From the NCBI RefSeq assembly GCF_013423955.1, contig NZ_JACCKX010000004.1:1-64000 (forward strand): a stretch of DNA of 64,000 nt, in the 5' to 3' direction. Positions 1 to 64,000 of the stretch are shown here, piece by piece; position 1 is the stretch's first letter; each line of letters opens with the position of its first letter. The translations under genes were made by a program, and so were the position numbers. The notes under the pieces were generated by a model. The model searched no databases. It was not told the DNA's origin and saw only the letters and a program-made list of their open reading frames with translations. The DNA comes from Ottowia beijingensis (lineage in GTDB: Bacteria; Pseudomonadota; Gammaproteobacteria; Burkholderiales; Burkholderiaceae_C).

Positions 1-280
1 CGTCGTCGATATCGGCCTCAATGGTGGCGTCCGACTGCAGCGTGGCGCAGCAGGCGAGGTCTTGCCGTCGTCGCGCTCCATCTCCAGCAGCGCAAAGGGG
101 TTGGCGGCACCGTGGTCCACCTCGCCGTCGGATACCTGCACCTTGCAGGTGCCGCACAGGCCGTGGCCGCAGGCGTGGGGAATGTAGATGCCCTGGCGCA
201 ACGCGGCGGTCGAGCAGGGTCTGGCCCTCTTCGACGTCGATCGTTGCGCCCAAGGGCTCGATGGTCAGTTGGTAGGTCAT
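1..280 (-). CDS. dmpP: Phenol hydroxylase P5 component, NADH-dependent ferredoxin reductase (partial)
   Basis: Last gene of the phenol hydroxylase operon, cut by the window edge, so only about the first 90 residues are present. The start MTYQLTIEPLGATIDVEEGQ matches the plant-type ferredoxin domain of DmpP/PhyF-type reductases. The 2Fe-2S ligand cluster CGHGLCGTC is readable once a one-base frameshift near position 212 is corrected. In the family this subunit passes electrons from NADH through FAD and 2Fe-2S to the di-iron hydroxylase. A second frameshift lies near position 60. Both are probably sequencing indels. Confidence 0.85.
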   Translation of the reverse strand, partial: MTYQLTIEPLGATIDVEEGQTLLDRRVAPGHLHSPRLRPRPVRHLQGAGIRRRGGPRCRQPLCAAGDGARRRQDLACCATLQSDATIEADIDD

Positions 281-331
281 GGCATGGACGCGGGGCCCGG
301 GGTAGCCCCGGGCTTCCTCACCGAATGGGAC

Positions 332-687
332 TTAGCTGCACGTACCCTGGATGCCGGTCAGGCCCGGGGTGCGAAAACGGATCGCGTCCTTGTGCTGAAG
401 GCCATTGGCCTGCAGCGACTTGGCCGGATCGGGCGTCCACGGCTGGCCGGACTTGAACCACTCGACCTGGGACCAGTCGATCTTGGCAAAGTCAGGGTGC
501 TCGCCGTACACGCCGGGCAGCACGCCCTGGGCCAGCGCGCCGAACAGGGTATCCGGCGGCAACGGCAGGCAGACCGGTGATGCAAACATCAGGTGATCCT
601 CCCAGCCGATGTAGAGCAGCGGTGCGGGAAGTTCTCGCGCCGGTCGCGGGCGGGAAAGTCGTAGGGTTTGACAGCAACGACGCTCAT
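332..687 (-). CDS. dmpO: Phenol hydroxylase P4 component
   Basis: Small subunit (about 118 residues) of the multicomponent phenol hydroxylase. DmpO/LapO proteins associate with the DmpL-DmpN oxygenase. The start MSVVAVKPYDFPARDRRENF is preceded by an AAGGAGA ribosome binding site, and the ATG overlaps the dmpN stop codon (ATGA). One base is missing near position 632. After it the frame gives PLLYIGWEDHLMFASP and ends in GLTGIQGTCS, which is typical of the family. A roughly 50-bp gap separates it from dmpP. Confidence 0.88.
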
Positions 688-2238
688 GCCTTGTCTCCTT
701 GAACAGCATCACCACGCCAGGCGGCAAAGTTCTTCTGGTCTTCCGAGCCTTCAAAGTCGAGGTTGTCGGCCCACCTTCAGGTCGTAGTAGTCCATCACGG
801 CAGCCATCGGGTCAAAGCCCTCCACCGTCGGGTCGGTGCCCTCGGGGAAGCAGTTGCCCTGGTAAATCTGGTGCACGGGCAGCCAGGCTTGCGAATATTT
901 CTCGGGCTCGTCGTCAAAAATTTCTTTGCAACCGTCGCTGCAGAAGTGGTACTTGTCGCCGTGGTAGTCGGACTCGCGGTAGCAGATCTTGGTCGGATCG
1001 CCGGGCTCGGTAAAGAACATGGGGACCTGGCAGATGGTGCACAGCATGGGCAGCGTCTTGTTGTAAACGCTTGCCCTGTTGCTGCTGCGCGTGGAAATGC
1101 TCGAAGCGCGGCCGGTAGTACTTGTCGAAGGTGTCGGGGTACTTTTCGCTCAGCCACTGCATCTCGTCTTCCTTGGGAATCCAGGTGTGGAAGGGCGCAG
1201 CAGCCGCATAGTTGTAGAAGGTATTCCAGGCCTGGTGGCTGATGTGGTCTTTGCCGGCGCACGCCTCCTTCCAGCCCTTGGGTTCGCGGATGCCATAGCG
1301 GGCCAGATCGCGGAACAGCGCGCCACCGTTTTCCTCGGCGTACATCTCCCAGGCCTCCTTCCAGCTCATCACGCGCTTGGGCAACATGTAGTCCTGCATC
1401 ATGGCCACGATGGTCAGCAGGCGGTAGCCGCGCCAGAGCCACTTGTCGATCCACTTCTGCACGATCGGCACGTTGGCCGGGTCCTGCTCGAGCATGAACT
1501 TGATGCACTCGATGCCCAGGGTCATGTGACGCGATTCGTCGGACTGGGCCGAGAAGCCAAACGTCACGGTGCTCATGTCGCCGTTGTGGGCGGCGCCGGA
1601 CATGAAGGGCACGAACACCAGGTTGGTCAGCACGTACTCGAACGAGAAGCTCACGGCGGTGAGAACTCGAACGGCCCTGCGGTGGAGGCGTCTTCAAAAA
1701 ACGACTTGGGCACGGACAGGTACCACACACGGTCAAACATGTGGGGTGCCTGGTGCAGGCCATTGAAATACTTGTTGTAGTGCGACAGGGCGTGGGTTTC
1801 GGTCTGGCAGTGGCGCAGCTCGTCAATGGACTGCATCTGCGCGGCAACGCGGGCACCGGCACCGGTGAAGTGGCGGCCCACATGGGCAAAGCCGCGGTGC
1901 GCGAGGTACTCTATCGGGGTCACGGCCTGGAAGAAGATCTTGATCGCATTCACATAGCGCGCATCCGAAATACCCAGCTGGCCATTGTTCTGCGCAAAGG
2001 CCTCGATCACGGCATAGAGCTTCTTTTCCTTCTCGCCCTGGTATTTCCAGTAGGCGTCCATGGTCAGGCGAAACGGGTCTTCCCATTTATCCCAGTCGTG
2101 GATCTTGATGCCTTCGTATTTGTCGAACGGGAACACCTTGTCCATCGGTTGGTAGGTAGTGTCCCAGGCCAGATCGCGCGTCATGGCGATGTGGCGTTCT
2201 TTCAGGCCGAGCTTCTTTTTGGTAACGGGTGCGTCCAT
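684..2238 (-). CDS. dmpN: Phenol hydroxylase P3 component, large di-iron oxygenase subunit
   Basis: Catalytic alpha subunit that ortho-hydroxylates phenol to catechol with O2. Both di-iron ExxH motifs are visible: DELRH at about residues 139-143 and DESRH about 100 residues later. KWEDPFRLTMDAYWKYQ and LSEKYPDTFDKYYRPRFE are also diagnostic of DmpN/TomA3/PoxD. The CxxC-rich C-terminal part (LCTICQVPMFF, FCSDGCKEIF) is present. Corrected length is about 515 residues, normal for the family. Three single-base losses, near 1661, 1070 and 772, split the frame; each restores the family sequence when corrected. The chosen start is MDAPVTKKKLGLK, behind a GGAGATAA ribosome binding site. Confidence 0.93.
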
Positions 2239-2287
2239 GGTGTTATCTCCTGGTGGTTGCGGCAATAAATCGGGGGTGGCGGCTGCT

Positions 2288-2568
2288 TTAGCGCAGCCAG
2301 CTCAACGACAACTCGTCGTCGTCTTCATTGATGTAGCCTGAGATCGTGACCAGATTGACGTGAATCTGTTGCAGGTCAAAACGCTGGCCGGTTTGCTCTT
2401 CGATGCTCTCGCGGCGCACTACCAAGCGGCCGGGGCGTCGATCTTGACCAAACCGGGCGAATGCACGGCAGTGGCTTCGGGGTTGTCGGCCAAGATGGCA
2501 TCGACAATCGGGCGCGATTCTTCGTTGTCTTGGAAGGCAATGAAAACTTTAGAAACGGGTTCGGTCAT
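2288..2568 (-). CDS. dmpM: Phenol hydroxylase P2 component, activator/coupling protein
   Basis: Cofactor-free regulatory protein of about 90 residues (MmoB/DmpM family) that binds the hydroxylase and couples NADH use to substrate oxidation. The start MTEPVSKVFIAFQDNEESRP and the end GYINEDDDELSLSWLR match the family. A single G is missing in the run near 2434, which would otherwise stop translation about 50 codons in. It sits between dmpL (12-bp gap) and dmpN, the conserved order of the operon. Confidence 0.88.
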
Positions 2569-2579
2569 CACAAACTTTC

Positions 2580-3570
2580 TCAGAGGGTTAGACCGGCCTT
2601 GCGGGCGCGGGTGTTGAGGGTTTCGCGCACGGCCAGCAGGGCTTCGGCACCGGCAGCGCCCAAGGCCATCTCTGCCACCGGCGCCAGCGCGGCCTGCGCA
2701 CTGTCGGCATAGGTCTTGAACCAGCCGGTAATCAGCGCGCGGTTGTCGTCCGATGCGGCGGCGGCCACTTTGATGACCGCGTCCACCCAGCGTGCGCTCT
2801 CGTCATGCCATTCGGGCATGAAGGCCGTGAGCATGGCCACCGCCGTACCGCCCTGCACCGCAAGGTGGTCGTCCACGAAATGCGTGTAGATCAGCGGGTA
2901 CAGCAGACCGTCGAGCGCCAGGTTCTGCGCCACAAACAGCTCGAACGGGTCGTTGACGACCAGCGTGTCCTCCACCAGCTTGCGCAGTCCTGCCAGCGCG
3001 GGTCCTGCAGCCAGTCGTTCTTGCCGGCTTCCAGTGCGCCGGGCTCCCCAGCGCCAGGCCCAGGCGGGTCAGGTACTGGGCCACGCCTAGCTGGTCCATG
3101 GCGTGCATCATGGCCGGGGCGGTAAAGGCCGTTCCATAGCCGCGTGCACACACCTGGCAATTGTTCATGTTGGCGCCCCAGGCCGCGTGGCGCAGCGGCA
3201 TGAGCACCTCGCAGGCTGCGGCGCGCTGCGCGTCGGGAATCTTGTCGATCAGGCCGCGCGACTCGACAAACTGGTAGTTGGCCTCCATCGCCTCTTGCTG
3301 GCGCGCACGCGCCATGGTCCAGTTGGCGTAGTAATACTGGCGCGGGTCGCGCAGGGCATCCCAGTCAGCCAGTTTGACGGCCGTGCGGCCAGCATCAAAC
3401 AGCTCGAATTCGGGCTCCCAGGTCGGGCGGTAATGGAAGTTCGCGGCGTTCTGAATGCCCAGCGTGGCTTCAAGGTAGCGCGACGCGGGCTTGTCGCCCG
3501 TGTAGGCCGCCACGCGGGCGAAGGTGTTGCGCAGCGGCTGAATTTCGCGCGCCTGCAAGTCGATGTTCAT
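2580..3570 (-). CDS. dmpL: Phenol hydroxylase P1 component, beta subunit
   Basis: Beta subunit of the hydroxylase heterodimer (about 330 residues, normal length). It has the ferritin-like fold without di-iron ligands and supports DmpN structurally. It opens MNIDLQAREIQPLRNTFARV and contains NFHYRPTWEPEFELFD, both characteristic. Frameshifts near 3055 and 2990 interrupt the frame between GVAQYLTRLGLALG and VEDTLVVNDPFELFV. The ATG follows a GGAGATAAG ribosome binding site. An uncorrected frame appears fused to dmpK upstream; this is an artefact of a dmpK frameshift. Confidence 0.9.
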
Positions 3571-3607
3571 GGGGCTTATCTCCTGGTCGTGGTTGTTGGG
3601 GCAGGGC

Positions 3608-3825
3608 TCAGTCATCCAGGTGGCGCACGCGGTGCGCCGCGCAAAGGCATCGAATGCCGGTTCAGGGAGCATCAGCTCCACCGACAGCTCGGGCCATCCG
3701 ATCGAGAAAGCAAACTCGACAAAGCCGTTGTCGCGGCGGCCCAGCACGCGCACAAACCGCTGCGACAGATCGCAGACGGGTTGCGGGGTGGCAGATGCGT
3801 CGGTGGCAATGGCGGTGTGGGTCAT
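3608..3825 (-). CDS. dmpK: Phenol hydroxylase P0 component, assembly factor
   Basis: First gene of the operon, about 72 residues. DmpK is needed for assembly of active hydroxylase (proposed role in iron insertion) but is not part of the turnover complex. It starts MTHTAIATDASATPQPVCDL and contains RFVRVLGRRDNGFVEFAFSI. A missing base near 3645 hides the natural end HRVRHLDD, whose TGA lies at 3608-3610. The ATG has an AAGGAGACCGTC leader and lies about 25 bp downstream of the predicted sigma-54 transcription start. Confidence 0.85.
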
Positions 3826-3859
3826 GACGGTCTCCTTTTCGGTTTTGCGCCATCTGTTT

Positions 3860-3876
3860 TGCACGGGCCATGCCAA
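3860..3876 (-). promoter_or_regulatory. Sigma-54 (-24/-12) promoter of the phenol hydroxylase operon
   Basis: On the minus strand the sequence reads TTGGCATGGCCCGTGCA. GG and GC are separated by exactly 10 bases, as required for RpoN promoters (consensus TGGCAC-N5-TTGCA). It lies 35 bp upstream of the dmpK ATG and points into the operon. The divergent gene encodes a sigma-54 activator, which is the standard Po promoter arrangement of dmp/mop/aph systems. Confidence 0.85.
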
Positions 3877-3897
3877 TGCTGGCGTTTTGCGCGCAAA

Positions 3898-3905
3898 TAT
3901 CGATA
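3898..3905. promoter_or_regulatory. TATCGATA palindrome upstream of the sigma-54 promoter (possible operator)
   Basis: An AT-rich palindrome TATCGATA, in the context AAATATCGATAAAT, about 25 bp upstream of the -24 element of the dmp promoter. The same octamer recurs at 4106-4113 and in the divergent promoters of the mobile passenger. In DNA this GC-rich it is unlikely to be background. The binding protein is unknown; the adjacent GntR regulator is one candidate. Confidence 0.35.
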
Positions 3906-4105
3906 AATCCAGGGTTAATCCTAGCAAATCGCGTCAAAGAGGCCCGCCCGCAGGTTGGTAGCCGCCGGCTGCGGCACCGCGGACAGCCCGGAGCCGCGAT
4001 TGCTGCACAGCAGCATGATGTTTTGATGAGACCCAGGGGTCAGCCAGTTCATGAAATGATGAAAAACCTCCCCGGGTCGATCCCGATGGACGACCACCCG
4101 CTGTT

Positions 4106-4113
4106 TATCGATA
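4106..4113. promoter_or_regulatory. TATCGATA palindrome just upstream of the activator gene (possible operator)
   Basis: Second TATCGATA in the dmpK-activator intergenic region, in the context GTTTATCGATACTTT, ending 7 bp before the ATG of the sigma-54 activator. Its position would suit repression of the activator gene. This is inference from motif recurrence only. Confidence 0.35.
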
Positions 4114-4120
4114 CTTTTTC

Positions 4121-5806
<1,686 letters not shown>

Positions 5807-5830
5807 GGCGCACACCAGCCCCGCATTGCC

Positions 5831-6620
5831 ATGGCCAAACGCAGCTTTCACCCTTTGATTGCGCTGGCTGGCGGCCACGCCGCCGCCGATGCCAGCCTGC
5901 ACGGCGCACCCTCGCGCACGCTGATCGAGCAAACCTACGCCACGCTGCGCAGCGACATCGTCGAGGGCCGCCTTGCGCCCGGCAGCAAGCTGCGCATCGA
6001 GCACCTGCGCACCCAGTACGAGGTGGGCGCGGGCACGCTGCGCGAGGCGCTCACGCGGCTGGTGAGCGACGCGCTGGTGACCGTGGAGGGGCAGCGCGGC
6101 TTTCGCGTGGCGCCCATCGCGCTGCAAGAGCTGGAAGACATCACCACGCTGCGCGTGCACATCGAGACCGACGCGCTGCGCCAGTCCATTCGCGCCGGTG
6201 ATGCACAGTGGCGCGAAGCGCTTGCCGAGGCCTATGCGGCCATCTCGGCCGAAGAGCAGCCCATCGCGCCGCACCGCCGCCGCCAGTGGGAGCTGCTGAA
6301 CGTGCGCTTTCATGAGGCGCTGCTGGCGGGCCACACCTCGCCCTGGACGGTGCGGGTGTTGCGCCTGCTGTCGCGCCACAGCGAGCGCTACCGCTTCTGC
6401 GCCATGGGCCTGCCGGGTGGTGTGCGCGATGTGCACGCCGAGCACACCGAAATCTTCGCGCTGGCCATGTCAGGCCAGGACGCCCGCGCCGCGCTGGCGC
6501 TGGAGGCACATCCGCGCCACGCCCGATTTGCTGATCCGCGCCCTGCGCGAAGGCCGCGCCTTTTGCCGGGCTGCGCACCGCCGCAGCTTCAAGCCAAATC
6601 AGCCACCAGCGCTTGACTGA
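5831..6620 (+). CDS. GntR-family (FadR/FCD subfamily) transcriptional regulator
   Basis: An N-terminal winged HTH (SRTLIEQTYATLRSDIVEGRL, then LREALTRLVSDALV) is followed by an all-helical FCD ligand domain of about 150 residues with His-rich positions (FHEALL, RHSERYR, HAEHTEIF). It starts 25 bp after the sigma-54 activator. The aph cluster of Comamonas testosteroni has a GntR repressor (AphS) next to the NtrC-type activator (AphR), so a repressor role in phenol metabolism is plausible. A frameshift near 6505 changes the last 35 codons; the corrected frame continues LLIRALREGRAF. The 3' end runs into a dispersed palindromic repeat, which encodes the last residues. Confidence 0.8.
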
Positions 6621-6651
6621 CAAGCGCCAACAGCTATCAATAAAGAAGCAA
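6588..6651. repeat. Dispersed palindromic repeat (about 60 bp), copy 1
   Basis: Starts TTCAAGCCAAATCAGCC, has an imperfect dyad around AGCGCTTG...CAAGCGC, and ends CAGCTATCAATAAAGAAGC. The same family recurs at least a dozen times in the window in both orientations. This copy overlaps the 3' end of the GntR gene and lies between convergent genes, where it may act as a bidirectional terminator. Confidence 0.8.
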
Positions 6652-6652
6652 A

Positions 6653-7541
6653 TCAACCACCCCGCGCCGCCTGGTACAGCCCCTGCACCTTGGGCACGTT
6701 GCCCTCCAGCTCGCGGATGCGGTCTGGCCCCGAGGGGTGGGTGGACAAGAACGCGACGCCGTTGTTGCCCGTGGCCGCGCCCATCTTGCGCCACAGGCTG
6801 ACGGCGGCCTGCGGGTTGTAGGCGGCGCGGGCGGCCAGCTCCAGGCCGACCAGGTCGGCCTCGGTCTCGTCGGAGCGGCTGAACTTGAGCGTGAGCAGCT
6901 GCGTGCCCAGGTTGGCCGCCACGTTGCCCAGCTCGCCCAGGCCCAGCAGCTGCGCGCCCAGCGACAGGCCAATGCTGGTGGCCTGGCTTTTGGCCACGCG
7001 CGAGCGGGCGTGCTCGCGCAGCGCGTGGGCCATTTCGTGGCCCATGATCATGGCGGCCTCGTCGCCGGTCAGCGAGCTGGTCCAGGATGCCCGTGTAGAA
7101 CGCAATCTTGCCGCCCGGCATGCAAAAGGCGTTGATCTGGCGGCTAGCGATCAGGTTGATCTCCCAGCGCCACTGGGCCGCGCGGCTGTTCCACTGCGCG
7201 GCGTGGGGAATGAGGCGGCGGGCAATACCGCGCAGCGCCACCAGCTGCGGGTGGTTGTCCGGCGCCAGTGCGCGTTTGGCCTTGGCCTGCGCCAGCAGCT
7301 GGTTGTATTGCTGCACGGCGGATTCTTCCAGCGTCTCGGCGGGCACCAGCATGCGCATGCCCGATGCGCTGCCCACATCCACCTGCGCCGCCGCCGGCAG
7401 CGCCGCCGCCCCAGCCGCCGCCAGCACAAAGGCGCGGCGCGCCTGCCAGATTCCGCCGGACTGATCACCGCGCGCGACGCAGCACAGGCAGCCCGGCCAG
7501 GCGGACAACGAGGACAAGGGGTTGGGGGTGCGGATGGTCAT
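6653..7541 (-). CDS. M48-family zinc metallopeptidase, exported
   Basis: Periplasmic protease of the M48C (Oma1/BepA-like) type. The N-terminal region contains a hydrophobic export segment (AFVLAAAGAAALPAAAQ). The zinc motif HEMAH and the third ligand in SDETEADLVGLELAARAAY are visible, as is the terminal STHPSGPDRIREL motif of the family. Corrected length is about 296 residues. A one-base loss near 7080 splits the frame between FYTGILDQL and LTGDEAAMIMGHEMAH. The start ATG at 7541 is tentative because the region before the signal segment is unusually long. Family members act in outer-membrane protein quality control; the substrate here is unknown. Confidence 0.82.
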
Positions 7542-7669
7542 GGGCGCGAGTCTAGGACAGACTGCACCCCGCCAATGCTGGCCGGCGGGTGTCATGGCGT
7601 CCTGCGCTGCGCGCTGCGCGCTGCGGTGCGGATAATCCCGCGATTGCACCCATCCCCCGCCCTTGCCCA

Positions 7670-8345
7670 TGCCTGCCGAAACCGCCACCAACGCTCCCCC
7701 TGCTGCCGCTGCCCCCTCGCCGCTCCTGGCGCCAGGCCTGGCTTGTCTATCTGGAGCCCGCCAGCCTGCGCATGCTGGCCCTGGGCTTTGCGGCGGGGCT
7801 GCCGCTGTTGCTGGTGCTGGGCACGCTGTCTTTCAGGCTGCGCGAGGCGGGCATCGACCGCACCACCATCGGCTACCTGTCGTGGGTGGGGCTGGCCTAT
7901 GCGTTCAAGTGGGTCTGGTCGCCGCTGGTGGACCGCCTGCCGCTGCCATTGCTCACACGCTGGCTGGGCCGGCGGCGCAGCTGGCTGCTGCTGGCGCAGG
8001 CGCTGGTGATGACCGGCCTGGTCGGCATGGCGCTGGCCGACCCGCGCGACGCCCTGGGGCCCATAGTGTGGTGCGCGCTGCTGGTGGCCTTTGGCTCTGC
8101 CACGCAGGACATTGCGCTGGACGCCTTCCGCATCGAATCCGCCGACGCCGACCACCAGGCCGCCCTGGCCGCCACCTACCAGACGGGCTACCGCCTGGCC
8201 ATGATCTGGGCCGGCGCGGGCGTGCTGTGGGTGGCCGCGCGCGCTGAAGTGGCCGGCCTGGCGGGCTACCAGGCCGGCGCCTGGACCACGGCCTACTTGG
8301 TGATGGCGGCATCCATGCTGCTGGGCGTGGTGACGGTACTGCTGT
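7670..8345 (+). pseudogene. ampG: AmpG-family muropeptide MFS permease, 3'-truncated by IS91 insertion
   Basis: Codes for the N-terminal half of an AmpG-like permease. Hydrophobic helices run from SLRMLALGFAAGLPLLLVLG onward, with the hallmark loop QDIALDAFRIE and the TYQTGYRLAMI segment. AmpG imports anhydromuropeptides for cell-wall recycling. The frame runs into the IS91 end at 8346 after about 225 codons (family about 420 or more), so the C-terminal helices are gone. An extra C near 7722 separates the ATG at 7670 (MPAETATNAPPAAAAP) from the main frame. It is convergent with the DUF72 gene at 25549, which is truncated by the other end of the mobile block. Confidence 0.82.
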
Positions 8346-10097
8346 ACGGATAGGAAATTCAACCGCATGAGGCCAAGTATGGCACGAGTTTTGGGCCTCG
8401 AAACACGTTCGGCCAAGGAAGGTTGAGCGCTCGCTTGCCGCTCAATGGCAAGAGCTTGGGAGGCAGTATGCATTTGGGCCTGGCGCGCGCGCAGCTGCTT
8501 CCCGCAGCGATGGATACCGCCGCTTCACTGGGTCACCAATTGACGCGCTGGTCTACCTCGTCGGGTTGAGCTGCCAGATCCCAATCCGGCTCGCCTTGCG
8601 CACCATCATCCACCGGCGCGTCGCAGCCCTCCCACAGCGGTGGCCCGCGTGCCGGGGTGATGTGCGGGGGCAGACTCCACCCCGATGTGGTTCAGGATGT
8701 GGCGGATTTCGGCGCTGTGCGTGATGAAGGCAATGATGCGCATTTGCCCCCGCAGTTCGGACACAGCAGTGGGAAGACCTCGTAGATGCGGGCAATCAGC
8801 ACCGCCCATAGGTAGTGCGCTGGGCGTTTGGGAGGTGCTGCAGGTTCTGGTGTGGGTGTGGCCGCGTTGCCCGGCGCCGCCACCCCAGGTACGCCCACGC
8901 CCGCGCCAGATTGTGCAGTCTCGACCGTGGCTGGTTGCGCCGCAGCAGGCTGAGCCAGCGCCGTTACCGCCGCTCTCAGCGGCGAGTTTGGTGCCAGCAC
9001 ACCAAAGTAGCGGTGCCGGTGGGTGCGTGGCGGTGGCACCAGCGCGGCAATGCGGTCGATGAGCTCCAGCGGTGTGAGGTGCAGCTCATCTGCCTTGGCA
9101 CCACGCTTGTCACTGGTGGGCTCGCTGCGCTGTTTGGCACAGCGGTACACCAGTTTGCTTCCCTCTTTGCGTAGGCGCTCCATGGAAAACGGTGGACGCG
9201 CGCAATAGCGCAGCAGCCGCTCCAGCGCAGCGCGGTCGTGGGCTTCGATGCAGACACCGGCGTCCACCGAGAAGCCGCTGTGTTTGTAGCCCAGCATGTC
9301 TTTGGCGTCACAGTTCTCCAGCAGGCCCCGAGCAACGAAGGCGCGCAGGATGCGTTTTTGCAGTGTGGTCTGCACTGGGGCCACGGTAGCCGCATCGATG
9401 CCGGTGGCCGCGTGAAAGATGACACCCGGCGATGAGATTCGAGGGTCGCATCAGCATCGCCCTCGCCCTCCACTTCCTCAAACACCCCGTCCACCACACA
9501 AACGTGGAAGTGGACGTGTTCATTGAGGCTGGAGCCGAATCGGTGAATGAAGGCGATGGCACCGATGTGCAGGCCTGCCTTGTCCATATGGGCCGCACCG
9601 GGGCTGTGGGTCTGCAGAGTTTGTGCGATCACCCGCAGAAAGATGCGCAGCACCATGCTCAGCACCGCTCCGTCGCGCTGCATGAAGTACCGAAGCCGCT
9701 TGGGAACCGACAGCACCCACTGGCGCACCGGCAGGCGGGGAGACGTGGTCGTTCAGGTGCGCTGCTGTCTCCACCATGCGCCGGGTGGTGCACGAGGGCA
9801 GACTCCCCGGCCTTTGCAGGAGAAGGCTACAAAGTAGTCGTGCCCACAGTCGCCGCAGCGAGCGCGGGCAAAGCCATGGGCAAAGATGCCGCACTCAAGA
9901 TACTTGGCAAACGCTTTGCGCACGAAGGGCTTGGGGGTGTGGTGGTCGCCCTGGCCGTCGAACTGACCCGCGCTGGCCAGCTCTAGCCAGGTCTCGTAGT
10001 GCTCGGCTACCGTTTGGTAGAGCAGCGTGCGTTCGGGGTGGCGTGGGTTGTAGAGCTTGGGCTTGGAAGTGGCTGACATGAATACTGTACAAATGCA
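8346..10097 (-). mobile_element. IS91-family element, copy 1
   Basis: Rolling-circle (HUH) insertion element with one transposase gene on the minus strand. The left edge (the tnpA 3' side, expected oriIS end) carries a sub-terminal dyad, GAGGCC at 8369-8374 and GGCCTC at 8394-8399, and a second dyad CTTGCC/GGCAAG at 8434-8452. The right edge of sequence shared by all three copies is only 18 bp upstream of the tnpA ATG, short for a native terIS end. No terminal inverted repeats or target duplication are seen, as expected for this family. Confidence 0.88.
8533..10079 (-). CDS. tnpA: IS91-family transposase, copy 1 (frameshifted, divergent 3' part)
   Basis: HUH transposase of about 510 residues. 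It has an N-terminal zinc-binding motif (CGDCGHDY...CKGRGVCP), the HUH region LNEHVHFHVCVVDG, and a C-terminal CPNCGGQMRIIAFITH segment. It starts MSATSKPKLYNPRHPERTLL. Frame breaks occur near 9790, 9735, 9440, 9355 and 8755. Most are absent or placed differently in the other two copies, so they are probably read errors. Unlike copies 2 and 3, about 8655-8945 carries many base substitutions. Confidence 0.87.
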
Positions 10098-10233
10098 AGG
10101 GGTATCTATTTAGCTCCAGTAGCGCCGATGACGCAGTGTCGATGCGCCTGGCCGGGTGGCCGTGTAGGCCAGCTTGGATCCCTGGCGTGATCCGCCGCCC
10201 GGCCCTGCCGTGGTCGGCGGCGGCGTGCCGGGG

Positions 10234-10585
10234 TCAGCGGTAGCGACCGTCGTACGGATAGCGGTCGTACTGGTTCGCCACGCCGTCGCCGTCGTCGTCG
10301 AAGACCGGCGCGACGGCGACCGTGGACGACGACGTCGGCATAGGGCGCGGGCCCCTGCGCCAGCGGAATGTGGCGGCCGGCCGGGTCCACCTGGTAGCGC
10401 GTGCCGTTGGCGTCGGTGTACACGGTGCCCACGGGGAAGGCGGGCCGGTCGGGCGGCGTCGGGTCGTACGGGACGCCGAAGATCTGCGACAGCGTCTTTC
10501 CCACGCCATCGATCAGGTCGGCGTGCGCGAAGCCGCCGAACGCCATCGCGCTGGCGGCGACGGCAGACAAGATGAACTTCTTCAT
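10234..10585 (-). CDS. Small secreted protein of unknown function, passenger copy 1
   Basis: A signal peptide (MKKFILSAVAASAMAFGGFAHA) precedes a mature part of about 95 residues with a Pro-rich middle and an Asp-rich tail, DDDGDGVANQYDRYPYD. The tail resembles a single thrombospondin-type-3/calcium-binding loop. This copy has lost bases near 10325 compared with copy 2, which reads through cleanly. It is separated by a terminator from the upstream operon on the same strand. No function can be assigned. Confidence 0.7.
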
Positions 10586-10753
10586 GAGCTGCTCCTGCGG
10601 ATCCATTTCCGCTCTGGATCCATTGCACTGCAGCGCGCCGGGTGCGCAGCCGGTGCATGCAGCGGCGACCTGTGCGCCGCTTCCTGCGCGGCCGTAGGTG
10701 ATGCCGGCTGTGCGGCGGCCTTCGGCGCCGCGGCAAGCCCGAGCGAAACAAAA

Positions 10754-10780
10754 GGGCTCCCACGCGGGAGCCCTCAGCCT
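10754..10780 (-). terminator. Rho-independent terminator after the Bug/FAH/FMN-reductase operon, copy 1
   Basis: Perfect 8-bp stem GGGCTCCC/GGGAGCCC (10754-10761 and 10766-10773) with a 4-base loop. On the minus strand it is followed by TTTTGTTTCG. It lies about 25 bp beyond the stop of the Bug-type gene. Confidence 0.85.
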
Positions 10781-10800
10781 CGATCAGCGATCGCTGCCGG

Positions 10801-11752
10801 TTACAGGCCCAGCCGCTGGATCGTCGCTGCCTTCGCCCGGCTGTCCTCGCGCAGCTTGCGCCCGAACGCTTCGGCCGGCTGGTACTCGACGACCTGGCCG
10901 GCCTTGGCGGCCCAGTCCACGTAGCCGGGCGACTTCACCGCGCGTTCGCAGGCGGCTTGCAGCTTGTCCAGCACGGCGGTCGGCGTCTTGGCCGGCGCCA
11001 GCAGGCCGCCGAAGCTCAGCTGCACCACCGGCACGCCCGACTCGGTCAGCGTGGGCACGGCCGGGAAATGCGGATGGCGCTGGTCCGAGTACACCGCCAG
11101 CAGCCGCAGCGTGCCGGCCTGCACCTGCGCGCGCACCGAACTGGCCAGCACCGCGCCGAAGCCCAGGCGGCCGCCCAGCAGGTCCTGCATCATCGGGCCG
11201 TCGCCCTTGTAGGCGACGTGGTTCAGCTGCACCTTGGCCGCGGCCTCGATGTCGGCGGTGCCCAGATGGGGGATCGAGCCGATGCCAGAGGTGCCGTAGC
11301 TCACCGCACCCGGCTCCTTGCGTGCACCCACCAGCACGTCGGCGATCGTCTTATACGGCGAGTTCGCCAGCACCGCGATCGCGAAGATGTTGTCGAAGAC
11401 GTGGCACACGGGGAGAACGACTCCACGCCGTACTTGATCGTCTTGACGCGGTGCGGCTGGCTGGTGAGCGACACGGCGGGCGTGAACGCCAGCGCGTAGC
11501 CGTCGGCGCGCGCGCCGGCCACGAAGGCCAGGCCGATCGCGCCGGCCGCGCCGTCGCGGTTCATCACCGCCACCGGCGTGTTCAGCGCCTCGGAGAAGGC
11601 CTTGGCGAACGCGCGGGCGTTCTGGTCCAGGCCGCCGCCGGCGGCGAAGGGCACGTCACCTCGATCGGCCCCTGCGGAAAGTCCGAAGCCGACACCGCCG
11701 ATGCGCCCAGGCCCAGGACAGCGGCGGCGAGGATGCGAGTGGTCTTGTTCAT
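10801..11752 (-). CDS. Tripartite tricarboxylate transporter (Bug family) substrate-binding protein, passenger copy 1
   Basis: Periplasmic binding protein of about 318 residues with a signal peptide (MNKTTRILAAAVLGLGASAV, ending near SAS) and the family signature PIEVTVPFAAGGGLDQNARAF. It also has PVAVMNRDGAAGAIG and YKGDGPMMQDLLGGRLGF. Bug proteins bind small carboxylates or aromatic acids; many are orphans without TctAB partners, as here. It is the last gene of a three-gene operon with the FMN reductase and FAH hydrolase. Frameshifts near 11408 and 11655 differ from those in copy 2. Confidence 0.88.
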
Positions 11753-11772
11753 CTTCCGGTCTCCTCGTTGGT

Positions 11773-12621
11773 TCAGTCTTCGTCGACGATGGGGTTGCGC
11801 AGCACGCCGATGCGATCGACCTCGATCTCCACGACGTCGCCGGCCTTCATCCACACCGGGGGCTGGCGCCGCGCGCCCACGCCACCGGGGTGCCGGTGAC
11901 GACCACGTCGCCGGCCTGCAGCGGCGATGGCCGAGACGTAGGCGATCTGCCGGGCGATGCTGTGGATCATCATCTCGGTGGTGGCGCGCTGCATCTCCTG
12001 GCCGTTGAGGCGGGTGACGAGCGTCATGCTGGTGCCGAAGGGGATCTCGTCGGCGGTGACCATCCAGGGGCCGAAGCCGCCGGTGCGCCAGAAGTTCTTG
12101 CCGGGCACCCACTGGGAGGTGTGGCGCTGCCAGTCGCGCACGCTGCCGTCGTTGTAGCAGGCGTAGCCGGCGATGTGGCGGGCCACGTCGGCCTCGGCGA
12201 TGCGGCGGCCGCCCTTGCCGATGATCACGGCGATCTCGGCTTCGTAGTCCAGCTGGGTGGATTCGCGGGGCCGCACGATGGCCTGGCCGTGGCCCACCTG
12301 GGAGTCGGCCACGCGCAGGAAGAAGGTGGGCTGCTCGGTGACCTCGCGGTTGGTCTCCTGCACGTGCTCGTGGTAGTTCAGGCCGCAGCACCAGATCTTG
12401 CCGGGCTCGGGGATGACGGGCAGCAGGGTGACCGACTCCAGGGCGAAGTCGGGCTTGCGCTGCGCCACCGCGGCGCGCGCTTCGGCCAGCGCATCGCCGG
12501 CCAGCAGCGCCCGCAGGTCCGCGTACTTGCCGTCCAGGGCGGCGCCCAGGTCGACGACGCCGCCTTCGACGACGGCCCCGAATCCGGGGCGATCGCCCCG
12601 CGTGAAACTGATCAATTTCAT
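11773..12621 (-). CDS. Fumarylacetoacetate hydrolase (FAH) family protein, passenger copy 1
   Basis: About 282 residues with the FAH C-terminal fold: KIWCCGLNYHEHVQETNRE, the metal-binding stretch YEAEIAVIIGKGGRRI, CYNDGSVRDWQRHTSQWVPGKNF and GDVVVTGTPV. Members hydrolyse or decarboxylate acylpyruvates or 2-keto-enoates late in aromatic ring catabolism. The substrate cannot be named from sequence. A two-base loss near 11926 breaks the frame here; copy 2 is intact at that site but broken near 17545. It lies between the FMN reductase and the Bug protein. Confidence 0.87.
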   Translation of the reverse strand: MKLISFTRGDRPGFGAVVEGGVVDLGAALDGKYADLRALLAGDALAEARAAVAQRKPDFALESVTLLPVIPEPGKIWCCGLNYHEHVQETNREVTEQPTFFLRVADSQVGHGQAIVRPRESTQLDYEAEIAVIIGKGGRRIAEADVARHIAGYACYNDGSVRDWQRHTSQWVPGKNFWRTGGFGPWMVTADEIPFGTSMTLVTRLNGQEMQRATTEMMIHSIARQIAYVSAIAAAGRRRGRHRHPGGVGARRQPPVWMKAGDVVEIEVDRIGVLRNPIVDED

Positions 12622-12663
12622 GGAGTGCTTCCTTGGTGACTACGGGTTGGGACGCCTTGCGCG

Positions 12664-13237
12664 TCAGGGCGTCGGCGCGCGCAGGGCGCAGGGCCGCGGC
12701 CCAGCGTGCGAGCTCCTTGAGCATCGCGGCGGCGGACTCGCCGTGCAGCGCCGCCGGCTGGAACTTGCCTTCGGCGTCCACGAGCGTGCCGACGTTCTGG
12801 ACGGCCACGGCTTCCAGCAGCGGCACGATCTTCTGGGTGGTCATCAACTGCTTGGCGACCTGCACCGCGCGGATGCCGCCGGACATGCCGCCGTAGCTGA
12901 CGAATGCCGCCGGCTTGTAGGCCCACTCGGCGCTCAGGTAGCTCAGCGCGTTCAGCAGCGAGGCGGGCGGGCCGAAGTTGTACTCGGGCAGCACGAAGAC
13001 GTAGGCATCCGCGGCCGCCGTGAGCTTGCTCCAGCGCAGGGTGTGCGCGTGGCTGTACTTGCCCGTGCGCGGATGCTCCGGCTCGTCCAGCAGGGGCAGG
13101 GCCAGTTCCTTGAGATCGCAGGCGACGACTTCGAATTCGCCTTGCGCGCGGGCCACTTGCTCGAACCAGGCGGCCACGGCGGGGCCGACGCGCCGGGGGC
13201 GCGTGCTGCAGGTGATGACGTTCAGGATGGGTTGCAT
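12664..13237 (-). CDS. NADPH-dependent FMN reductase family protein, passenger copy 1
   Basis: Flavodoxin-fold reductase of about 190 residues. It has the FMN-phosphate loop CSTRPRRVGPAVAAWF, the isoalloxazine-contact motif LPEYNFGPPASLLNALSY and YGGMSGGIRAVQ. It is the first gene of the minus-strand operon. Such enzymes supply reduced FMN to two-component monooxygenases or act on quinones and azo compounds; no monooxygenase partner is in the passenger. A two-base loss near 12680 destroys the natural end LRPLRAPTP seen in copy 2. Confidence 0.86.
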
Positions 13238-13319
13238 GCGGTGGGGGGCGGAGCGCCCCGCTTCGGATTCAGGTCGCGGCGATCATAGCGACAAAAGGAA
13301 AAATATATCTCTAAAGCAA

Positions 13320-13333
13320 AAATATCGATATTT
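13320..13333. promoter_or_regulatory. 14-bp palindrome in the divergent passenger promoter, copy 1
   Basis: Perfect palindrome AAATATCGATATTT in an AT-rich stretch between the divergent FMN reductase and VOC genes. It contains the same TATCGATA core as the phenol operon intergenic region. It is a probable operator for a regulator not encoded in the passenger. Confidence 0.5.
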
Positions 13334-13403
13334 AACCGCGAAGCGCAGAATCCGCCGGCGCACCGCGCATGGCCATCGGGTGCCTGCGCCGGGGCCTGAT
13401 TCC

Positions 13404-13985
13404 ATGGAGACTCTTGTGACGCGTCCCGGCTTTTCCTTCAGCCACTTCGGCATGTTCGTGCACGACATCGCCGCCCTCGAGGCCTTCTACACGGAGCTGC
13501 TGGCGTTCACCGTCACGGACCGCGGCCAGTTGCCGGGGCCGAATGGCCCGCGCGACCTGGTGTTCCTCAGCCGCGATCCCGACGAACACCACCAGCTCGT
13601 GCTGATCTCCGGCCGTCCGAAGGAGCTGGACTTCAACCCGATCAACCAGATCTCGCTGAAGGCCGACAGCCTGGACACGCTGTGCCGCATGTACCGCACC
13701 CTCCAGGCCCGTGGCGCAGGCGAAGTCAGGCCCATCACCCACGGCAACGCGGTGTCCATCTATGTCCCGGATCCCGAGGGCAACCGGCTCGAGCTGTACT
13801 TCGACCTGCCCTGGTATGTCTCGCAACCCATGGCCGTGCCGATCGACCTGGACGACGAGGCCACGCTGCTGCAGCGCCTGGAGGCGCACGCGCGCGGCCT
13901 GCCCGGTTTCCGCCCGCGCGCGCAATGGCGTGCGGAGATGGCCCGGCGCATGGGATGGACCTCGCAGGAGGGCGCGGCGGGATAG
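13404..13985 (+). CDS. VOC-family protein, extradiol-dioxygenase-like, passenger copy 1
   Basis: 193 residues forming one paired betaalphabetabetabeta (glyoxalase/VOC) module. Candidate metal ligands are His in FSHFGMFVHDI, His in DEHHQLVLIS and Glu in GNRLELYFDLPW. This His-His-Glu spacing matches type I extradiol dioxygenases and related isomerases. The frame is intact in both copies. It is transcribed away from the FMN reductase/FAH/Bug operon across a shared palindromic control region, suggesting one pathway. Ring cleavage is plausible but unproven. Confidence 0.83.
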   Translation: METLVTRPGFSFSHFGMFVHDIAALEAFYTELLAFTVTDRGQLPGPNGPRDLVFLSRDPDEHHQLVLISGRPKELDFNPINQISLKADSLDTLCRMYRTLQARGAGEVRPITHGNAVSIYVPDPEGNRLELYFDLPWYVSQPMAVPIDLDDEATLLQRLEAHARGLPGFRPRAQWRAEMARRMGWTSQEGAAG

Positions 13986-14018
13986 CATCCGGTTCTTCGC
14001 CATGCACAAAGCCATCCC
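13986..14018 (+). other. Start of a further passenger gene cut by IS91
   Basis: Just after the VOC stop codon an ATG opens the frame MHKAIPR, which is cut after six or seven codons by the IS91 end at 14019. The same happens at 19667-19683. The passenger therefore ends inside a gene that presumably continued in the donor genome. Confidence 0.45.
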
Positions 14019-15763
14019 ACGGATAGGAAATTCAACCGCATGAGGCCAAGTATGGCACGAGTTTTGGGCCTCGAAACACGTTCGGCCAAGGAAGGTTGAG
14101 CGCTCGCTTGCCGCTCAATGGCAAGAGCTTGGGAGGCAGTATGCATTTGGGCCTGGCGCGCGCGCAGCTGCTTCCCCGCAGCGATGGATACCGCCGCTTC
14201 ACTGGGTCACCAATTGACGCGCTGGTCTACCTCGTCGGGTTGAGCTGCCAGATCCCAATCCGGCTCGCCTTGCGCACCATCATCCACCGGCGCGTCGCAG
14301 CCCTCCCACAGCGGTGGCCCGCGTGCCGGGGTTATGTGCGGTGGCTGCGAGTCCACCCCGATGTGGTTCAGGATGTGGCGGATTTCGGCGCTGTGGGTGA
14401 TGAAGGCAATGATGCGCATCTGCCCACCGCACATGGGGCACAGCAGCGGAAATGCCTCGTAGATGCGGGCAATCAGCACCGCCCACAAGTAATGCGCCGC
14501 TCGCTTCGGGCGTGCTTCAGGTTCGGGTGTGGGTGTGGCCGCGTTGCCCGGCGCCGCCACCCCAGGTACGCCCGCGCCAGGTTGTGCAGTCTCCACCGTG
14601 GCTGGTTGCGACGCAGCAGGCTGAGCCAGCGCCGTTACCGCCGCTCTCAGCGGCGAGTTTGGTGCCAGCACACCAAAGTAGCGGTGCCGGTGGGTGCGTG
14701 GCGGTGGCACCAGCGCGGCAATGCGGTCGATGAGCTCCAGCGGTGTGAGGTGCAGCTCATCTGCCTTGGCACCACGCTTGTCACTGGTGGGCTCGCTGCG
14801 CTGTTTGGCACAGCGGTACACCAGTTTGCTTCCTCTCTTTGCGTAGGCGCTCCATGGAAAACGGTGGACGCGCGCAATAGCGCAGCAGCCGCTCCAGCGC
14901 AGCGCGGTCGTGGGCTTCGATGCAGACACCGGCGTCCACCGAGAAGCCGCTGTGTTTGTAGCCCAGCATGTCTTTGGCGTCACAGTTCTCCAGCAGGCCC
15001 CGAGCAACGAAGGCGCGCAGGATGCGTTTTGCAGTGTGGTCTGCACTGGGGCCACGGTAGCCGCATCGATGCCGGTGGCCGCGTGAAAGATGACACCCGG
15101 CGATGAGATTCGAGGGTCGCATCAGCATCGCCCTCGCCCTCCACTTCCTCAAACACCCCGTCCACCACACAAACGTGGAAGTGGACGTGTTCATTGAGGC
15201 TGGAGCCGAATCGGTGAATGAAGGCGATGGCACCGATGTGCAGGCCTGCCTTGTCCATATGGGCCGCACCGGGGCTGTGGGTCTGCAGAGTTTGTGCGAT
15301 CACCCGCAGAAAGATGCGCAGCACCATGCTCAGCACCGCTCCGTCGCGCTGCATGAAGTACCGAAGCCGCTTGGGAACCGACAGCACCCACTGGCGCACC
15401 GGCGGGGGGAGACGTGGTCGTTCAGGTGCGCTGCTGTCTCCACCATGCGCCGGGTGGTGCACGAGGGCAGACTCCCCGGCCTTTGCAGGAGAAGGCTACA
15501 AAGTAGTCGTGCCCACAGTCGCCGCAGCGAGCGCGGGCAAAGCCATGGGCAAAGATGCCGCACTCAAGATACTTGGCAAACGCTTTGCGCACGAAGGGCT
15601 TGGGGGTGTGGTGGTCGCCCTGGCCGTCGAACTGACCCGCGCTGGCCTCTAGCCAGGTCTCGTAGTGCTCGGCTACCGTTTGGTAGAGCAGCGTGCGTTC
15701 GGGGTGGCGTGGGTTGTAGAGCTTGGGCTTGGAAGTGGCTGACATGAATACTGTACAAATGCA
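14019..15763 (-). mobile_element. IS91-family element, copy 2
   Basis: Same element as copy 1, with the same edges: ACGGATAGG on the left and TACAAATGCA on the right, followed by passenger sequence AGGGGTATC. It is flanked on both sides by passenger DNA. Confidence 0.88.
14207..15745 (-). CDS. tnpA: IS91-family transposase, copy 2
   Basis: Same protein as in copies 1 and 3. The C-terminal half is well preserved here, reading through CPMCGGQMRIIAFITHSAEIRHILNHIGVD to the stop at 14207. Frame breaks lie near 15462 (shared with copy 1), 15400, 15115, 15030 and 14835. A three-base difference near 15647 removes one residue (LEASAGQ instead of LELASAGQ). Confidence 0.87.
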
Positions 15764-15899
15764 AGGGGTATCTATTTAGCTCCAGTAGCGCCGATGACGC
15801 AGTGTCGATGCGCCTGGCCGGGTGGCCGTGTAGGCCAGCTTGGATCCCTGGCGTGATCCGCCGCCCGGCCCTGCCGTGGTCGGCGGCGGCGTGCCGGGG

Positions 15900-16256
15900 T
15901 CAGCGGTAGCGACCGTCGTACGGATAGCGGTCGTACTGGTTCGCCACGCCGTCGCCGTCGTCGTCGAAGACCGGCGCGACGGCGACCGTGGGCGGCACGA
16001 CGACGTCGGCATAGGGCGCGGGCCCCTGCGCCAGCGGAATGTGGCGGCCGGCCGGGTCCACCTGGTAGCGCGTGCCGTTGGCGTCGGTGTACACGGTGCC
16101 CACGGGGAAGGCGGGCCGGTCGGGCGGCGTCGGGTCGTACGGGACGCCGAAGATCTGCGACAGCGTCTTTCCCACGCCATCGATCAGGTCGGCGTGCGCG
16201 AAGCCGCCGAACGCCATCGCGCTGGCGGCGACGGCAGACAAGATGAACTTCTTCAT
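15900..16256 (-). CDS. Small secreted protein of unknown function, passenger copy 2
   Basis: Intact version of the passenger's small exported protein, 118 residues: a cleavable signal peptide, YDPTPPDRPAFPVGTVYTD, VDPAGRHIPLAQGPAPYADV and an Asp-rich DDDGDGVANQYDRYPYDG tail. The promoter and ribosome binding site (GGAGCAGCTC) lie in a stretch with a BamHI-like GGATCC direct repeat. No family could be named. The Asp/Gly loop hints at calcium binding. Confidence 0.75.
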   Translation of the reverse strand: MKKFILSAVAASAMAFGGFAHADLIDGVGKTLSQIFGVPYDPTPPDRPAFPVGTVYTDANGTRYQVDPAGRHIPLAQGPAPYADVVVPPTVAVAPVFDDDGDGVANQYDRYPYDGRYR

Positions 16257-16423
16257 GAGCTGCTCCTGCGGATCCATTTCCGCTCTGGATCCATTGCACT
16301 GCAGCGCGCCGGGTGCGCAGCCGGTGCATGCAGCGGCGACCTGTGCGCCGCTTCCTGCGCGGCCGTAGGTGATGCCGGCTGTGCGGCGGCCTTCGGCGCC
16401 GCGGCAAGCCCGAGCGAAACAAA

Positions 16424-16450
16424 GGGCTCCCACGCGGGAGCCCTCAGCCT
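16424..16450 (-). terminator. Rho-independent terminator, passenger copy 2
   Basis: Same GGGCTCCC/GGGAGCCC hairpin as in unit 1, at 16424-16443, followed on the minus strand by a slightly shorter T-run (TTTGTTTCG). Confidence 0.85.
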
Positions 16451-16470
16451 CGATCAGCGATCGCTGCCGG

Positions 16471-17421
16471 TTACAGGCCCAGCCGCTGGATCGTCGCTGC
16501 CTTCGCCCGGCTGTCCTCGCGCAGCTTGCGCCCGAACGCTTCGGCCGGCTGGTACTCGACGACCTGGCCGGCCTTGGCGGCCCAGTCCACGTAGCCGGGC
16601 GACTTCACCGCGCGTTCGCAGGCGGCTTGCAGCTTGTCCAGCACGGCGGTCGGCGTCTTGGCCGGCGCCAGCAGGCCGCCGAAGCTCAGCTGCACCACCG
16701 GCACGCCCGACTCGGTCAGCGTGGGCACGGCCGGGAAATGCGGATGGCGCTGGTCCGAGTACACCGCCAGCAGCCGCAGCGTGCCGGCCTGCACCTGCGC
16801 GCGCACCGAACTGGCCAGCACCGCGCCGAAGCCCAGGCGGCCGCCCAGCAGGTCCTGCATCATCGGGCCGTCGCCCTTGTAGGCGACGTGGTTCAGCTGC
16901 ACCTTGGCCGCGGCCTCGATGTCGGCGGTGCCCAGATGGGGATCGAGCCGATGCCAGAGGTGCCGTAGCTCACCGCACCCGGCTCCTTGCGTGCACCCAC
17001 CAGCACGTCGGCGATCGTCTTATACGGCGAGTTCGCCAGCACCGCGATCGCGAAGATGTTGTCGAAGACGTGGCACACGGGGAGAACGACTCCACGCCGT
17101 ACTTGATCGTCTTGACGCGGTGCGGCTGGCTGGTGAGCGACACGGCGGGCGTGAACGCCAGCGCGTAGCCGTCGGCGCGCGCGCCGGCCACGAAGGCCAG
17201 GCCGATCGCGCCGGCCGCGCCGTCGCGGTTCATCACCGCCACCGGCGTGTTCAGCGCCTCGGAGAAGGCCTTGGCGAACGCGCGGGCGTTCTGGTCAGGC
17301 CGCCGCCGGCGGCGAAGGGCACGGTCACCTCGATCGGCCCCTGCGGAAAGTCCGAAGCCGACACCGCCGATGCGCCCAGGCCCAGGACAGCGGCGGCGAG
17401 GATGCGAGTGGTCTTGTTCAT
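16471..17421 (-). CDS. Bug-family substrate-binding protein, passenger copy 2
   Basis: Second copy of the orphan tripartite-tricarboxylate-type binding protein. The N-terminus with PIEVTVPFAAGGG is readable here where copy 1 is broken. New breaks lie near 17300 (one base lost after GGG) and 16940, and the break near 17083 is shared with copy 1. Corrected from both copies, the gene is about 318 codons and probably functional. Confidence 0.87.
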
Positions 17422-17441
17422 CTTCCGGTCTCCTCGTTGGT

Positions 17442-18286
17442 TCAGTCTTCGTCGACGATGGGGTTGCGCAGCGCCGATGCGATCGACCTCGATCTCCACG
17501 ACGTCGCCGGCCTTCATCCACACCGGGGGCTGGCGCCGCGCGCGCCACCGGGGTGCCGGTGACGACCACGTCGCCGGCCTGCAGCGGGGCGATGGCCGAG
17601 ACGTAGGCGATCTGCCGGGCGATGCTGTGGATCATCATCTCGGTGGTGGCGCGCTGCATCTCCTGGCCGTTGAGGCGGGTGACGAGCGTCATGCTGGTGC
17701 CGAAGGGGATCTCGTCGGCGGTGACCATCCAGGGGCCGAAGCCGCCGGTGCGCCAGAAGTTCTTGCCGGGCACCCACTGGGAGGTGTGGCGCTGCCAGTC
17801 GCGCACGCTGCCGTCGTTGTAGCAGGCGTAGCCGGCGATGTGGCGGGCCACGTCGGCCTCGGCGATGCGGCGGCCGCCCTTGCCGATGATCACGGCGATC
17901 TCGGCTTCGTAGTCCAGCTGGGTGGATTCGCGGGGCCGCACGATGGCCTGGCCGTGGCCCACCTGGGAGTCGGCCACGCGCAGGAAGAAGGTGGGCTGCT
18001 CGGTGACCTCGCGGTTGGTCTCCTGCACGTGCTCGTGGTAGTTCAGGCCGCAGCACCAGATCTTGCCGGGCTCGGGGATGACGGGCAGCAGGGTGACCGA
18101 CTCCAGGGCGAAGTCGGGCTTGCGCTGCGCCACCGCGGCGCGCGCTTCGGCCAGCGCATCGCCGGCCAGCAGCGCCCGCAGGTCCGCGTACTTGCCGTCC
18201 AGGGCGGCGCCCAGGTCGACGACGCCGCCTTCGACGACGGCCCCGAATCCGGGGCGATCGCCCCGCGTGAAACTGATCAATTTCAT
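17442..18286 (-). CDS. FAH-family hydrolase, passenger copy 2
   Basis: Second copy of the fumarylacetoacetase-type gene. It reads cleanly through YVSAIAPLQAGDVVVTGTPV, where copy 1 is shifted. It has lost bases near 17545 and 17472, which removes the natural ending IGVLRNPIVDED seen in copy 1. Combining the copies gives one complete 282-codon gene. Confidence 0.86.
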
Positions 18287-18328
18287 GGAGTGCTTCCTTG
18301 GTGACTACGGGTTGGGACGCCTTGCGCG

Positions 18329-18902
18329 TCAGGGCGTCGGCGCGCGCAGGGGGCGCAGGGCCGCGGCCCAGCGTGCGAGCTCCTTGAGCATCGCGGCGGC
18401 GGACTCGCCGTGCAGCGCCGCCGGCTGGAACTTGCCTTCGGCGTCCACGAGCGTGCCGACGTTCTGGACGGCCACGGCTTCCAGCAGCGGCACGATCTTC
18501 TGGGTGGTCATCAACTGCTTGGCGACCTGCACCGCGCGGATGCCGCCGGACATGCCGCCGTAGCTGACGAATGCCGCCGGCTTGTAGGCCCACTCGGCGC
18601 TCAGGTAGCTCAGCGCGTTCAGCAGCGAGGCGCGGGCCGAAGTTGTACTCGGGCAGCACGAAGACGTAGGCATCCGCGGCCGCCGTGAGCTTGCTCCAGC
18701 GCAGGGTGTGCGCGTGGCTGTACTTGCCCGTGCGCGGATGCTCCGGCTCGTCCAGCAGGGGCAGGGCCAGTTCCTTGAGATCGCAGGCGACGACTTCGAA
18801 TTCGCCTTGCGCGCGGGCCACTTGCTCGAACCAGGCGGCCACGGCGGGGCCGACGCGCCGGGGGCGCGTGCTGCAGGTGATGACGTTCAGGATGGGTTGC
18901 AT
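18329..18902 (-). CDS. NADPH-dependent FMN reductase family protein, passenger copy 2
   Basis: Second copy of the flavodoxin-fold reductase. The C-terminus LARWAAALRPLRAPTP and stop are intact here. A two-base loss near 18632 breaks the LPEYNFGPPASLLNAL motif that is intact in copy 1. It heads the three-gene minus-strand operon, as in unit 1. Confidence 0.86.
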
Positions 18903-18983
18903 GCGGTGGGGGGCGGAGCGCCCGCTTCGGATTCAGGTCGCGGCGATCATAGCGACAAAAGGAAAAATATATCTCTAAAGCAA

Positions 18984-18997
18984 AAATATCGATATTT
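18984..18997. promoter_or_regulatory. 14-bp palindrome in the divergent passenger promoter, copy 2
   Basis: Same AAATATCGATATTT palindrome as at 13320-13333, between the FMN reductase and VOC start codons. Confidence 0.5.
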
Positions 18998-19068
18998 AAC
19001 CGCGAAGCGCTAAATCCGCCGGCGCACCGCGCATGGCCATCGGGTGCCTGCGCCGGGGCCCTGATTCC

Positions 19069-19650
19069 ATGGAGACTCTTGTGACGCGTCCCGGCTTTTC
19101 CTTCAGCCACTTCGGCATGTTCGTGCACGACATCGCCGCCCTCGAGGCCTTCTACACGGAGCTGCTGGCGTTCACCGTCACGGACCGCGGCCAGTTGCCG
19201 GGGCCGAATGGCCCGCGCGACCTGGTGTTCCTCAGCCGCGATCCCGACGAACACCACCAGCTCGTGCTGATCTCCGGCCGTCCGAAGGAGCTGGACTTCA
19301 ACCCGATCAACCAGATCTCGCTGAAGGCCGACAGCCTGGACACGCTGTGCCGCATGTACCGCACCCTCCAGGCCCGTGGCGCAGGCGAAGTCAGGCCCAT
19401 CACCCACGGCAACGCGGTGTCCATCTATGTCCCGGATCCCGAGGGCAACCGGCTCGAGCTGTACTTCGACCTGCCCTGGTATGTCTCGCAACCCATGGCC
19501 GTGCCGATCGACCTGGACGACGAGGCCACGCTGCTGCAGCGCCTGGAGGCGCACGCGCGCGGCCTGCCCGGTTTCCGCCCGCGCGCGCAATGGCGTGCGG
19601 AGATGGCCCGGCGCATGGGATGGACCTCGCAGGAGGGCGCGGCGGGATAG
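19069..19650 (+). CDS. VOC-family protein, extradiol-dioxygenase-like, passenger copy 2
   Basis: Second copy, identical at protein level to the one at 13404-13985 and free of frameshifts. It carries the same candidate His-His-Glu metal site (SHFGMF, HHQLVLI, RLELYFD). With two copies its dosage is doubled along with the rest of the passenger. Confidence 0.83.
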   Translation: METLVTRPGFSFSHFGMFVHDIAALEAFYTELLAFTVTDRGQLPGPNGPRDLVFLSRDPDEHHQLVLISGRPKELDFNPINQISLKADSLDTLCRMYRTLQARGAGEVRPITHGNAVSIYVPDPEGNRLELYFDLPWYVSQPMAVPIDLDDEATLLQRLEAHARGLPGFRPRAQWRAEMARRMGWTSQEGAAG

Positions 19651-19683
19651 CATCCGGTTCTTCGCCATGCACAAAGCCATCCC

Positions 19684-21431
19684 ACGGATAGGAAATTCAA
19701 CCGCATGAGGCCAAGTATGGCACGAGTTTTGGGCCTCGAAACACGTTCGGCCAAGGAAGGTTGAGCGCTCGCTTGCCGCTCAATGGCAAGAGCTTGGGAG
19801 GCAGTATGCATTTGGGCCTGGCGCGCGCGCAGCTGCTTCCCGCAGCGATGGATACCGCCGCTTCACTGGGTCACCAATTGACGCGCTGGTCTACCTCGTC
19901 GGGTTGAGCTGCCAGATCCCAATCCGGCTCGCCTTGCGCACCATCATCCACCGGCGCGTCGCAGCCCTCCCACAGCGGTGGCCCGCGTGCCGGGGTTATG
20001 TGCGGTGGCTGCGAGTCCACCCCGATGTGGTTCAGGATGTGGCGGATTTCGGCGCTGTGGGTGATGAAGGCAATGATGCGCATCTGCCCACCGCACATGG
20101 GGCACAGCAGCGGAAATGCCTCGTAGATGCGGGCAATCAGCACCGCCCACAAGTAATGCGCCGCTCGCTTCGGGCGTGCTTCAGGTTCGGGTGTGGGTGT
20201 GGCCGCGTTGCCCGGCGCCGCCACCCCAGGTACGCCCGCGCCAGGTTGTGCAGTCTCCACCGTGGCTGGTTGCGACGCAGCAGGCTGAGCCAGCGCCGTT
20301 ACCGCCGCTCTCAGCGGCGAGTTTGGTGCCAGCACACCAAAGTAGCGGTGCCGGTGGGTGCGTGGCGGTGGCACCAGCGCGGCAATGCGGTCGATGAGCT
20401 CCAGCGGTGTGAGGTGCAGCTCATCTGCCTTGGCACCACGCTTGTCACTGGTGGGCTCGCTGCGCTGTTTGGCACAGCGGTACACCAGTTTGCTTCCCTC
20501 TTTGCGTAGGCGCTCCATGGAAAACGGTGGACGCGCGCAATAGCGCAGCAGCCGCTCCAGCGCAGCGCGGTCGTGGGCTTCGATGCAGACACCGGCGTCC
20601 ACCGAGAAGCCGCTGTGTTTGTAGCCCAGCATGTCTTTGGCGTCACAGTTCTCCAGCAGGCCCCGAGCAACGAAGGCGCGCAGGATGCGTTTTGCAGTGT
20701 GGTCTGCACTGGGGCCACGGTAGCCGCATCGATGCCGGTGGCCGCGTGAAAGATGACACCCGGCGATGAGATTCGAGGGGTCGCATCAGCATCGCCCTCG
20801 CCCTCCACTTCCTCAAACACCCCGTCCACCACACAAACGTGGAAGTGGACGTGTTCATTGAGGCTGGAGCCGAATCGGTGAATGAAGGCGATGGCACCGA
20901 TGTGCAGGCCTGCCTTGTCCATATGGGCCGCACCGGGGCTGTGGGTCTGCAGAGTTTGTGCGATCACCCGCAGAAAGATGCGCAGCACCATGCTCAGCAC
21001 CGCTCCGTCGCGCTGCATGAAGTACCGAAGCCGCTTGGGAACCGACAGCACCCACTGGCGCACCGGCAGGCGGGGAGACGTGGTCGTTCAGGTGCGCTGC
21101 TGTCTCCACCATGCGCCGGGTGGTGCACGAGGGGCAGACTCCCCGGCCTTTGCAGGAGAAGGCTACAAAGTAGTCGTGCCCACAGTCGCCGCAGCGAGCG
21201 CGGGCAAAGCCATGGGCAAAGATGCCGCACTCAAGATACTTGGCAAACGCTTTGCGCACGAAGGGCTTGGGGGTGTGGTGGTCGCCCTGGCCGTCGAACT
21301 GACCCGCGCTGGCGCTCTAGCCAGGTCTCGTAGTGCTCGGCTACCGTTTGGTAGAGCAGCGTGCGTTCGGGGTGGCGTGGGTTGTAGAGCTTGGGCTTGG
21401 AAGTGGCTGACATGAATACTGTACAAATGCA
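19684..21431 (-). mobile_element. IS91-family element, copy 3
   Basis: Third IS91 copy, closing the tandem array. The left edge is as in the other copies. On the right the shared sequence ends at ACAAATGCA and continues into CAGTATTCGCC instead of passenger DNA, completing an SOS-box-like dyad. It borders an IS5-type transposase remnant. Confidence 0.88.
19871..21413 (-). CDS. tnpA: IS91-family transposase, copy 3
   Basis: Same transposase. The zinc region reads VCPSCTTRRMVETAAHL without the shift that breaks copies 1 and 2, because one more G is present near 21131. Other breaks lie near 21312 (two bases lost), 21062, 20780 and 20694. A consensus of the three copies gives a full-length HUH transposase, so at least one copy may be active. 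Confidence 0.87.
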
Positions 21432-21438
21432 CAGTATT
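21415..21438 (-). promoter_or_regulatory. LexA (SOS) box-like dyad just upstream of IS91 tnpA copy 3
   Basis: AATACTGT-ACAAATGC-ACAGTATT is a perfect 8-bp dyad that contains CTGT-N8-ACAG, the LexA consensus shared by many proteobacteria. It ends 1-2 bp upstream of the tnpA ATG (21413). In copies 1 and 2 only the tnpA-proximal half remains, because the passenger junction replaces the other arm. Confidence 0.5.
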
Positions 21439-21668
21439 CGCCAGGGCCTGGAAATACTGCGCCGAGTCGATCTCGTCGGCCCTGCAAAATTCATCTCGCG
21501 GCGCCGACGAGAAGCGCCGGACGTGTAAGAGTAGCGAGTCGACTCGCCGACGCTGCGAGCGCTGACAGCAGCCAAAGCGAGCGCAAAAGGCTGGAGCAAT
21601 GCCCCGCCGGGCGATGGCACGCAGCAGCCAGCGGATGTCGAAGCCGGCTGCGCACAACACCGCATGCA
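21432..21668 (-). pseudogene. IS5-family transposase remnant (C-terminus)
   Basis: The minus strand codes AVLCAAGFDIRWLLRAIARR, the typical C-terminal end of IS5-type DDE transposases (often LCAAGYNIRWLLR). The upstream part is missing because IS1071 begins exactly at 21669, and the downstream side merges into IS91 copy 3. Only about 50-70 codons survive. It marks an older insertion that later elements landed in. Confidence 0.6.
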
Positions 21669-21778
21669 GGGGTCTCCTCGTTTTCAGTGCAATAAGTGAC
21701 GGTACGAAAAGCTAGCACTGGCGCGGAGGTGGTGTTGGTAGATCGTTGATTTCATTGACTTTCCTGTTCACTTTCAAA
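21669..21778. repeat. IS1071 left terminal inverted repeat
   Basis: Begins GGGGTCTCCTCGTTTTCAGT and continues through GTGACGGTACGAAAAGCTAG to about the CCTGTTCACTTTC stretch. It is an imperfect inverse of 24761-24870 and a close inverse of 25439-25548. Confidence 0.85.
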
Positions 21779-21811
21779 TCTGCGATTCGTGGCGTCAAAC
21801 CGTGGTCGGTT

Positions 21812-24718
21812 TCATCCATTGGTGCCAGTTATCGATGCATTTGGCCGCGAAGGCAGGATTTGGTCAGCATAGCGGTCAACCGGGAAGCGAAACACACCCC
21901 GCAAGTTGATGCTCTCCAGCCTGGTGGGCGCAATCTTCCCGATCAGTTCCGGTGGAATGACCTGGCGGCGGTTCGACCAGCGATCCAGGACCGCCTGCAT
22001 CTGTGAGGTATTCCACGCCATCACGATGTTGGCCATCAGGCTCAACGCATCGGCCACAGCCTGCATTTCATCGACACGTTTGGCCTGCGCCGGGCTGATC
22101 CGGCCGGTATAAATGGCGCGCTTGAGGGCGTTAACAGCCTCGCCCCGATTGAGCACCCGGCGCAACTCGTTCCTGAAAGCGTCCTTGACAAAGTAGTCAG
22201 CCAAAAACGCCGTACGCAGCAACCGCCCCAATTGCACGCCAGCCTCATAGATTGGATCGCCCTGGGCGGCAGAACCGAACCGCGCAAGAGCTGCCACCGC
22301 ACTGGCATGTCCGCTCATGACCGAGGCTGCCAGGTGCACCAGACTATCCCAATGCTTTTCGATCAAAGCGACGTCGACATTGGCTTCGCACACCGCAGCG
22401 ATTTCTGCGGGCACTTTGGTGCCGCGTGGCACAAAGAGGTGGCGCTGTTTGAGTTCCTTCAACCGCGGGCAAAGATCAAAACCAAGCAAACGGGCATGTG
22501 ACATGGCAAAGTCGGTGTAGCCATGGGTATCCACAGCAAGCTGGCTGGTCTCCAGCTTTTCTTGGCGGATGACACCTTCAATGGCCACGCCCGCCTGGCG
22601 CTCATTGAGCACAAAGGGCTGCGCATGGAAGATGCCCCACCGGTCTTTTACATGGGAGTAGATTCCAATGGAAGGTGTGTTGCGCCGAGGATCAAGCCGG
22701 GCTTGCCACACCCGTTTGGTGGTCTCCATGCTCATCATGTCAGAAGATGCCAAATCGGACCGCCCCCAGGTGGCGGCAATCGGGTGTCGCTGCATGAATT
22801 CCAGCACAGCCTGGCAGGCCTGGCTCAGACGCCGTTCGTCCCGCGCCCAGCGCATGGCCTGGCGAATGCTGGTGGCAGACAATTGCGGAATCATGCGCGC
22901 GCATTCGACCGCAGTCAGACTGGTGCCGTGGGCCATGATGCCGGCATAGACCATCAGCAGCTCGTCGGTAGAGCGCGGCTCACGTCCGAGCATGATCCAG
23001 CTAAAGCGCACCTGGGCGTCAACGGCCAGAATCACTTCCGGCAATTGAACCTCACCGATGCGGTGATCCAAAGCCGCGCGCAGCTTGGTCACTTCTGGGT
23101 CTTCGTCCTCTGCGGGCAATGGCGACAAATGGAGTTCATCATCCACGCGCAGTACGCCACTGCGGGCTGCAGCGGCCACCGCATCGACACCGGCAGTTAC
23201 TCTGGCCAGCAAAGGCTTCAAGAAAGTGGCAGCCTTGCTGGGTAACGATAGACGGGCATAGTGTTTCTTGGACTCTGCCTGCCAACGCTCGTCCGTGAAG
23301 AACAAGCGCGCACGACCCCGAAAGCTCAGGCTGTGCTCAATCCAGACCGAGCCATTGCGCACCGCGCGGCGCAGGGCAAACAGGGTGGCCACCTCCAACG
23401 CCTGAAACGCCCGTTCCCGGTCTGGGCTGGAGATCGAAACCTGCCAGATCATTCCCAGACTTGGTGCCACCACTTCAACTGGCAGCTTTCTGGATCCTTT
23501 GAGATATAAAGCTTGCAGCTTGGCAAGGTACTCGATGGCAGGATGCTCGCCGGTGGCCTGCCAGGGCAGCTTTGCAATGGCGACGAGCAACGACCGCACG
23601 GGGCGAATTCCATCAATCAATCCCTCGCGGACCAGGGAGGCCCTGCTCGGTGGTTTGCGTTTCTGGGTTTCGGTGATCAAGGCTTCAAGACGGGCACGCA
23701 ACTCAGCATCTGGCACCGCACCTTGCGCGCTCAAGGCAACAAGTTCGCCGAGCAGCGTTTTGTACATTGCGGCCCAATTGACGGTAGCGGGGACATCGGC
23801 GGCAGCCTGACGCCACAGATCGGCGATCCGGCGCTGCACCATAAGGATCAACTGGTCTGTGGTGGTGAACAGGCAATACCGAAGAAAGCATGCGACCTCC
23901 ACGGTGCGCGCTGGCTCTTTGATCTTGGCTCCGGCTGAGGGCGGCCTGGAGACAAGTCGGCGCGCGTAGCGGCGCAAGATGAGATCGGGGATGTCTGCCA
24001 GGTGCTTATGAACGTCCAGCGTGTAAAGCAGGTCGATGCGCTCCAGTACCTCGCTGATTTGGCGGGTTGAGTGTTTCGCCGGTGCAGCCCATAGCCAACT
24101 CTGCTGGGTTTGTCCATCTGGGCGCAGCTCTGAAACTGAGGCTCGCCAGCGATCAAGTGTTGCTGGATCAACGCTGGCGGCGATGGCGGTGCCTGTTTCA
24201 ACTTCAAGCTGGGCAAGTGCCGCCGCAATCAGTGTCCGAATTGCCCGCTCGTGCACGATCACCAGCTTGTTCTTGTACAGCCATTGACGCGCCCGCACGA
24301 GTAGCTGATCGCGGTCGGCGCAGCGCGCCACTTCGTCGCGCAGTTCACGTACCAGTGAGCGGCGCTGGTGCTCGCTCATCCACTGGAATCCAAGGACCGT
24401 GCAGGCTACTTGTTGGTGATCGAATAGCGTGCGCCCGCGTTCATACATGGCTCTCAGCGAGGCGACTTCTGGTGCTGCAATGCCAAGCTCGTTGCCAAGG
24501 TGGCGCCACAAGGCTACTGGAATTACCCGAAAGGCACCGAGCAAACGCCCACTCATGCGCAGGAAACCAATATGGAGCGCCAGACCAAGCTTGTGGGAAT
24601 CACCTCGGCGTGCATTGATTGCGTCGCGCTCGGCACCATCGAAGGTGAAAAATGCCTTCATCTCGAAGTCGCTGATATCGCGGGGAGCCCACGCATCCCC
24701 AAAAACGTTGTGTGCCAA
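21812..24718 (-). CDS. tnpA: IS1071 Tn3-family transposase
   Basis: Uninterrupted frame of 968 codons, the longest unbroken gene here. It is a DDE transposase of the Tn3 superfamily with the N-terminal DUF4158-type region (FFTFDGAERDAINARRGDSH) and the catalytic C-terminal region (LAVDTHGYTDFAMSHARLLG, NIVMAWNTSQMQAVLDRW). The listed start is a TTG; an ATG 19 codons downstream (MKAFFTFDGAERD) is an equally likely start. Its intactness contrasts with the frameshifted neighbours. Confidence 0.93.
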   Translation of the reverse strand: MAHNVFGDAWAPRDISDFEMKAFFTFDGAERDAINARRGDSHKLGLALHIGFLRMSGRLLGAFRVIPVALWRHLGNELGIAAPEVASLRAMYERGRTLFDHQQVACTVLGFQWMSEHQRRSLVRELRDEVARCADRDQLLVRARQWLYKNKLVIVHERAIRTLIAAALAQLEVETGTAIAASVDPATLDRWRASVSELRPDGQTQQSWLWAAPAKHSTRQISEVLERIDLLYTLDVHKHLADIPDLILRRYARRLVSRPPSAGAKIKEPARTVEVACFLRYCLFTTTDQLILMVQRRIADLWRQAAADVPATVNWAAMYKTLLGELVALSAQGAVPDAELRARLEALITETQKRKPPSRASLVREGLIDGIRPVRSLLVAIAKLPWQATGEHPAIEYLAKLQALYLKGSRKLPVEVVAPSLGMIWQVSISSPDRERAFQALEVATLFALRRAVRNGSVWIEHSLSFRGRARLFFTDERWQAESKKHYARLSLPSKAATFLKPLLARVTAGVDAVAAAARSGVLRVDDELHLSPLPAEDEDPEVTKLRAALDHRIGEVQLPEVILAVDAQVRFSWIMLGREPRSTDELLMVYAGIMAHGTSLTAVECARMIPQLSATSIRQAMRWARDERRLSQACQAVLEFMQRHPIAATWGRSDLASSDMMSMETTKRVWQARLDPRRNTPSIGIYSHVKDRWGIFHAQPFVLNERQAGVAIEGVIRQEKLETSQLAVDTHGYTDFAMSHARLLGFDLCPRLKELKQRHLFVPRGTKVPAEIAAVCEANVDVALIEKHWDSLVHLAASVMSGHASAVAALARFGSAAQGDPIYEAGVQLGRLLRTAFLADYFVKDAFRNELRRVLNRGEAVNALKRAIYTGRISPAQAKRVDEMQAVADALSLMANIVMAWNTSQMQAVLDRWSNRRQVIPPELIGKIAPTRLESINLRGVFRFPVDRYADQILPSRPNASITGTNG

Positions 24719-24760
24719 CCCTGCATCGTGAACCTCAAAAGTGGGAGGCCACCATACCCG

Positions 24761-24870
24761 TTTACAAAGCGAACAGGAAAGTCAATGAAATCAACGGTCT
24801 ACCCAGACCACCCCCGCGCCAGTGCTAGCTTTGCGTACCGTCACTTATTGCACTGAAAACGAGGAGACCC
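24761..24870. repeat. IS1071 right terminal inverted repeat
   Basis: Ends GTCACTTATTGCACTGAAAA followed by CGAGGAGACCC. The fourth C of the usual GACCCC end is replaced by the T of the adjoining IS1071 fragment. Confidence 0.85.
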
Positions 24871-25548
24871 TAGTCTGGTGCACCTGGCAGCCTCGGTCAT
24901 GAGCGGACATGCCAGTGCGGTGGCAGCTCTTGCGCGGTTCGGTTCTGCCGCCCAGGGCGATCCAATCTATGAGGCTGGCGTGCAATTGGGGCGGTTGCTG
25001 CGTACGGCGTTTTTGGCTGACTACTTTGTCAAGGACGCTTTCAGGAACGAGTTGCGCCGGGTGCTCAATCGGGGCGAGGCTGTTAACGCCCTCAAGCGCG
25101 CCATTTATACCGGCCGGATCAGCCCGGCGCAGGCCAAACGTGTCGATGAAATGCAGGCTGTGGCCGATGCGTTGAGCCTGATGGCCAACATCGTGATGGC
25201 GTGGAATACCTCACAGATGCAGGCGGTCCTGGATCGCTGGTCGAACCGCCGCCAGGTCATTCCACCGGAACTGATCGGGAAGATTGCGCCCACCAGGCTG
25301 GAGAGCATCAACTTGCGGGGTGTGTTTCGCTTCCCGGTTGACCGCTATGCTGACCAAATCCTGCCTTCGCGGCCAAATGCATCGATAACTGGCACCAATG
25401 GATGAAACCGACCACGGTTTGACGCCACGAATCGCAGATTTGAAAGTGAACAGGAAAGTCAATGAAATCAACGATCTACCAACACCACCTCCGCGCCAGT
25501 GCTAGCTTTTCGTACCGTCACTTATTGCACTGAAAACGAGGAGACCCC
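24871..25548 (+). mobile_element. Partial second IS1071 in inverted orientation
   Basis: The last 176 or so codons of the IS1071 transposase (LVHLAASVMSGHASAVAALA to NASITGTNG, plus strand, about 24878-25405) and one terminal repeat (25439-25548, ending GAGGAGACCCC). It starts exactly at the right end of the complete IS1071, at TAGTCTGG, a point inside tnpA. The complete copy therefore appears to have inserted into tnpA of an older IS1071, whose other half was later lost. Confidence 0.88.
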
Positions 25549-26335
25549 TAGGTGACACGGTTGCCGCTGGCGGCACGCGCGGCGCGCAGGGTGCGGGCCA
25601 GGTGCGGGGCATGCTCAGGCGCCAGAAAGGCCGCATCCCGCACTTCCAGCGCGATCACGCCGCCGGGGGCAGCGGGTTGCAGGCGGGGCAGGGCAGACAG
25701 CAGGGCGCCGATGCGGTCGATCAGCTCGGGCAGGCGCGCCAGCATGTGGCGTGGCAAGGGGCTGATCTGGAACACCAGCGCGCCGATCTTGTCGCCCAGC
25801 CCTTCCAGCGCGGGCTGCACGAACTGGCGGATGGCCAGCTCCGTGCTCAGGAAGGCCGGGTTGGGCGCACGGCCGCGGCCGTCTTCGGCGCGCACCTGCG
25901 CGTCGCACACCAGCGCAGGCGCCTTGACGACGAAGCGGAAGTGCGCCGGCACCTGGGCGGCATAGCCCGCGTACTGGGTGGCGGTGAGGGGGCGGTAGAA
26001 CGCGCGGTCGAGGCTGACGCTGCGCAGCGCGGGTGCCGGGCGTAGGCGACCAGGCCGTGCTTCGACAGCGTCGCCTCGGCGTAGTCGCCGCCCCACACCA
26101 GCCCGGCCCAGCCGGGAAAGTGCCACGACGAGGTGCCCAGGTGCAGCCCGTGGGGCAGGGCGGCGGCGAGTGTGCGGGTGGCGTCGCCCACGGCGGTGGC
26201 CTCAACGCCAGCGCGCGGGCGGCGGGCGGGCCGGGGCGCTGTGGGCTCGGCGGCGGGTGCATCAGCCGGCGCCAGCGGCTCGTCGAACAGGGCGTTCTGC
26301 TCGGGCTGGGGCGGTGGCGTCATTGAAGAATCCAT
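25549..26335 (-). pseudogene. DUF72-family protein, 3'-truncated by IS1071
   Basis: A Pro/Ala-rich N-terminal extension precedes the DUF72 TIM-barrel start LHLGTSSWHFPGWAGLVWGG. Then come FYRPLTATQYAGYAAQVPAH, FRFVVKAPALVCD and the mid-domain LVFQISPLPRHML. A frameshift near 26037 splits it. The frame runs into the IS1071 end, where a stop appears at once, so the C-terminal part of the domain (family about 240-300 residues) is missing. It is convergent with the truncated ampG at 7670. Confidence 0.83.
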
Positions 26336-26546
26336 CGGGTTGATGCGCTGGGGCTGGCCGCACAGGAGAGCGGCTCACGCGCTCAACCTTGCATTAGGCG
26401 ATTGGTCACCCTGAAAGAAATTCCGTATGCAGCCTTTATGCCATCGACACCGGCAGCTATCAGGAGCATAGCATCGAACGCTGCCGCGCCGGCGCCGCTT
26501 GCCTTGCGCCAGAATCGTGCCTGCGGCCCGATGCCGCACACACGCC
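26336..26546. other. Intergenic region between DUF72 and paiB-like genes
   Basis: 211 bp between divergent genes; it presumably holds both promoters. No clear repeat or operator is visible apart from AT-richer DNA near 26400-26470. Confidence 0.4.
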
Positions 26547-27209
26547 ATGTACCTGCCCCTTACTTTGCCAGCCGCGACGCGCGCCTTGCCGCCCGCGTGA
26601 TGCGCGAGCACCCGTTCGCCAGCCTGATCACCACCGACGACGAGGGCCTGCCCTTCGTCACGCACCTGCCGTGCACCTGCAGCCCCAGGCATCGCCCGAT
26701 GGGGAAGACGCGGCGGGCTTCACGCTGCTCGGGCACGTGGCCCGGCCCAACCCGCAGTGGCGCCATCTGCAGGCGCGGCCGCGCGCGGTGGTCAGCTTTC
26801 TGGGGCCGCACGCCTACATGTCGCCGCAGGTGTACCCCGATCTGGCGCGCGTGCCGACGTGGAACTACGTCGCCGTGCACTGCACTGTGCAGGCCACCCT
26901 GCTGCCGCACAACGATGCGGCGGGCAAGGAGCGCCTGCTCAAATGCCTGATCGGCGACCACGAGCCGGCCTATGCCGCGCAATGGCGCGCGCTGGACGAA
27001 GAACTGGCGGGCAAGCTGCTGCAGGGCATCGTCGCGTTCGAGCTGACAGTGACCAGCTGGCAGTGCAAGCTCAACTGAACCAGCACCGGAAAGAGTCGCA
27101 CGCGGCGCTGCACAGCGCCTGTGCCCAGGGCATGCCGAACGAGCGCGCGCTGGCAGGCTGGATGGAGACACTGGGCATGACGGACCGCATCAACCAAGGA
27201 GGGAACTGA
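26547..27209 (+). CDS. PaiB-type FMN-binding negative regulator family protein
   Basis: About 220 residues of the PaiB/DUF447-like flavin-binding family. It has FASRDARLAARVMREHPFAS, RPRAVVSFLGPHAYMSPQVY, VPTWNYVAVHCTVQA and the C-terminal LNQHRKESH. In Bacillus, PaiB represses protease genes; in proteobacteria the family is uncharacterised and may be a flavin- or haem-dependent enzyme. Single-base losses near 26560, 26660 and 27073 must be corrected to join MYLP to FASRD and to recover the tail ending RINQGGN. It is 3 bp from the next gene. Confidence 0.82.
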
Positions 27210-27212
27210 GCC

Positions 27213-28948
<1,736 letters not shown>

Positions 28949-28951
<3 letters not shown>

Positions 28952-29007
28952 TTTTGATAGCTGCCTGCGCAGGACTGGTCTGCGCAAAAGGCCAATTTGA
29001 TTTGAAA
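28949..29007. repeat. Dispersed palindromic repeat, copy 3 (inverse orientation)
   Basis: ATTTTGATAGCTGCCTGCGC ... GCGCAAAAGGCCAATTTGAT. It fills the gap between the tadA fusion and ldcA and overlaps the stop codon of the former. Confidence 0.78.
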
Positions 29008-29018
29008 GAAGCCGTGCC

Positions 29019-29998
29019 ATGGCCCATGTCTACGTGTATTCCCCTTCCGGCGCTGTGCGCGACCGCGCGGCTTTCAAGCGCGGTGTGGCGCGGCTCAAGG
29101 CGCTGGGGCATGAGGTCGAGGTCGATCCCTCGGCACTGGCCAGCTGGCAGCGCTTTGCCGGCGACGACGACACGCGCCTGGCCGCCATCGGGCGGGCCGC
29201 GGCCAGCGGGGCCGATGTGGCGCTCATCTCGCGCGGCGGCTATGGGCTGACGCGCATCCTGGAGCAGATTCCGTACAAGGCCATGGCCCGCGCCATCGAG
29301 CGCGGCACGCGCTTTGTCGGCTTCAGCGACTTTACGGTGGTGCAGCTGGCGCTGATGAAGAAGGCCGGCGCCGTCACCTGGGCCGGCCCGGCGGTGTGCG
29401 AGGGCTTCGGCGCCACCGATGCCGGCGACGCGGCCGAAGGCCATGGCGGGCTGGGCAGTGCGAACGGGCAGGGCGGCCCCGACGAGATCATGCTGGCCTG
29501 CTTCGACGACATGGTCAGCGGCAGCAGCGAAGGCACGGGCTGGCGCCTGCCCGCCGCGGACATCGCCGCGCTGAACGGCAAGGACGGCCTGGTGGCGCGC
29601 CAGGCGCCGCTGTGGGGCGGTAACCTGGCGATGGTGCTGTCGCTGCTGGGCACGCCGTGGTGGCCCGAGGTGAAGGGCGGCGTGCTGTTTCTGGAAGACG
29701 TGGGTGAGCACCCCTACCGCATCGAACGCATGCTGCTGCAATTGCTGCACGCCGGCGTGCTGGCGCGGCAGAAGCTGATCGTGCTCGGCCAGTTCACCGA
29801 ATACAGCCTGAGCGTCCATGACAAGGGCTATTCGCTGGCAAGGTCGTCGCGGAACTGCGCAGCCGGCTGAAGGTGCCCGTGCTCACGGGCCTGCCCTTCG
29901 GCCATGTGCCCACCAAGGTGCTGCTGCCCGTGGGACTGCCGGTGGACGTGCTGGTGGAGGGCAGGGAAGCGCTGGTGCTGTGGGGGCACCAGCACTGA
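29019..29998 (+). CDS. ldcA: LD-carboxypeptidase (muramoyltetrapeptide carboxypeptidase, S66)
   Basis: Cytoplasmic serine peptidase that trims murein tetrapeptides to tripeptides during cell-wall recycling. The nucleophile serine is in GFSDFTVVQ, the catalytic Glu in the LFLEDVGEHPYRIERML region and the catalytic His in GLPFGHVPTK. Length is about 325 residues. A frameshift near 29840 separates the last 50 codons; the corrected end is REALVLWGHQH. AmpG, truncated at 7670, belongs to the same recycling pathway. Confidence 0.9.
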
Positions 29999-30034
29999 AC
30001 CGCAGCGCAGCCTGCCGCGGCCGGCCGCAGCCGA

Positions 30035-30373
30035 TCAGGCCCGGATCGTGGTGGGGCGCGACACCATGCCCCTGGGCAACATGCCCTCGAACATGGCCGA
30101 CAGGCTGACCATGCGCGTGCGCGCCACCTGCTCGCCATGCAGGCCGGCGAGGGCGGCCATCAAGTCGGCGCGGGCGTACCACAGCGCCAGGGCATCGCCA
30201 CCGGCACGAATGCGGCGGGCGACCTGCGGGTATTGCTGCGCGCCGGGATCGCCCAGCATGTCCAGCATGGCCATGCGGATATCTTCCATCCGGTGCGCCA
30301 GGCGCTCCGCATCAGCTCCTGCGGCCTGGACAAGCGGCCATACAGGGCAGACACCCACCCGTGCTTGAACCAT
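30035..30373 (-). CDS. Hypothetical helical protein
   Basis: About 112 residues from the ATG giving MVQARVGVCPVWPLVQAAGA; a longer frame to 30469 would need a TTG start. It is Ala/Leu/Arg-rich and probably all helical (MEDIRMAMLDMLGDPGAQQY, ALWYARADLMAALAGL). No family recognised. It is convergent with ldcA and divergent from the cyclase gene. Confidence 0.5.
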   Translation of the reverse strand: MVQARVGVCPVWPLVQAAGADAERLAHRMEDIRMAMLDMLGDPGAQQYPQVARRIRAGGDALALWYARADLMAALAGLHGEQVARTRMVSLSAMFEGMLPRGMVSRPTTIRA

Positions 30374-30638
30374 CTCATCGGTGTTGTTACCATGAAGTTT
30401 CGTTAATAACCAACGGTTACGATCATAGCGAAGCGCTTGTGCTGACGCCACCCTGACGCGGCGGACCAACCACGGATTCCGTGAAAAACAACGCGTTCGC
30501 CACCCTGGGCAGCATCATGCTTGGCCCCAAGGGCTGTCGGGTGCTATCATTTTTGAGGCCAATTGCCCGCGGCGAGACAAGGGAATTCCTGCCAATGCAA
30601 CGGCTTTACATGACCGCTCCCATCGGAAACCAGTCCAG

Positions 30639-31652
30639 ATGAACGTTCGCGCCACCATGGTCTTCATCGACCTCACCGGCAGCACTGCCGCGTATGAAGC
30701 GCTCGGGAACGCCCAGGTGGCCGATGTCATCTCCAAGGTGACACAGTGGATCGGCCGTGTGTGCGAGGCCCATGAAGGGCGCACCGTGAAGTTTCTGGGC
30801 GATGGCGTGCTGGCGCAGTTCTCGCGCAGTGCCAAGGCTGTCGAATCGGCCATCTTCCTGCAGCAAAGCCACACCGAACGCCTGGAAAAATGGCCCGAGC
30901 CGCTGCGCATGCGCCTGAAGATCGGCATGGCCTCCGGCGACGTGGTGCAGCGCGACGACGACGTGTATGGCGACCCGGTGAACCTGGCGGCACGCCTGTC
31001 CGACATGGCGGGTGCCAACGGCATCTGGGCAGACGAGGGCGTCATCGCCGAACTGCGCCAGGATCGCGAAGCGGCCGTCAAATCCGGCCACCTCGAACCC
31101 GGGGTGATGGACGCGGCGCGTTACCGCTCGCTGGGCATGATCAACGTGCGCGGATTGACCGAGCCCCGGTCGATCTTCCAGATCGAGTGGAGCGAGGATG
31201 TCACGACAGACTTGATGACCGTGCGCGGCATGTTGCCCGAGGCGCAACGTGCGGGTGCCGGCAGTGGCGGCAGCATCGCACTGGCCTGGTTCGGCACGAC
31301 CCGGGTGTTCACGGCCGCACAACTGCCGGTGTTCATCGGGCGCATTCCGGACAGCGGCTTTGTCGTGAAGGACCAGCGGGTGTCGCGCAGCCACGCGCGC
31401 CTGGAGTTCATCAACGGTGCCTTCGTGCTGACCGACCTGAGCAGCTTCGGCACCTGGGTGCGTTTCAGCGAGAACCCCGACGCCGAAGTCCAGCTGCGGC
31501 GCAACGACTGCGTTCTGCACTCGACCGGCGAGATCGCACTGGGTGCGTCTTTCAGCGACTTCAGCGCGCCAGTGGTGGCGTTCAACGTCAGCTCCGGCGA
31601 TTCAGCAGGCCAGGGGCCGTATCTGTTCGATGACGCGAGCGCAGCAATTTAG
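30639..31652 (+). CDS. Class III adenylate/guanylate cyclase with C-terminal FHA domain
   Basis: 337 residues, unbroken. The cyclase domain is at about 1-180: metal-binding Asp in FIDLTGSTAAYE and in KFLGDGVLAQF, and transition-state residues in YGDPVNLAARLSDM. The FHA domain at about 225-310 has the GRIPDSGFVV, VSRSHARLEF and LTDLSSFGTWVRF signature (GR, SxxH, N/S-G). It is soluble, with no membrane segment. Cyclase-FHA pairing suggests cyclic-nucleotide production tied to Ser/Thr phosphorylation, as in type VI secretion or kinase networks. No kinase is nearby. Confidence 0.87.
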   Translation: MNVRATMVFIDLTGSTAAYEALGNAQVADVISKVTQWIGRVCEAHEGRTVKFLGDGVLAQFSRSAKAVESAIFLQQSHTERLEKWPEPLRMRLKIGMASGDVVQRDDDVYGDPVNLAARLSDMAGANGIWADEGVIAELRQDREAAVKSGHLEPGVMDAARYRSLGMINVRGLTEPRSIFQIEWSEDVTTDLMTVRGMLPEAQRAGAGSGGSIALAWFGTTRVFTAAQLPVFIGRIPDSGFVVKDQRVSRSHARLEFINGAFVLTDLSSFGTWVRFSENPDAEVQLRRNDCVLHSTGEIALGASFSDFSAPVVAFNVSSGDSAGQGPYLFDDASAAI

Positions 31653-31715
31653 GTAGAGACCCAGATTGATCCTGCTTCACCTCGTTTATTATTAACATAA
31701 TGCACATCGTATGAA

Positions 31716-31928
31716 GTGAAGCCACCGCGTCGGCCACCCGGCCACGTGGTGCAAAGCCGCGTCGAGCGAAGCCGCAAGCTGCGCGCCATGTACCGATCAC
31801 TCGGCGGGTCGCGGGCCGACTGCGCGAAGCATCTTCACGTCACCGAGCGGTGTTTACGTAACCGGGAAGCTGGTCGCCACGCCATCCCGTTCGCGGCCTT
31901 CCGGCTGCTGCGCATCAGCTTAGTGCTT
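31716..31928 (+). CDS. Small HTH protein, possibly degenerate
   Basis: The frame encodes SRKLRAMYRSLGGSRADCAK and then VTERCLRNREAGRHAIPFAA. This resembles the XRE-type helix-turn-helix found in Xer-activator (VC1465-like) and phage-type small regulators, where the usual text is LHNWESGRHAIPFAAYKLLR. The start is unclear, the usual Trp is lost and the frame is ragged at the 3' end, so this may be a remnant or frameshifted. It is preceded by an AT-rich stretch TTTATTATTAACATAATG. Confidence 0.4.
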
Positions 31929-31952
31929 AGTGGTCTGCGCGCCGTCCGGCAA

Positions 31953-32624
31953 TCACCACTGTCCGCGCGGCCCTTGCTTCTGCTGCGACCAGCGCAGCGC
32001 CGTTTCCATCAGTTCCACCGAATCGCGGCGCTCGGCGCGGCGGGCGAAGTCGAGGGCGCTCAAACCTTTCTGGTTGCGCATGTGGATGTCGGCGCCGGCT
32101 TCGATGAGCAGTTTGACGGCTTCCGGCGTGCCGTACGACGCGGCCATCATCAGCGGCGTGGTGCCGTTGGGCGATTGAGCGTCGATGAAGGCGTGCTCTT
32201 CGAGCAGCAGGCGCATGATGTCCAGATGACCGCCGGTGGCGGCGTAATGCAGCGGTGTCCAGCCGGGTTTGTTGACGTCGGCATCCCTGGCGATCAGCTG
32301 CCGCGCCAGATCGAGGTGGCCCTTCAGCGCGGCCATCATCAGCGGGCTTTCGTCCGTGGCGTTGCGGGTTTCGGGTTTCAGCCGCGGCGAATCGATCAGC
32401 AGCCTGGCCACACGCAGCGAGCCTTCCTGCAGCGCCATGTACAGGCCCGGCACGCCCTTTTCGTCCTTGGTGTTGGGGTCGACCCCGCTGGCCAGCAGGC
32501 TGCGCATGGCGACGTCGTTGTCCTGCTTGATGGCGCGGAAGAAGGCGCCGGAATCGGCCAGGGCGGCGACGGTGAACAGGCCGAATGCGACGGCAGTGAT
32601 GCTCTTGCGGACGTTGCGGATCAT
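31953..32624 (-). CDS. Secreted ankyrin-repeat protein
   Basis: 223 residues. A signal peptide (SITAVAFGLFTVAALA) is followed by about five ankyrin repeats, e.g. TPLHYAATGGHLDIMRLLLE and TPLMMAASYGTPEAVKLLIE. It is probably periplasmic. Its ATG overlaps the tatD stop (TCATGA on the plus strand), so the two are translationally coupled. Ankyrin proteins downstream of tatD are common in Burkholderiales; the role is unknown, likely protein-protein interaction. Confidence 0.88.
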   Translation of the reverse strand: MIRNVRKSITAVAFGLFTVAALADSGAFFRAIKQDNDVAMRSLLASGVDPNTKDEKGVPGLYMALQEGSLRVARLLIDSPRLKPETRNATDESPLMMAALKGHLDLARQLIARDADVNKPGWTPLHYAATGGHLDIMRLLLEEHAFIDAQSPNGTTPLMMAASYGTPEAVKLLIEAGADIHMRNQKGLSALDFARRAERRDSVELMETALRWSQQKQGPRGQW

Positions 32625-33427
32625 GATGAAACCCTCGGAAACAAGCGGGTGAAATTGGCGCTGGTGATCTCGCCGATGCGTTCGACCGTGGTGCCGCGCA
32701 GCTCGGCCAGGCGCGCAGCCACGTGCGGCACGTAGGCCGGCGTGTTGACCTTGCCGCGGTAAGGCACCGGCGCCAGGTAGGGTGCGTCGGTTTCGATCAG
32801 CAGGCGATCATCGGGCACCAGCGCGGCCACCTCGTGCAGTTCGCGGGCGTTCTTGAAGGTGACGATGCCCGACAGCGACACGTAGAAGCCCAGGTCCAGC
32901 GCGGCGCGGGCCACCTCGCGCGTTTCGGTGAAGCAATGAAACACGCCGCCGGCACTGCCGGGGCCGCCCTCCTCGCCCTCTTCCTTCAGGATGCCGAGCG
33001 TGTCTTCGGACGCCGCGCGCGTGTGTATGACCAGCGGCACGCCGGCCTGCCGTGCGGCGCGGATGTGGGTGCGGAAACGCTCGCGCTGCCATGCCAGGTC
33101 GGCAATGCTGCGGCCGCCCTTGCGCTCTTCCATCTGGTAGTAATCCAGGCCGGTCTCGCCCACCGCCACCACGCGCGGCAGGCGGGTGGCGGCCACCAGT
33201 TCATCGACGCTCGGCTCGTGCACGTCCTCGCTGTCGGGGTGCACGCCGGCCGTGGCCCAGAAGTTGTCGTAGCGCGCGGCCAGCGCCTGCACCGACGGAA
33301 ACTCCTCCATCGTGGTGCTGATGCACAAGGCGCGCGTGACTTGCGCAGCGGCCATGGCGGCGCGCAGTCCGGCCATGTCGCCCGCCAGTTCGGGGAATGT
33401 CAGGTGGCAGTGGGAATCGGTGAACAT
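32621..33427 (-). CDS. tatD: TatD-family metal-dependent deoxyribonuclease
   Basis: 268 residues, unbroken. TIM-barrel hydrolase with metal ligands in FTDSHCHL, GETGLDYY, VIHTRAA, FHCFTET and ETDAPYLAP. TatD enzymes are 3'-5' exonucleases implicated in DNA repair and degradation. The start MFTDSHCHL was preferred over an upstream in-frame start (33439). It lies upstream of the coupled ankyrin gene and downstream of pilZ. Confidence 0.92.
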   Translation of the reverse strand: MFTDSHCHLTFPELAGDMAGLRAAMAAAQVTRALCISTTMEEFPSVQALAARYDNFWATAGVHPDSEDVHEPSVDELVAATRLPRVVAVGETGLDYYQMEERKGGRSIADLAWQRERFRTHIRAARQAGVPLVIHTRAASEDTLGILKEEGEEGGPGSAGGVFHCFTETREVARAALDLGFYVSLSGIVTFKNARELHEVAALVPDDRLLIETDAPYLAPVPYRGKVNTPAYVPHVAARLAELRGTTVERIGEITSANFTRLFPRVSS

Positions 33428-33551
33428 GCACAAGGCCAAGCGGCCGAACCCGTCGGCGCGCTGGCAGAAAAATGACTGATTTCGATGCTAGCACCGCCCA
33501 TGCAGGCGCGCTGTCGGCGCGAGCCGCGTCCGGCCGGCCGCAGCCCCCGCG

Positions 33552-33928
33552 TCAGATGGTCTGCGTCGGTCGGTCCGAGCTCAGTGCGGAGCCGAGAATC
33601 TGCTCGATCTTGACCTTGAGCTGCTCCGACTTCTCGTCTTTCGGAAAGCGGATGCCCACGCCCTGCGTGCGGTTGCCGGTCGCGCGCGCCGGGGTGATCC
33701 AGGCCACCTTGCCGGCCACCGGGTAGCGCTGCGGGTCGTCCGGCAGCGTGATCAGCACGTACACGTCGTCGCCCAGTTTGTGATCGCGCGCCGAGGAATG
33801 AAGATGCCCCCTTCCGCGAACATCGGGATGTAGGCTGCGTACAGCGCCGCCTTTTCCTTGATCGCCAGCTGGATGACGCTGGGTCGGGGCGTGGACAGGG
33901 CGGCGTTCTGGCTCGGGCTGGTGGACAT
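33552..33928 (-). CDS. PilZ-domain protein (type IV pilus/c-di-GMP related)
   Basis: About 125 residues. The N-terminus MSTSPSQNAALSTPRPSVIQ leads into LAIKEKAALYAAYIPMFAEG, typical of the short PilZ proteins required for type IV pili. After a frameshift near 33800 comes LGDDVYVLITLPDDPQRYPV and VGIRFPKDEKSEQL. It lacks a clear RxxxR c-di-GMP motif, like the founding PilZ, so it may not bind the nucleotide. The order tatD-pilZ-holB-tmk-mltG is conserved in proteobacteria. Confidence 0.87.
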
Positions 33929-33946
33929 GACGGTGCAAAAAGGGGT

Positions 33947-34949
33947 TCAGCGACGCGAGTTTAGGGCCTGCCGTGCACTGCTGACCAGGAATTCTGTCGC
34001 CAAACCGGGGTTTAAGGGATGTTCGGCGGTGCGTGTCGACTGCGCCAGCTGCTGCCACCACTTGGTGAGCGCGCCCACGGGCAGCGGCCGCTCGGGCAGA
34101 TCGGCGCGGTCGAAGAAGCGCGGCGCGGCACCCACCTGCAACGCCAGCAGGTCGTGGCACAGCTTCTGCAGCCGTGCCACGGCTTCGGGCAGTGGCAGAT
34201 CGGCCAGCGCGCTGGCCTCGCCCTGCGCCAGTGCCCGTGGCAGCAGTGCCCAGCGGCGCGCGCTGTCCTTGCCCTGCGCCAGCGCCAGGGCTTCGGCCGG
34301 CCGCCCGCCGCCGGCGCGCAGCAGGGCGGCGCCCTCCCGGCCGCGATGCCCTGCGCGCTCAGCCACGGCAGCGCCTCGTCCGCGTCCGGCCACAGCAGGG
34401 TGTGGCCCAGGCAGCGGCTGCGAATGGTGGGCAGCAGCAGGTGCGCCGCGTCGGTGGCCAGCACGAAGCGCACGTCGCCCGGCGGCTCTTCCAGCGTCTT
34501 GAGCAGGGCGTTGGCGGTGACCTGGTTCATGCGCTCGGCCGGGTACACCAGCACCGCCTTGCCGCGCCCGCGCCCGCTGGTGCGCTGGGCGAATTCGATG
34601 GCGTCGCGCATGGCATCGACACGGATCTCCTTGCTGGGCTTGCGCTTCTTGTCGTCAATGTCGGATTGCGCCTTTTCGGGCAGCGGCCAGCCGCGCGCAA
34701 TCATGTCGGTCTCGGGCATCAGCACCACCAGGTCGGGGTGCGTGTGCACGTCGATGCCGTGGCAGCTGGCGCACTTGCCGCACGCGCCCTGGGGCGTGGG
34801 GGCATCGCACAGCCAGGCGCGCACCAGGGCTTCAGCCAGTTCGAACTGGCCCAGACCCGACGGGCCCTGCAGCAGCCAGGCGTGGCCGCGCTGGGCCAGC
34901 AGGCTTTCCAGCTGGCGCGCAATCCAGGGGCCGGCGCGCTCACAGCCAT
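33947..34949 (-). CDS. holB: DNA polymerase III delta' subunit
   Basis: Clamp-loader subunit of about 333 residues. A P-loop-like [20 protein letters not shown] precedes the zinc motif [18 protein letters not shown]; then come [20 protein letters not shown] and the SRC motif [10 protein letters not shown] frameshift near 34345 switches to the frame ending [17 protein letters not shown] ... [14 protein letters not shown]. The start ATG at 34949 overlaps the end of tmk; one more base loss near 34930 blurs the junction. Confidence 0.9.
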
Positions 34950-35593
34950 CCTGCCCTGCACCGCCGCCTGCACGTCGCGCCACACGGCGTCGCGCGGCTG
35001 ATCGGCGTCGATGCGGGCGAAGCGCGCGGGGCCTCGCCGGCGCGGCGGGCGTAGCCGGCGCGCACGGCGTCGAAGAAGGCGGCCGGTTGCGCCTCGAACT
35101 TGTCGGGCACACGCGCGCCCACCAGGCGCTCGGCGGCCACGGCGGGTGGCAGATCGAACCAGATGGTCAGATCGGGCTGCAGCAGCGGTTTATGGGTCAA
35201 ATCGGCCTCCAGCTCCCGTGTATCCTGCACCAGAAGCTCCAATTTTGATAGCGACTGCCAGTCGAGCCCGCGCCCGCCGCCCTGGTAGGCAAAGGTCGCG
35301 TCGGTGAAGCGGTCGCACAGCACCGCGTCGCCGCGTGTCAGCGCCGGGGCGATGACCTGGCGGATGTGGTCGCGCCGGGCGGCGAACATCAGCAGCGCCT
35401 CGGTCAGCGCGTCCATGGGCTGGTGCAGCGCCAGCGCGCGGATCTGCTCGGCCAGCGGCGTGCCGCCGGGCTCGCGCGTCAGCACCACGGTGCGGCCGGT
35501 AGCGCGCAGGGCGTCGGCCAGCGCGTCGATGTGGGTCGACTTGCCGGCACCGTCGATGCCCTCGAAGCTGATGAACAGGCCCGTCTGCGCCAT
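34940..35593 (-). CDS. tmk: Thymidylate kinase
   Basis: Phosphorylates dTMP to dTDP. Walker [14 protein letters not shown](Y/F) motif [17 protein letters not shown] and a LID region are visible; about 215 residues. A frameshift near 35030 alters the last 30 codons; the corrected frame reads [20 protein letters not shown] and runs into the holB start, so the exact stop is uncertain. A copy of the dispersed palindromic repeat (35195-35253) lies inside the gene and encodes [20 protein letters not shown] in frame. Confidence 0.9.
35195..35253. repeat. Dispersed palindromic repeat inside tmk
   Basis: GTCAAATCGGCCTCCAGCTC ... CTCCAATTTTGATAGCGAC. It has the ends of the intergenic family, with the central dyad diverged. 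It lies in the coding sequence after the LID/DR motif region without breaking the frame. Confidence 0.6.
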
Positions 35594-35610
35594 CGTCGCC
35601 ATCGCCGCCA

Positions 35611-36637
35611 TCAGTTGCCGCTGGCGGCCGGAGCCGGGGCGGGCGCGCCGCCGCCGCGCTGGTACTTGTTGACCGCACGGTTGTGGTCCTGCAGCGATTC
35701 GCTGAACTTGCTGCTGCCGTCGCCGCGCGCCACGAAGTACAGCGACTTGGTCTGCGCCGGCTGCACCGCCGCCATCAGCGAGGCCTTGCCGGGCATGGCA
35801 ATCGGCGTAGGCGGCAGGCCGGCGCGGGTGTAGGTGTTGAAGGGCGTGTCGGCGGTCAGGTGGCTGCGGCGCAGGTTGCCGTCGAACGCATCGCCCAGGC
35901 CGTAGATCACGGTCGGGTCGGTCTGCAGCCGCATGCCGATGCGCAGGCGGTTGATGAACACACCGGCGATCTCGGGCCGGTCGCCGGCCTGGCCGGTTTC
36001 CTTCTCGACGATGCTGGCCAGGATCAGCGCCTCGTCGGGCGACTTCAGCGGCAGGCCGGGCGCGCGCGCGTCCCAGGCGGCCTGCAGGCGCCGGTCCATC
36101 AACTGCAGCGACTGGCGCAGCACGTCCACATCGCTGGCGTTCTTGAAGTAGTGGAAGGTGTCGGGGAAGAAGCGCCCTCGGGTGCCACGCCCGGCTTGCC
36201 CAGCGCCTTCATGATCTCGGCCGGCGCCATGCCTTGCGTGTCGTGCCGCAGATGCTCGGCTTTGGAGAGCGCGTCTCGGAACTGCTTGAACGTCCAGCCT
36301 TCCACCAGCGTCACCGTCAGCACGATGCGGTCGCCGCGCACCAGCTTGCCCAGCAGGTCGCCCGGCGTCATGCCGCGCGTGACGGCGTAGTCGCCGGGCT
36401 TGATGGTCTGCTCGCCCACCGCGAAGCGGAAGAACGCGTGCAGCAGATCGGCGTTGGTGCGCACGCCGCCTTCCACCGCCTTGGCGGCGGCGGTGCGCAG
36501 CGAGGCGCCCTGCGGCACGCTGATCTCGACCTTCTCGGCCGCCAGCGGCAGCGCTGCTGCGTCCACCACCAGGCCCAGCCGCCGGCCGCCAGGGCCAGCG
36601 CCAGCAGCAATGCCAGCAATTTGAATAGGGTTCGCAC
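35611..36637 (-). CDS. mltG: Endolytic murein transglycosylase MltG (YceG family)
   Basis: Inner-membrane lytic transglycosylase that cuts nascent glycan strands. It has an N-terminal membrane helix ([21 protein letters not shown]), a LysM-like domain ([34 protein letters not shown]), the catalytic Glu in [10 protein letters not shown], and the conserved [20 protein letters not shown] and [15 protein letters not shown]. The probable start is a GTG at 36637. Frameshifts near 36560 and 36172 split the frame. It ends 18 bp before tmk. Confidence 0.92.
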
Positions 36638-36684
36638 GGGGCTATGAACGTCCTGAAAACGAGCCGGCCATGATAATTCAGCCC

Positions 36685-37640
36685 ATGTCCGAGTCCGTAT
36701 CTGCCTTTCCCGCCGTCGCCGCATCGAACGGCATCGCCCCCTGTCCCACCTGGGCGTCATCCGCGCCCGGGGCGAAGACGCCGCCACCTTCCTGCAGGGC
36801 CAACTGACGCAGGACGTGGTGCTGATGAAGCAGGGCGAGGCGCGCCTGGCCGCCTTCTGCAGCGCCAAGGGCCGCATGCTGGCCAGCTTTCAGGTGCTGA
36901 AGACCGCGCCCGACGAACTGCTGCTGGTGACCAGCGCCGACACCCTGCCCGCCACGCTCAAGCGCCTGTCGATGTTCGTGCTGCGCGCCAGGCTCAAACT
37001 GAGCGACGCGACCGGGGATTACGCGGTCTGGGGGCAACTCGGCGAAACTCCTGATTTGATAGCTGCCAGCGCCGATGGGGCGGGCGCTGAGGCCCAAAAC
37101 GATGCCGAAAAACCAGCGCACCGCATCGCCCTGCCCGCCGCAGGCGGCGTGGCACGCACGCTGTGGTTGGCGCCCGCCGGCAGCGCCCTGCCCGCCGGCG
37201 TGGCGCCCCTGACCGAAGCCGACTGGCTGCTGGCCGAGGTGCTGGCCGGCGTGGCGCGCATCACGCCGCCGGTGGTCGAGGCCTTCGTGCCGCAGATGCT
37301 GAACTACGAAAGCGTGGGCGGCGTGAACTTCAAGAAAGGCTGCTACCCCGGCCAGGAAGTGGTGGCGCGCAGCCAGTTCCGCGGCGCCATCAAGCGGCGT
37401 GCCTACGTCGGCCACGTGGCGGGTGCGGCGCAGGCAGGGCAGGAGGTGTTCTCGGCGGCCGACCCCGATCAGCCCGTGGGCCAGATTGCGCAAGCCGCCG
37501 CGGCAGACGACGCTGCAGCGGTGATCGCCGTGCTGCAGGTGGCCGAGGTGGCGGCTGGCGCCGCACTGCACGTCGGCAGCGCCATCGGCCCGGCGCTGAC
37601 GGGGCTGGCGATTCCGTACCCGCTCGCGGAAGACATCTGA
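36685..37640 (+). CDS. ygfZ: Folate-binding YgfZ/GcvT-like Fe-S maturation protein
   Basis: About 315 residues. Diagnostic motif KGCYPGQEVVARSQFRG, with FLQGQLTQDVV near the N-terminus. YgfZ uses tetrahydrofolate to help assemble or repair certain Fe-S enzymes. A frameshift near 36745 separates MSESVSAFPAV from LSHLGVIRARGEDAATFLQG. The segment encoding PDLIAASADGAGAEAQNDAE is a copy of the dispersed repeat (37048-37100) carried in frame. It is divergent from mltG. Confidence 0.9.
37048..37100. repeat. Dispersed palindromic repeat inside ygfZ
   Basis: CTGATTTGATAGCTGCCAGC ... GGGCGCTGAGGCCCAAAA. Recognisable ends and dyad (GCCAGCGCC/GGGCGCTG). It is translated in frame as an Ala/Asp/Glu-rich linker between domains. 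Confidence 0.7.
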
Positions 37641-37895
37641 GCATTTGCTGAAAACCCCGGCGCGAGAGGGCTCTGGCCCGCGACCTGGAAGCGCTGCAAC
37701 GGCGCACTTTCCAAGCGTCGCCACCCACAAGCGCGGCCGCTCGCCGGCGTGATAAAATCACACCGCCGCCTGTTGCGATAGGCGCGCCCCATGTGGCGCG
37801 TTACGCTCAGGCGCCAAGGGCGAACCACCAAGCCGGCTGCCGTGCCCGCAAGCGGCATGGGCAGCCGGCGCCCTCCAACACGACAGGAACGCACC

Positions 37896-40262
37896 GTGCG
37901 CATCTCACCCCTCTGGCATCGCACTATCACCCGGCATGTGTCCCGGACATTGCCCGCAACCGCGCCGTGGCGCAACTGCGCGGCGCCTGGTTCGGGGCCT
38001 GCCTGCTGGCGGCGCTGGTCACCCCGGCGCTGGCCCAGACCCCTTCGGCCAACCTTCTCGTCAACGGCGGCTTCGAGAACAATCCGCCGCCCTCCCTTTG
38101 CGCCAATAACCTGGGGGCGTCGGTCACGCCCTGGCAGTTGGCGGGCGGTGGCCGCACCAACGTCATCGCCGTCGACGGTGGCACGACGGTGGACCCGGCC
38201 CTGGGTCGAACCGGCGGCGGCACCTGCAACTACGGCATCAACGTCAACTTCGATGCCGAGGTGGCCAACCCCAACGGCACTCGCCGGCATTACCTGGACA
38301 TCGACGGCGTCAACGAGCTGTACCAGACCCTCGTCGTGCCCAGCTGCGGCAGCGGTGACACCCGACCGCGCACGCTCCGGTTCTCCGGCTATTTCTCCAG
38401 CCGCGACACCGGCACCGGCGGCAGCGGCACGGTACGCCTGCTGCGCGGCAACGTTCAGGTGGCCGGCAGTCGGGTGCAGCCCGTGGACGGAGAGGGCGTG
38501 TTGCTCGCGTCCGTGAGTTCACCCCCGCATTGCCGTGGAATCGCTGGACGCAGGTATCCGGCACCGCCACCGTGGTGCCTGGCGACAAGATCACCTACGC
38601 CATCTACATGTCGAACCCCACCAATTTCGACAACGCATCGATCACCGTCGACGATCTCGACTGCCCCGCCACCACGCTCACGCTGAAAAAGCACTGGGCC
38701 GGCGCCACCGTGGGCAACACCGCGACGCTGACCGCCACCCGTGTGGCCGGCACGCCCGCCGTGCGCACGCAGATCGACTCGCTCAGCTCCACCGCCACGG
38801 CCGCCGCCAACGCGCCGGGCGGCCAGACCACCACCGACGCCACGCCCACCACCGTTTTCGCCGGCGACGTGATCGAGTTGGCCGAAACCTTCACGCCCGC
38901 CACGGCCACCTACCACGCCGGCCTGCAATGCACGGGCGACGTCGGCCTGAGCGGCTTCACCCTCACCGTGGGCGCGCTGGGCGCCGGCGCCGCGCCCATC
39001 GTCTGCACCTTCAGCAACAGCCTGAGCGCACAGCCCAGCCTGGTGGTGGGCAAAGACATCGCCGGCGTGGCCGACACCAACGACAACGGCGTCACCGGCG
39101 ATGCCGGCGACCTGGTGACCTACGCCTTCACGGTGCGCAACAACGGCAACGTCGCCCTCACCGGCGTGAGCCTGACCGACCCGCTGGCCGGCCTCTCGGC
39201 CCTCGCCATCACCTGGCCCGACCCGGCCAACCCCGGCACCCTGCCCGTCAACACCGAGGCCACCGCCACGGCCACCTACACCTTGACCCCGCGGACGCGG
39301 CATCGGGCCAGATGAGCAACACCGTCACCGCCACGGCCAACCCCGTGGGCGGCGTCACGCCGCGGGGCAGCGACAGCATCACCCAGCCCGTGCTGCCCAC
39401 GCCTGCGCCGCAGCTCACCCTGGCCAAGACCGCTGCCGTGGCCGACACCAATGGCAACGGCTCGCAAGGCGACGCGGGCGACGTGGTGACCTATACCCTC
39501 ACCGCCACCAACGCCGGCAACGTGCCGCTGAGCGGCGTGGTGCTCACCGACCCGCTGGCCGGCCTTTCGACCCTCACCATCACCTGGCCCGATGCGGCCA
39601 ATCCCGGCACCCTGCCCGTGGGCGCGCAGGCCACCGCCACCGCCACCTACACGCTCAGTGTCACGGACGCGACGGCCGGGCAGGTCAGCAACACCGCCAG
39701 CGTGACCGCCGATCCGGTCAACGGCAAGGTGGCCGTGCCGCCCGCCACGGCCACGGCCAGCCAGCCCGTGCTGCCCACGCCGGCGCCGCAGCTCACCCTG
39801 GCCAAGACCGCCGCCGTGGCCGACACCAATGGCAACGGCACGCAGGGCGATGCGGGCGACGTGGTGACCTACACCCTCACCGCCACCAACGCCGGCAACG
39901 TGCCGCTGAGCGGTGTGGTGCTGACCGACCCGCTGGCCGGCCTTTCGACCCTCACCATCACCTGGCCCGATGCGGCCAACCCCGGCACCCTGCCCGTGGG
40001 CGCGCAGGCCACGGCCACCGCCACCTACACGCTCAACGCCGCGGACGTCACAGCCGGACAGGTCAGCAACACCGCCACCGCAACCGCCGACCCGGTCAAC
40101 GGCCTGGTGGCCGTGCCGCCGGCCACAGGCACGGCCAGCGTCAGCACCCGGGCGGCGCCCCAGGGCGTGACCGCCGTGCCCGTGAACCACCCCTTGGCCC
40201 GGTGGTTGCTGGTTGGCGCGGTGGCATGGCTGGGCCGCCGTGCCTGGGCAGGGCGCAAGTAA
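37896..40262 (+). CDS. Large secreted DUF11-repeat protein with C-terminal membrane anchor
   Basis: About 790 residues after correcting frameshifts near 37945, 38510 and 39292. A signal segment ([13 protein letters not shown]) is followed by an N-terminal beta-sandwich-like domain ([40 protein letters not shown]), a Thr-rich region, and three DUF11-type Ig-like repeats of about 125 residues ([40 protein letters not shown]). The tail has a short hydrophobic helix and a basic end ([18 protein letters not shown]), like surface-sorting tails. The start is a tentative GTG. The last two repeats are almost identical at DNA level. Confidence 0.8.
39386..40141 (+). repeat. Two near-identical 378-bp tandem repeats in the DUF11 gene
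   Basis: Units begin CAGCCCGTGCTGCCCACGCC at 39386 and again at 39764. They differ at few positions and each codes one DUF11 domain. A third, more diverged unit starts near 39025. The near identity invites copy-number change and mis-assembly. Confidence 0.85.
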
Positions 40263-40291
40263 TTCCATCTGCAATTCAACGCGTCAATCGC

Positions 40292-40426
40292 CGTCATCCC
40301 GGCGAAGGCCGGGATCCATGTTTCTCCGCACACGCCGTCTGGATTCTGGCCCCGTATCGCGGTACGGGGCAGGCTTTGCGCCGGAATGACGAGATATGGC
40401 AGCTTTGATCTGGAATTGGAATAAGA
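40292..40426 (+). repeat. 135-bp repeat with REP-like hairpins, copy A
   Basis: Starts GTCATCCCGGCGAAGGCCGG (hairpin CCCGGC/GCCGGG), contains TTTCTCCGCACACGC and GTACGGGGCAGGCTTTGCGC, and ends GATCTGGAATTGGAAT. An inverted copy of more than 90 per cent identity by eye is at 47096-47229. Confidence 0.88.
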
Positions 40427-40531
40427 GCGTCGCGTGCAGGCCCGCCGGCCCGCCAGGACGCCGGTGGAAGGCGGTATCGCCGTGACCGGCCTATCATGCC
40501 CGGCACAACACCACCACGAGGAGACACCGCC

Positions 40532-41422
40532 ATGCCCGCTTTCGACACCCTGCTCTCCGGCTACAGCTTCTTCGAGGGCCCGCGCTGGCACGACGGCCGG
40601 CTGTGGCTGTCGGACTTCTACACGCACCAGGTCATCGCCTGCGATCTGCAGGGCCGCGTCGAAAAAATCGCCGACGTGCCGGGCCAGCCCTCGGGCCTGG
40701 GCTGGCTGCCGGATGGGCGGCTGCTGATCGTCTCCATGCGCGACCGCCGCGTGCTGCGGCGCGAGGCCGATGGCCAGCTGGTGACGCACGCCGACCTGTC
40801 GAACATCGCCACCGGCCACTGCAACGACATGGCCGTGGATGCCCAGGGCCGCGCCTGGGTGGGCAACTTCGGCTTCGATCTGATGGGCGGCGGCGGGGTG
40901 CAGACGGCCAGCCTGGCGCGCGTCGACCCCGACGGCAGCGTGCACGAGGCGGCGCGCGACCTCTACTTTCCCAACGCCATCCTGCCCACGCCCGACGGCC
41001 GCACGCTGATCGTCAACGAAACGCTGGGCAACCGCCTGTCGGCCTTCGACATCGCCGCCGACGGCAGCCTGGGCCCGCGCCGCGACTGGGCGGTGTTCGG
41101 CCCGCTGGTGCAAAGCGACAAGCTGGACGACTACATCGCCGGCGGCAAGGTGGCCGCCGATGGCGGCGCGCTGGACGCCGAAGGCGCCGTGTGGGTGGCC
41201 GACGCCATCGGCAACCGCGCCCTGCGCGTGGCCGAGGGCGGGCGCGTGCTGCAGGAGGTGTCGACCGGCGCGCAGGGCACCTTTGCCTGCACGCTGGGCG
41301 GGCCGGACGGGCGCACGCTGTTCCTGTGCGTGGCGCCCGACTTCATGGAGCACCACCGCGCGGCCGCGCGCGAGGCGCAGATCTGGACCACGCGCGTGGA
41401 CGTGCCGGGCGCGGGGTTCTGA
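40532..41422 (+). CDS. SMP-30/gluconolactonase/LRE-like family lactonase
   Basis: 296 residues, unbroken. Six-bladed beta-propeller with metal-site residues in FFEGPRWHDGRLWLSD (Glu), YFPNAILPTPDG (Asn) and ADGGALDAEGAVWVAD (Asp). Family enzymes hydrolyse sugar or hydroxy-acid lactones; the substrate is unknown. The start was chosen at MPAFDTLLSGYSF behind GAGGAGACACC rather than a start 12 codons upstream. Confidence 0.88.
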   Translation: MPAFDTLLSGYSFFEGPRWHDGRLWLSDFYTHQVIACDLQGRVEKIADVPGQPSGLGWLPDGRLLIVSMRDRRVLRREADGQLVTHADLSNIATGHCNDMAVDAQGRAWVGNFGFDLMGGGGVQTASLARVDPDGSVHEAARDLYFPNAILPTPDGRTLIVNETLGNRLSAFDIAADGSLGPRRDWAVFGPLVQSDKLDDYIAGGKVAADGGALDAEGAVWVADAIGNRALRVAEGGRVLQEVSTGAQGTFACTLGGPDGRTLFLCVAPDFMEHHRAAAREAQIWTTRVDVPGAGF

Positions 41423-41665
41423 CGCGCGGCGACGCCGGCCCGCCGGCCCGCCGGCCTTGGGCGCGGCGCGATGCTGAGGAGGTTCCCGCAAGGGGGGACT
41501 TCCCAGATTTTGCATGGTTGATAAAGGCTTTTGCGCCCAGATAACGGGCGCAAGCAGCTACGTTATTGATACTTCAACATGGCGCCAAATGGCTATCGCT
41601 TGTTTCCGCCCTCCAGCGGTGTGGTGGGAAAGCCATGCCCTTGAAGATGTGCCGATCTTCTGCGT
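41423..41665. other. Intergenic region with degenerate palindromic repeat
   Basis: 243 bp between convergent genes. GCGCCCAGATAACGGGCGCA at about 41533-41552, followed by AGCAGCTACGTTATTGATAC, looks like a diverged member of the dispersed repeat family and may terminate both genes. Nothing else is recognised. Confidence 0.45.
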
Positions 41666-42528
41666 TCAAAGGTTTTCAAACGACCGCGCCATGCCGATGT
41701 GTGCAATGCCCACCTCGTCGTACGGCGCGCCCTCGGGCACATAACCCAGCCGCTGGTAGAAGCCTTCGGCACTGCGCTGCGCGCTGAGCACGATGCGGCG
41801 GTCGCCGCGCTCGAAGGCGGCCTGCTGCAGCGCCTGGATCAGCTGCCGCCCCACCCCGCTGCCGCGCAGCGCGCGTCCACCGCCATGCGGCCGATGCGGC
41901 CCTCGCCCGGCGCTTGCTGCAGCAGGCGCCCGGTGGCCACGGGCATGCCCAGCAGGTTGGTGACGACGGCGTGCACGGCCGTGGCATCGGCCTCGTCCCA
42001 CTCGTCCGCGCGGGCGATGCCCTGCTCCTCGATGAACACCGCCGTGCGCAGAGCCCGCGCCGCGTCGCCCAGCGCGGCCCAGTCGCCGGTCTGCACATGG
42101 GTCACGGGCTGGCCGGCTTCGTAGGCCTCGATCAGCGCGCAGCGGCGCCGGCACCGGCCGCGAGGTCTGCGTGGCCGGGTCGGCGAACACGTAGACCAGC
42201 TCGCCTGCCGTCAGCAATCGATCGCCACGGAAGATGCCGCCCACGAAGGTCATCGACGAGGCGCCGATGCGGTCGCAGCGCAAGCCGATGTCGAGCCGGT
42301 CGTCCATCTCGGCCGAGGCGTTGAACTCCACCGCCGTCTTGCGCAGAAAGATGTCGCCGCCCAGCCGCTGCATGGCCGCGGCATAAGGCATGGCCAGCGC
42401 GCGCCAGTAGTCGCTGATGGCGCAGTCGAAATAGGCCAGGTAGTGCGGGTTGAAGACGATTTTTGCATGTCCACCTCGGCCCAGCGCACGCGCAGGCGGT
42501 GGTGGTGACGGAAGTCGGTGGGTTTCAT
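41666..42528 (-). CDS. Fusion: hotdog-fold acyl-CoA thioesterase plus GNAT acetyltransferase
   Basis: N-terminal half: 4-hydroxybenzoyl-CoA-thioesterase/YbgC type (HHHRLRVRWAEVDMQ, then FNPHYLAYFDCAISDYWRAL, FLRKTAVEFNASAEMDDRLD). C-terminal half: GNAT acetyltransferase (ALRTAVFIEEQGIARADEWD, VGRQLIQALQQAAFERGDRR, FYQRLGYVPEGAPYDEVGI), like ElaA-type enzymes. About 287 residues after correcting frameshifts near 42465, 42150 and 41870. No stop is visible at the domain junction, so it looks like a true fusion. Substrates are unknown. Confidence 0.82.
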
Positions 42529-42547
42529 GGCGGTTTGCCTGTTCTCA

Positions 42548-42600
42548 GTCAAATCAGCGGCCAGCGCTTTGGCGGCGGGCGCTGGCAGCTATGGATCTTA
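42548..42600. repeat. Dispersed palindromic repeat, copy upstream of the thioesterase-GNAT gene
   Basis: GTCAAATCAGCGGCCAGCGC ... GGGCGCTGGCAGCTATGG. Good match to the family; followed directly by the REP-like hairpin. Confidence 0.78.
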
Positions 42601-42605
42601 AAGTT

Positions 42606-42682
42606 CTGTGGGAGCGGGCTTGCCCGCGATAGGGCCTCGGCCTTACGGCAGCGCCCTATCGCGGGCAAGCCCGCTCCCACAG
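42606..42682. repeat. Large REP-like inverted repeat (30-bp arms)
   Basis: CTGTGGGAGCGGGCTTGCCC at 42606 onward and its complement ending GGGCAAGCCCGCTCCCACAG at 42682. The perfect 30-bp arms (42606-42635, 42653-42682) have a 17-bp loop. The text is that of Pseudomonas REP/BIME elements. It lies 6 bp past the esterase stop and could stop transcription or protect mRNA. Confidence 0.85.
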
Positions 42683-42688
42683 CCCGGA

Positions 42689-43656
42689 TCATGGTGCTGG
42701 CAGTCCAAAGGCCTGCCGCAGCGCCGCCGCCGCATCCTGGTGCAGCTGCCGCGCCTCGGCAATGGCGCGGCCCATGGTGATGAAGCCGTGCACCACGCCG
42801 CGGTAGATCTCCAGATCGACCGGCACGCCGGCGGCGCGCAGCTTGTCGGCGTAGGCCACGCCCTCGTCCACCAGCGGGTCGCATTCGGCCAGGCCCACCC
42901 AGGCGGGGCCACGCTATCGACGTCGGCGCTTTTCAGCGGCGCAAAGCGCCAGTCGCTGCGGTCCACGCTGTCGATGTAGTGGTGGAAGAACCAGTCGATC
43001 AGCGCCTTGTCGAGCACCGGACCGTGCGCGAACAGCGCGTGCGAGTCGGTGTCCTGGTGGTCGGTGGTGCCGGGGTAGATGAGCAGTTGCAGCGCCAGCT
43101 TCAGCCCCGCGTCGCGCGCGTGCACGGCGCTGACGGCCGCCAGCGTGCCGCCGGCCGAATCGCCGCCGACGGCGATGCGCGTGGTATCGAGGCCCAGGGC
43201 GCGACCGCCCTCGCCCGCCAGCCAGTGCAGCGCATCCCAGGCGTCGTGCACCGCGGTGGGAAAGCGCCATTCGGGCGCCAGGCGGTAGTCGAGCGACAGC
43301 ACGGCGGCGCCGCTGGTTGCGCTGAGCACGCGGCAAAAGGTGTCGTGCGATTCTATGCTGCCGATGGTGAAGCCGCCGCCGTGGGTGTACAGCAGCACGG
43401 GGAGGCCGGTGTCAGTACTGGGCGCGACCAGGCGCGCGGGCAAGGCGTGGCCGTCGCGCGCCGGGATGCGCACCTCCTCCACGCGCGCCAGTTCGGGCTT
43501 GGGCACGTCGAGCACGCCGATGGACTTGGCGTAGGCGGCCTTGGCCTGCTGCGCCGTCAGCGTGTGCATGGGCGGGTAAGGCGCCTGCGCCATGCGCTCG
43601 ACCAGCAGGCGCATGGCGGGGGTCAGGCGGGCGTGGATGTCGGGCGAGTGATTCAT
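42689..43656 (-). CDS. Hormone-sensitive-lipase-family esterase
   Basis: About 322 residues, alpha/beta hydrolase. Oxyanion motif HGGGFTIGS, nucleophile [10 protein letters not shown], acid in the [12 protein letters not shown] region, and His in [12 protein letters not shown]. These define bacterial HSL (family IV) carboxylesterases. A frameshift near 42905 separates the last 70 codons, which carry the catalytic Asp and His. Likely cytoplasmic; acts on short-chain esters in known relatives. Confidence 0.9.
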
Positions 43657-43716
43657 GATGAAATAAGCTGCCAGCGCCCTGCTGGCGGGAGCTGGCAGCT
43701 ATTGATAACGTAGTGA
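43657..43716. repeat. Dispersed palindromic repeat, esterase 5' side
   Basis: GAAATAAGCTGCCAGCGCCC ... GGGAGCTGGCAGCTATTGAT. It lies immediately upstream of the esterase ATG. Confidence 0.78.
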
Positions 43717-43746
43717 CGGAAAGGGTGCGCCGCACCGCTGCACGCC

Positions 43747-43779
43747 GCGGCGCGGCGCGGCGCGGCGCGGCGCGGCGCC
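43747..43779. repeat. GGCGC simple-sequence tract
   Basis: About six tandem GGCGC (GCGGC) pentamers ending right at the stop codon of the DUF3011 gene. Such tracts slip easily in replication and in sequencing. Confidence 0.85.
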
Positions 43780-43780
43780 G

Positions 43781-44790
43781 TCAGCGTGCCCCGAAGCGTC
43801 CGCGGCAGCCCCGGTCGACCCAGATCTCGCGGCCGTCGTAGCCCCAGCTGCGGCCTTCGCGGCAGCTGTCTTGCGAGAGCTGGTCGATCAGCGCCGGCCG
43901 GCCCCAGCGCGGGTCCCAGTTGCAGCGGTTCAGACGTTGCTCCACGCTTTCGCAGACCACGGTGCGGCCGTAGCCGGGGCTGCGTCCGCCCCAGTCGGCG
44001 GCAGCAAACTCGCCCCGGCAGCCACCGCGCACCCAGACGCCGCCGTCGCGGCTGCCCCAGGTCTGGCCTTCGACGCAGGCGGTTTCGGACAACTGGCGCA
44101 CCAGCATCTGGCGCCCGGGCGCCGGCGCGCGGCATTCCTGGTGGCGGCCTTGTTCGCTTTCGCAGCGGTAGGCATTGGCGGCGGTGCCGTAGTCCGGATT
44201 GACCCAACCCTGCGCGGGCCCGAAGTCGCCACGGCAGCCACCGCTGACCCACACCTGGCCGTTGAAATGGCTGCCCCAGGTCTGCCCCTCGATGCAGGGC
44301 GCGTCGGAGATCTGGCGCAGCAGGGTCAGGCGTGCCGCCACCGGCGCCTGGCAGTCGCGCCGCCGGCCCTGGTCGCTCTCGCAGCGCACGGTGTAGCGCG
44401 TGTCGCCATAGCCACCCACGCCGGCCTGGCCGCCGTAGGTGTCGGCAAAGCGGGCGCGGCAGCCATTCATCACCCAGACGGAGCCGACGCCGCGCGTGCC
44501 CCAGGTCTGGCCTTCGATGCAGGCCGCGGACGAGAGGGTTTCCGCAATCACCGGCCGGCCGCGGAAGGGCGTGCCGCACTCCTGAAAGCCGCCGTCACGG
44601 CTTTCGCAGGTGATGCCGGGGCCGCCGTAGGGTCGTACCCCGGACTGCCATAGGTCGGGTTGCCGAAGGGCACGGTGCCCCAGGGCTGGCCCAGCGGCTG
44701 GCCGATGGGCTGGTCGTACTGCGCCTGCGCCAGCGGCGAGAACGCAACGGCGGCCAGTGCCAGGGCCGCGAGGGACGGAATGCGGGTCAT
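43781..44790 (-). CDS. Secreted DUF3011-repeat protein
   Basis: About 336 residues. A signal peptide (LAALALAAVAFSPLAQAQ) precedes a Pro/Gly-rich stretch and five Cys-rich DUF3011 repeats of about 55 residues, each with C(I/V/R)EGQTWG or CREGRSWG and VWV.GGCRG.F. The conserved cysteines suggest disulfide-stabilised periplasmic or surface domains. Function is unknown; the family occurs in secreted proteins of environmental proteobacteria. A frameshift near 44638 lies in the linker. Confidence 0.85.
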
Positions 44791-44911
44791 GCGAACGATC
44801 TCCTGTGGGTGGCGCCCGAAGGGGCAATCCACTGCTCAGCGCGGTGGCCGGCCGGGCGGTTGTCGCGCCAGCTTCAGGGCGCACCACGGCGGCGCACCGT
44901 GCCCGGCACAG

Positions 44912-44973
44912 GTTTCAAGCCAAATCGGCCTGCAGCGCTGATGCAGCAAGCGCTGGCAGCTATCATTGGTATA
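44912..44973. repeat. Dispersed palindromic repeat between DUF3011 and hydratase-like genes
   Basis: GTTTCAAGCCAAATCGGCCT ... AAGCGCTGGCAGCTATCATT. Well-preserved member of the family. Confidence 0.8.
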
Positions 44974-44995
44974 GCTCCAGCGCATGCCTGGGCGA

Positions 44996-45900
44996 TCAGC
45001 GGAAGCTCACCGTCACCGGCTGCAGGCCGGTCACGCCGTCGTAATGCGCGGTCACCTTCTGGCCGGCCTTGGGCGGCAGCAGGGCCGAGAACGAACCCAG
45101 GCTGACCACCTGCCCCGGCCGCAGCGACAGGCCTTCGGCCTTCAGCGCCTGCGCCAGCCACACCACCGCGTTCAGTGGGTGGCCCAGAACGTCGCTGCCC
45201 TTGCCGCCGCCCAGCGGCGCATCGGCGGCATCGACCAGGTGCACGTTCATGTCGCGCAGCTCGTTCAGCACGCGGGCCTGGCCCACGGCGTCCTGCGGCA
45301 CCATCAGCGGCGCGCCGCGCACGCCCAGGCGCGCACCCACGTTCAGCGCGCTCAACGCGGCGCCGTTGACCTTGGCGGGGTCTCCACCACCAGGTCGGGC
45401 AGTTCGATGAAGGGAATGATCTGGTCCACCTGCGCCAGCACCTCGGCCGGGGTCTTGGCGTTGTTGATGGCGGCGCTCTTCACGCGCACCAACAGGTCGG
45501 CCTCGTACAGCGGGCGGGCGCCGAAGGCGGCGTCCACGGTGGCGCCGCTGTTCAGCAGCATGTTGGTGTACAGCGCGCCCCACACCGGCTCGGTGGTGTT
45601 GAAGCGCTTTTGCACTGCCGGGTTGGTCAGGCCCGCCTTGTAGCCCGCCAGGCGGCCGGCCTGGCCAGCCAGGCGCTGCTGCAGCTTGCTGCGGGTGCAG
45701 TTGGCGTCGACCATGGTCAGGTTCTCCGGCAGGTTGGCGGCCGGGCGGCGGGCGTTGTAGTCGCCCAGCAGGCGGTTGACGGCGACGTCGTCCAGGCAGC
45801 CGGGCGTGTTGGCCACCACCGGGGCCGAGGTGCTGGCGCAGCCGGCCAGCACCGACACGGCGGCCCCCAGGGCCAGGGCTTGTAGTGTGCGGGACTTCAT
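44996..45900 (-). CDS. Lipoprotein with 2-keto-4-pentenoate hydratase-like (FAH C-terminal) fold
   Basis: About 300 residues. The N-terminal lipobox LALGAAVSVLAGC, with Ala/Ser after the Cys, predicts an outer-membrane lipoprotein. The rest resembles MhpD/HpaH-type hydratases: YKAGLTNPAVQKRFNTTEPV, GARPLYEADLLVRVKS, HPLNAVVWLAQALKAEGLSL, GSFSALLPPKAGQKVTAHYD. A frameshift near 45375 splits it. Such hydratases are normally cytoplasmic, so export is notable; whether the metal site is intact cannot be decided. It is divergent from the iron alcohol dehydrogenase. Confidence 0.82.
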
Positions 45901-45965
45901 GTAGCGATCTCCTGTGGGTTTGACTGAATAATGAAACCTGAACATCGTACTTTGGAAATCCACCC

Positions 45966-47099
45966 ATGGCCCTCATCCAATACCTCACCCAGATCGAGTT
46001 CGACTACGGCGCCGTGCAGCAACTGCCGGCGCAGTGCCAGCGCGTGGGCATCACGCGGCCGCTGATCGTGACCGACGCGGGCGTGCGTGCCGCCGGCGTG
46101 CTGCAGCCGGTGATCGACGCCCTGCAGGGCCTGCCGCATGCCGTGTTCGACGGCGGCCGCCCAACCCCACCGAGGCCGCCGTGCGCGCCGCCACCGAGAT
46201 CTACCAGCGCGAGCGTTGCGACGGCCTGATCGCCGTGGGCGGCGGCAGCGCCATCGACTGCGCCAAGGGCGTGGCCATTGCCGCCACGCACCCCGGCCCG
46301 CTGAAGACCTACGCCACCATCGAAGGCGGCAGCCCCAAGATCACCGAGGCGGCCGCGCCGCTGATCGCCGTGCCCACCACCGCCGGCACCGGGAGCGAGG
46401 TGGCGCGCGGCGCCATCGTCATCGTCGACGATGGTCGCAAGCTGGGTTTTCACAGCTGGGCCTGATGCCCCGGGCCGCCATCTGCGACCCGGCGCTCACC
46501 TGGGCCTGCCGCCCATGCTGACCGCCGCCACCGGCATGGACGCCATCGCGCACTGCATGGAGGTGTTCATGGCCCCCGCCTTCAACCCGGTGGCCGACGG
46601 CATTGCGCTGGAGGGCCTGCGCCGCGGCTGGGCCCACATCGAGCGCGCGACGAAGGACGGCAGCGACCGCGAAGCGCGCCTGAACATGATGGCCGCCAGC
46701 ATGCACGGCGCGCTGGGCTTTCAGAAAGGCCTGGGCGCGGTGCATTCGCTGAGCCACAGCCTGGGCGGCGCCAACCCACGCCTGCACCACGGCACGCTGA
46801 ATGCGGTGTTCCTGCCCGCCGTGATCCGCTTCAACGCTGGGGCCGAAAGCATCCAGAAGGAAGACCGCCTGGCGCGCATGGCCCAGGCCATGGGCCTGCC
46901 CGCCGGCAGCGACGTGGCCGACGCCGTGCACGACATGACCGCGCGCCTGGGCCTGTCCACCGGCCTGGCCGCCATGGGCGTGACCGAAGACCTGTGGGCT
47001 GGCGTGATCGAGCACGCCCAGCTTGACCACTGCCACAAGACCAACCCGCGCATCGCCAGCGCCGACGACTACCGGCAGATGCTGGCCGAGTCGATGTAA
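45966..47099 (+). CDS. Iron-containing alcohol dehydrogenase
   Basis: About 378 residues of the type III (Fe-ADH/maleylacetate reductase-like) family. NAD motif GGGSAIDCAKGVA, TTAGTGSE, and metal ligands in CDPALTW (Asp), DAIAHCMEVF, VHSLSHSLGG and RLHHGTLNAV (three His). Frameshifts near 46160, 46450 and 46500. Substrates in the family range from short alcohols to hydroxybutyrate; the context gives no clear clue. It ends inside inverted repeat copy B. Confidence 0.9.
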
Positions 47100-47229
47100 T
47101 TCCAATTCCAGATCAAAGCTGCCCTATCTCGTCATTCCGGCGCAAAGCCTGCCCCGTACCGCGCTACGGGGCCGGAATCCAGACAGCGTGTGCGGAGAAA
47201 CATGGATCCCGGCCTACGCCGGGATGACG
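47096..47229 (-). repeat. 135-bp repeat with REP-like hairpins, copy B
   Basis: Inverse complement of 40292-40426: begins TAATTCCAATTCCAGATCAA and ends GGCCTACGCCGGGATGAC. The hairpin at its right end sits between two convergent genes. With copy A it encloses 40.4-47.1 kb. Confidence 0.88.
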
Positions 47230-47263
47230 TTATAAGCCGCCGCGGCGCGGCGCCGCGTGGCGC

Positions 47264-47705
47264 TCAGAGCGGCTGCACCTGCGCCGGATCGGGCCGCGCC
47301 GGCCAGGCCTCGAACTCGTCCGCCAGTTGCCGCGCCGCCTGCACGGCACTGCTCCAGGCCTGCACGCGCTCGGGGTGGTGTGGCGCGGTGGCGCCACTTG
47401 ATCTCGCCCAGCCAGCTGGGCACCACCGCCTGCTGGAAGTGCGGGTACAGCACCAGCGCGCCGGTGGTGGCAAATTCAGCATCAAATCGGCCTTCAGCGC
47501 TTGCTGGGCGGGCGCTGACAGCTATCGAAGATGAAGCGACATAGGCCAGGTGCAGGTGGTAGTCGGTGATGCCGCCGTCCCAGTAGGCGCCGCGTGGCGC
47601 CCCGGAATGTCGTGCACCACCTTCAGCACGAAGGGGATCGAGCCGCTGGCCTGCAGCGCGTGTGGCGGTACGCGGCCGGGCCGGCGTACAGCCGCAGCGC
47701 CCGCA
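47264..47705 (-). pseudogene. Patatin-like phospholipase fragment (C-terminal part)
   Basis: After frame correction the minus strand reads LKVVHDI, YWDGGITDYHLHLAY, LVLYPHFQQAVVPSWLGEIK and AWPARPDPAQVQPL. The DG-G-(I/V)-D motif resembles the aspartate motif of patatin-type phospholipases; no GxSxG part is present, since the DsrE gene begins directly upstream. It has at least three frame breaks. A dispersed repeat (47479-47540) is translated within it. Family assignment is moderate; it may be an N-terminally deleted relic. Confidence 0.5.
47479..47540. repeat. Dispersed palindromic repeat within the patatin-like fragment
   Basis: CATCAAATCGGCCTTCAGCG ... GGGCGCTGACAGCTATCGAA. Clear family member; it encodes a short Ala/Ser-rich insert if the frame is corrected. 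Confidence 0.75.
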
Positions 47706-47714
47706 AGCGCGGCG

Positions 47715-48070
47715 TCAGAAGGTGATGACCTTGTCGGCCGCCATGGTGGCGTCGGCCAGTTCGGCCAGCGTGCCGACGGTGACGCCGCCGATCAGCTGCA
47801 GCGAAAGCAGGCCGCGGTTGCCGGCGCAAGTCTTGCACACCTTCACCGGCACCTGCTGGGCCACCAGCTGCTCCACCATCTGCTGCAGGGTGTTGCCCGA
47901 GGCGTCCTGCTGGTTAGGCAGGCCGAGCACGGTGGCGTCGGACATCAGGAACACGTCGAGCTGCGGCTTCTCGCCCTCGCGCCCCATCAGCGCCAGGGCC
48001 AGGCGCAGGGCGGACAGGCAACGCTCGCTGCCATAGGGCGCGGCATGGATGATGAGCAGGATTTTTGCAT
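47715..48070 (-). CDS. DsrE-family small sulfur-relay-like protein
   Basis: About 118 residues: ILLIIHAAPYGSERCLSALR, LDVFLMSDATVLGLPNQQDA, VKVCKTCAGNRGL. The Cys-containing loop matches DsrE/YchN-type proteins. One A is missing in the run near 48062, so the ATG at 48070 is out of frame with the body. Function is probably persulfide handling or unknown. It is followed by the patatin-like fragment on the same strand. Confidence 0.78.
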
Positions 48071-48105
48071 GGTCTTTCAGGGTGGGATATCAGGACCGAC
48101 TGATG

Positions 48106-48795
48106 TTAGCGCGCGCCGGTGTCGGCCCACACTGCTTGCCGCGCCATCACGGCCTCAAAATCGGGCCGCGCGAGCAAGGCGCCCAGCCACTGCGACAGCG
48201 CGGGCGCCGTCTGCTGTGCAAAGCGTGCCGCGTCGTGGCGGGCGAACTGGCGCACGAAGGGCGCGATGGCGAAGTCGGCCAGCGCGGGGCGGGTACCGAA
48301 CAGGTAACGCGGTGCCGCACCACCCTCCAGCCGCACCGCCAGCAGCGACAGAAAGCCCTGGGCAACATCGAAATGCTGCGCCGCAAAGGCGCGCGCCAAC
48401 GGATCGCTGTCACCCGCGTCAGGCGCCCCGCCACTCGGCGCGGTAGCGCGCGGGTACTTGTAGCGGTCGAGGTGCGGCTTGAAGTCGCGCTCGCAGGCCT
48501 CGATCAGGGCCAGCATCTCGGCCAGCGTGCCCTGCGCGGGCGTCAGCCAGCCCTCGGGATCGTGCTGCGCCAGCGCCCAGCGCATCACGTCCAAGCTTTC
48601 GTCGATGACCTGGCCACCCGGCAGCACCAGCACGGGCACCGTGCCCTTGGGCGACGCGACCAGCATGGCGGCGGGCTTGGCGCGCAGCGTGATCTCGCGC
48701 AGTTCCACGTCGAGCGCCGACACCTGCACCGCCCAGCGGGCGCGCATGGCGTAGGGGCAGCGGCGAAAGGTGTAGAGCACGGGGCGTGGCGTCAT
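48106..48795 (-). CDS. Glutathione S-transferase-like protein
   Basis: 229 residues, unbroken. N-terminal thioredoxin-fold domain (VLYTFRRCPYAMRARWAVQV, with a CPYA redox-like motif and cis-Pro in KGTVPVLVLPGGQVIDESLD) and a helical C-terminal domain (GTRPALADFAIAPFVRQFAR). It could be a glutathionyl transferase or a glutaredoxin-like GST; the substrate is unknown. Confidence 0.87.
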   Translation of the reverse strand: MTPRPVLYTFRRCPYAMRARWAVQVSALDVELREITLRAKPAAMLVASPKGTVPVLVLPGGQVIDESLDVMRWALAQHDPEGWLTPAQGTLAEMLALIEACERDFKPHLDRYKYPRATAPSGGAPDAGDSDPLARAFAAQHFDVAQGFLSLLAVRLEGGAAPRYLFGTRPALADFAIAPFVRQFARHDAARFAQQTAPALSQWLGALLARPDFEAVMARQAVWADTGAR

Positions 48796-48979
48796 GCGGG
48801 CATTCTGGCAAAGCGCGCGACACAGCTGGTCACAACACGCCCCCACCGGCGGGGCGGGAACTCTGGCCTTCGTGCGGCCTCGCACCTATAGTGGGGACGT
48901 GGCGCACCATGCCCCACCACGCGGGGCGGAACAGGTTCCGACTACCGCCCTTTCTGCCGATGTATGGAGAAGACAAACC

Positions 48980-49186
48980 ATGCACCAGCTCTTGACCCAA
49001 TTCACCGTCCGCTGGTTGTCGCTGATGACCGGCGCGGCCCATGCCACCACGGCGCTTCGCGCGATGACGCGCCACGCACCCGAGAGCGACCCCGACGATG
49101 AAGTGCCGCGCGAACTGCCCACGGTGCCTTTGCCGACCGTGGCTGTGCCCTCGGTACCTTTGGCCACCTGGCCCAAGCCGGCCTGA
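48980..49186 (+). CDS. Hypothetical 68-residue protein
   Basis: MHQLLTQFTVRWLSLMTGAA followed by a short Pro/Val-rich tail (PTVPLPTVAVPSVPL). It has a plausible ribosome binding site (TGGAGAAGACAAACC). It lacks a clear family; the N-terminus is amphipathic. It is divergent from the GST gene and convergent with tex. Coding status is uncertain. Confidence 0.45.
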   Translation: MHQLLTQFTVRWLSLMTGAAHATTALRAMTRHAPESDPDDEVPRELPTVPLPTVAVPSVPLATWPKPA

Positions 49187-49248
49187 TGACCACCGCGCAT
49201 TCGGCGCCCCACGGTGCCGGATGCTGGACCGAATCTGTTTTTCGCTCT

Positions 49249-49291
49249 CGTTTCAATAGCTGCTGGCGCTGACCAGACAAGCGATGCAGGC

Positions 49292-49300
<9 letters not shown>
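49249..49300. repeat. Dispersed palindromic repeat at the 3' end of tex
   Basis: GTTTCAATAGCTGCTGGCGC ... CGATGCAGGCCTATTTGCTC. It overlaps the tex stop codon and lies between convergent genes, so it probably acts as a terminator. Confidence 0.75.
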
Positions 49301-51785
<2,485 letters not shown>

Positions 51786-51880
51786 GCGTGCGTGCCGCGC
51801 GGCGGCATGCGCCGCCCGGCGAGTCGAGCGGGGAAGTTTGCCACAGCAGATGCCGCGCGCCGCAGGCGGCACGGGCAGGA

Positions 51881-53162
51881 TCAGGCCGGGGCGCGGCGCC
51901 GTTCCGCCGTCGGCTGGATCAGCGCCGCCATGGGCACCTGCAGGCGCACGCGCGTGCCCTCGCCCGGCGCGCTTTCCACGCTCAGCTGGCCGTGCATCTG
52001 GCTGGCGCGCAGCACCATGCCCGAAAGGCCTTTCCCGTGCGACGCACGGTGCGGTTCGCCCGACGACGCGGTGCGCGCATAGCGCTCGTACGCCATGCCC
52101 TTGCCGTTGTCGGCGATTTCCAGCAGCAGCGCGTCGGCGCTGTTCATGTGGCAGCAGCTCAGCACCACGGTGTCGGCGCCGGAATGCCGCACGGCGTTGG
52201 CCAGCGCCTCCTGCGCCACGCGCAGCACCTGGCGCGCGGCGGGCCCTTGCGCGCGCTCGAGCTGCTCCTCATCGACCAGGCGCCATTGCAGATCCATGCC
52301 AGCCGCAGCCAGCAACGGCTGCATGCGATAGCGCAGGCTGGCCAGGTGACTGACGACCGAGCCCTCCTCGTTGATGCCATCCACCAGGAGCTTCAGCTCC
52401 AGCAGGCATTGCTGCAGCGTGGCGGCGGTGGCGCGCTGCTCGGGCGAGCCGGCATCGAGCGCCGAGATGAGGGTGGTCAGCTGCGAGCCCACGCCATCGT
52501 GCAGGTCCTGGGCCAGCTGGCGTTGCACCTGGTGCGCAGACGAGCCGCCCTCGCCGATCGATCTGCGCGAGTTGCCGACGCGCTGCGTCAGCGCCAGCCA
52601 CAGTACGAACAGCGCCACCGCAAAGAAGTAGTGCGAGACCGACACCAGTGCCGGCCCATCAGCGGCCTGCCGCAGGTCGGTCAGCACCACGCCCAGGCCC
52701 AGCACGGCCACCAGCAGCACCATCCAGCTCTCGGCATCGGTGCGGCGCCAGATGGCGTGCGCCAGGCGCAGCACCAGGGCGGTGATGCCCAGCGCATTGA
52801 CCCAGAACCACGCCTGGCCCCATCCGGCCGGCAGCGCGGCCGCCTGCAGCGGCGCCAGAAACAGGCCGAGCGCGGCCTGACTGGCCATCAGCACCTTGTC
52901 GCCCCAGCCCAGGCCCCGCACCCAGGCCATCAGGAAGGCCGACACGGCCAGGATCGTGAGTTGATAGCTGCCCCGTGTGGCGGCCCGCACCACTTCATCC
53001 GGGGCACCCAGACGCCCCAGTTCGCCGGCCGCCAGCAGGGCGGACCAGGCCAGCAGCGCCAGGCCATAGCGCAGATCGCGCGTATCGCCACGCTGGCGCC
53101 AGCCCAGCAGGGCGTAGCCCGCCAGGCCGGCTCAGCAACAGCACCGGCCACATGATGGACAT
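51881..53162 (-). CDS. Membrane sensor histidine kinase, NarX/HisKA_3 type
   Basis: About 425 residues. Several N-terminal membrane helices ([11 protein letters not shown]..., [54 protein letters not shown]) are followed by the H-box [19 protein letters not shown] and an HATPase domain ([43 protein letters not shown]). One frameshift near 53130. It ends the operon of the adjacent response regulator, which starts upstream on the same strand. The probable target is the divergent secretion operon at 54524-58575. Confidence 0.87.
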
Positions 53163-53236
53163 GGCTATCCGGCCCTCCTGCCGGTCATGGCCGGCACTGC
53201 CGCGACGTCAAACGGCCTGCGCGTCGACAGCGCTCA

Positions 53237-54026
53237 CTACAGCAGGCCACGCATCGACGCCAGGTTCACGGCCTGCGCTCGCGTTCGAACCTGCAGCTTG
53301 CGGTACATGTTCTTGATGTGCGTGTTCACCGTCTGGTCGCTGATGCCCAGGCGCTTGCCGATCTCGCAACTGGTGTGGCCCGTGGCCACCAGCCGCAGGA
53401 TCTCGCGCTCGCGATCCGACAGCTTCTCGCCCGAGGCCGCGCCGCTGGCATGCGCGGGCACGCCGGCAGCCCGTGGGCTGCCATCCAGCCGCTTCATCAG
53501 CCGGCGCGCCAGGTTGGGTGTGATCGACGCCCCGCCGTTGACCACCTGCAGCACCGCTTGCGGGAAGCTGCCGAACCAGGAGTTCTTGATCAGATAACCC
53601 GTGGCGCCCAATTCGAACGCGTGAATGGCGTGCTCTTCGTCTTCCATGGCCGACACCACCACCGCCTCGGCCACCGGCCGCATGCTTTTCATGTATTCGA
53701 TCAGCTGGAACCCGGTGCCGTCGCCCAGGTTCAGGTCGACCAGCATGACATCGAACTCGTGCAGCGCAATCAGGCGCTTGCCCTCGCGCAGCGACGCCCC
53801 TTGGCCCACCAGGTGGATGCGGGGTCGGTCAGCAACTCCTGCGACACCACGCGGCGCATGTGGGGTCGTCGTCCACCAGCAGCACCTGCACCGGCTGATC
53901 GGGCTGGCCGATGAGGAAGTCGGGCCAGCTCGATCCGAAAGTCATCGGTGCTGCAGGCTTGTCAACTGCCTTGCCCCCACGGCCCGGTGACGCCGGGTCC
54001 CTCCAGTCCATGTTGGTTGTGCTCAT
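53237..54026 (-). CDS. LuxR/NarL-family response regulator
   Basis: About 260 residues. An N-terminal extension (MSTTNMDWRDPASPGRGGKA) precedes the receiver domain (VQVLLVDDDP, phospho-acceptor Asp in VMLVDLNLGDG, VVVSAMEDEEHAIHAFELGA) and a C-terminal LuxR HTH (LSDREREILRLVATGHTSCE, VNTHIKNMYRKLQV). Frameshifts near 53865 and 53822. It pairs with the HisKA_3 kinase downstream. CsgD, the curli activator, is also a LuxR-type receiver-HTH protein, which makes control of the facing CsgG-like operon plausible. Confidence 0.88.
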
Positions 54027-54523
54027 GTCGATCCCCCGGCGCCTGCGTTTCGAAACATCTGTAACCCCTCCAAGCCTGCGACGCCTGCGACTCGGGAGCT
54101 GAACGCGGAGTTGTAAACATCTCCTGCGCACAAGTTGTGAACTTTGCACAAAAACTTAGGCTTTGTCACAACATCGAAGAGGGATATCCTGCGCTTCTTT
54201 TCCAATATTTGCAATAAACACTTTTTGTTACTACCCCATCGAAATCCGTTGAATGCTATCCAAGCAGGAGCTGCGCGCTGTTGTAGTGAGCCATGATCCG
54301 CGAGGTTGGAGCCCCCAAACACATGCCACATGTCCACCATACGACGTATCCATTTGTAGCGATTGGTGTCGGGCTGAATGCGCAGGACACTGCACCCCGA
54401 CGACACCGCATGACGAGCACCGAAAAACAGGGAGGCCGGATGCGGCGGAGTCACCCCCGGAACTGCTGGAATTCGCCCGCCGCTCCGGATCCGTGTCTCA
54501 CCACACCTTTGGAGGATCTCATC
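54027..54523. other. Divergent regulatory region between the response regulator and secretion operon
   Basis: 497 bp without a credible gene. It is markedly AT-richer than its surroundings around 54110-54380 (ACAAAAACTTAGGCTTTGTC; GCAATAAACACTTTTTGTTA), consistent with promoters and binding sites for both directions. The palindromic-looking ACATGCCACATGTCC lies at about 54320-54335. No sigma-54 element was found. Confidence 0.5.
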
Positions 54524-55036
54524 ATGAACGCGAAACTGCTTTTCCTGACCGCTGCGTTTGTCGCCACGTCTGCGATGGCCCAAGACGCAAGTTTTAAGCC
54601 GAAGGATCCACCGGCTCCGTCTCCTTCGCCGACGCCTGAGGCCTGCGACCTGTGCGCCCACGACATCGTCCTGAAGGGCCCGACCATCCAGGTGACCGCG
54701 CTGAAAAACACCGCTTCCATCGCCTGGGCCAGTGGCGCCGACTCCAAGGCCGTCAACAACATGTCCAGCAACACCAGCGGCGTGCTGATCGACCAGGGCG
54801 TCGAGTCGACCCAAATCACTGCGCTCAAGAACAGTGGCGTGCTGGCTTACGCAAGTGCCAGCGACTCGTATGCGAACAACAACCTGGCCAGCAACGTGGG
54901 CTCGGTCGGCGTCGGCGCCGACCAACTGCAGATCGTCCTCGGCAAGGGCGCCTTCCTGGCTGCCAAGGCCACTGGCACCGGATCCAGGGCGGTGCAGAAC
55001 TTCTCCAGCAACAACGCCTGCCTGACCTGCGAATGA
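54524..55036 (+). CDS. Secreted repeat protein, possible amyloid-like fibre subunit
   Basis: 170 residues with a signal peptide (MNAKLLFLTAAFVATSAMAQ) and a Pro-rich linker (PPAPSPSPTPEAC). Three imperfect repeats of about 35-40 residues follow: QVTALKNTASIAWASGADSK..NNMSSN; QITALKNSGVLAYASASDSY..NNLASN; QIVLGKGAFLAAKATGTGSR..QNFSSN. They are rich in Asn, Ser, Ala, Gly and regularly spaced Gln/Asn, as in curlin or HfaA-type subunits. CxxC motifs (CDLC, CLTC) bracket the repeats. The ribosome binding site GGAGGATC is strong. No named family was recognised; fibre formation is inference from repeats and context. Confidence 0.6.
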   Translation: MNAKLLFLTAAFVATSAMAQDASFKPKDPPAPSPSPTPEACDLCAHDIVLKGPTIQVTALKNTASIAWASGADSKAVNNMSSNTSGVLIDQGVESTQITALKNSGVLAYASASDSYANNNLASNVGSVGVGADQLQIVLGKGAFLAAKATGTGSRAVQNFSSNNACLTCE

Positions 55037-55060
55037 GCGATCAAAGGGCCTGAAGCGCAC

Positions 55061-55100
55061 GGCGGAACCGGTGGCCCCCGTCCCGGTTCCGCCGTTTTTA
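55061..55100 (+). terminator. Strong hairpin after the repeat-protein gene (terminator/attenuator)
   Basis: A perfect 10-bp stem GGCGGAACCG/CGGTTCCGCC (55061-55070, 55084-55093) with a 13-base loop, followed by GTTTTTATTC. It lies 25 bp after the stop and 23 bp before the next start codon. Partial read-through would make the first gene much more expressed than the rest of the operon. Confidence 0.85.
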
Positions 55101-55122
55101 TTCTTGTCGAAAGGGGATTGCC

Positions 55123-55559
55123 ATGAAGCTCAAGCTCCTGTCCATCGCCCCTGGCCTGGTTCTGCTTTGCGCTGCGCAGAGCGGCTGGGCGCAGTTCGCC
55201 CCCGCTCGGACCCGATCATGCTGAACGGTCAGGTCAGCTACCTGGCCCTGCCCGCTCCGCCGTTTCAGCCCTCGGGGCAAATCGAAAACGAAACGGATAT
55301 TCCGTCCTGGCTGCAGGCCAAGGTATCGCGCTATGAAGCCAAGGCTTTTTCCGCGCTCGAAGGCGGCAGCGGAACTGTCCAAACCGAGCGCGATGTCGTC
55401 AGCCGGCAGACCGGCAACGCCCTGCAGCGCACCTGCACCACGGAAGTGGCGAGCAACACCATCGCCCCTACCGCAGCCGGCCCTTCAGGCCGCTACGGCA
55501 TGAGTGGTGGAGACCAGATCGCGGTGCTGCGCGGCGACGTGGTCACCATCTGCAAATAA
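55123..55559 (+). CDS. Small secreted protein of the CsgG-like operon
   Basis: About 145 residues. A signal peptide (MKLKLLSIAPGLVLLCAAQS) is followed, after a frameshift near 55205, by DPIMLNGQVSYLALPAPPFQ, then ENETDIPSWLQAKVSRYEAK and CTTEVASNTIAPTAAG. It has two Cys in the mature part. Not recognised. The arrangement (small secreted protein between a repeat subunit and a CsgG-like protein) recalls minor subunits or chaperones such as CsgB/CsgE/HfaD, without visible sequence similarity. Confidence 0.6.
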
Positions 55560-55624
55560 GAAGCTGCGCGGCACGCCGCCAGCACCAGCAACTGAGAGGC
55601 TCGCCAGAGCGGAGGGAGGACATC

Positions 55625-57287
55625 ATGGGACACGGCAACTTCTCGGGCGCTGCCGAACGCGGAGGGAAAGCGCGGACATTGCTGTTCTGCGCTCTGGCCG
55701 CGGTCGCCGTCCTCGGGCTGCGCCACCCCGCTGTCGCCCAAGGAGGATGCCCTCTTCCAGTCCTACGCCAGTGCCACCGACCGGCCCGCCACGCGGCCGG
55801 TCCGCTCGATGTCCAGCTTCAGCGACTCGCTGGTCTGCATGGACCGGATGATGCGCGACGCCGAGGTGCCGACCACGCTGATCACCAGCAAGTACATCCC
55901 CGATTTCTCGGGGCGCGTGCCGGTGGCGGCCAAGGAAATGGTGATCACCGCGCTGTCGCAGATGTCGCGCCAGTCGAATGCGTTCCGCTACGTCGATTTC
56001 GAGGTCGACATCGCGCGCCAGGACACGGTGCAGAACCTGACCACCATCCTGCTCAACAACAACCAGATGGAGTTGCAGCGTCCGGCGCTGTATGTGTCCG
56101 GTGCCATTTCCTTCGTCGATCAGAACGTGCTGAGCAACCGGCACAGTGCAGGGCTTTCGGGCGCGCGCATCGAAGCCGGCTACGACCGCAGCCGCGCCGC
56201 CACCATCATCGGGCTGGAGATGCACCTGGGCGACTTTCGCACGCGCACGCTGATCCCAGGGCTGGACTCGGCCAACGAGGTCATCATGGGCACCTCGGGC
56301 CAGGGGCTGGATCTGGCCGGCCGCATTGGTACCTACGGTGTGCAGTTCAACGTCGGCCGCGACCTCGTGCAGGGCTCGGGCGCGGCGATGCGCACCCTGG
56401 TGGAGCTGGCCGCGATCGAGCTGGCGGGCAAGTGGACCCACCTGCCCTATTGGCGCTGCCTGACGCTGGACAACACCCACCCCGAATTCCAGCGCCAGCT
56501 GCGCGTGTGGTACGACGAGGGCGACCGCACCACGCGCTCGCGCATGGTGCAGCGCTATCTGGCGAGCCGAGGCTACCTCGCAGCGTCCGAAACGGCACTG
56601 CCACCGGGCCACGCCCTGCTGCGCGAAGCGGTCGGCCGCTTCCAGGCCGATGTGGGTGCGGTGGTCACGGGCGAGATCGACTTCCCCGTCTATGAGCGCG
56701 CTTTGCGCGATTTCGTGGCCGTGGGCGAAGACGGGCAGCTGGCGCGCGTCGGATGGGCCGAGTTGAGTGCTGGCCAGACGAAGATCGAACCCTTCACGAT
56801 CGATCTGCAGATCGAGAACACCAGCCGGGACCGCACGGCTTTCGAGGCGGGGACGCACATCTTTGCGTCGGCGACGATTTCGCGTGCCGCACACCTGTTC
56901 TGCTACATCAACGACGCCAATGGCAACATCGTCAAGATCCAGCCCAACATGCTGAGTCCCGAATCGCTGGTGTCGGCCAATCAGGCCATCCGGCTGCCCG
57001 ACTGGATGGTGCCTTATCCGGCGTTCGTGTTGACCGCAGGCGCCAAGGGCTCGGAAGCGCTGATGTGCGTGGCCACCAACGAAGACCCGATGCTGAAGAT
57101 GCCGCCTGAGCTGAACGTGCCCGCGCTGACCCGCATGCAGGGCGTCGCGTCGCTGCAAGCCTTGCGTGAGCAATTCGAGGCCGCGGTGGGTGCCGGCAAC
57201 ATGGCCGCGCAGACCCTGGAATGGCGCATCCTGCCGGCGCGCCCCGCTGCCGCAGCCGCAGCGGGCAAGAACGGCGCCGCCCAGTAA
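55625..57287 (+). CDS. CsgG-like outer-membrane secretion/anchor protein with DUF4384 domain
   Basis: About 555 residues. A signal region (ARTLLFCALAAVAVLGLRHP) with a frameshift near 55740 leads into a CsgG/HfaB-like domain at about 60-270 (SFSDSLVCMDRMMRDAEVPT, MVITALSQMSRQSNAFRYVD, ALYVSGAISFVDQNVLS, ATIIGLEMHLGDF, AAMRTLVELAAIELAGKW). A peptidoglycan-binding-like segment (LREAVGRFQADVGAV) and a C-terminal DUF4384-type domain (GTHIFASATISRAAHLFCYI) follow. No lipobox Cys is evident in the corrected leader. CsgG forms the curli export pore; the extra C-terminal domains are unlike CsgG proper. Confidence 0.72.
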
Positions 57288-57336
57288 GGCGACGCACGGG
57301 CCATGAGCACCGCAGCGTCAACATGCGGGCCGCCGG

Positions 57337-58575
57337 ATGCGCCACCCGCGCGGCGCGGACTGGCGCATGGGCATGGTCGCCACGAGCCTGCTGATCGCCT
57401 GCGTATCGGTACAGGCAGCAGCGCGGGCGGCAACGCTGCCTGAGATCCAGGCGCCGACCGCAAGGGTGCCGGATGTCCAGGCGCCCAGCGGTCAGGCGCC
57501 GGCCGTCAGCTTGCCGCGCAACCCGTTGCCGCCAGCCGATCCGGTGGCCAATCCTTCTCAGCGAGCTGCCGACCCTCAACTGGGGCCTGTGCGTGCGCCG
57601 GCATCGCCCGCGCTGCCGGAGGCGCGTCAGACGAGCAACCTTCTGGCCGATCCTGCCGTGCGCAGGGATCTGGACCTGCTGCGCCGCCAGGCACAACCCC
57701 GGTCGGGCTTCGGCAGCACCAATGCGGCGGCCAATGCCGCCTGGACGCTGGGGCTGATCGACCTGCACGGCGGCGCAGGGCCGCGCTCGACGGCCTCGGC
57801 GCAGATGTGGTTCGAGCGCGCAACGCGTTTCGGACGCCAGCCGCTGGCCAACGCCGGCCTGGCCTGGTGCGCACTTGATGGCTGCGCGGGGCCGCCCGAC
57901 ACGTCGGCCGCGCGGCAGGCCATCAACAAACTGCGTGCGCACCACCGTGCCCGGGCGCTCTATCTGGAATGGGTGCTGGAGAGCCGCGCACAACCCCTTG
58001 CCGTGCGCTCCAGTGACCCCCAGGGCGTGACCAGCCTGCGCTTGCCCCTGCGCCAGATGCTGGAACGCGCCGCAGCCGAGGGCGATACGCAGGCGCATAT
58101 AGAGCTGGGGCTGGAGGCCATCGTCAACGGCGATCTGCGCAGCGCGCAACATCTGCAGGCCGCGGCGCCGCACTCTGCGGCCGCGGCCAATCTGAAACTG
58201 CTCGATCTGAAGGATGCGCGGCCGGCGTCGGCCGCCGCGACGGAGGCCGATCGATTGCTGGAAAGAGCCCAGCGCGCGCACCGTGGCGTCGTGGTGCCTG
58301 CCAACTACGCGGAAGCCATGCGGCTGTACCAGGCCGCTGCCGCCCAGGGCAGTGCCGCGGCCAAGCGCATGCTGGCGCTGATCACATCCCGCCCGCAGCC
58401 CGATGGCACGATCAACATCGCCTGGATGTCGCAGCTGGCCTGGCTGGACACGGCCAACAACCTGCCGCAGCTGGACACGCGCTCGCTCTCCACCATGATG
58501 TACCGCGACCCAACGCCGTTGTTCGACCTGCTGCCCGACGAATGGCAGCGCCGGCTCAACACGGTACCGCGCTGA
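57337..58575 (+). CDS. Exported SEL1-like/TPR protein of the CsgG-like operon
   Basis: About 412 residues. A hydrophobic leader (MGMVATSLLIACVSVQAAAR) precedes a Pro/Ala-rich linker and helical SEL1-like repeats (AQMWFERATRFGRQPLANAG, YAEAMRLYQAAAAQGSAAAK, MLERAAAEGDTQAHIELGLE). SEL1 repeats mediate protein contacts, so this may be a periplasmic scaffold. An alternative start lies at 57303 or 57323. It begins within 50 bp of the CsgG-like stop and appears to be the last gene of the operon. Confidence 0.72.
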   Translation: MRHPRGADWRMGMVATSLLIACVSVQAAARAATLPEIQAPTARVPDVQAPSGQAPAVSLPRNPLPPADPVANPSQRAADPQLGPVRAPASPALPEARQTSNLLADPAVRRDLDLLRRQAQPRSGFGSTNAAANAAWTLGLIDLHGGAGPRSTASAQMWFERATRFGRQPLANAGLAWCALDGCAGPPDTSAARQAINKLRAHHRARALYLEWVLESRAQPLAVRSSDPQGVTSLRLPLRQMLERAAAEGDTQAHIELGLEAIVNGDLRSAQHLQAAAPHSAAAANLKLLDLKDARPASAAATEADRLLERAQRAHRGVVVPANYAEAMRLYQAAAAQGSAAAKRMLALITSRPQPDGTINIAWMSQLAWLDTANNLPQLDTRSLSTMMYRDPTPLFDLLPDEWQRRLNTVPR

Positions 58576-58586
58576 AGCCGCGGGTG

Positions 58587-59527
58587 CTACTGCGCGGCCA
58601 GACCGGGCAGTCCGCGCGCGGCCGTGGGCACCAGCAGACGCAGCGGCCGGGGCGCGAGCTGAAACACCAGCGGCGCCGGCAAGTGCGCAAGCTCGCCGTC
58701 GATGGCGAGCTGCATGCCGCCACTGCCCCGGCCTGGCTGCACCACCAGCCGATCGACGGAGAAACTGTCCACGCGCGCGGCACCGTCCAGCCGGCCGATG
58801 CTGCCGCGCAGCATTCGCCACAGCGTGGCGAGCGGCGGCGCCGGCGGCAGGGTGATGGCGAGCAGGCGCCCTGCTTCGGCGGCCAGCGGTTCGCGCAGGC
58901 CCAGGGCGCGCAGCTGCAGATCGTTGTGGCCGACGAACAGCGTGCGCGTGCGCACCACGCGGGTTTCGGTGCCGTCGTGCAGCTCCAGCGTCATCAGGCT
59001 GCGGCCGCGCAGCAGCGTGCCCAGCCCGGCGATCCAGGCCACCAGCCGGCTGCGGCCATGGCGCTGCCCGCCCGCTTCCAGCAGGCGCGGGTACAGGCCG
59101 ACGCTGGCGTTGACCAGAAACAGTCGCTCGCCCACCATGCCCACCGGCACCGGCTGCACGCGCGCGCCAGCAAGGCGTCCACCGCGGCATCCAGATCGGT
59201 CGACATGCCGTGCGTGCGGCCGAAGTAGTTGAGGCTGCCCTGCGGCAGCACGCCCATCGGCAGGCCGGCGTTCCACACCGCCTGCGCGACAGCGTTCAGC
59301 GTGCTGTCGCCGCCCGCCGCCACCACGATGCCGCGCGCATCGCGGGCGGCGTTGACGGCGCGACCGATGACGGCGCCCAGTTCACCCGGCTGGCGGGCGA
59401 CGAAGCATTCAGCCCGCCGGCCGGCGGCGCGCAGGCGCTCGGCCACGTGCCGGCTGACATCGGGCGTGTCGCCGCGCCCGGACGCCGCGTTGAAGACGAG
59501 GAACAAAGGGGCTGGTGCCGACGGCAT
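58587..59527 (-). CDS. Diacylglycerol kinase family (YegS/DagK-like) lipid kinase
   Basis: About 313 residues. Nucleotide motif FNAASGRGD, catalytic loop VVAAGGDSTLNAVAQAVWNA, PQGSLNYFGRTHGM, and the C-terminal beta-sandwich ending MQLAIDGEL. Phosphorylates diacylglycerol or related lipids at the membrane in known relatives. A frameshift near 59165 splits the frame. It is convergent with the SEL1 gene (12-bp gap). Confidence 0.87.
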
Positions 59528-59602
59528 GGGGGCACTGTAGGCGCCGCGTGCGTCGGCGGCTGTCGGCCGATGGCGCGAATGCCTATCGGCCCATCAGAAG
59601 AA

Positions 59603-59661
59603 ATTGGTCTAATCGGGCTGCAGCGCAAGCGGGCGAGCGCAAGCAGCTATCCAAACCATAG
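59603..59661. repeat. Dispersed palindromic repeat between lipid kinase and SDR genes
   Basis: AATTGGTCTAATCGGGCTGC ... GAGCGCAAGCAGCTATCCAA. Family member with a shortened central dyad. Confidence 0.7.
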
Positions 59662-59684
59662 TTAACGCACCCTGGGCCGCGACC

Positions 59685-60590
59685 TCAAGCCGCTTGACCA
59701 CGCAGCGCCGCGCGCAGGCCGACGCCGATCTCCGGCCGTTCGGCAAACGGGTCGGGTGGGTTATGGATGGCGACGATCGCATCGGTGCGCGACTTGACGT
59801 TGCCCAGCGCCCTGGGGTGGCTGAAGACGTAGAACTGGTCGTGCGCGATGGCGTCGAACACCTTGTACGCCACCTCGGCGGCGGTGACCTTGCCGCTGCT
59901 CACGGCCTTGTCGGTCTGCGCCTGGCTGATGCGCTGCGAGGCGGTCATCTCGGCCGCGGGCATGTCGCCGGGGCGGTTGCGCTCGCTGTGGCTGATGCCG
60001 GTGGCGACGAAGTACGGGCACAGCACGCTGGCGCTGATCTGGTCGGTCACCAGCTTCAGGTCCTGGTACAGCGTCTCGGTCAGCGCCACCACGGCGTGCT
60101 TGCTGACGTTGTAGACGCCCATGTTGGGCGGCGTCAGCAGCCCGGCCATGCTGGCGGTGTTGACGATGTGGCCCTGGTACGCCGGGTCGGCCTTGGCCGC
60201 CTCCAGCATCATCGGCGTGAAGCCGCGCACGCCGTGGACGACGCCCCACAAGTTGACGCCCAGCACCCATTCCCAGTCCTTGACGGTGTTCTCCCAGACC
60301 AGGCCGCCCACCGCCACGCCGGCGTTGTTGAAGACGAAGTGCGGCGCGCCGAATGTTTCCTGCACCTGCCGGGCCAGCTGGTCCATCTCCGGCGCCTTGC
60401 TGACGTCGACGCGGCGCGCCAGGGTTTTGACGCCCAGGGCCTTGATCTCGGCCTCGGCCGCGGCCAGCGCATCGGGCTGGATGTCGACCAGCACCACGTT
60501 CATGCCGCGCTGCGCGGATGCGCGCTCCAGGCCGAAGCCCGAGCCGGCGCCGGTCAACACGGCGGTCTTGCCTTTGAAGTCGCTGATCAT
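59685..60590 (-). CDS. Short-chain dehydrogenase/reductase
   Basis: 301 residues, Rossmann fold. Cofactor motif TGAGSGFG, NNAG region FNNAGVAVGG, active-site Ser in VNTASMAGLL and YNVSK catalytic Tyr/Lys. The acidic residue in VLVDIQPDAL suggests NAD(H) preference. The helix after GFGLE is abnormally short (ERASAQRGMNVV), perhaps because of compensating indels. The start ATG at 60590 is used. The C-terminal extension (RTDAIVAIHNPPDPF) is typical of the subfamily of broad-range alcohol or hydroxysteroid-type SDRs. Confidence 0.87.
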   Translation of the reverse strand: MISDFKGKTAVLTGAGSGFGLERASAQRGMNVVLVDIQPDALAAAEAEIKALGVKTLARRVDVSKAPEMDQLARQVQETFGAPHFVFNNAGVAVGGLVWENTVKDWEWVLGVNLWGVVHGVRGFTPMMLEAAKADPAYQGHIVNTASMAGLLTPPNMGVYNVSKHAVVALTETLYQDLKLVTDQISASVLCPYFVATGISHSERNRPGDMPAAEMTASQRISQAQTDKAVSSGKVTAAEVAYKVFDAIAHDQFYVFSHPRALGNVKSRTDAIVAIHNPPDPFAERPEIGVGLRAALRGQAA

Positions 60591-60624
60591 CAATCGGTCT
60601 CCATTCAGTGGTAAGGTTTGAAAA

Positions 60625-60688
60625 ATATACTCCCAAGGTAGTCATGCTCTAGAGCCCGCCAGTAGGGCGCTAAAACCATATACTCCCA
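60625..60688. promoter_or_regulatory. Direct repeats ATATACTCCCA upstream of the SDR gene
   Basis: Two copies of ATATACTCCCA at 60625-60635 and 60678-60688, spaced 53 bp start to start, in the AT-rich gap between the SDR and the acyl-CoA dehydrogenase gene on the same strand. Candidate regulator sites; no matching family is recognised. Confidence 0.4.
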
Positions 60689-60698
60689 TTGTTTGTGG

Positions 60699-62355
<1,657 letters not shown>

Positions 62356-62365
62356 GTGGTTCTCC

Positions 62366-64000
62366 TCAAGGTCGTGGCTTGCGCGGCGCGGGTGCGATCG
62401 GCTGCAGATGTTCATCGGCCAGGCCCACCAGCAGCGCGCGGCCATCGGGCAAGGCGCGGAACTCGCCAAAGCGCGCCTGCGCGAATGGCTCGCCCTGCCC
62501 TTCGGGGAAGTAGAACGCATCCGTGACCAGAACCCAGTCACCTTGGAGTCGCTTGACGGGCAACAAGCGCTCACCCGCGGCCAGCGGTGCGCCATCCTGC
62601 GCCAGACGCCGCACCGTGGCAACACCGCGCGCGTCCAGCGTCGCCACCACCTGGGCGTGGCGATTCAGACCCAGCCGGTCGTCCTCGTTCAGCGCCTTGC
62701 GCACGCCTTCAGGAAAAGCGAAGTTCAGCGCCATGTAGTCGCCCTGCATCAGCGAGCGCGGATCGCGCGGCGCCAGCGGCACGTAGATCTTCTGGCCCTG
62801 GGCGATCACCTGCTCCTTCTTCTGCACATCGAAATGCACCAAACCCAAGGACAGCAGCGCGCCAGCAGCTATCAACACAAGAGCAGACCAATGCGGACGT
62901 GGCGGCTCGACCTGCTGCGACGTGGCCGCCGGCGGCGCGCGCATGGCCCACAGCGCCAGCCCCAGCGCCGCGCCCAGGCCGGCCAGCAGCGCCGCCTTGT
63001 GGGCCAGCGGCCAGTCGAGCGCGTAATAAAGCCCGACAGCTGCGCCAGCAGGGCCGCCAGTGCCAGCCCCAGCATCAGCCGCCGCCCGGTGCCCAGCGCC
63101 AGCGTACCGACCAGCGCCACCACGCCGATGTGCGGCACCACCAGGCAGCCCACCAACAGCACCGAATACAACAGCGCCAGCAGCACCAGCTCGCGCGCCG
63201 GCAAGCGTTCGCGCAGGTGCCAGTGGCGCAGCAGCCAGATCGCCGCGCCTAGCACCAACGCGATCTGCAGCAGCTGCGGCCAGCCCGGATCGAAGATGCG
63301 TGCCAGCCCGGCCGTGGGCACGTCAGCCGAGCCCGCCGGCCCGCCGCGCAGCATGCCCAGCAACCAGAAGTGGCGCGTGGCGCCATACGCCACCGCGAGC
63401 AGCAGCGCCACGCCGGCGCCATCGGCCAGCGCATGCAGCGCACCGGCCCATGGGCGGCCCGACACGCGCGGTTCGCGCGCCACCCACAGCGCCCAGCCCA
63501 GCGCCAGCAGCGCGGCGTTGATGACCATCGGGAAGGCGCTGAAGCGCCACTCCCACCGCGCCCAGTCGTTGGCGGCGTGGCCCGCGCCCAGCGGCCACAG
63601 CACCACCGCCAGCGCCACGCCGGCAACCAGAAAGCCCAGCACGCGCTGCACCCAGGCGACGCGGGTCGACAGCGCCGTCCCCAGCAGCACCAGCAGGATG
63701 GTCAGCAACTGCGGGTTGTGCAGCGCGCCCTCGAAGCCGATCGCCAGCAGGGCCAGCCCCGCCAGCAAGGCACTGAACGCCAGTTGCGTGACGAACATCG
63801 CAGGCCGCGCGCGCAGCAGCAGCGCGGCGCCGCCGATCAGCACCGCTGCCATGACGAACGCGCCCGGCGGCTGAAAGAAGAAGCGGCTGGCCAGCAGACC
63901 CAGGAAGCCCATGAACGGCAGCACCACCAGTTGCGCACCGATGAAGCTGAGCACGGTGATGATCCATGAAGGCCCGGCCTCGTCCTGCCAGGCCGCACGG
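62366..64000 (-). CDS. DUF4401 membrane protein joined to a GDYXXLXY-domain protein (partial)
   Basis: Membrane protein of at least 540 residues, 5' end beyond the window. Its DUF4401/DUF2157-type part has about ten hydrophobic helices (GAQLVVLPFMGFLGLLASRF, ALLLAVAYGATRHFWLLGML, ELVLLALLYSVLLVGCLVVP). The C-terminal part is a GDYXXLXY domain (LMQGDYMALNFAF) behind a helix (ALVLIAAGALLSLGLVHF). When a T lost near 63030 is restored, the two parts share one frame with no stop between, so they may be one fused protein or overlapping genes. Function unknown; the pair is usually encoded together. Confidence 0.75.

Follow-up and report, generated by a model that had tools for sequence, protein, structure and literature searches.

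The locus described here most likely encodes a further CsgG-superfamily system for the export of a surface fibre or anchor. This reading is carried by the conservation of the genes, the superfamily link of a lipoprotein, the repeats of an exported protein, the co-occurrence of these genes and a promoter-like block, all observed by computation. The features lie in the window, that is, the whole stretch of 64,000 nucleotides of Ottowia beijingensis DNA that was analysed, as follows:

51881 to 53164, minus strand: sensor histidine kinase with HATPase_c and a weak HisKA_3; intact in contig C1, with a frame break near 53130 in the window copy
53237 to 54026, minus strand: LuxR-type response regulator, with a broken receiver-domain frame in the window
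54346 to 54392, plus strand: conserved block resembling a promoter, GTATCC-N9-GATTGG-N19-GACACTG, located 5' of the subunit gene
54524 to 55036, plus strand: repeat subunit of 170 aa with a signal peptide, CDLC, three repeats of ~39 residues and CLTC
55123 to 55559, plus strand: small exported Cys-pair protein (g2) of 145 aa in contig C1; the window copy has a frame break near 55205
55625 to 57287, plus strand: CsgG/HfaB-superfamily lipoprotein (assigned by profile) carrying PG_binding_1 and DUF4384; the C1 copy has 554 aa, the window copy a frame break near 55715
57337 to 58575, plus strand: exported Sel1-like protein (own Pfam Sel1 match under the cut-off)

The window contig (C4) nearly duplicates the chromosome contig C1 but is rich in indels; C4 and another contig, C3, show 99.6% identity to C1 over 12–13 kb, with differences that are almost all small indels. 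Four genes have lost their reading frames in the window through missing bases: the 55123 and 55625 genes and those for the kinase and the response regulator. The first three are intact in C1, where the kinase has 427 aa. Outside the window, the response regulator frame is broken twice in C1 and once in C3. Because the window contig is an assembly duplicate, the 55123 gene, the 55625 gene and the kinase appear frameshifted in it, and pseudogenisation was dropped as the cause of the frameshifts, the response regulator being excepted from this account. The second small exported protein reported at 55123 by an earlier sequence-only reading is present and conserved, its frame being broken in the window and whole in C1. 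The locus is real and conserved.

Conservation was counted over 40 loci, drawn from the own genus, from further Burkholderiales and from other classes of Pseudomonadota. Left out of this number were L033 and L034 (duplicates of L003 and L004), the C3 and window copies, L046 (a fragment) and L077 (on a short contig), and also outside it were L125–L127, the partial matches G505, G443 and G336, and L048, L049 and L173, which are distant or partial. A homologous repeat subunit was located within 3.5 kb of the lipoprotein in 34 of the 40 loci, self-matches excluded. The Cys-pair protein stood beside the lipoprotein in 33 of the 40 and in none of 16 control loci (L048, L049, L173, 11 loci with HfaB or CsgG and two further loci from the own genome), as counted with a search model built from most of the sequences to which it was applied. 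All 33 loci with the Cys-pair protein also carried the subunit; six loci had no recognised subunit and seven no Cys-pair protein. Matches to the family, some of them partial, occurred in 20 of 398 sampled Pseudomonadota genomes, or about one in twenty.

The 55625 product had been read as a CsgG-like protein with peptidoglycan-binding and DUF4384 domains, to be checked by profile search. DUF4384 was confirmed at E 6.9e-8, its 32.9 bits exceeding the cut-off of 27, and PG_binding_1 came just under its cut-off (E 2.1e-4, 21.8 bits against 23), but Pfam CsgG (PF03783) gave no match to the window's own protein and passed its cut-off in one distant family member, L170 (28.0 bits against 20.8). The NCBIfam HfaB model matched the own lipoprotein (E 0.0017, 17.6 bits) and 14 of 18 relatives (best E 2.6e-6), with every score far under the cut-off of 300 bits, so that the HfaB equivalog score was not reached. 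In hhalign comparisons, the N-terminal domain of the lipoprotein aligned to HfaB at 98.3% (score 104) and to CsgG at 85.3% (score 47), against at most 0.7% and a score of at most 20 for the controls, namely five column shuffles, the reversed alignment and the C-terminal half; a narrower lipoprotein alignment reached only 4.8% to CsgG. On the basis of the HfaB model, the profile–profile comparison and L170, the 55625 protein is assigned to the CsgG superfamily by homology of its CsgG/HfaB domain. The sequence-only reading had named two results as damaging to itself: missing support for the CsgG fold, or a subunit other than a solenoid in combination with genes that do not co-occur. Neither was found, the CsgG-fold support coming from profiles and not from structure. 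A lipobox, LSGC, was recognised by eye in the C1 copy, and its cysteine (C33) is invariant in 18 of 18 sequences; among 20 sequences of a broader set it is kept in at least 90%. The AlphaFold model of the lipoprotein, built from an alignment of six sequences, had a pLDDT of 33.6; Foldseek with this low-confidence model returned no meaningful match, and PDB sequence searches with the single lipoprotein and two profiles returned no relevant one.

HfaABD of Caulobacter and its relatives resembles the locus in that a CsgG-superfamily lipoprotein adjoins genes for small and repeat-rich exported proteins. HfaB is, moreover, the best profile match of the 55625 lipoprotein, and by eye both contain a (F/Y)-S-x-x-L-x-C stretch and an I-x-D-x-(S/T)-G-(R/K) strand. 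However, the HfaB proteins fetched were mostly shorter (most 284–349 aa), showed no match to the PG_binding_1/DUF4384 part of the lipoprotein family (0.2%) and, in alphaproteobacteria, are accompanied by partner proteins that look different, as compared by eye only. Excerpts of one study report that HfaA and HfaD depend on HfaB for their outer-membrane placement, and that these two proteins hold the holdfast at the Caulobacter surface (PMC6707917); MafA of Neisseria is likened to CsgG in part of another (PMC7738311). The exported repeat protein might thus be an HfaABD-like surface anchor that ties exopolysaccharide to the cell, and not a free fibre. We consider this unlikely, although it deserves some weight: the lipoprotein is nearer HfaB than CsgG, surface-held HfaA and HfaD offer a precedent, a peptidoglycan-binding domain would suit an anchor, and DegT-/WbqC-like genes, as in polysaccharide clusters, lie ~3–4 kb from the operon in the distant locus L118 (by eye), whereas no polysaccharide genes were noticed, again by eye only, beside the operon in the other loci read, and the neighbours of alphaproteobacterial hfaB are unlike those here.

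The CsgG superfamily also includes proteins that are not known to export amyloid, such as PelC and LpoB. That the lipoprotein is a non-exporting periplasmic ring or envelope activator of this kind, with the repeat protein remaining in the periplasm or cell wall, appears improbable; the PG_binding_1 and DUF4384 domains would agree with it, and the lipoprotein model is too poor to reveal membrane hairpins, but the profile alignments to HfaB and CsgG cross the region that we take to hold the two CsgG hairpins with short gaps only, and the lipoprotein co-occurs tightly with an exported repeat protein.

The repeats of the 54524 product end in (N/Q)N-x-(S/A)SN, with CDLC preceding and CLTC following them, and TTTGGAGGA lies directly 5' of its ATG. 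Its self-similarity was equalled in none of 2000 shuffles. The description of a three-repeat subunit bracketed by CxxC motifs holds for this protein but not as a general trait, as 19 related subunits have 2–7 repeat motifs and several, by eye, are without the N-terminal CxxC. The two main repeat types among the subunits gave 11.6% against each other and are not clearly related. Modelling, proposed earlier as a check for a beta-solenoid, returned one three-strand pattern repeated three times, with block pLDDT values of 69–88 within the strands and a mean of 61 overall from five sequences, but all 63 Foldseek matches of the model were non-significant (none below E 0.001, best E 0.23). The top rows of these non-significant matches hold several beta-solenoids, including ice-binding proteins, FapC (rank 4, E 0.46) and a CsgA fibril (rank 12). 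Fap (FapA–F) likewise has a repeat-built exported subunit, FapC, but a different outer-membrane protein, FapF.

Pfam and NCBIfam searches returned nothing credible for the subunit or for the Cys-pair protein. A curlin match at E ≤10 was absent for the own subunit and for 10 further repeat proteins (nine relatives and one neighbouring), and subunit profiles reached at most 0.8% against CsgA and CsgB, compared with 99.8% between CsgA and CsgB; an identification of the subunit as curlin was rejected on these results. The 55123 protein falls into a Cys-pair family without a name, the near and distant halves of which match by profile at 97.5%. Its identification as CsgE, CsgF or CsgC was also rejected, the Cys-pair profiles reaching at most 1.1% against these three, with CsgC represented by a single sequence. 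The models of CsgE and CsgF (PF10614 and PF10627) each exceeded their cut-off in none of 11 genomes, which agrees with the earlier remark that no csgE or csgF was seen. Since both genes are said, in the part of the source consulted, to be absent from about half of the alphaproteobacterial curli genera as well (PMC3521004), their absence alone is not decisive against curli.

The locus has in common with curli the CsgG superfamily, a tandem-repeat exported subunit of varying repeat number and a LuxR-type regulator. It differs in that no curlin, CsgE or CsgF was found and no similarity to CsgC, in its repeat of ~39 residues compared with ~22 in curlin, in the two extra domains of the pore protein and in the partner kinase of the regulator. 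An ordinary Csg system whose CsgE, CsgF and curlin have diverged past recognition is very improbable, as the superfamily link, the regulator, the tandem repeats and, by eye, QxGxxN-type repeats in some distant members are set against the missing curlin, CsgE and CsgF matches, the low profile values of the subunit and Cys-pair protein, and the preference of the lipoprotein for HfaB. The term curli-like system, as first applied, is too narrow, because the pore protein is nearer HfaB, the subunit has no curlin match and the 55123 protein is not CsgE, CsgF or CsgC. Judged by these profile comparisons, the locus is a member of neither curli nor Hfa.

The Sel1 protein and the divergent response regulator and kinase are companions of one branch of loci. 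The exported SEL1 gene is present as first read, but the own Sel1 match (22.1–22.4 bits) stays under the cut-off of 30.7, which is exceeded in all three relatives scanned; similarly, the kinase has a clear HATPase domain, but its HisKA_3 match is below the cut-off (17.2 bits against 24). The claim that the operon faces its own LuxR-type regulator and kinase was upheld, as the divergent pair is kept in the comamonad-type loci with enough upstream sequence (response regulator 17/17, kinase 16/17). The core of the promoter-like block was detected in 13 of 18 upstream regions (shuffle mean 0.003), and the full block, with up to three mismatches allowed, occurs in the genome at the own locus only. 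The GTAYCC box is spaced by 9 bases, the spacing used in the whole-block search, and a pattern with 10–14 bases was found in 0 of 18 regions. A generic promoter scan did not list the conserved block.

Considering these results together, we regard it as fairly probable that the operon is a CsgG-superfamily device for outer-membrane export and anchoring of the 54524 repeat protein. The 55625 lipoprotein would be lipidated, and its HfaB/CsgG-like domain would mediate oligomerisation in the outer membrane, with PG_binding_1 gripping peptidoglycan and DUF4384 located in the periplasm. Through this putative pore the lipoprotein may export the 54524 protein, which would fold outside the cell as a beta-solenoid and polymerise into a surface fibre or anchor, possibly of amyloid nature. 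The 55123 Cys-pair protein may partner the pore specifically, filling the role of CsgE and CsgF without being homologous to them; a disulfide may also be involved, and the Sel1-like protein may form a scaffold in the periplasm. Expression of the operon would be activated by the divergent kinase and response regulator via the single conserved promoter block.

The literature searched on the gene set or its parts (titles and abstracts, with few subscription papers) contained no system with these partners, no experiment on them and no report on CsgG combined with DUF4384; curli and Hfa were the two surface systems of the CsgG superfamily for which worked-out gene sets were found there. Tentatively, the locus may represent a further functional-amyloid machine of the CsgG superfamily, apart from Csg and Hfa, undescribed in that literature and present in roughly one in twenty sampled Pseudomonadota genomes. 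If so, its hallmarks would be a pore lipoprotein that grips peptidoglycan, a Cys-pair partner that replaces CsgE and CsgF, and beta-solenoid subunits whose repeats fall into several unrelated types. A further conserved gene set with another subunit, a new Cys-pair partner and a pore that has a domain for cell-wall binding would reveal which parts of CsgG-superfamily machines are essential and which are replaceable, and would offer profiles for detecting fibres that escape curli searches, as the own lipoprotein escapes Pfam CsgG. The system could explain part of the amyloid in betaproteobacterial wastewater biofilms, and its proteins would be testable candidates for the amyloids of activated-sludge Betaproteobacteria.

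The genes listed by the sequence-only reading, which had proposed a curli-like, CsgG-dependent fibre or anchor locus, were all present in the window:

51881, minus strand: kinase gene
53237, minus strand: response regulator gene
54524: repeat subunit gene
55123: gene for a protein with a conserved cysteine pair (Cys-pair protein)
55625: gene for a lipoprotein of the CsgG/HfaB superfamily
57337: gene for a Sel1-like protein

In the copy of the locus on the 4.0-Mb contig C1 of the same genome (L030), the 55123, 55625 and kinase genes had unbroken frames of 145, 554 and 427 aa, respectively, and the 55625 product began with a lipoprotein-type signal ending in LSGC. Because these frames are intact, the missing bases at about 53130, 55205 and 55715 in the window are most likely assembly noise. 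The receiver domain of the response regulator (53820-53870) was thrown out of frame at short C-runs, at two points each in the window and C1 and at a single point in contig C3; we read these as probable sequencing errors, a real defect being less likely. The genome (4.29 Mb, four contigs) is 89% complete with 5.2% contamination. C3 and the window's contig, C4, showed 99.6% identity to C1 over the 12-13 kb compared, the differences being almost all small indels; these indel-rich near-duplicates of C1 parts may be the source of both the contamination value and the broken frames. By eye, a Tex-like gene at 50450-51872 on the minus strand carries an apparent repeat inserted in frame.

In the Pfam search of the 55625 product, the claimed DUF4384 domain was recovered in the C-terminal half (E = 6.9e-8), but the claimed CsgG domain was not, the N-terminal half being without any match. 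The C-terminal half also matched PG_binding_1 just below threshold (2.1e-4; 21.8 bits vs a cut-off of 23). Among 18 aligned relatives, DUF4384 occurred in all and PG_binding_1 in 17, while weak matches were found to NCBIfam HfaB in 14 (best 2.6e-6) and to Pfam CsgG in two (best 0.043). Reference alignments comprised 17 HfaB-type and 14 CsgG-type proteins (13 plus Escherichia coli CsgG), assigned by the better BLAST match. The N-terminal domain (20 members) aligned with HfaB at an hhalign probability of 98.3% (E = 1.9e-14, score 104, 203 columns) and with CsgG at 85.3% (6e-6, score 47, 181 columns), whereas none of the controls (five shuffles of the columns, the alignment reversed, and the C-terminal half) exceeded 0.7% or a score of 20. 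A lower-diversity alignment gave 97.6% against HfaB and only 4.8% against CsgG. In the distant member at L170, Pfam CsgG exceeded its cut-off (28.0 vs 20.8 bits), with DUF4384 also present. From the profile comparisons and the L170 match, we place the N-terminal domain in the CsgG superfamily, closer to HfaB than to CsgG. The lipoprotein structure model, built from six sequences, reached a pLDDT of 33.6, and pore hairpins are thus only presumed. The sole CsgG (PF03783) matches in the genome lay away from the locus, at C1:1983293 (L001, E = 5e-4) and C1:1444094 (L002, 0.08).

The 54524 product (170 aa) contained the three repeats that had been claimed, each of about 39 residues, with a summed pairwise score of 171 reached in none of 2000 shuffles (largest 100). 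In its structure model, the check proposed for a beta-solenoid, one set of three strands recurred three times (residues 54-79, 94-120 and 133-159), and no fold match was significant (best E = 0.23); with five sequences, block pLDDT was 69-88 within strands, dipping to 54 between them (mean 61). Nineteen homologous subunits carried two to seven motifs spaced mostly 37-41 residues apart, with some larger gaps. Farther loci encoded adjacent repeat proteins of different sequence, of GNTNVNTNVxGGV and QNQSGLLN types. The latter, curlin-like by eye and not by profile, were located at L120 1703-2479, L121 9000-9692, L122 6637-7065 and L123 6023-6652 and 9826-11001. No Pfam curlin match was obtained among ten repeat proteins scanned, and near-type and QNQSGLLN-type profiles gave at most 0.8% against CsgA and CsgB, compared with 99.8% for CsgA against CsgB. 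The two subunit types gave 11.6% against each other, which does not establish a common origin. The L162 subunit, from a member of another taxonomic class, matched the second subunit of the present genome (L031; E = 2.5e-8).

The 55123 family, with two cysteines invariant across 16 aligned members, had nothing credible in Pfam, NCBIfam or PDB; CsgC, CsgE and CsgF were rejected as its identity (profiles at most 1.1%). Relatives at distant loci kept the pattern C ... V-x-G-x-(V/I)-(I/V) ... C, with exceptions, and near (16) and distant (10) profiles matched at 97.5% (E = 6.6e-12). With a 27-sequence model, made from most of the same sequences it detects, the protein was recovered beside 33/40 lipoprotein loci and in 0/16 control loci, on the opposite strand in two of the 33 (L045 and L118). 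Built solely from the 11 distant sequences, a model detected eight of the near type across the other 28 loci (E = 6.7e-7 to 0.026), all adjoining the lipoprotein gene, and matched nothing further there; the near-only model found just two in the 16 distant loci (E = 0.004 and 0.43).

Synteny was compared across 40 loci: a subunit homologous to that of another locus (BLAST E < 1e-4, self-matches left out) lay within 3.5 kb of the lipoprotein gene in 34 of the 40 loci. A protein with self-similarity z > 5 occurred in 30/40 loci, including L047, whose protein has no such homologue and is uncounted in the 34, and in 7/166 control genes. Every one of the 33 Cys-pair loci had a subunit; L170 lacked the Cys-pair protein only, and L047, L119, L124, L168, L169 and L171 lacked both, L124 and L168 being at contig ends. 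Next to the L119 lipoprotein lies what looks, by eye, like a sigma factor with its anti-sigma partner. At L162, L163, L165 and L166 the lipoprotein gene is followed by one for a protein with an OmpA-like C-terminus (by eye). In comamonad-type loci, the branch with a divergent regulator and kinase, the Cys-pair gene was present in 19/19. Among those with enough sequence, the Sel1-like protein lay downstream in 18/18, and the locus's own two-component pair held up, with the response regulator divergently upstream in 17/17 and the kinase in 16/17 (missing at L037); L007, cut short upstream, had a similar regulator (48%) downstream instead. Within the genus, 10/28 other genomes had the lipoprotein, as did 14/300 of the order and 20/398 of the phylum (14 of the 20 from other classes), the last two counts including the present genome and some partial matches. 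A second locus of the present genome, L031 (39% identity), carried a two-repeat subunit, a Cys-pair gene and a Sel1-like match, and gave no match for a divergent regulator. This second copy (L031 6138-10761; C1 near 2145473) has two short repeat proteins and, downstream, a protein that seemingly combines pentapeptide repeats (Pfam E = 3.2e-16) with the repeat of the fibre type.

A promoter-like block lies ahead of the subunit gene, at 54346-54392 in the window. Its core, GAT(T/G)G(G/C)-N18-20-GA(C/A)ACTG, occurred in 13/18 upstream regions, compared with a mean of 0.003 (largest 1) in 300 simple shuffles; the L040 start was misplaced, so that the block could not appear there. GTA(T/C)CC stood nine bases ahead of the core in 9/13 regions (by eye), and TTGGAGGA was present in 12/18, immediately 5' of the printed start in 11. 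If the block is taken as a promoter, the 17 bases from TTGG to GACACT are a sigma-70-like spacing; it was absent from the output of a generic promoter scan. With up to three mismatches, the full block occurred in this genome only at this locus, in its three assembly copies. We infer that the response regulator may act at this block.

The absence of csgE and csgF was upheld: CsgF and CsgE models exceeded their cut-offs in 0/11 genomes, with sub-threshold matches in two and five genomes, respectively. Lacking a curlin subunit, CsgE and CsgF, the locus falls outside curli, and the HfaB score separates it from Hfa. To our knowledge, the genes for amyloids of Betaproteobacteria are largely unknown. 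Dueholm et al. (2012; PMC3521004) considered unspecific CsgG hits likely paralogues from a larger family and reported two curli systems in Burkholderiales. Sleutel et al. (2023; PMC10192328) took curlin repeats as the starting point of their survey, which is therefore unlikely to have caught this locus; no description of the gene set was found in the part of the literature searched.

HfaA and HfaD reportedly depend on HfaB for their outer-membrane localisation, and HfaB has been compared to the CsgG pore (PMC6707917). After the manner of HfaB and CsgG, the lipoprotein would export the repeat protein, and its export of a fibre is the reading we place first, as moderately probable. Repeat proteins that vary freely in sequence and repeat number and co-occur with the lipoprotein fit an exported polymer. 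That the exported product is an anchor for polysaccharide, not a free amyloid fibre, seems to us rather unlikely. We know of no tie to the cell wall for the Csg and Hfa pores; here, the PG_binding_1 domain suggests a pore with such a tie.
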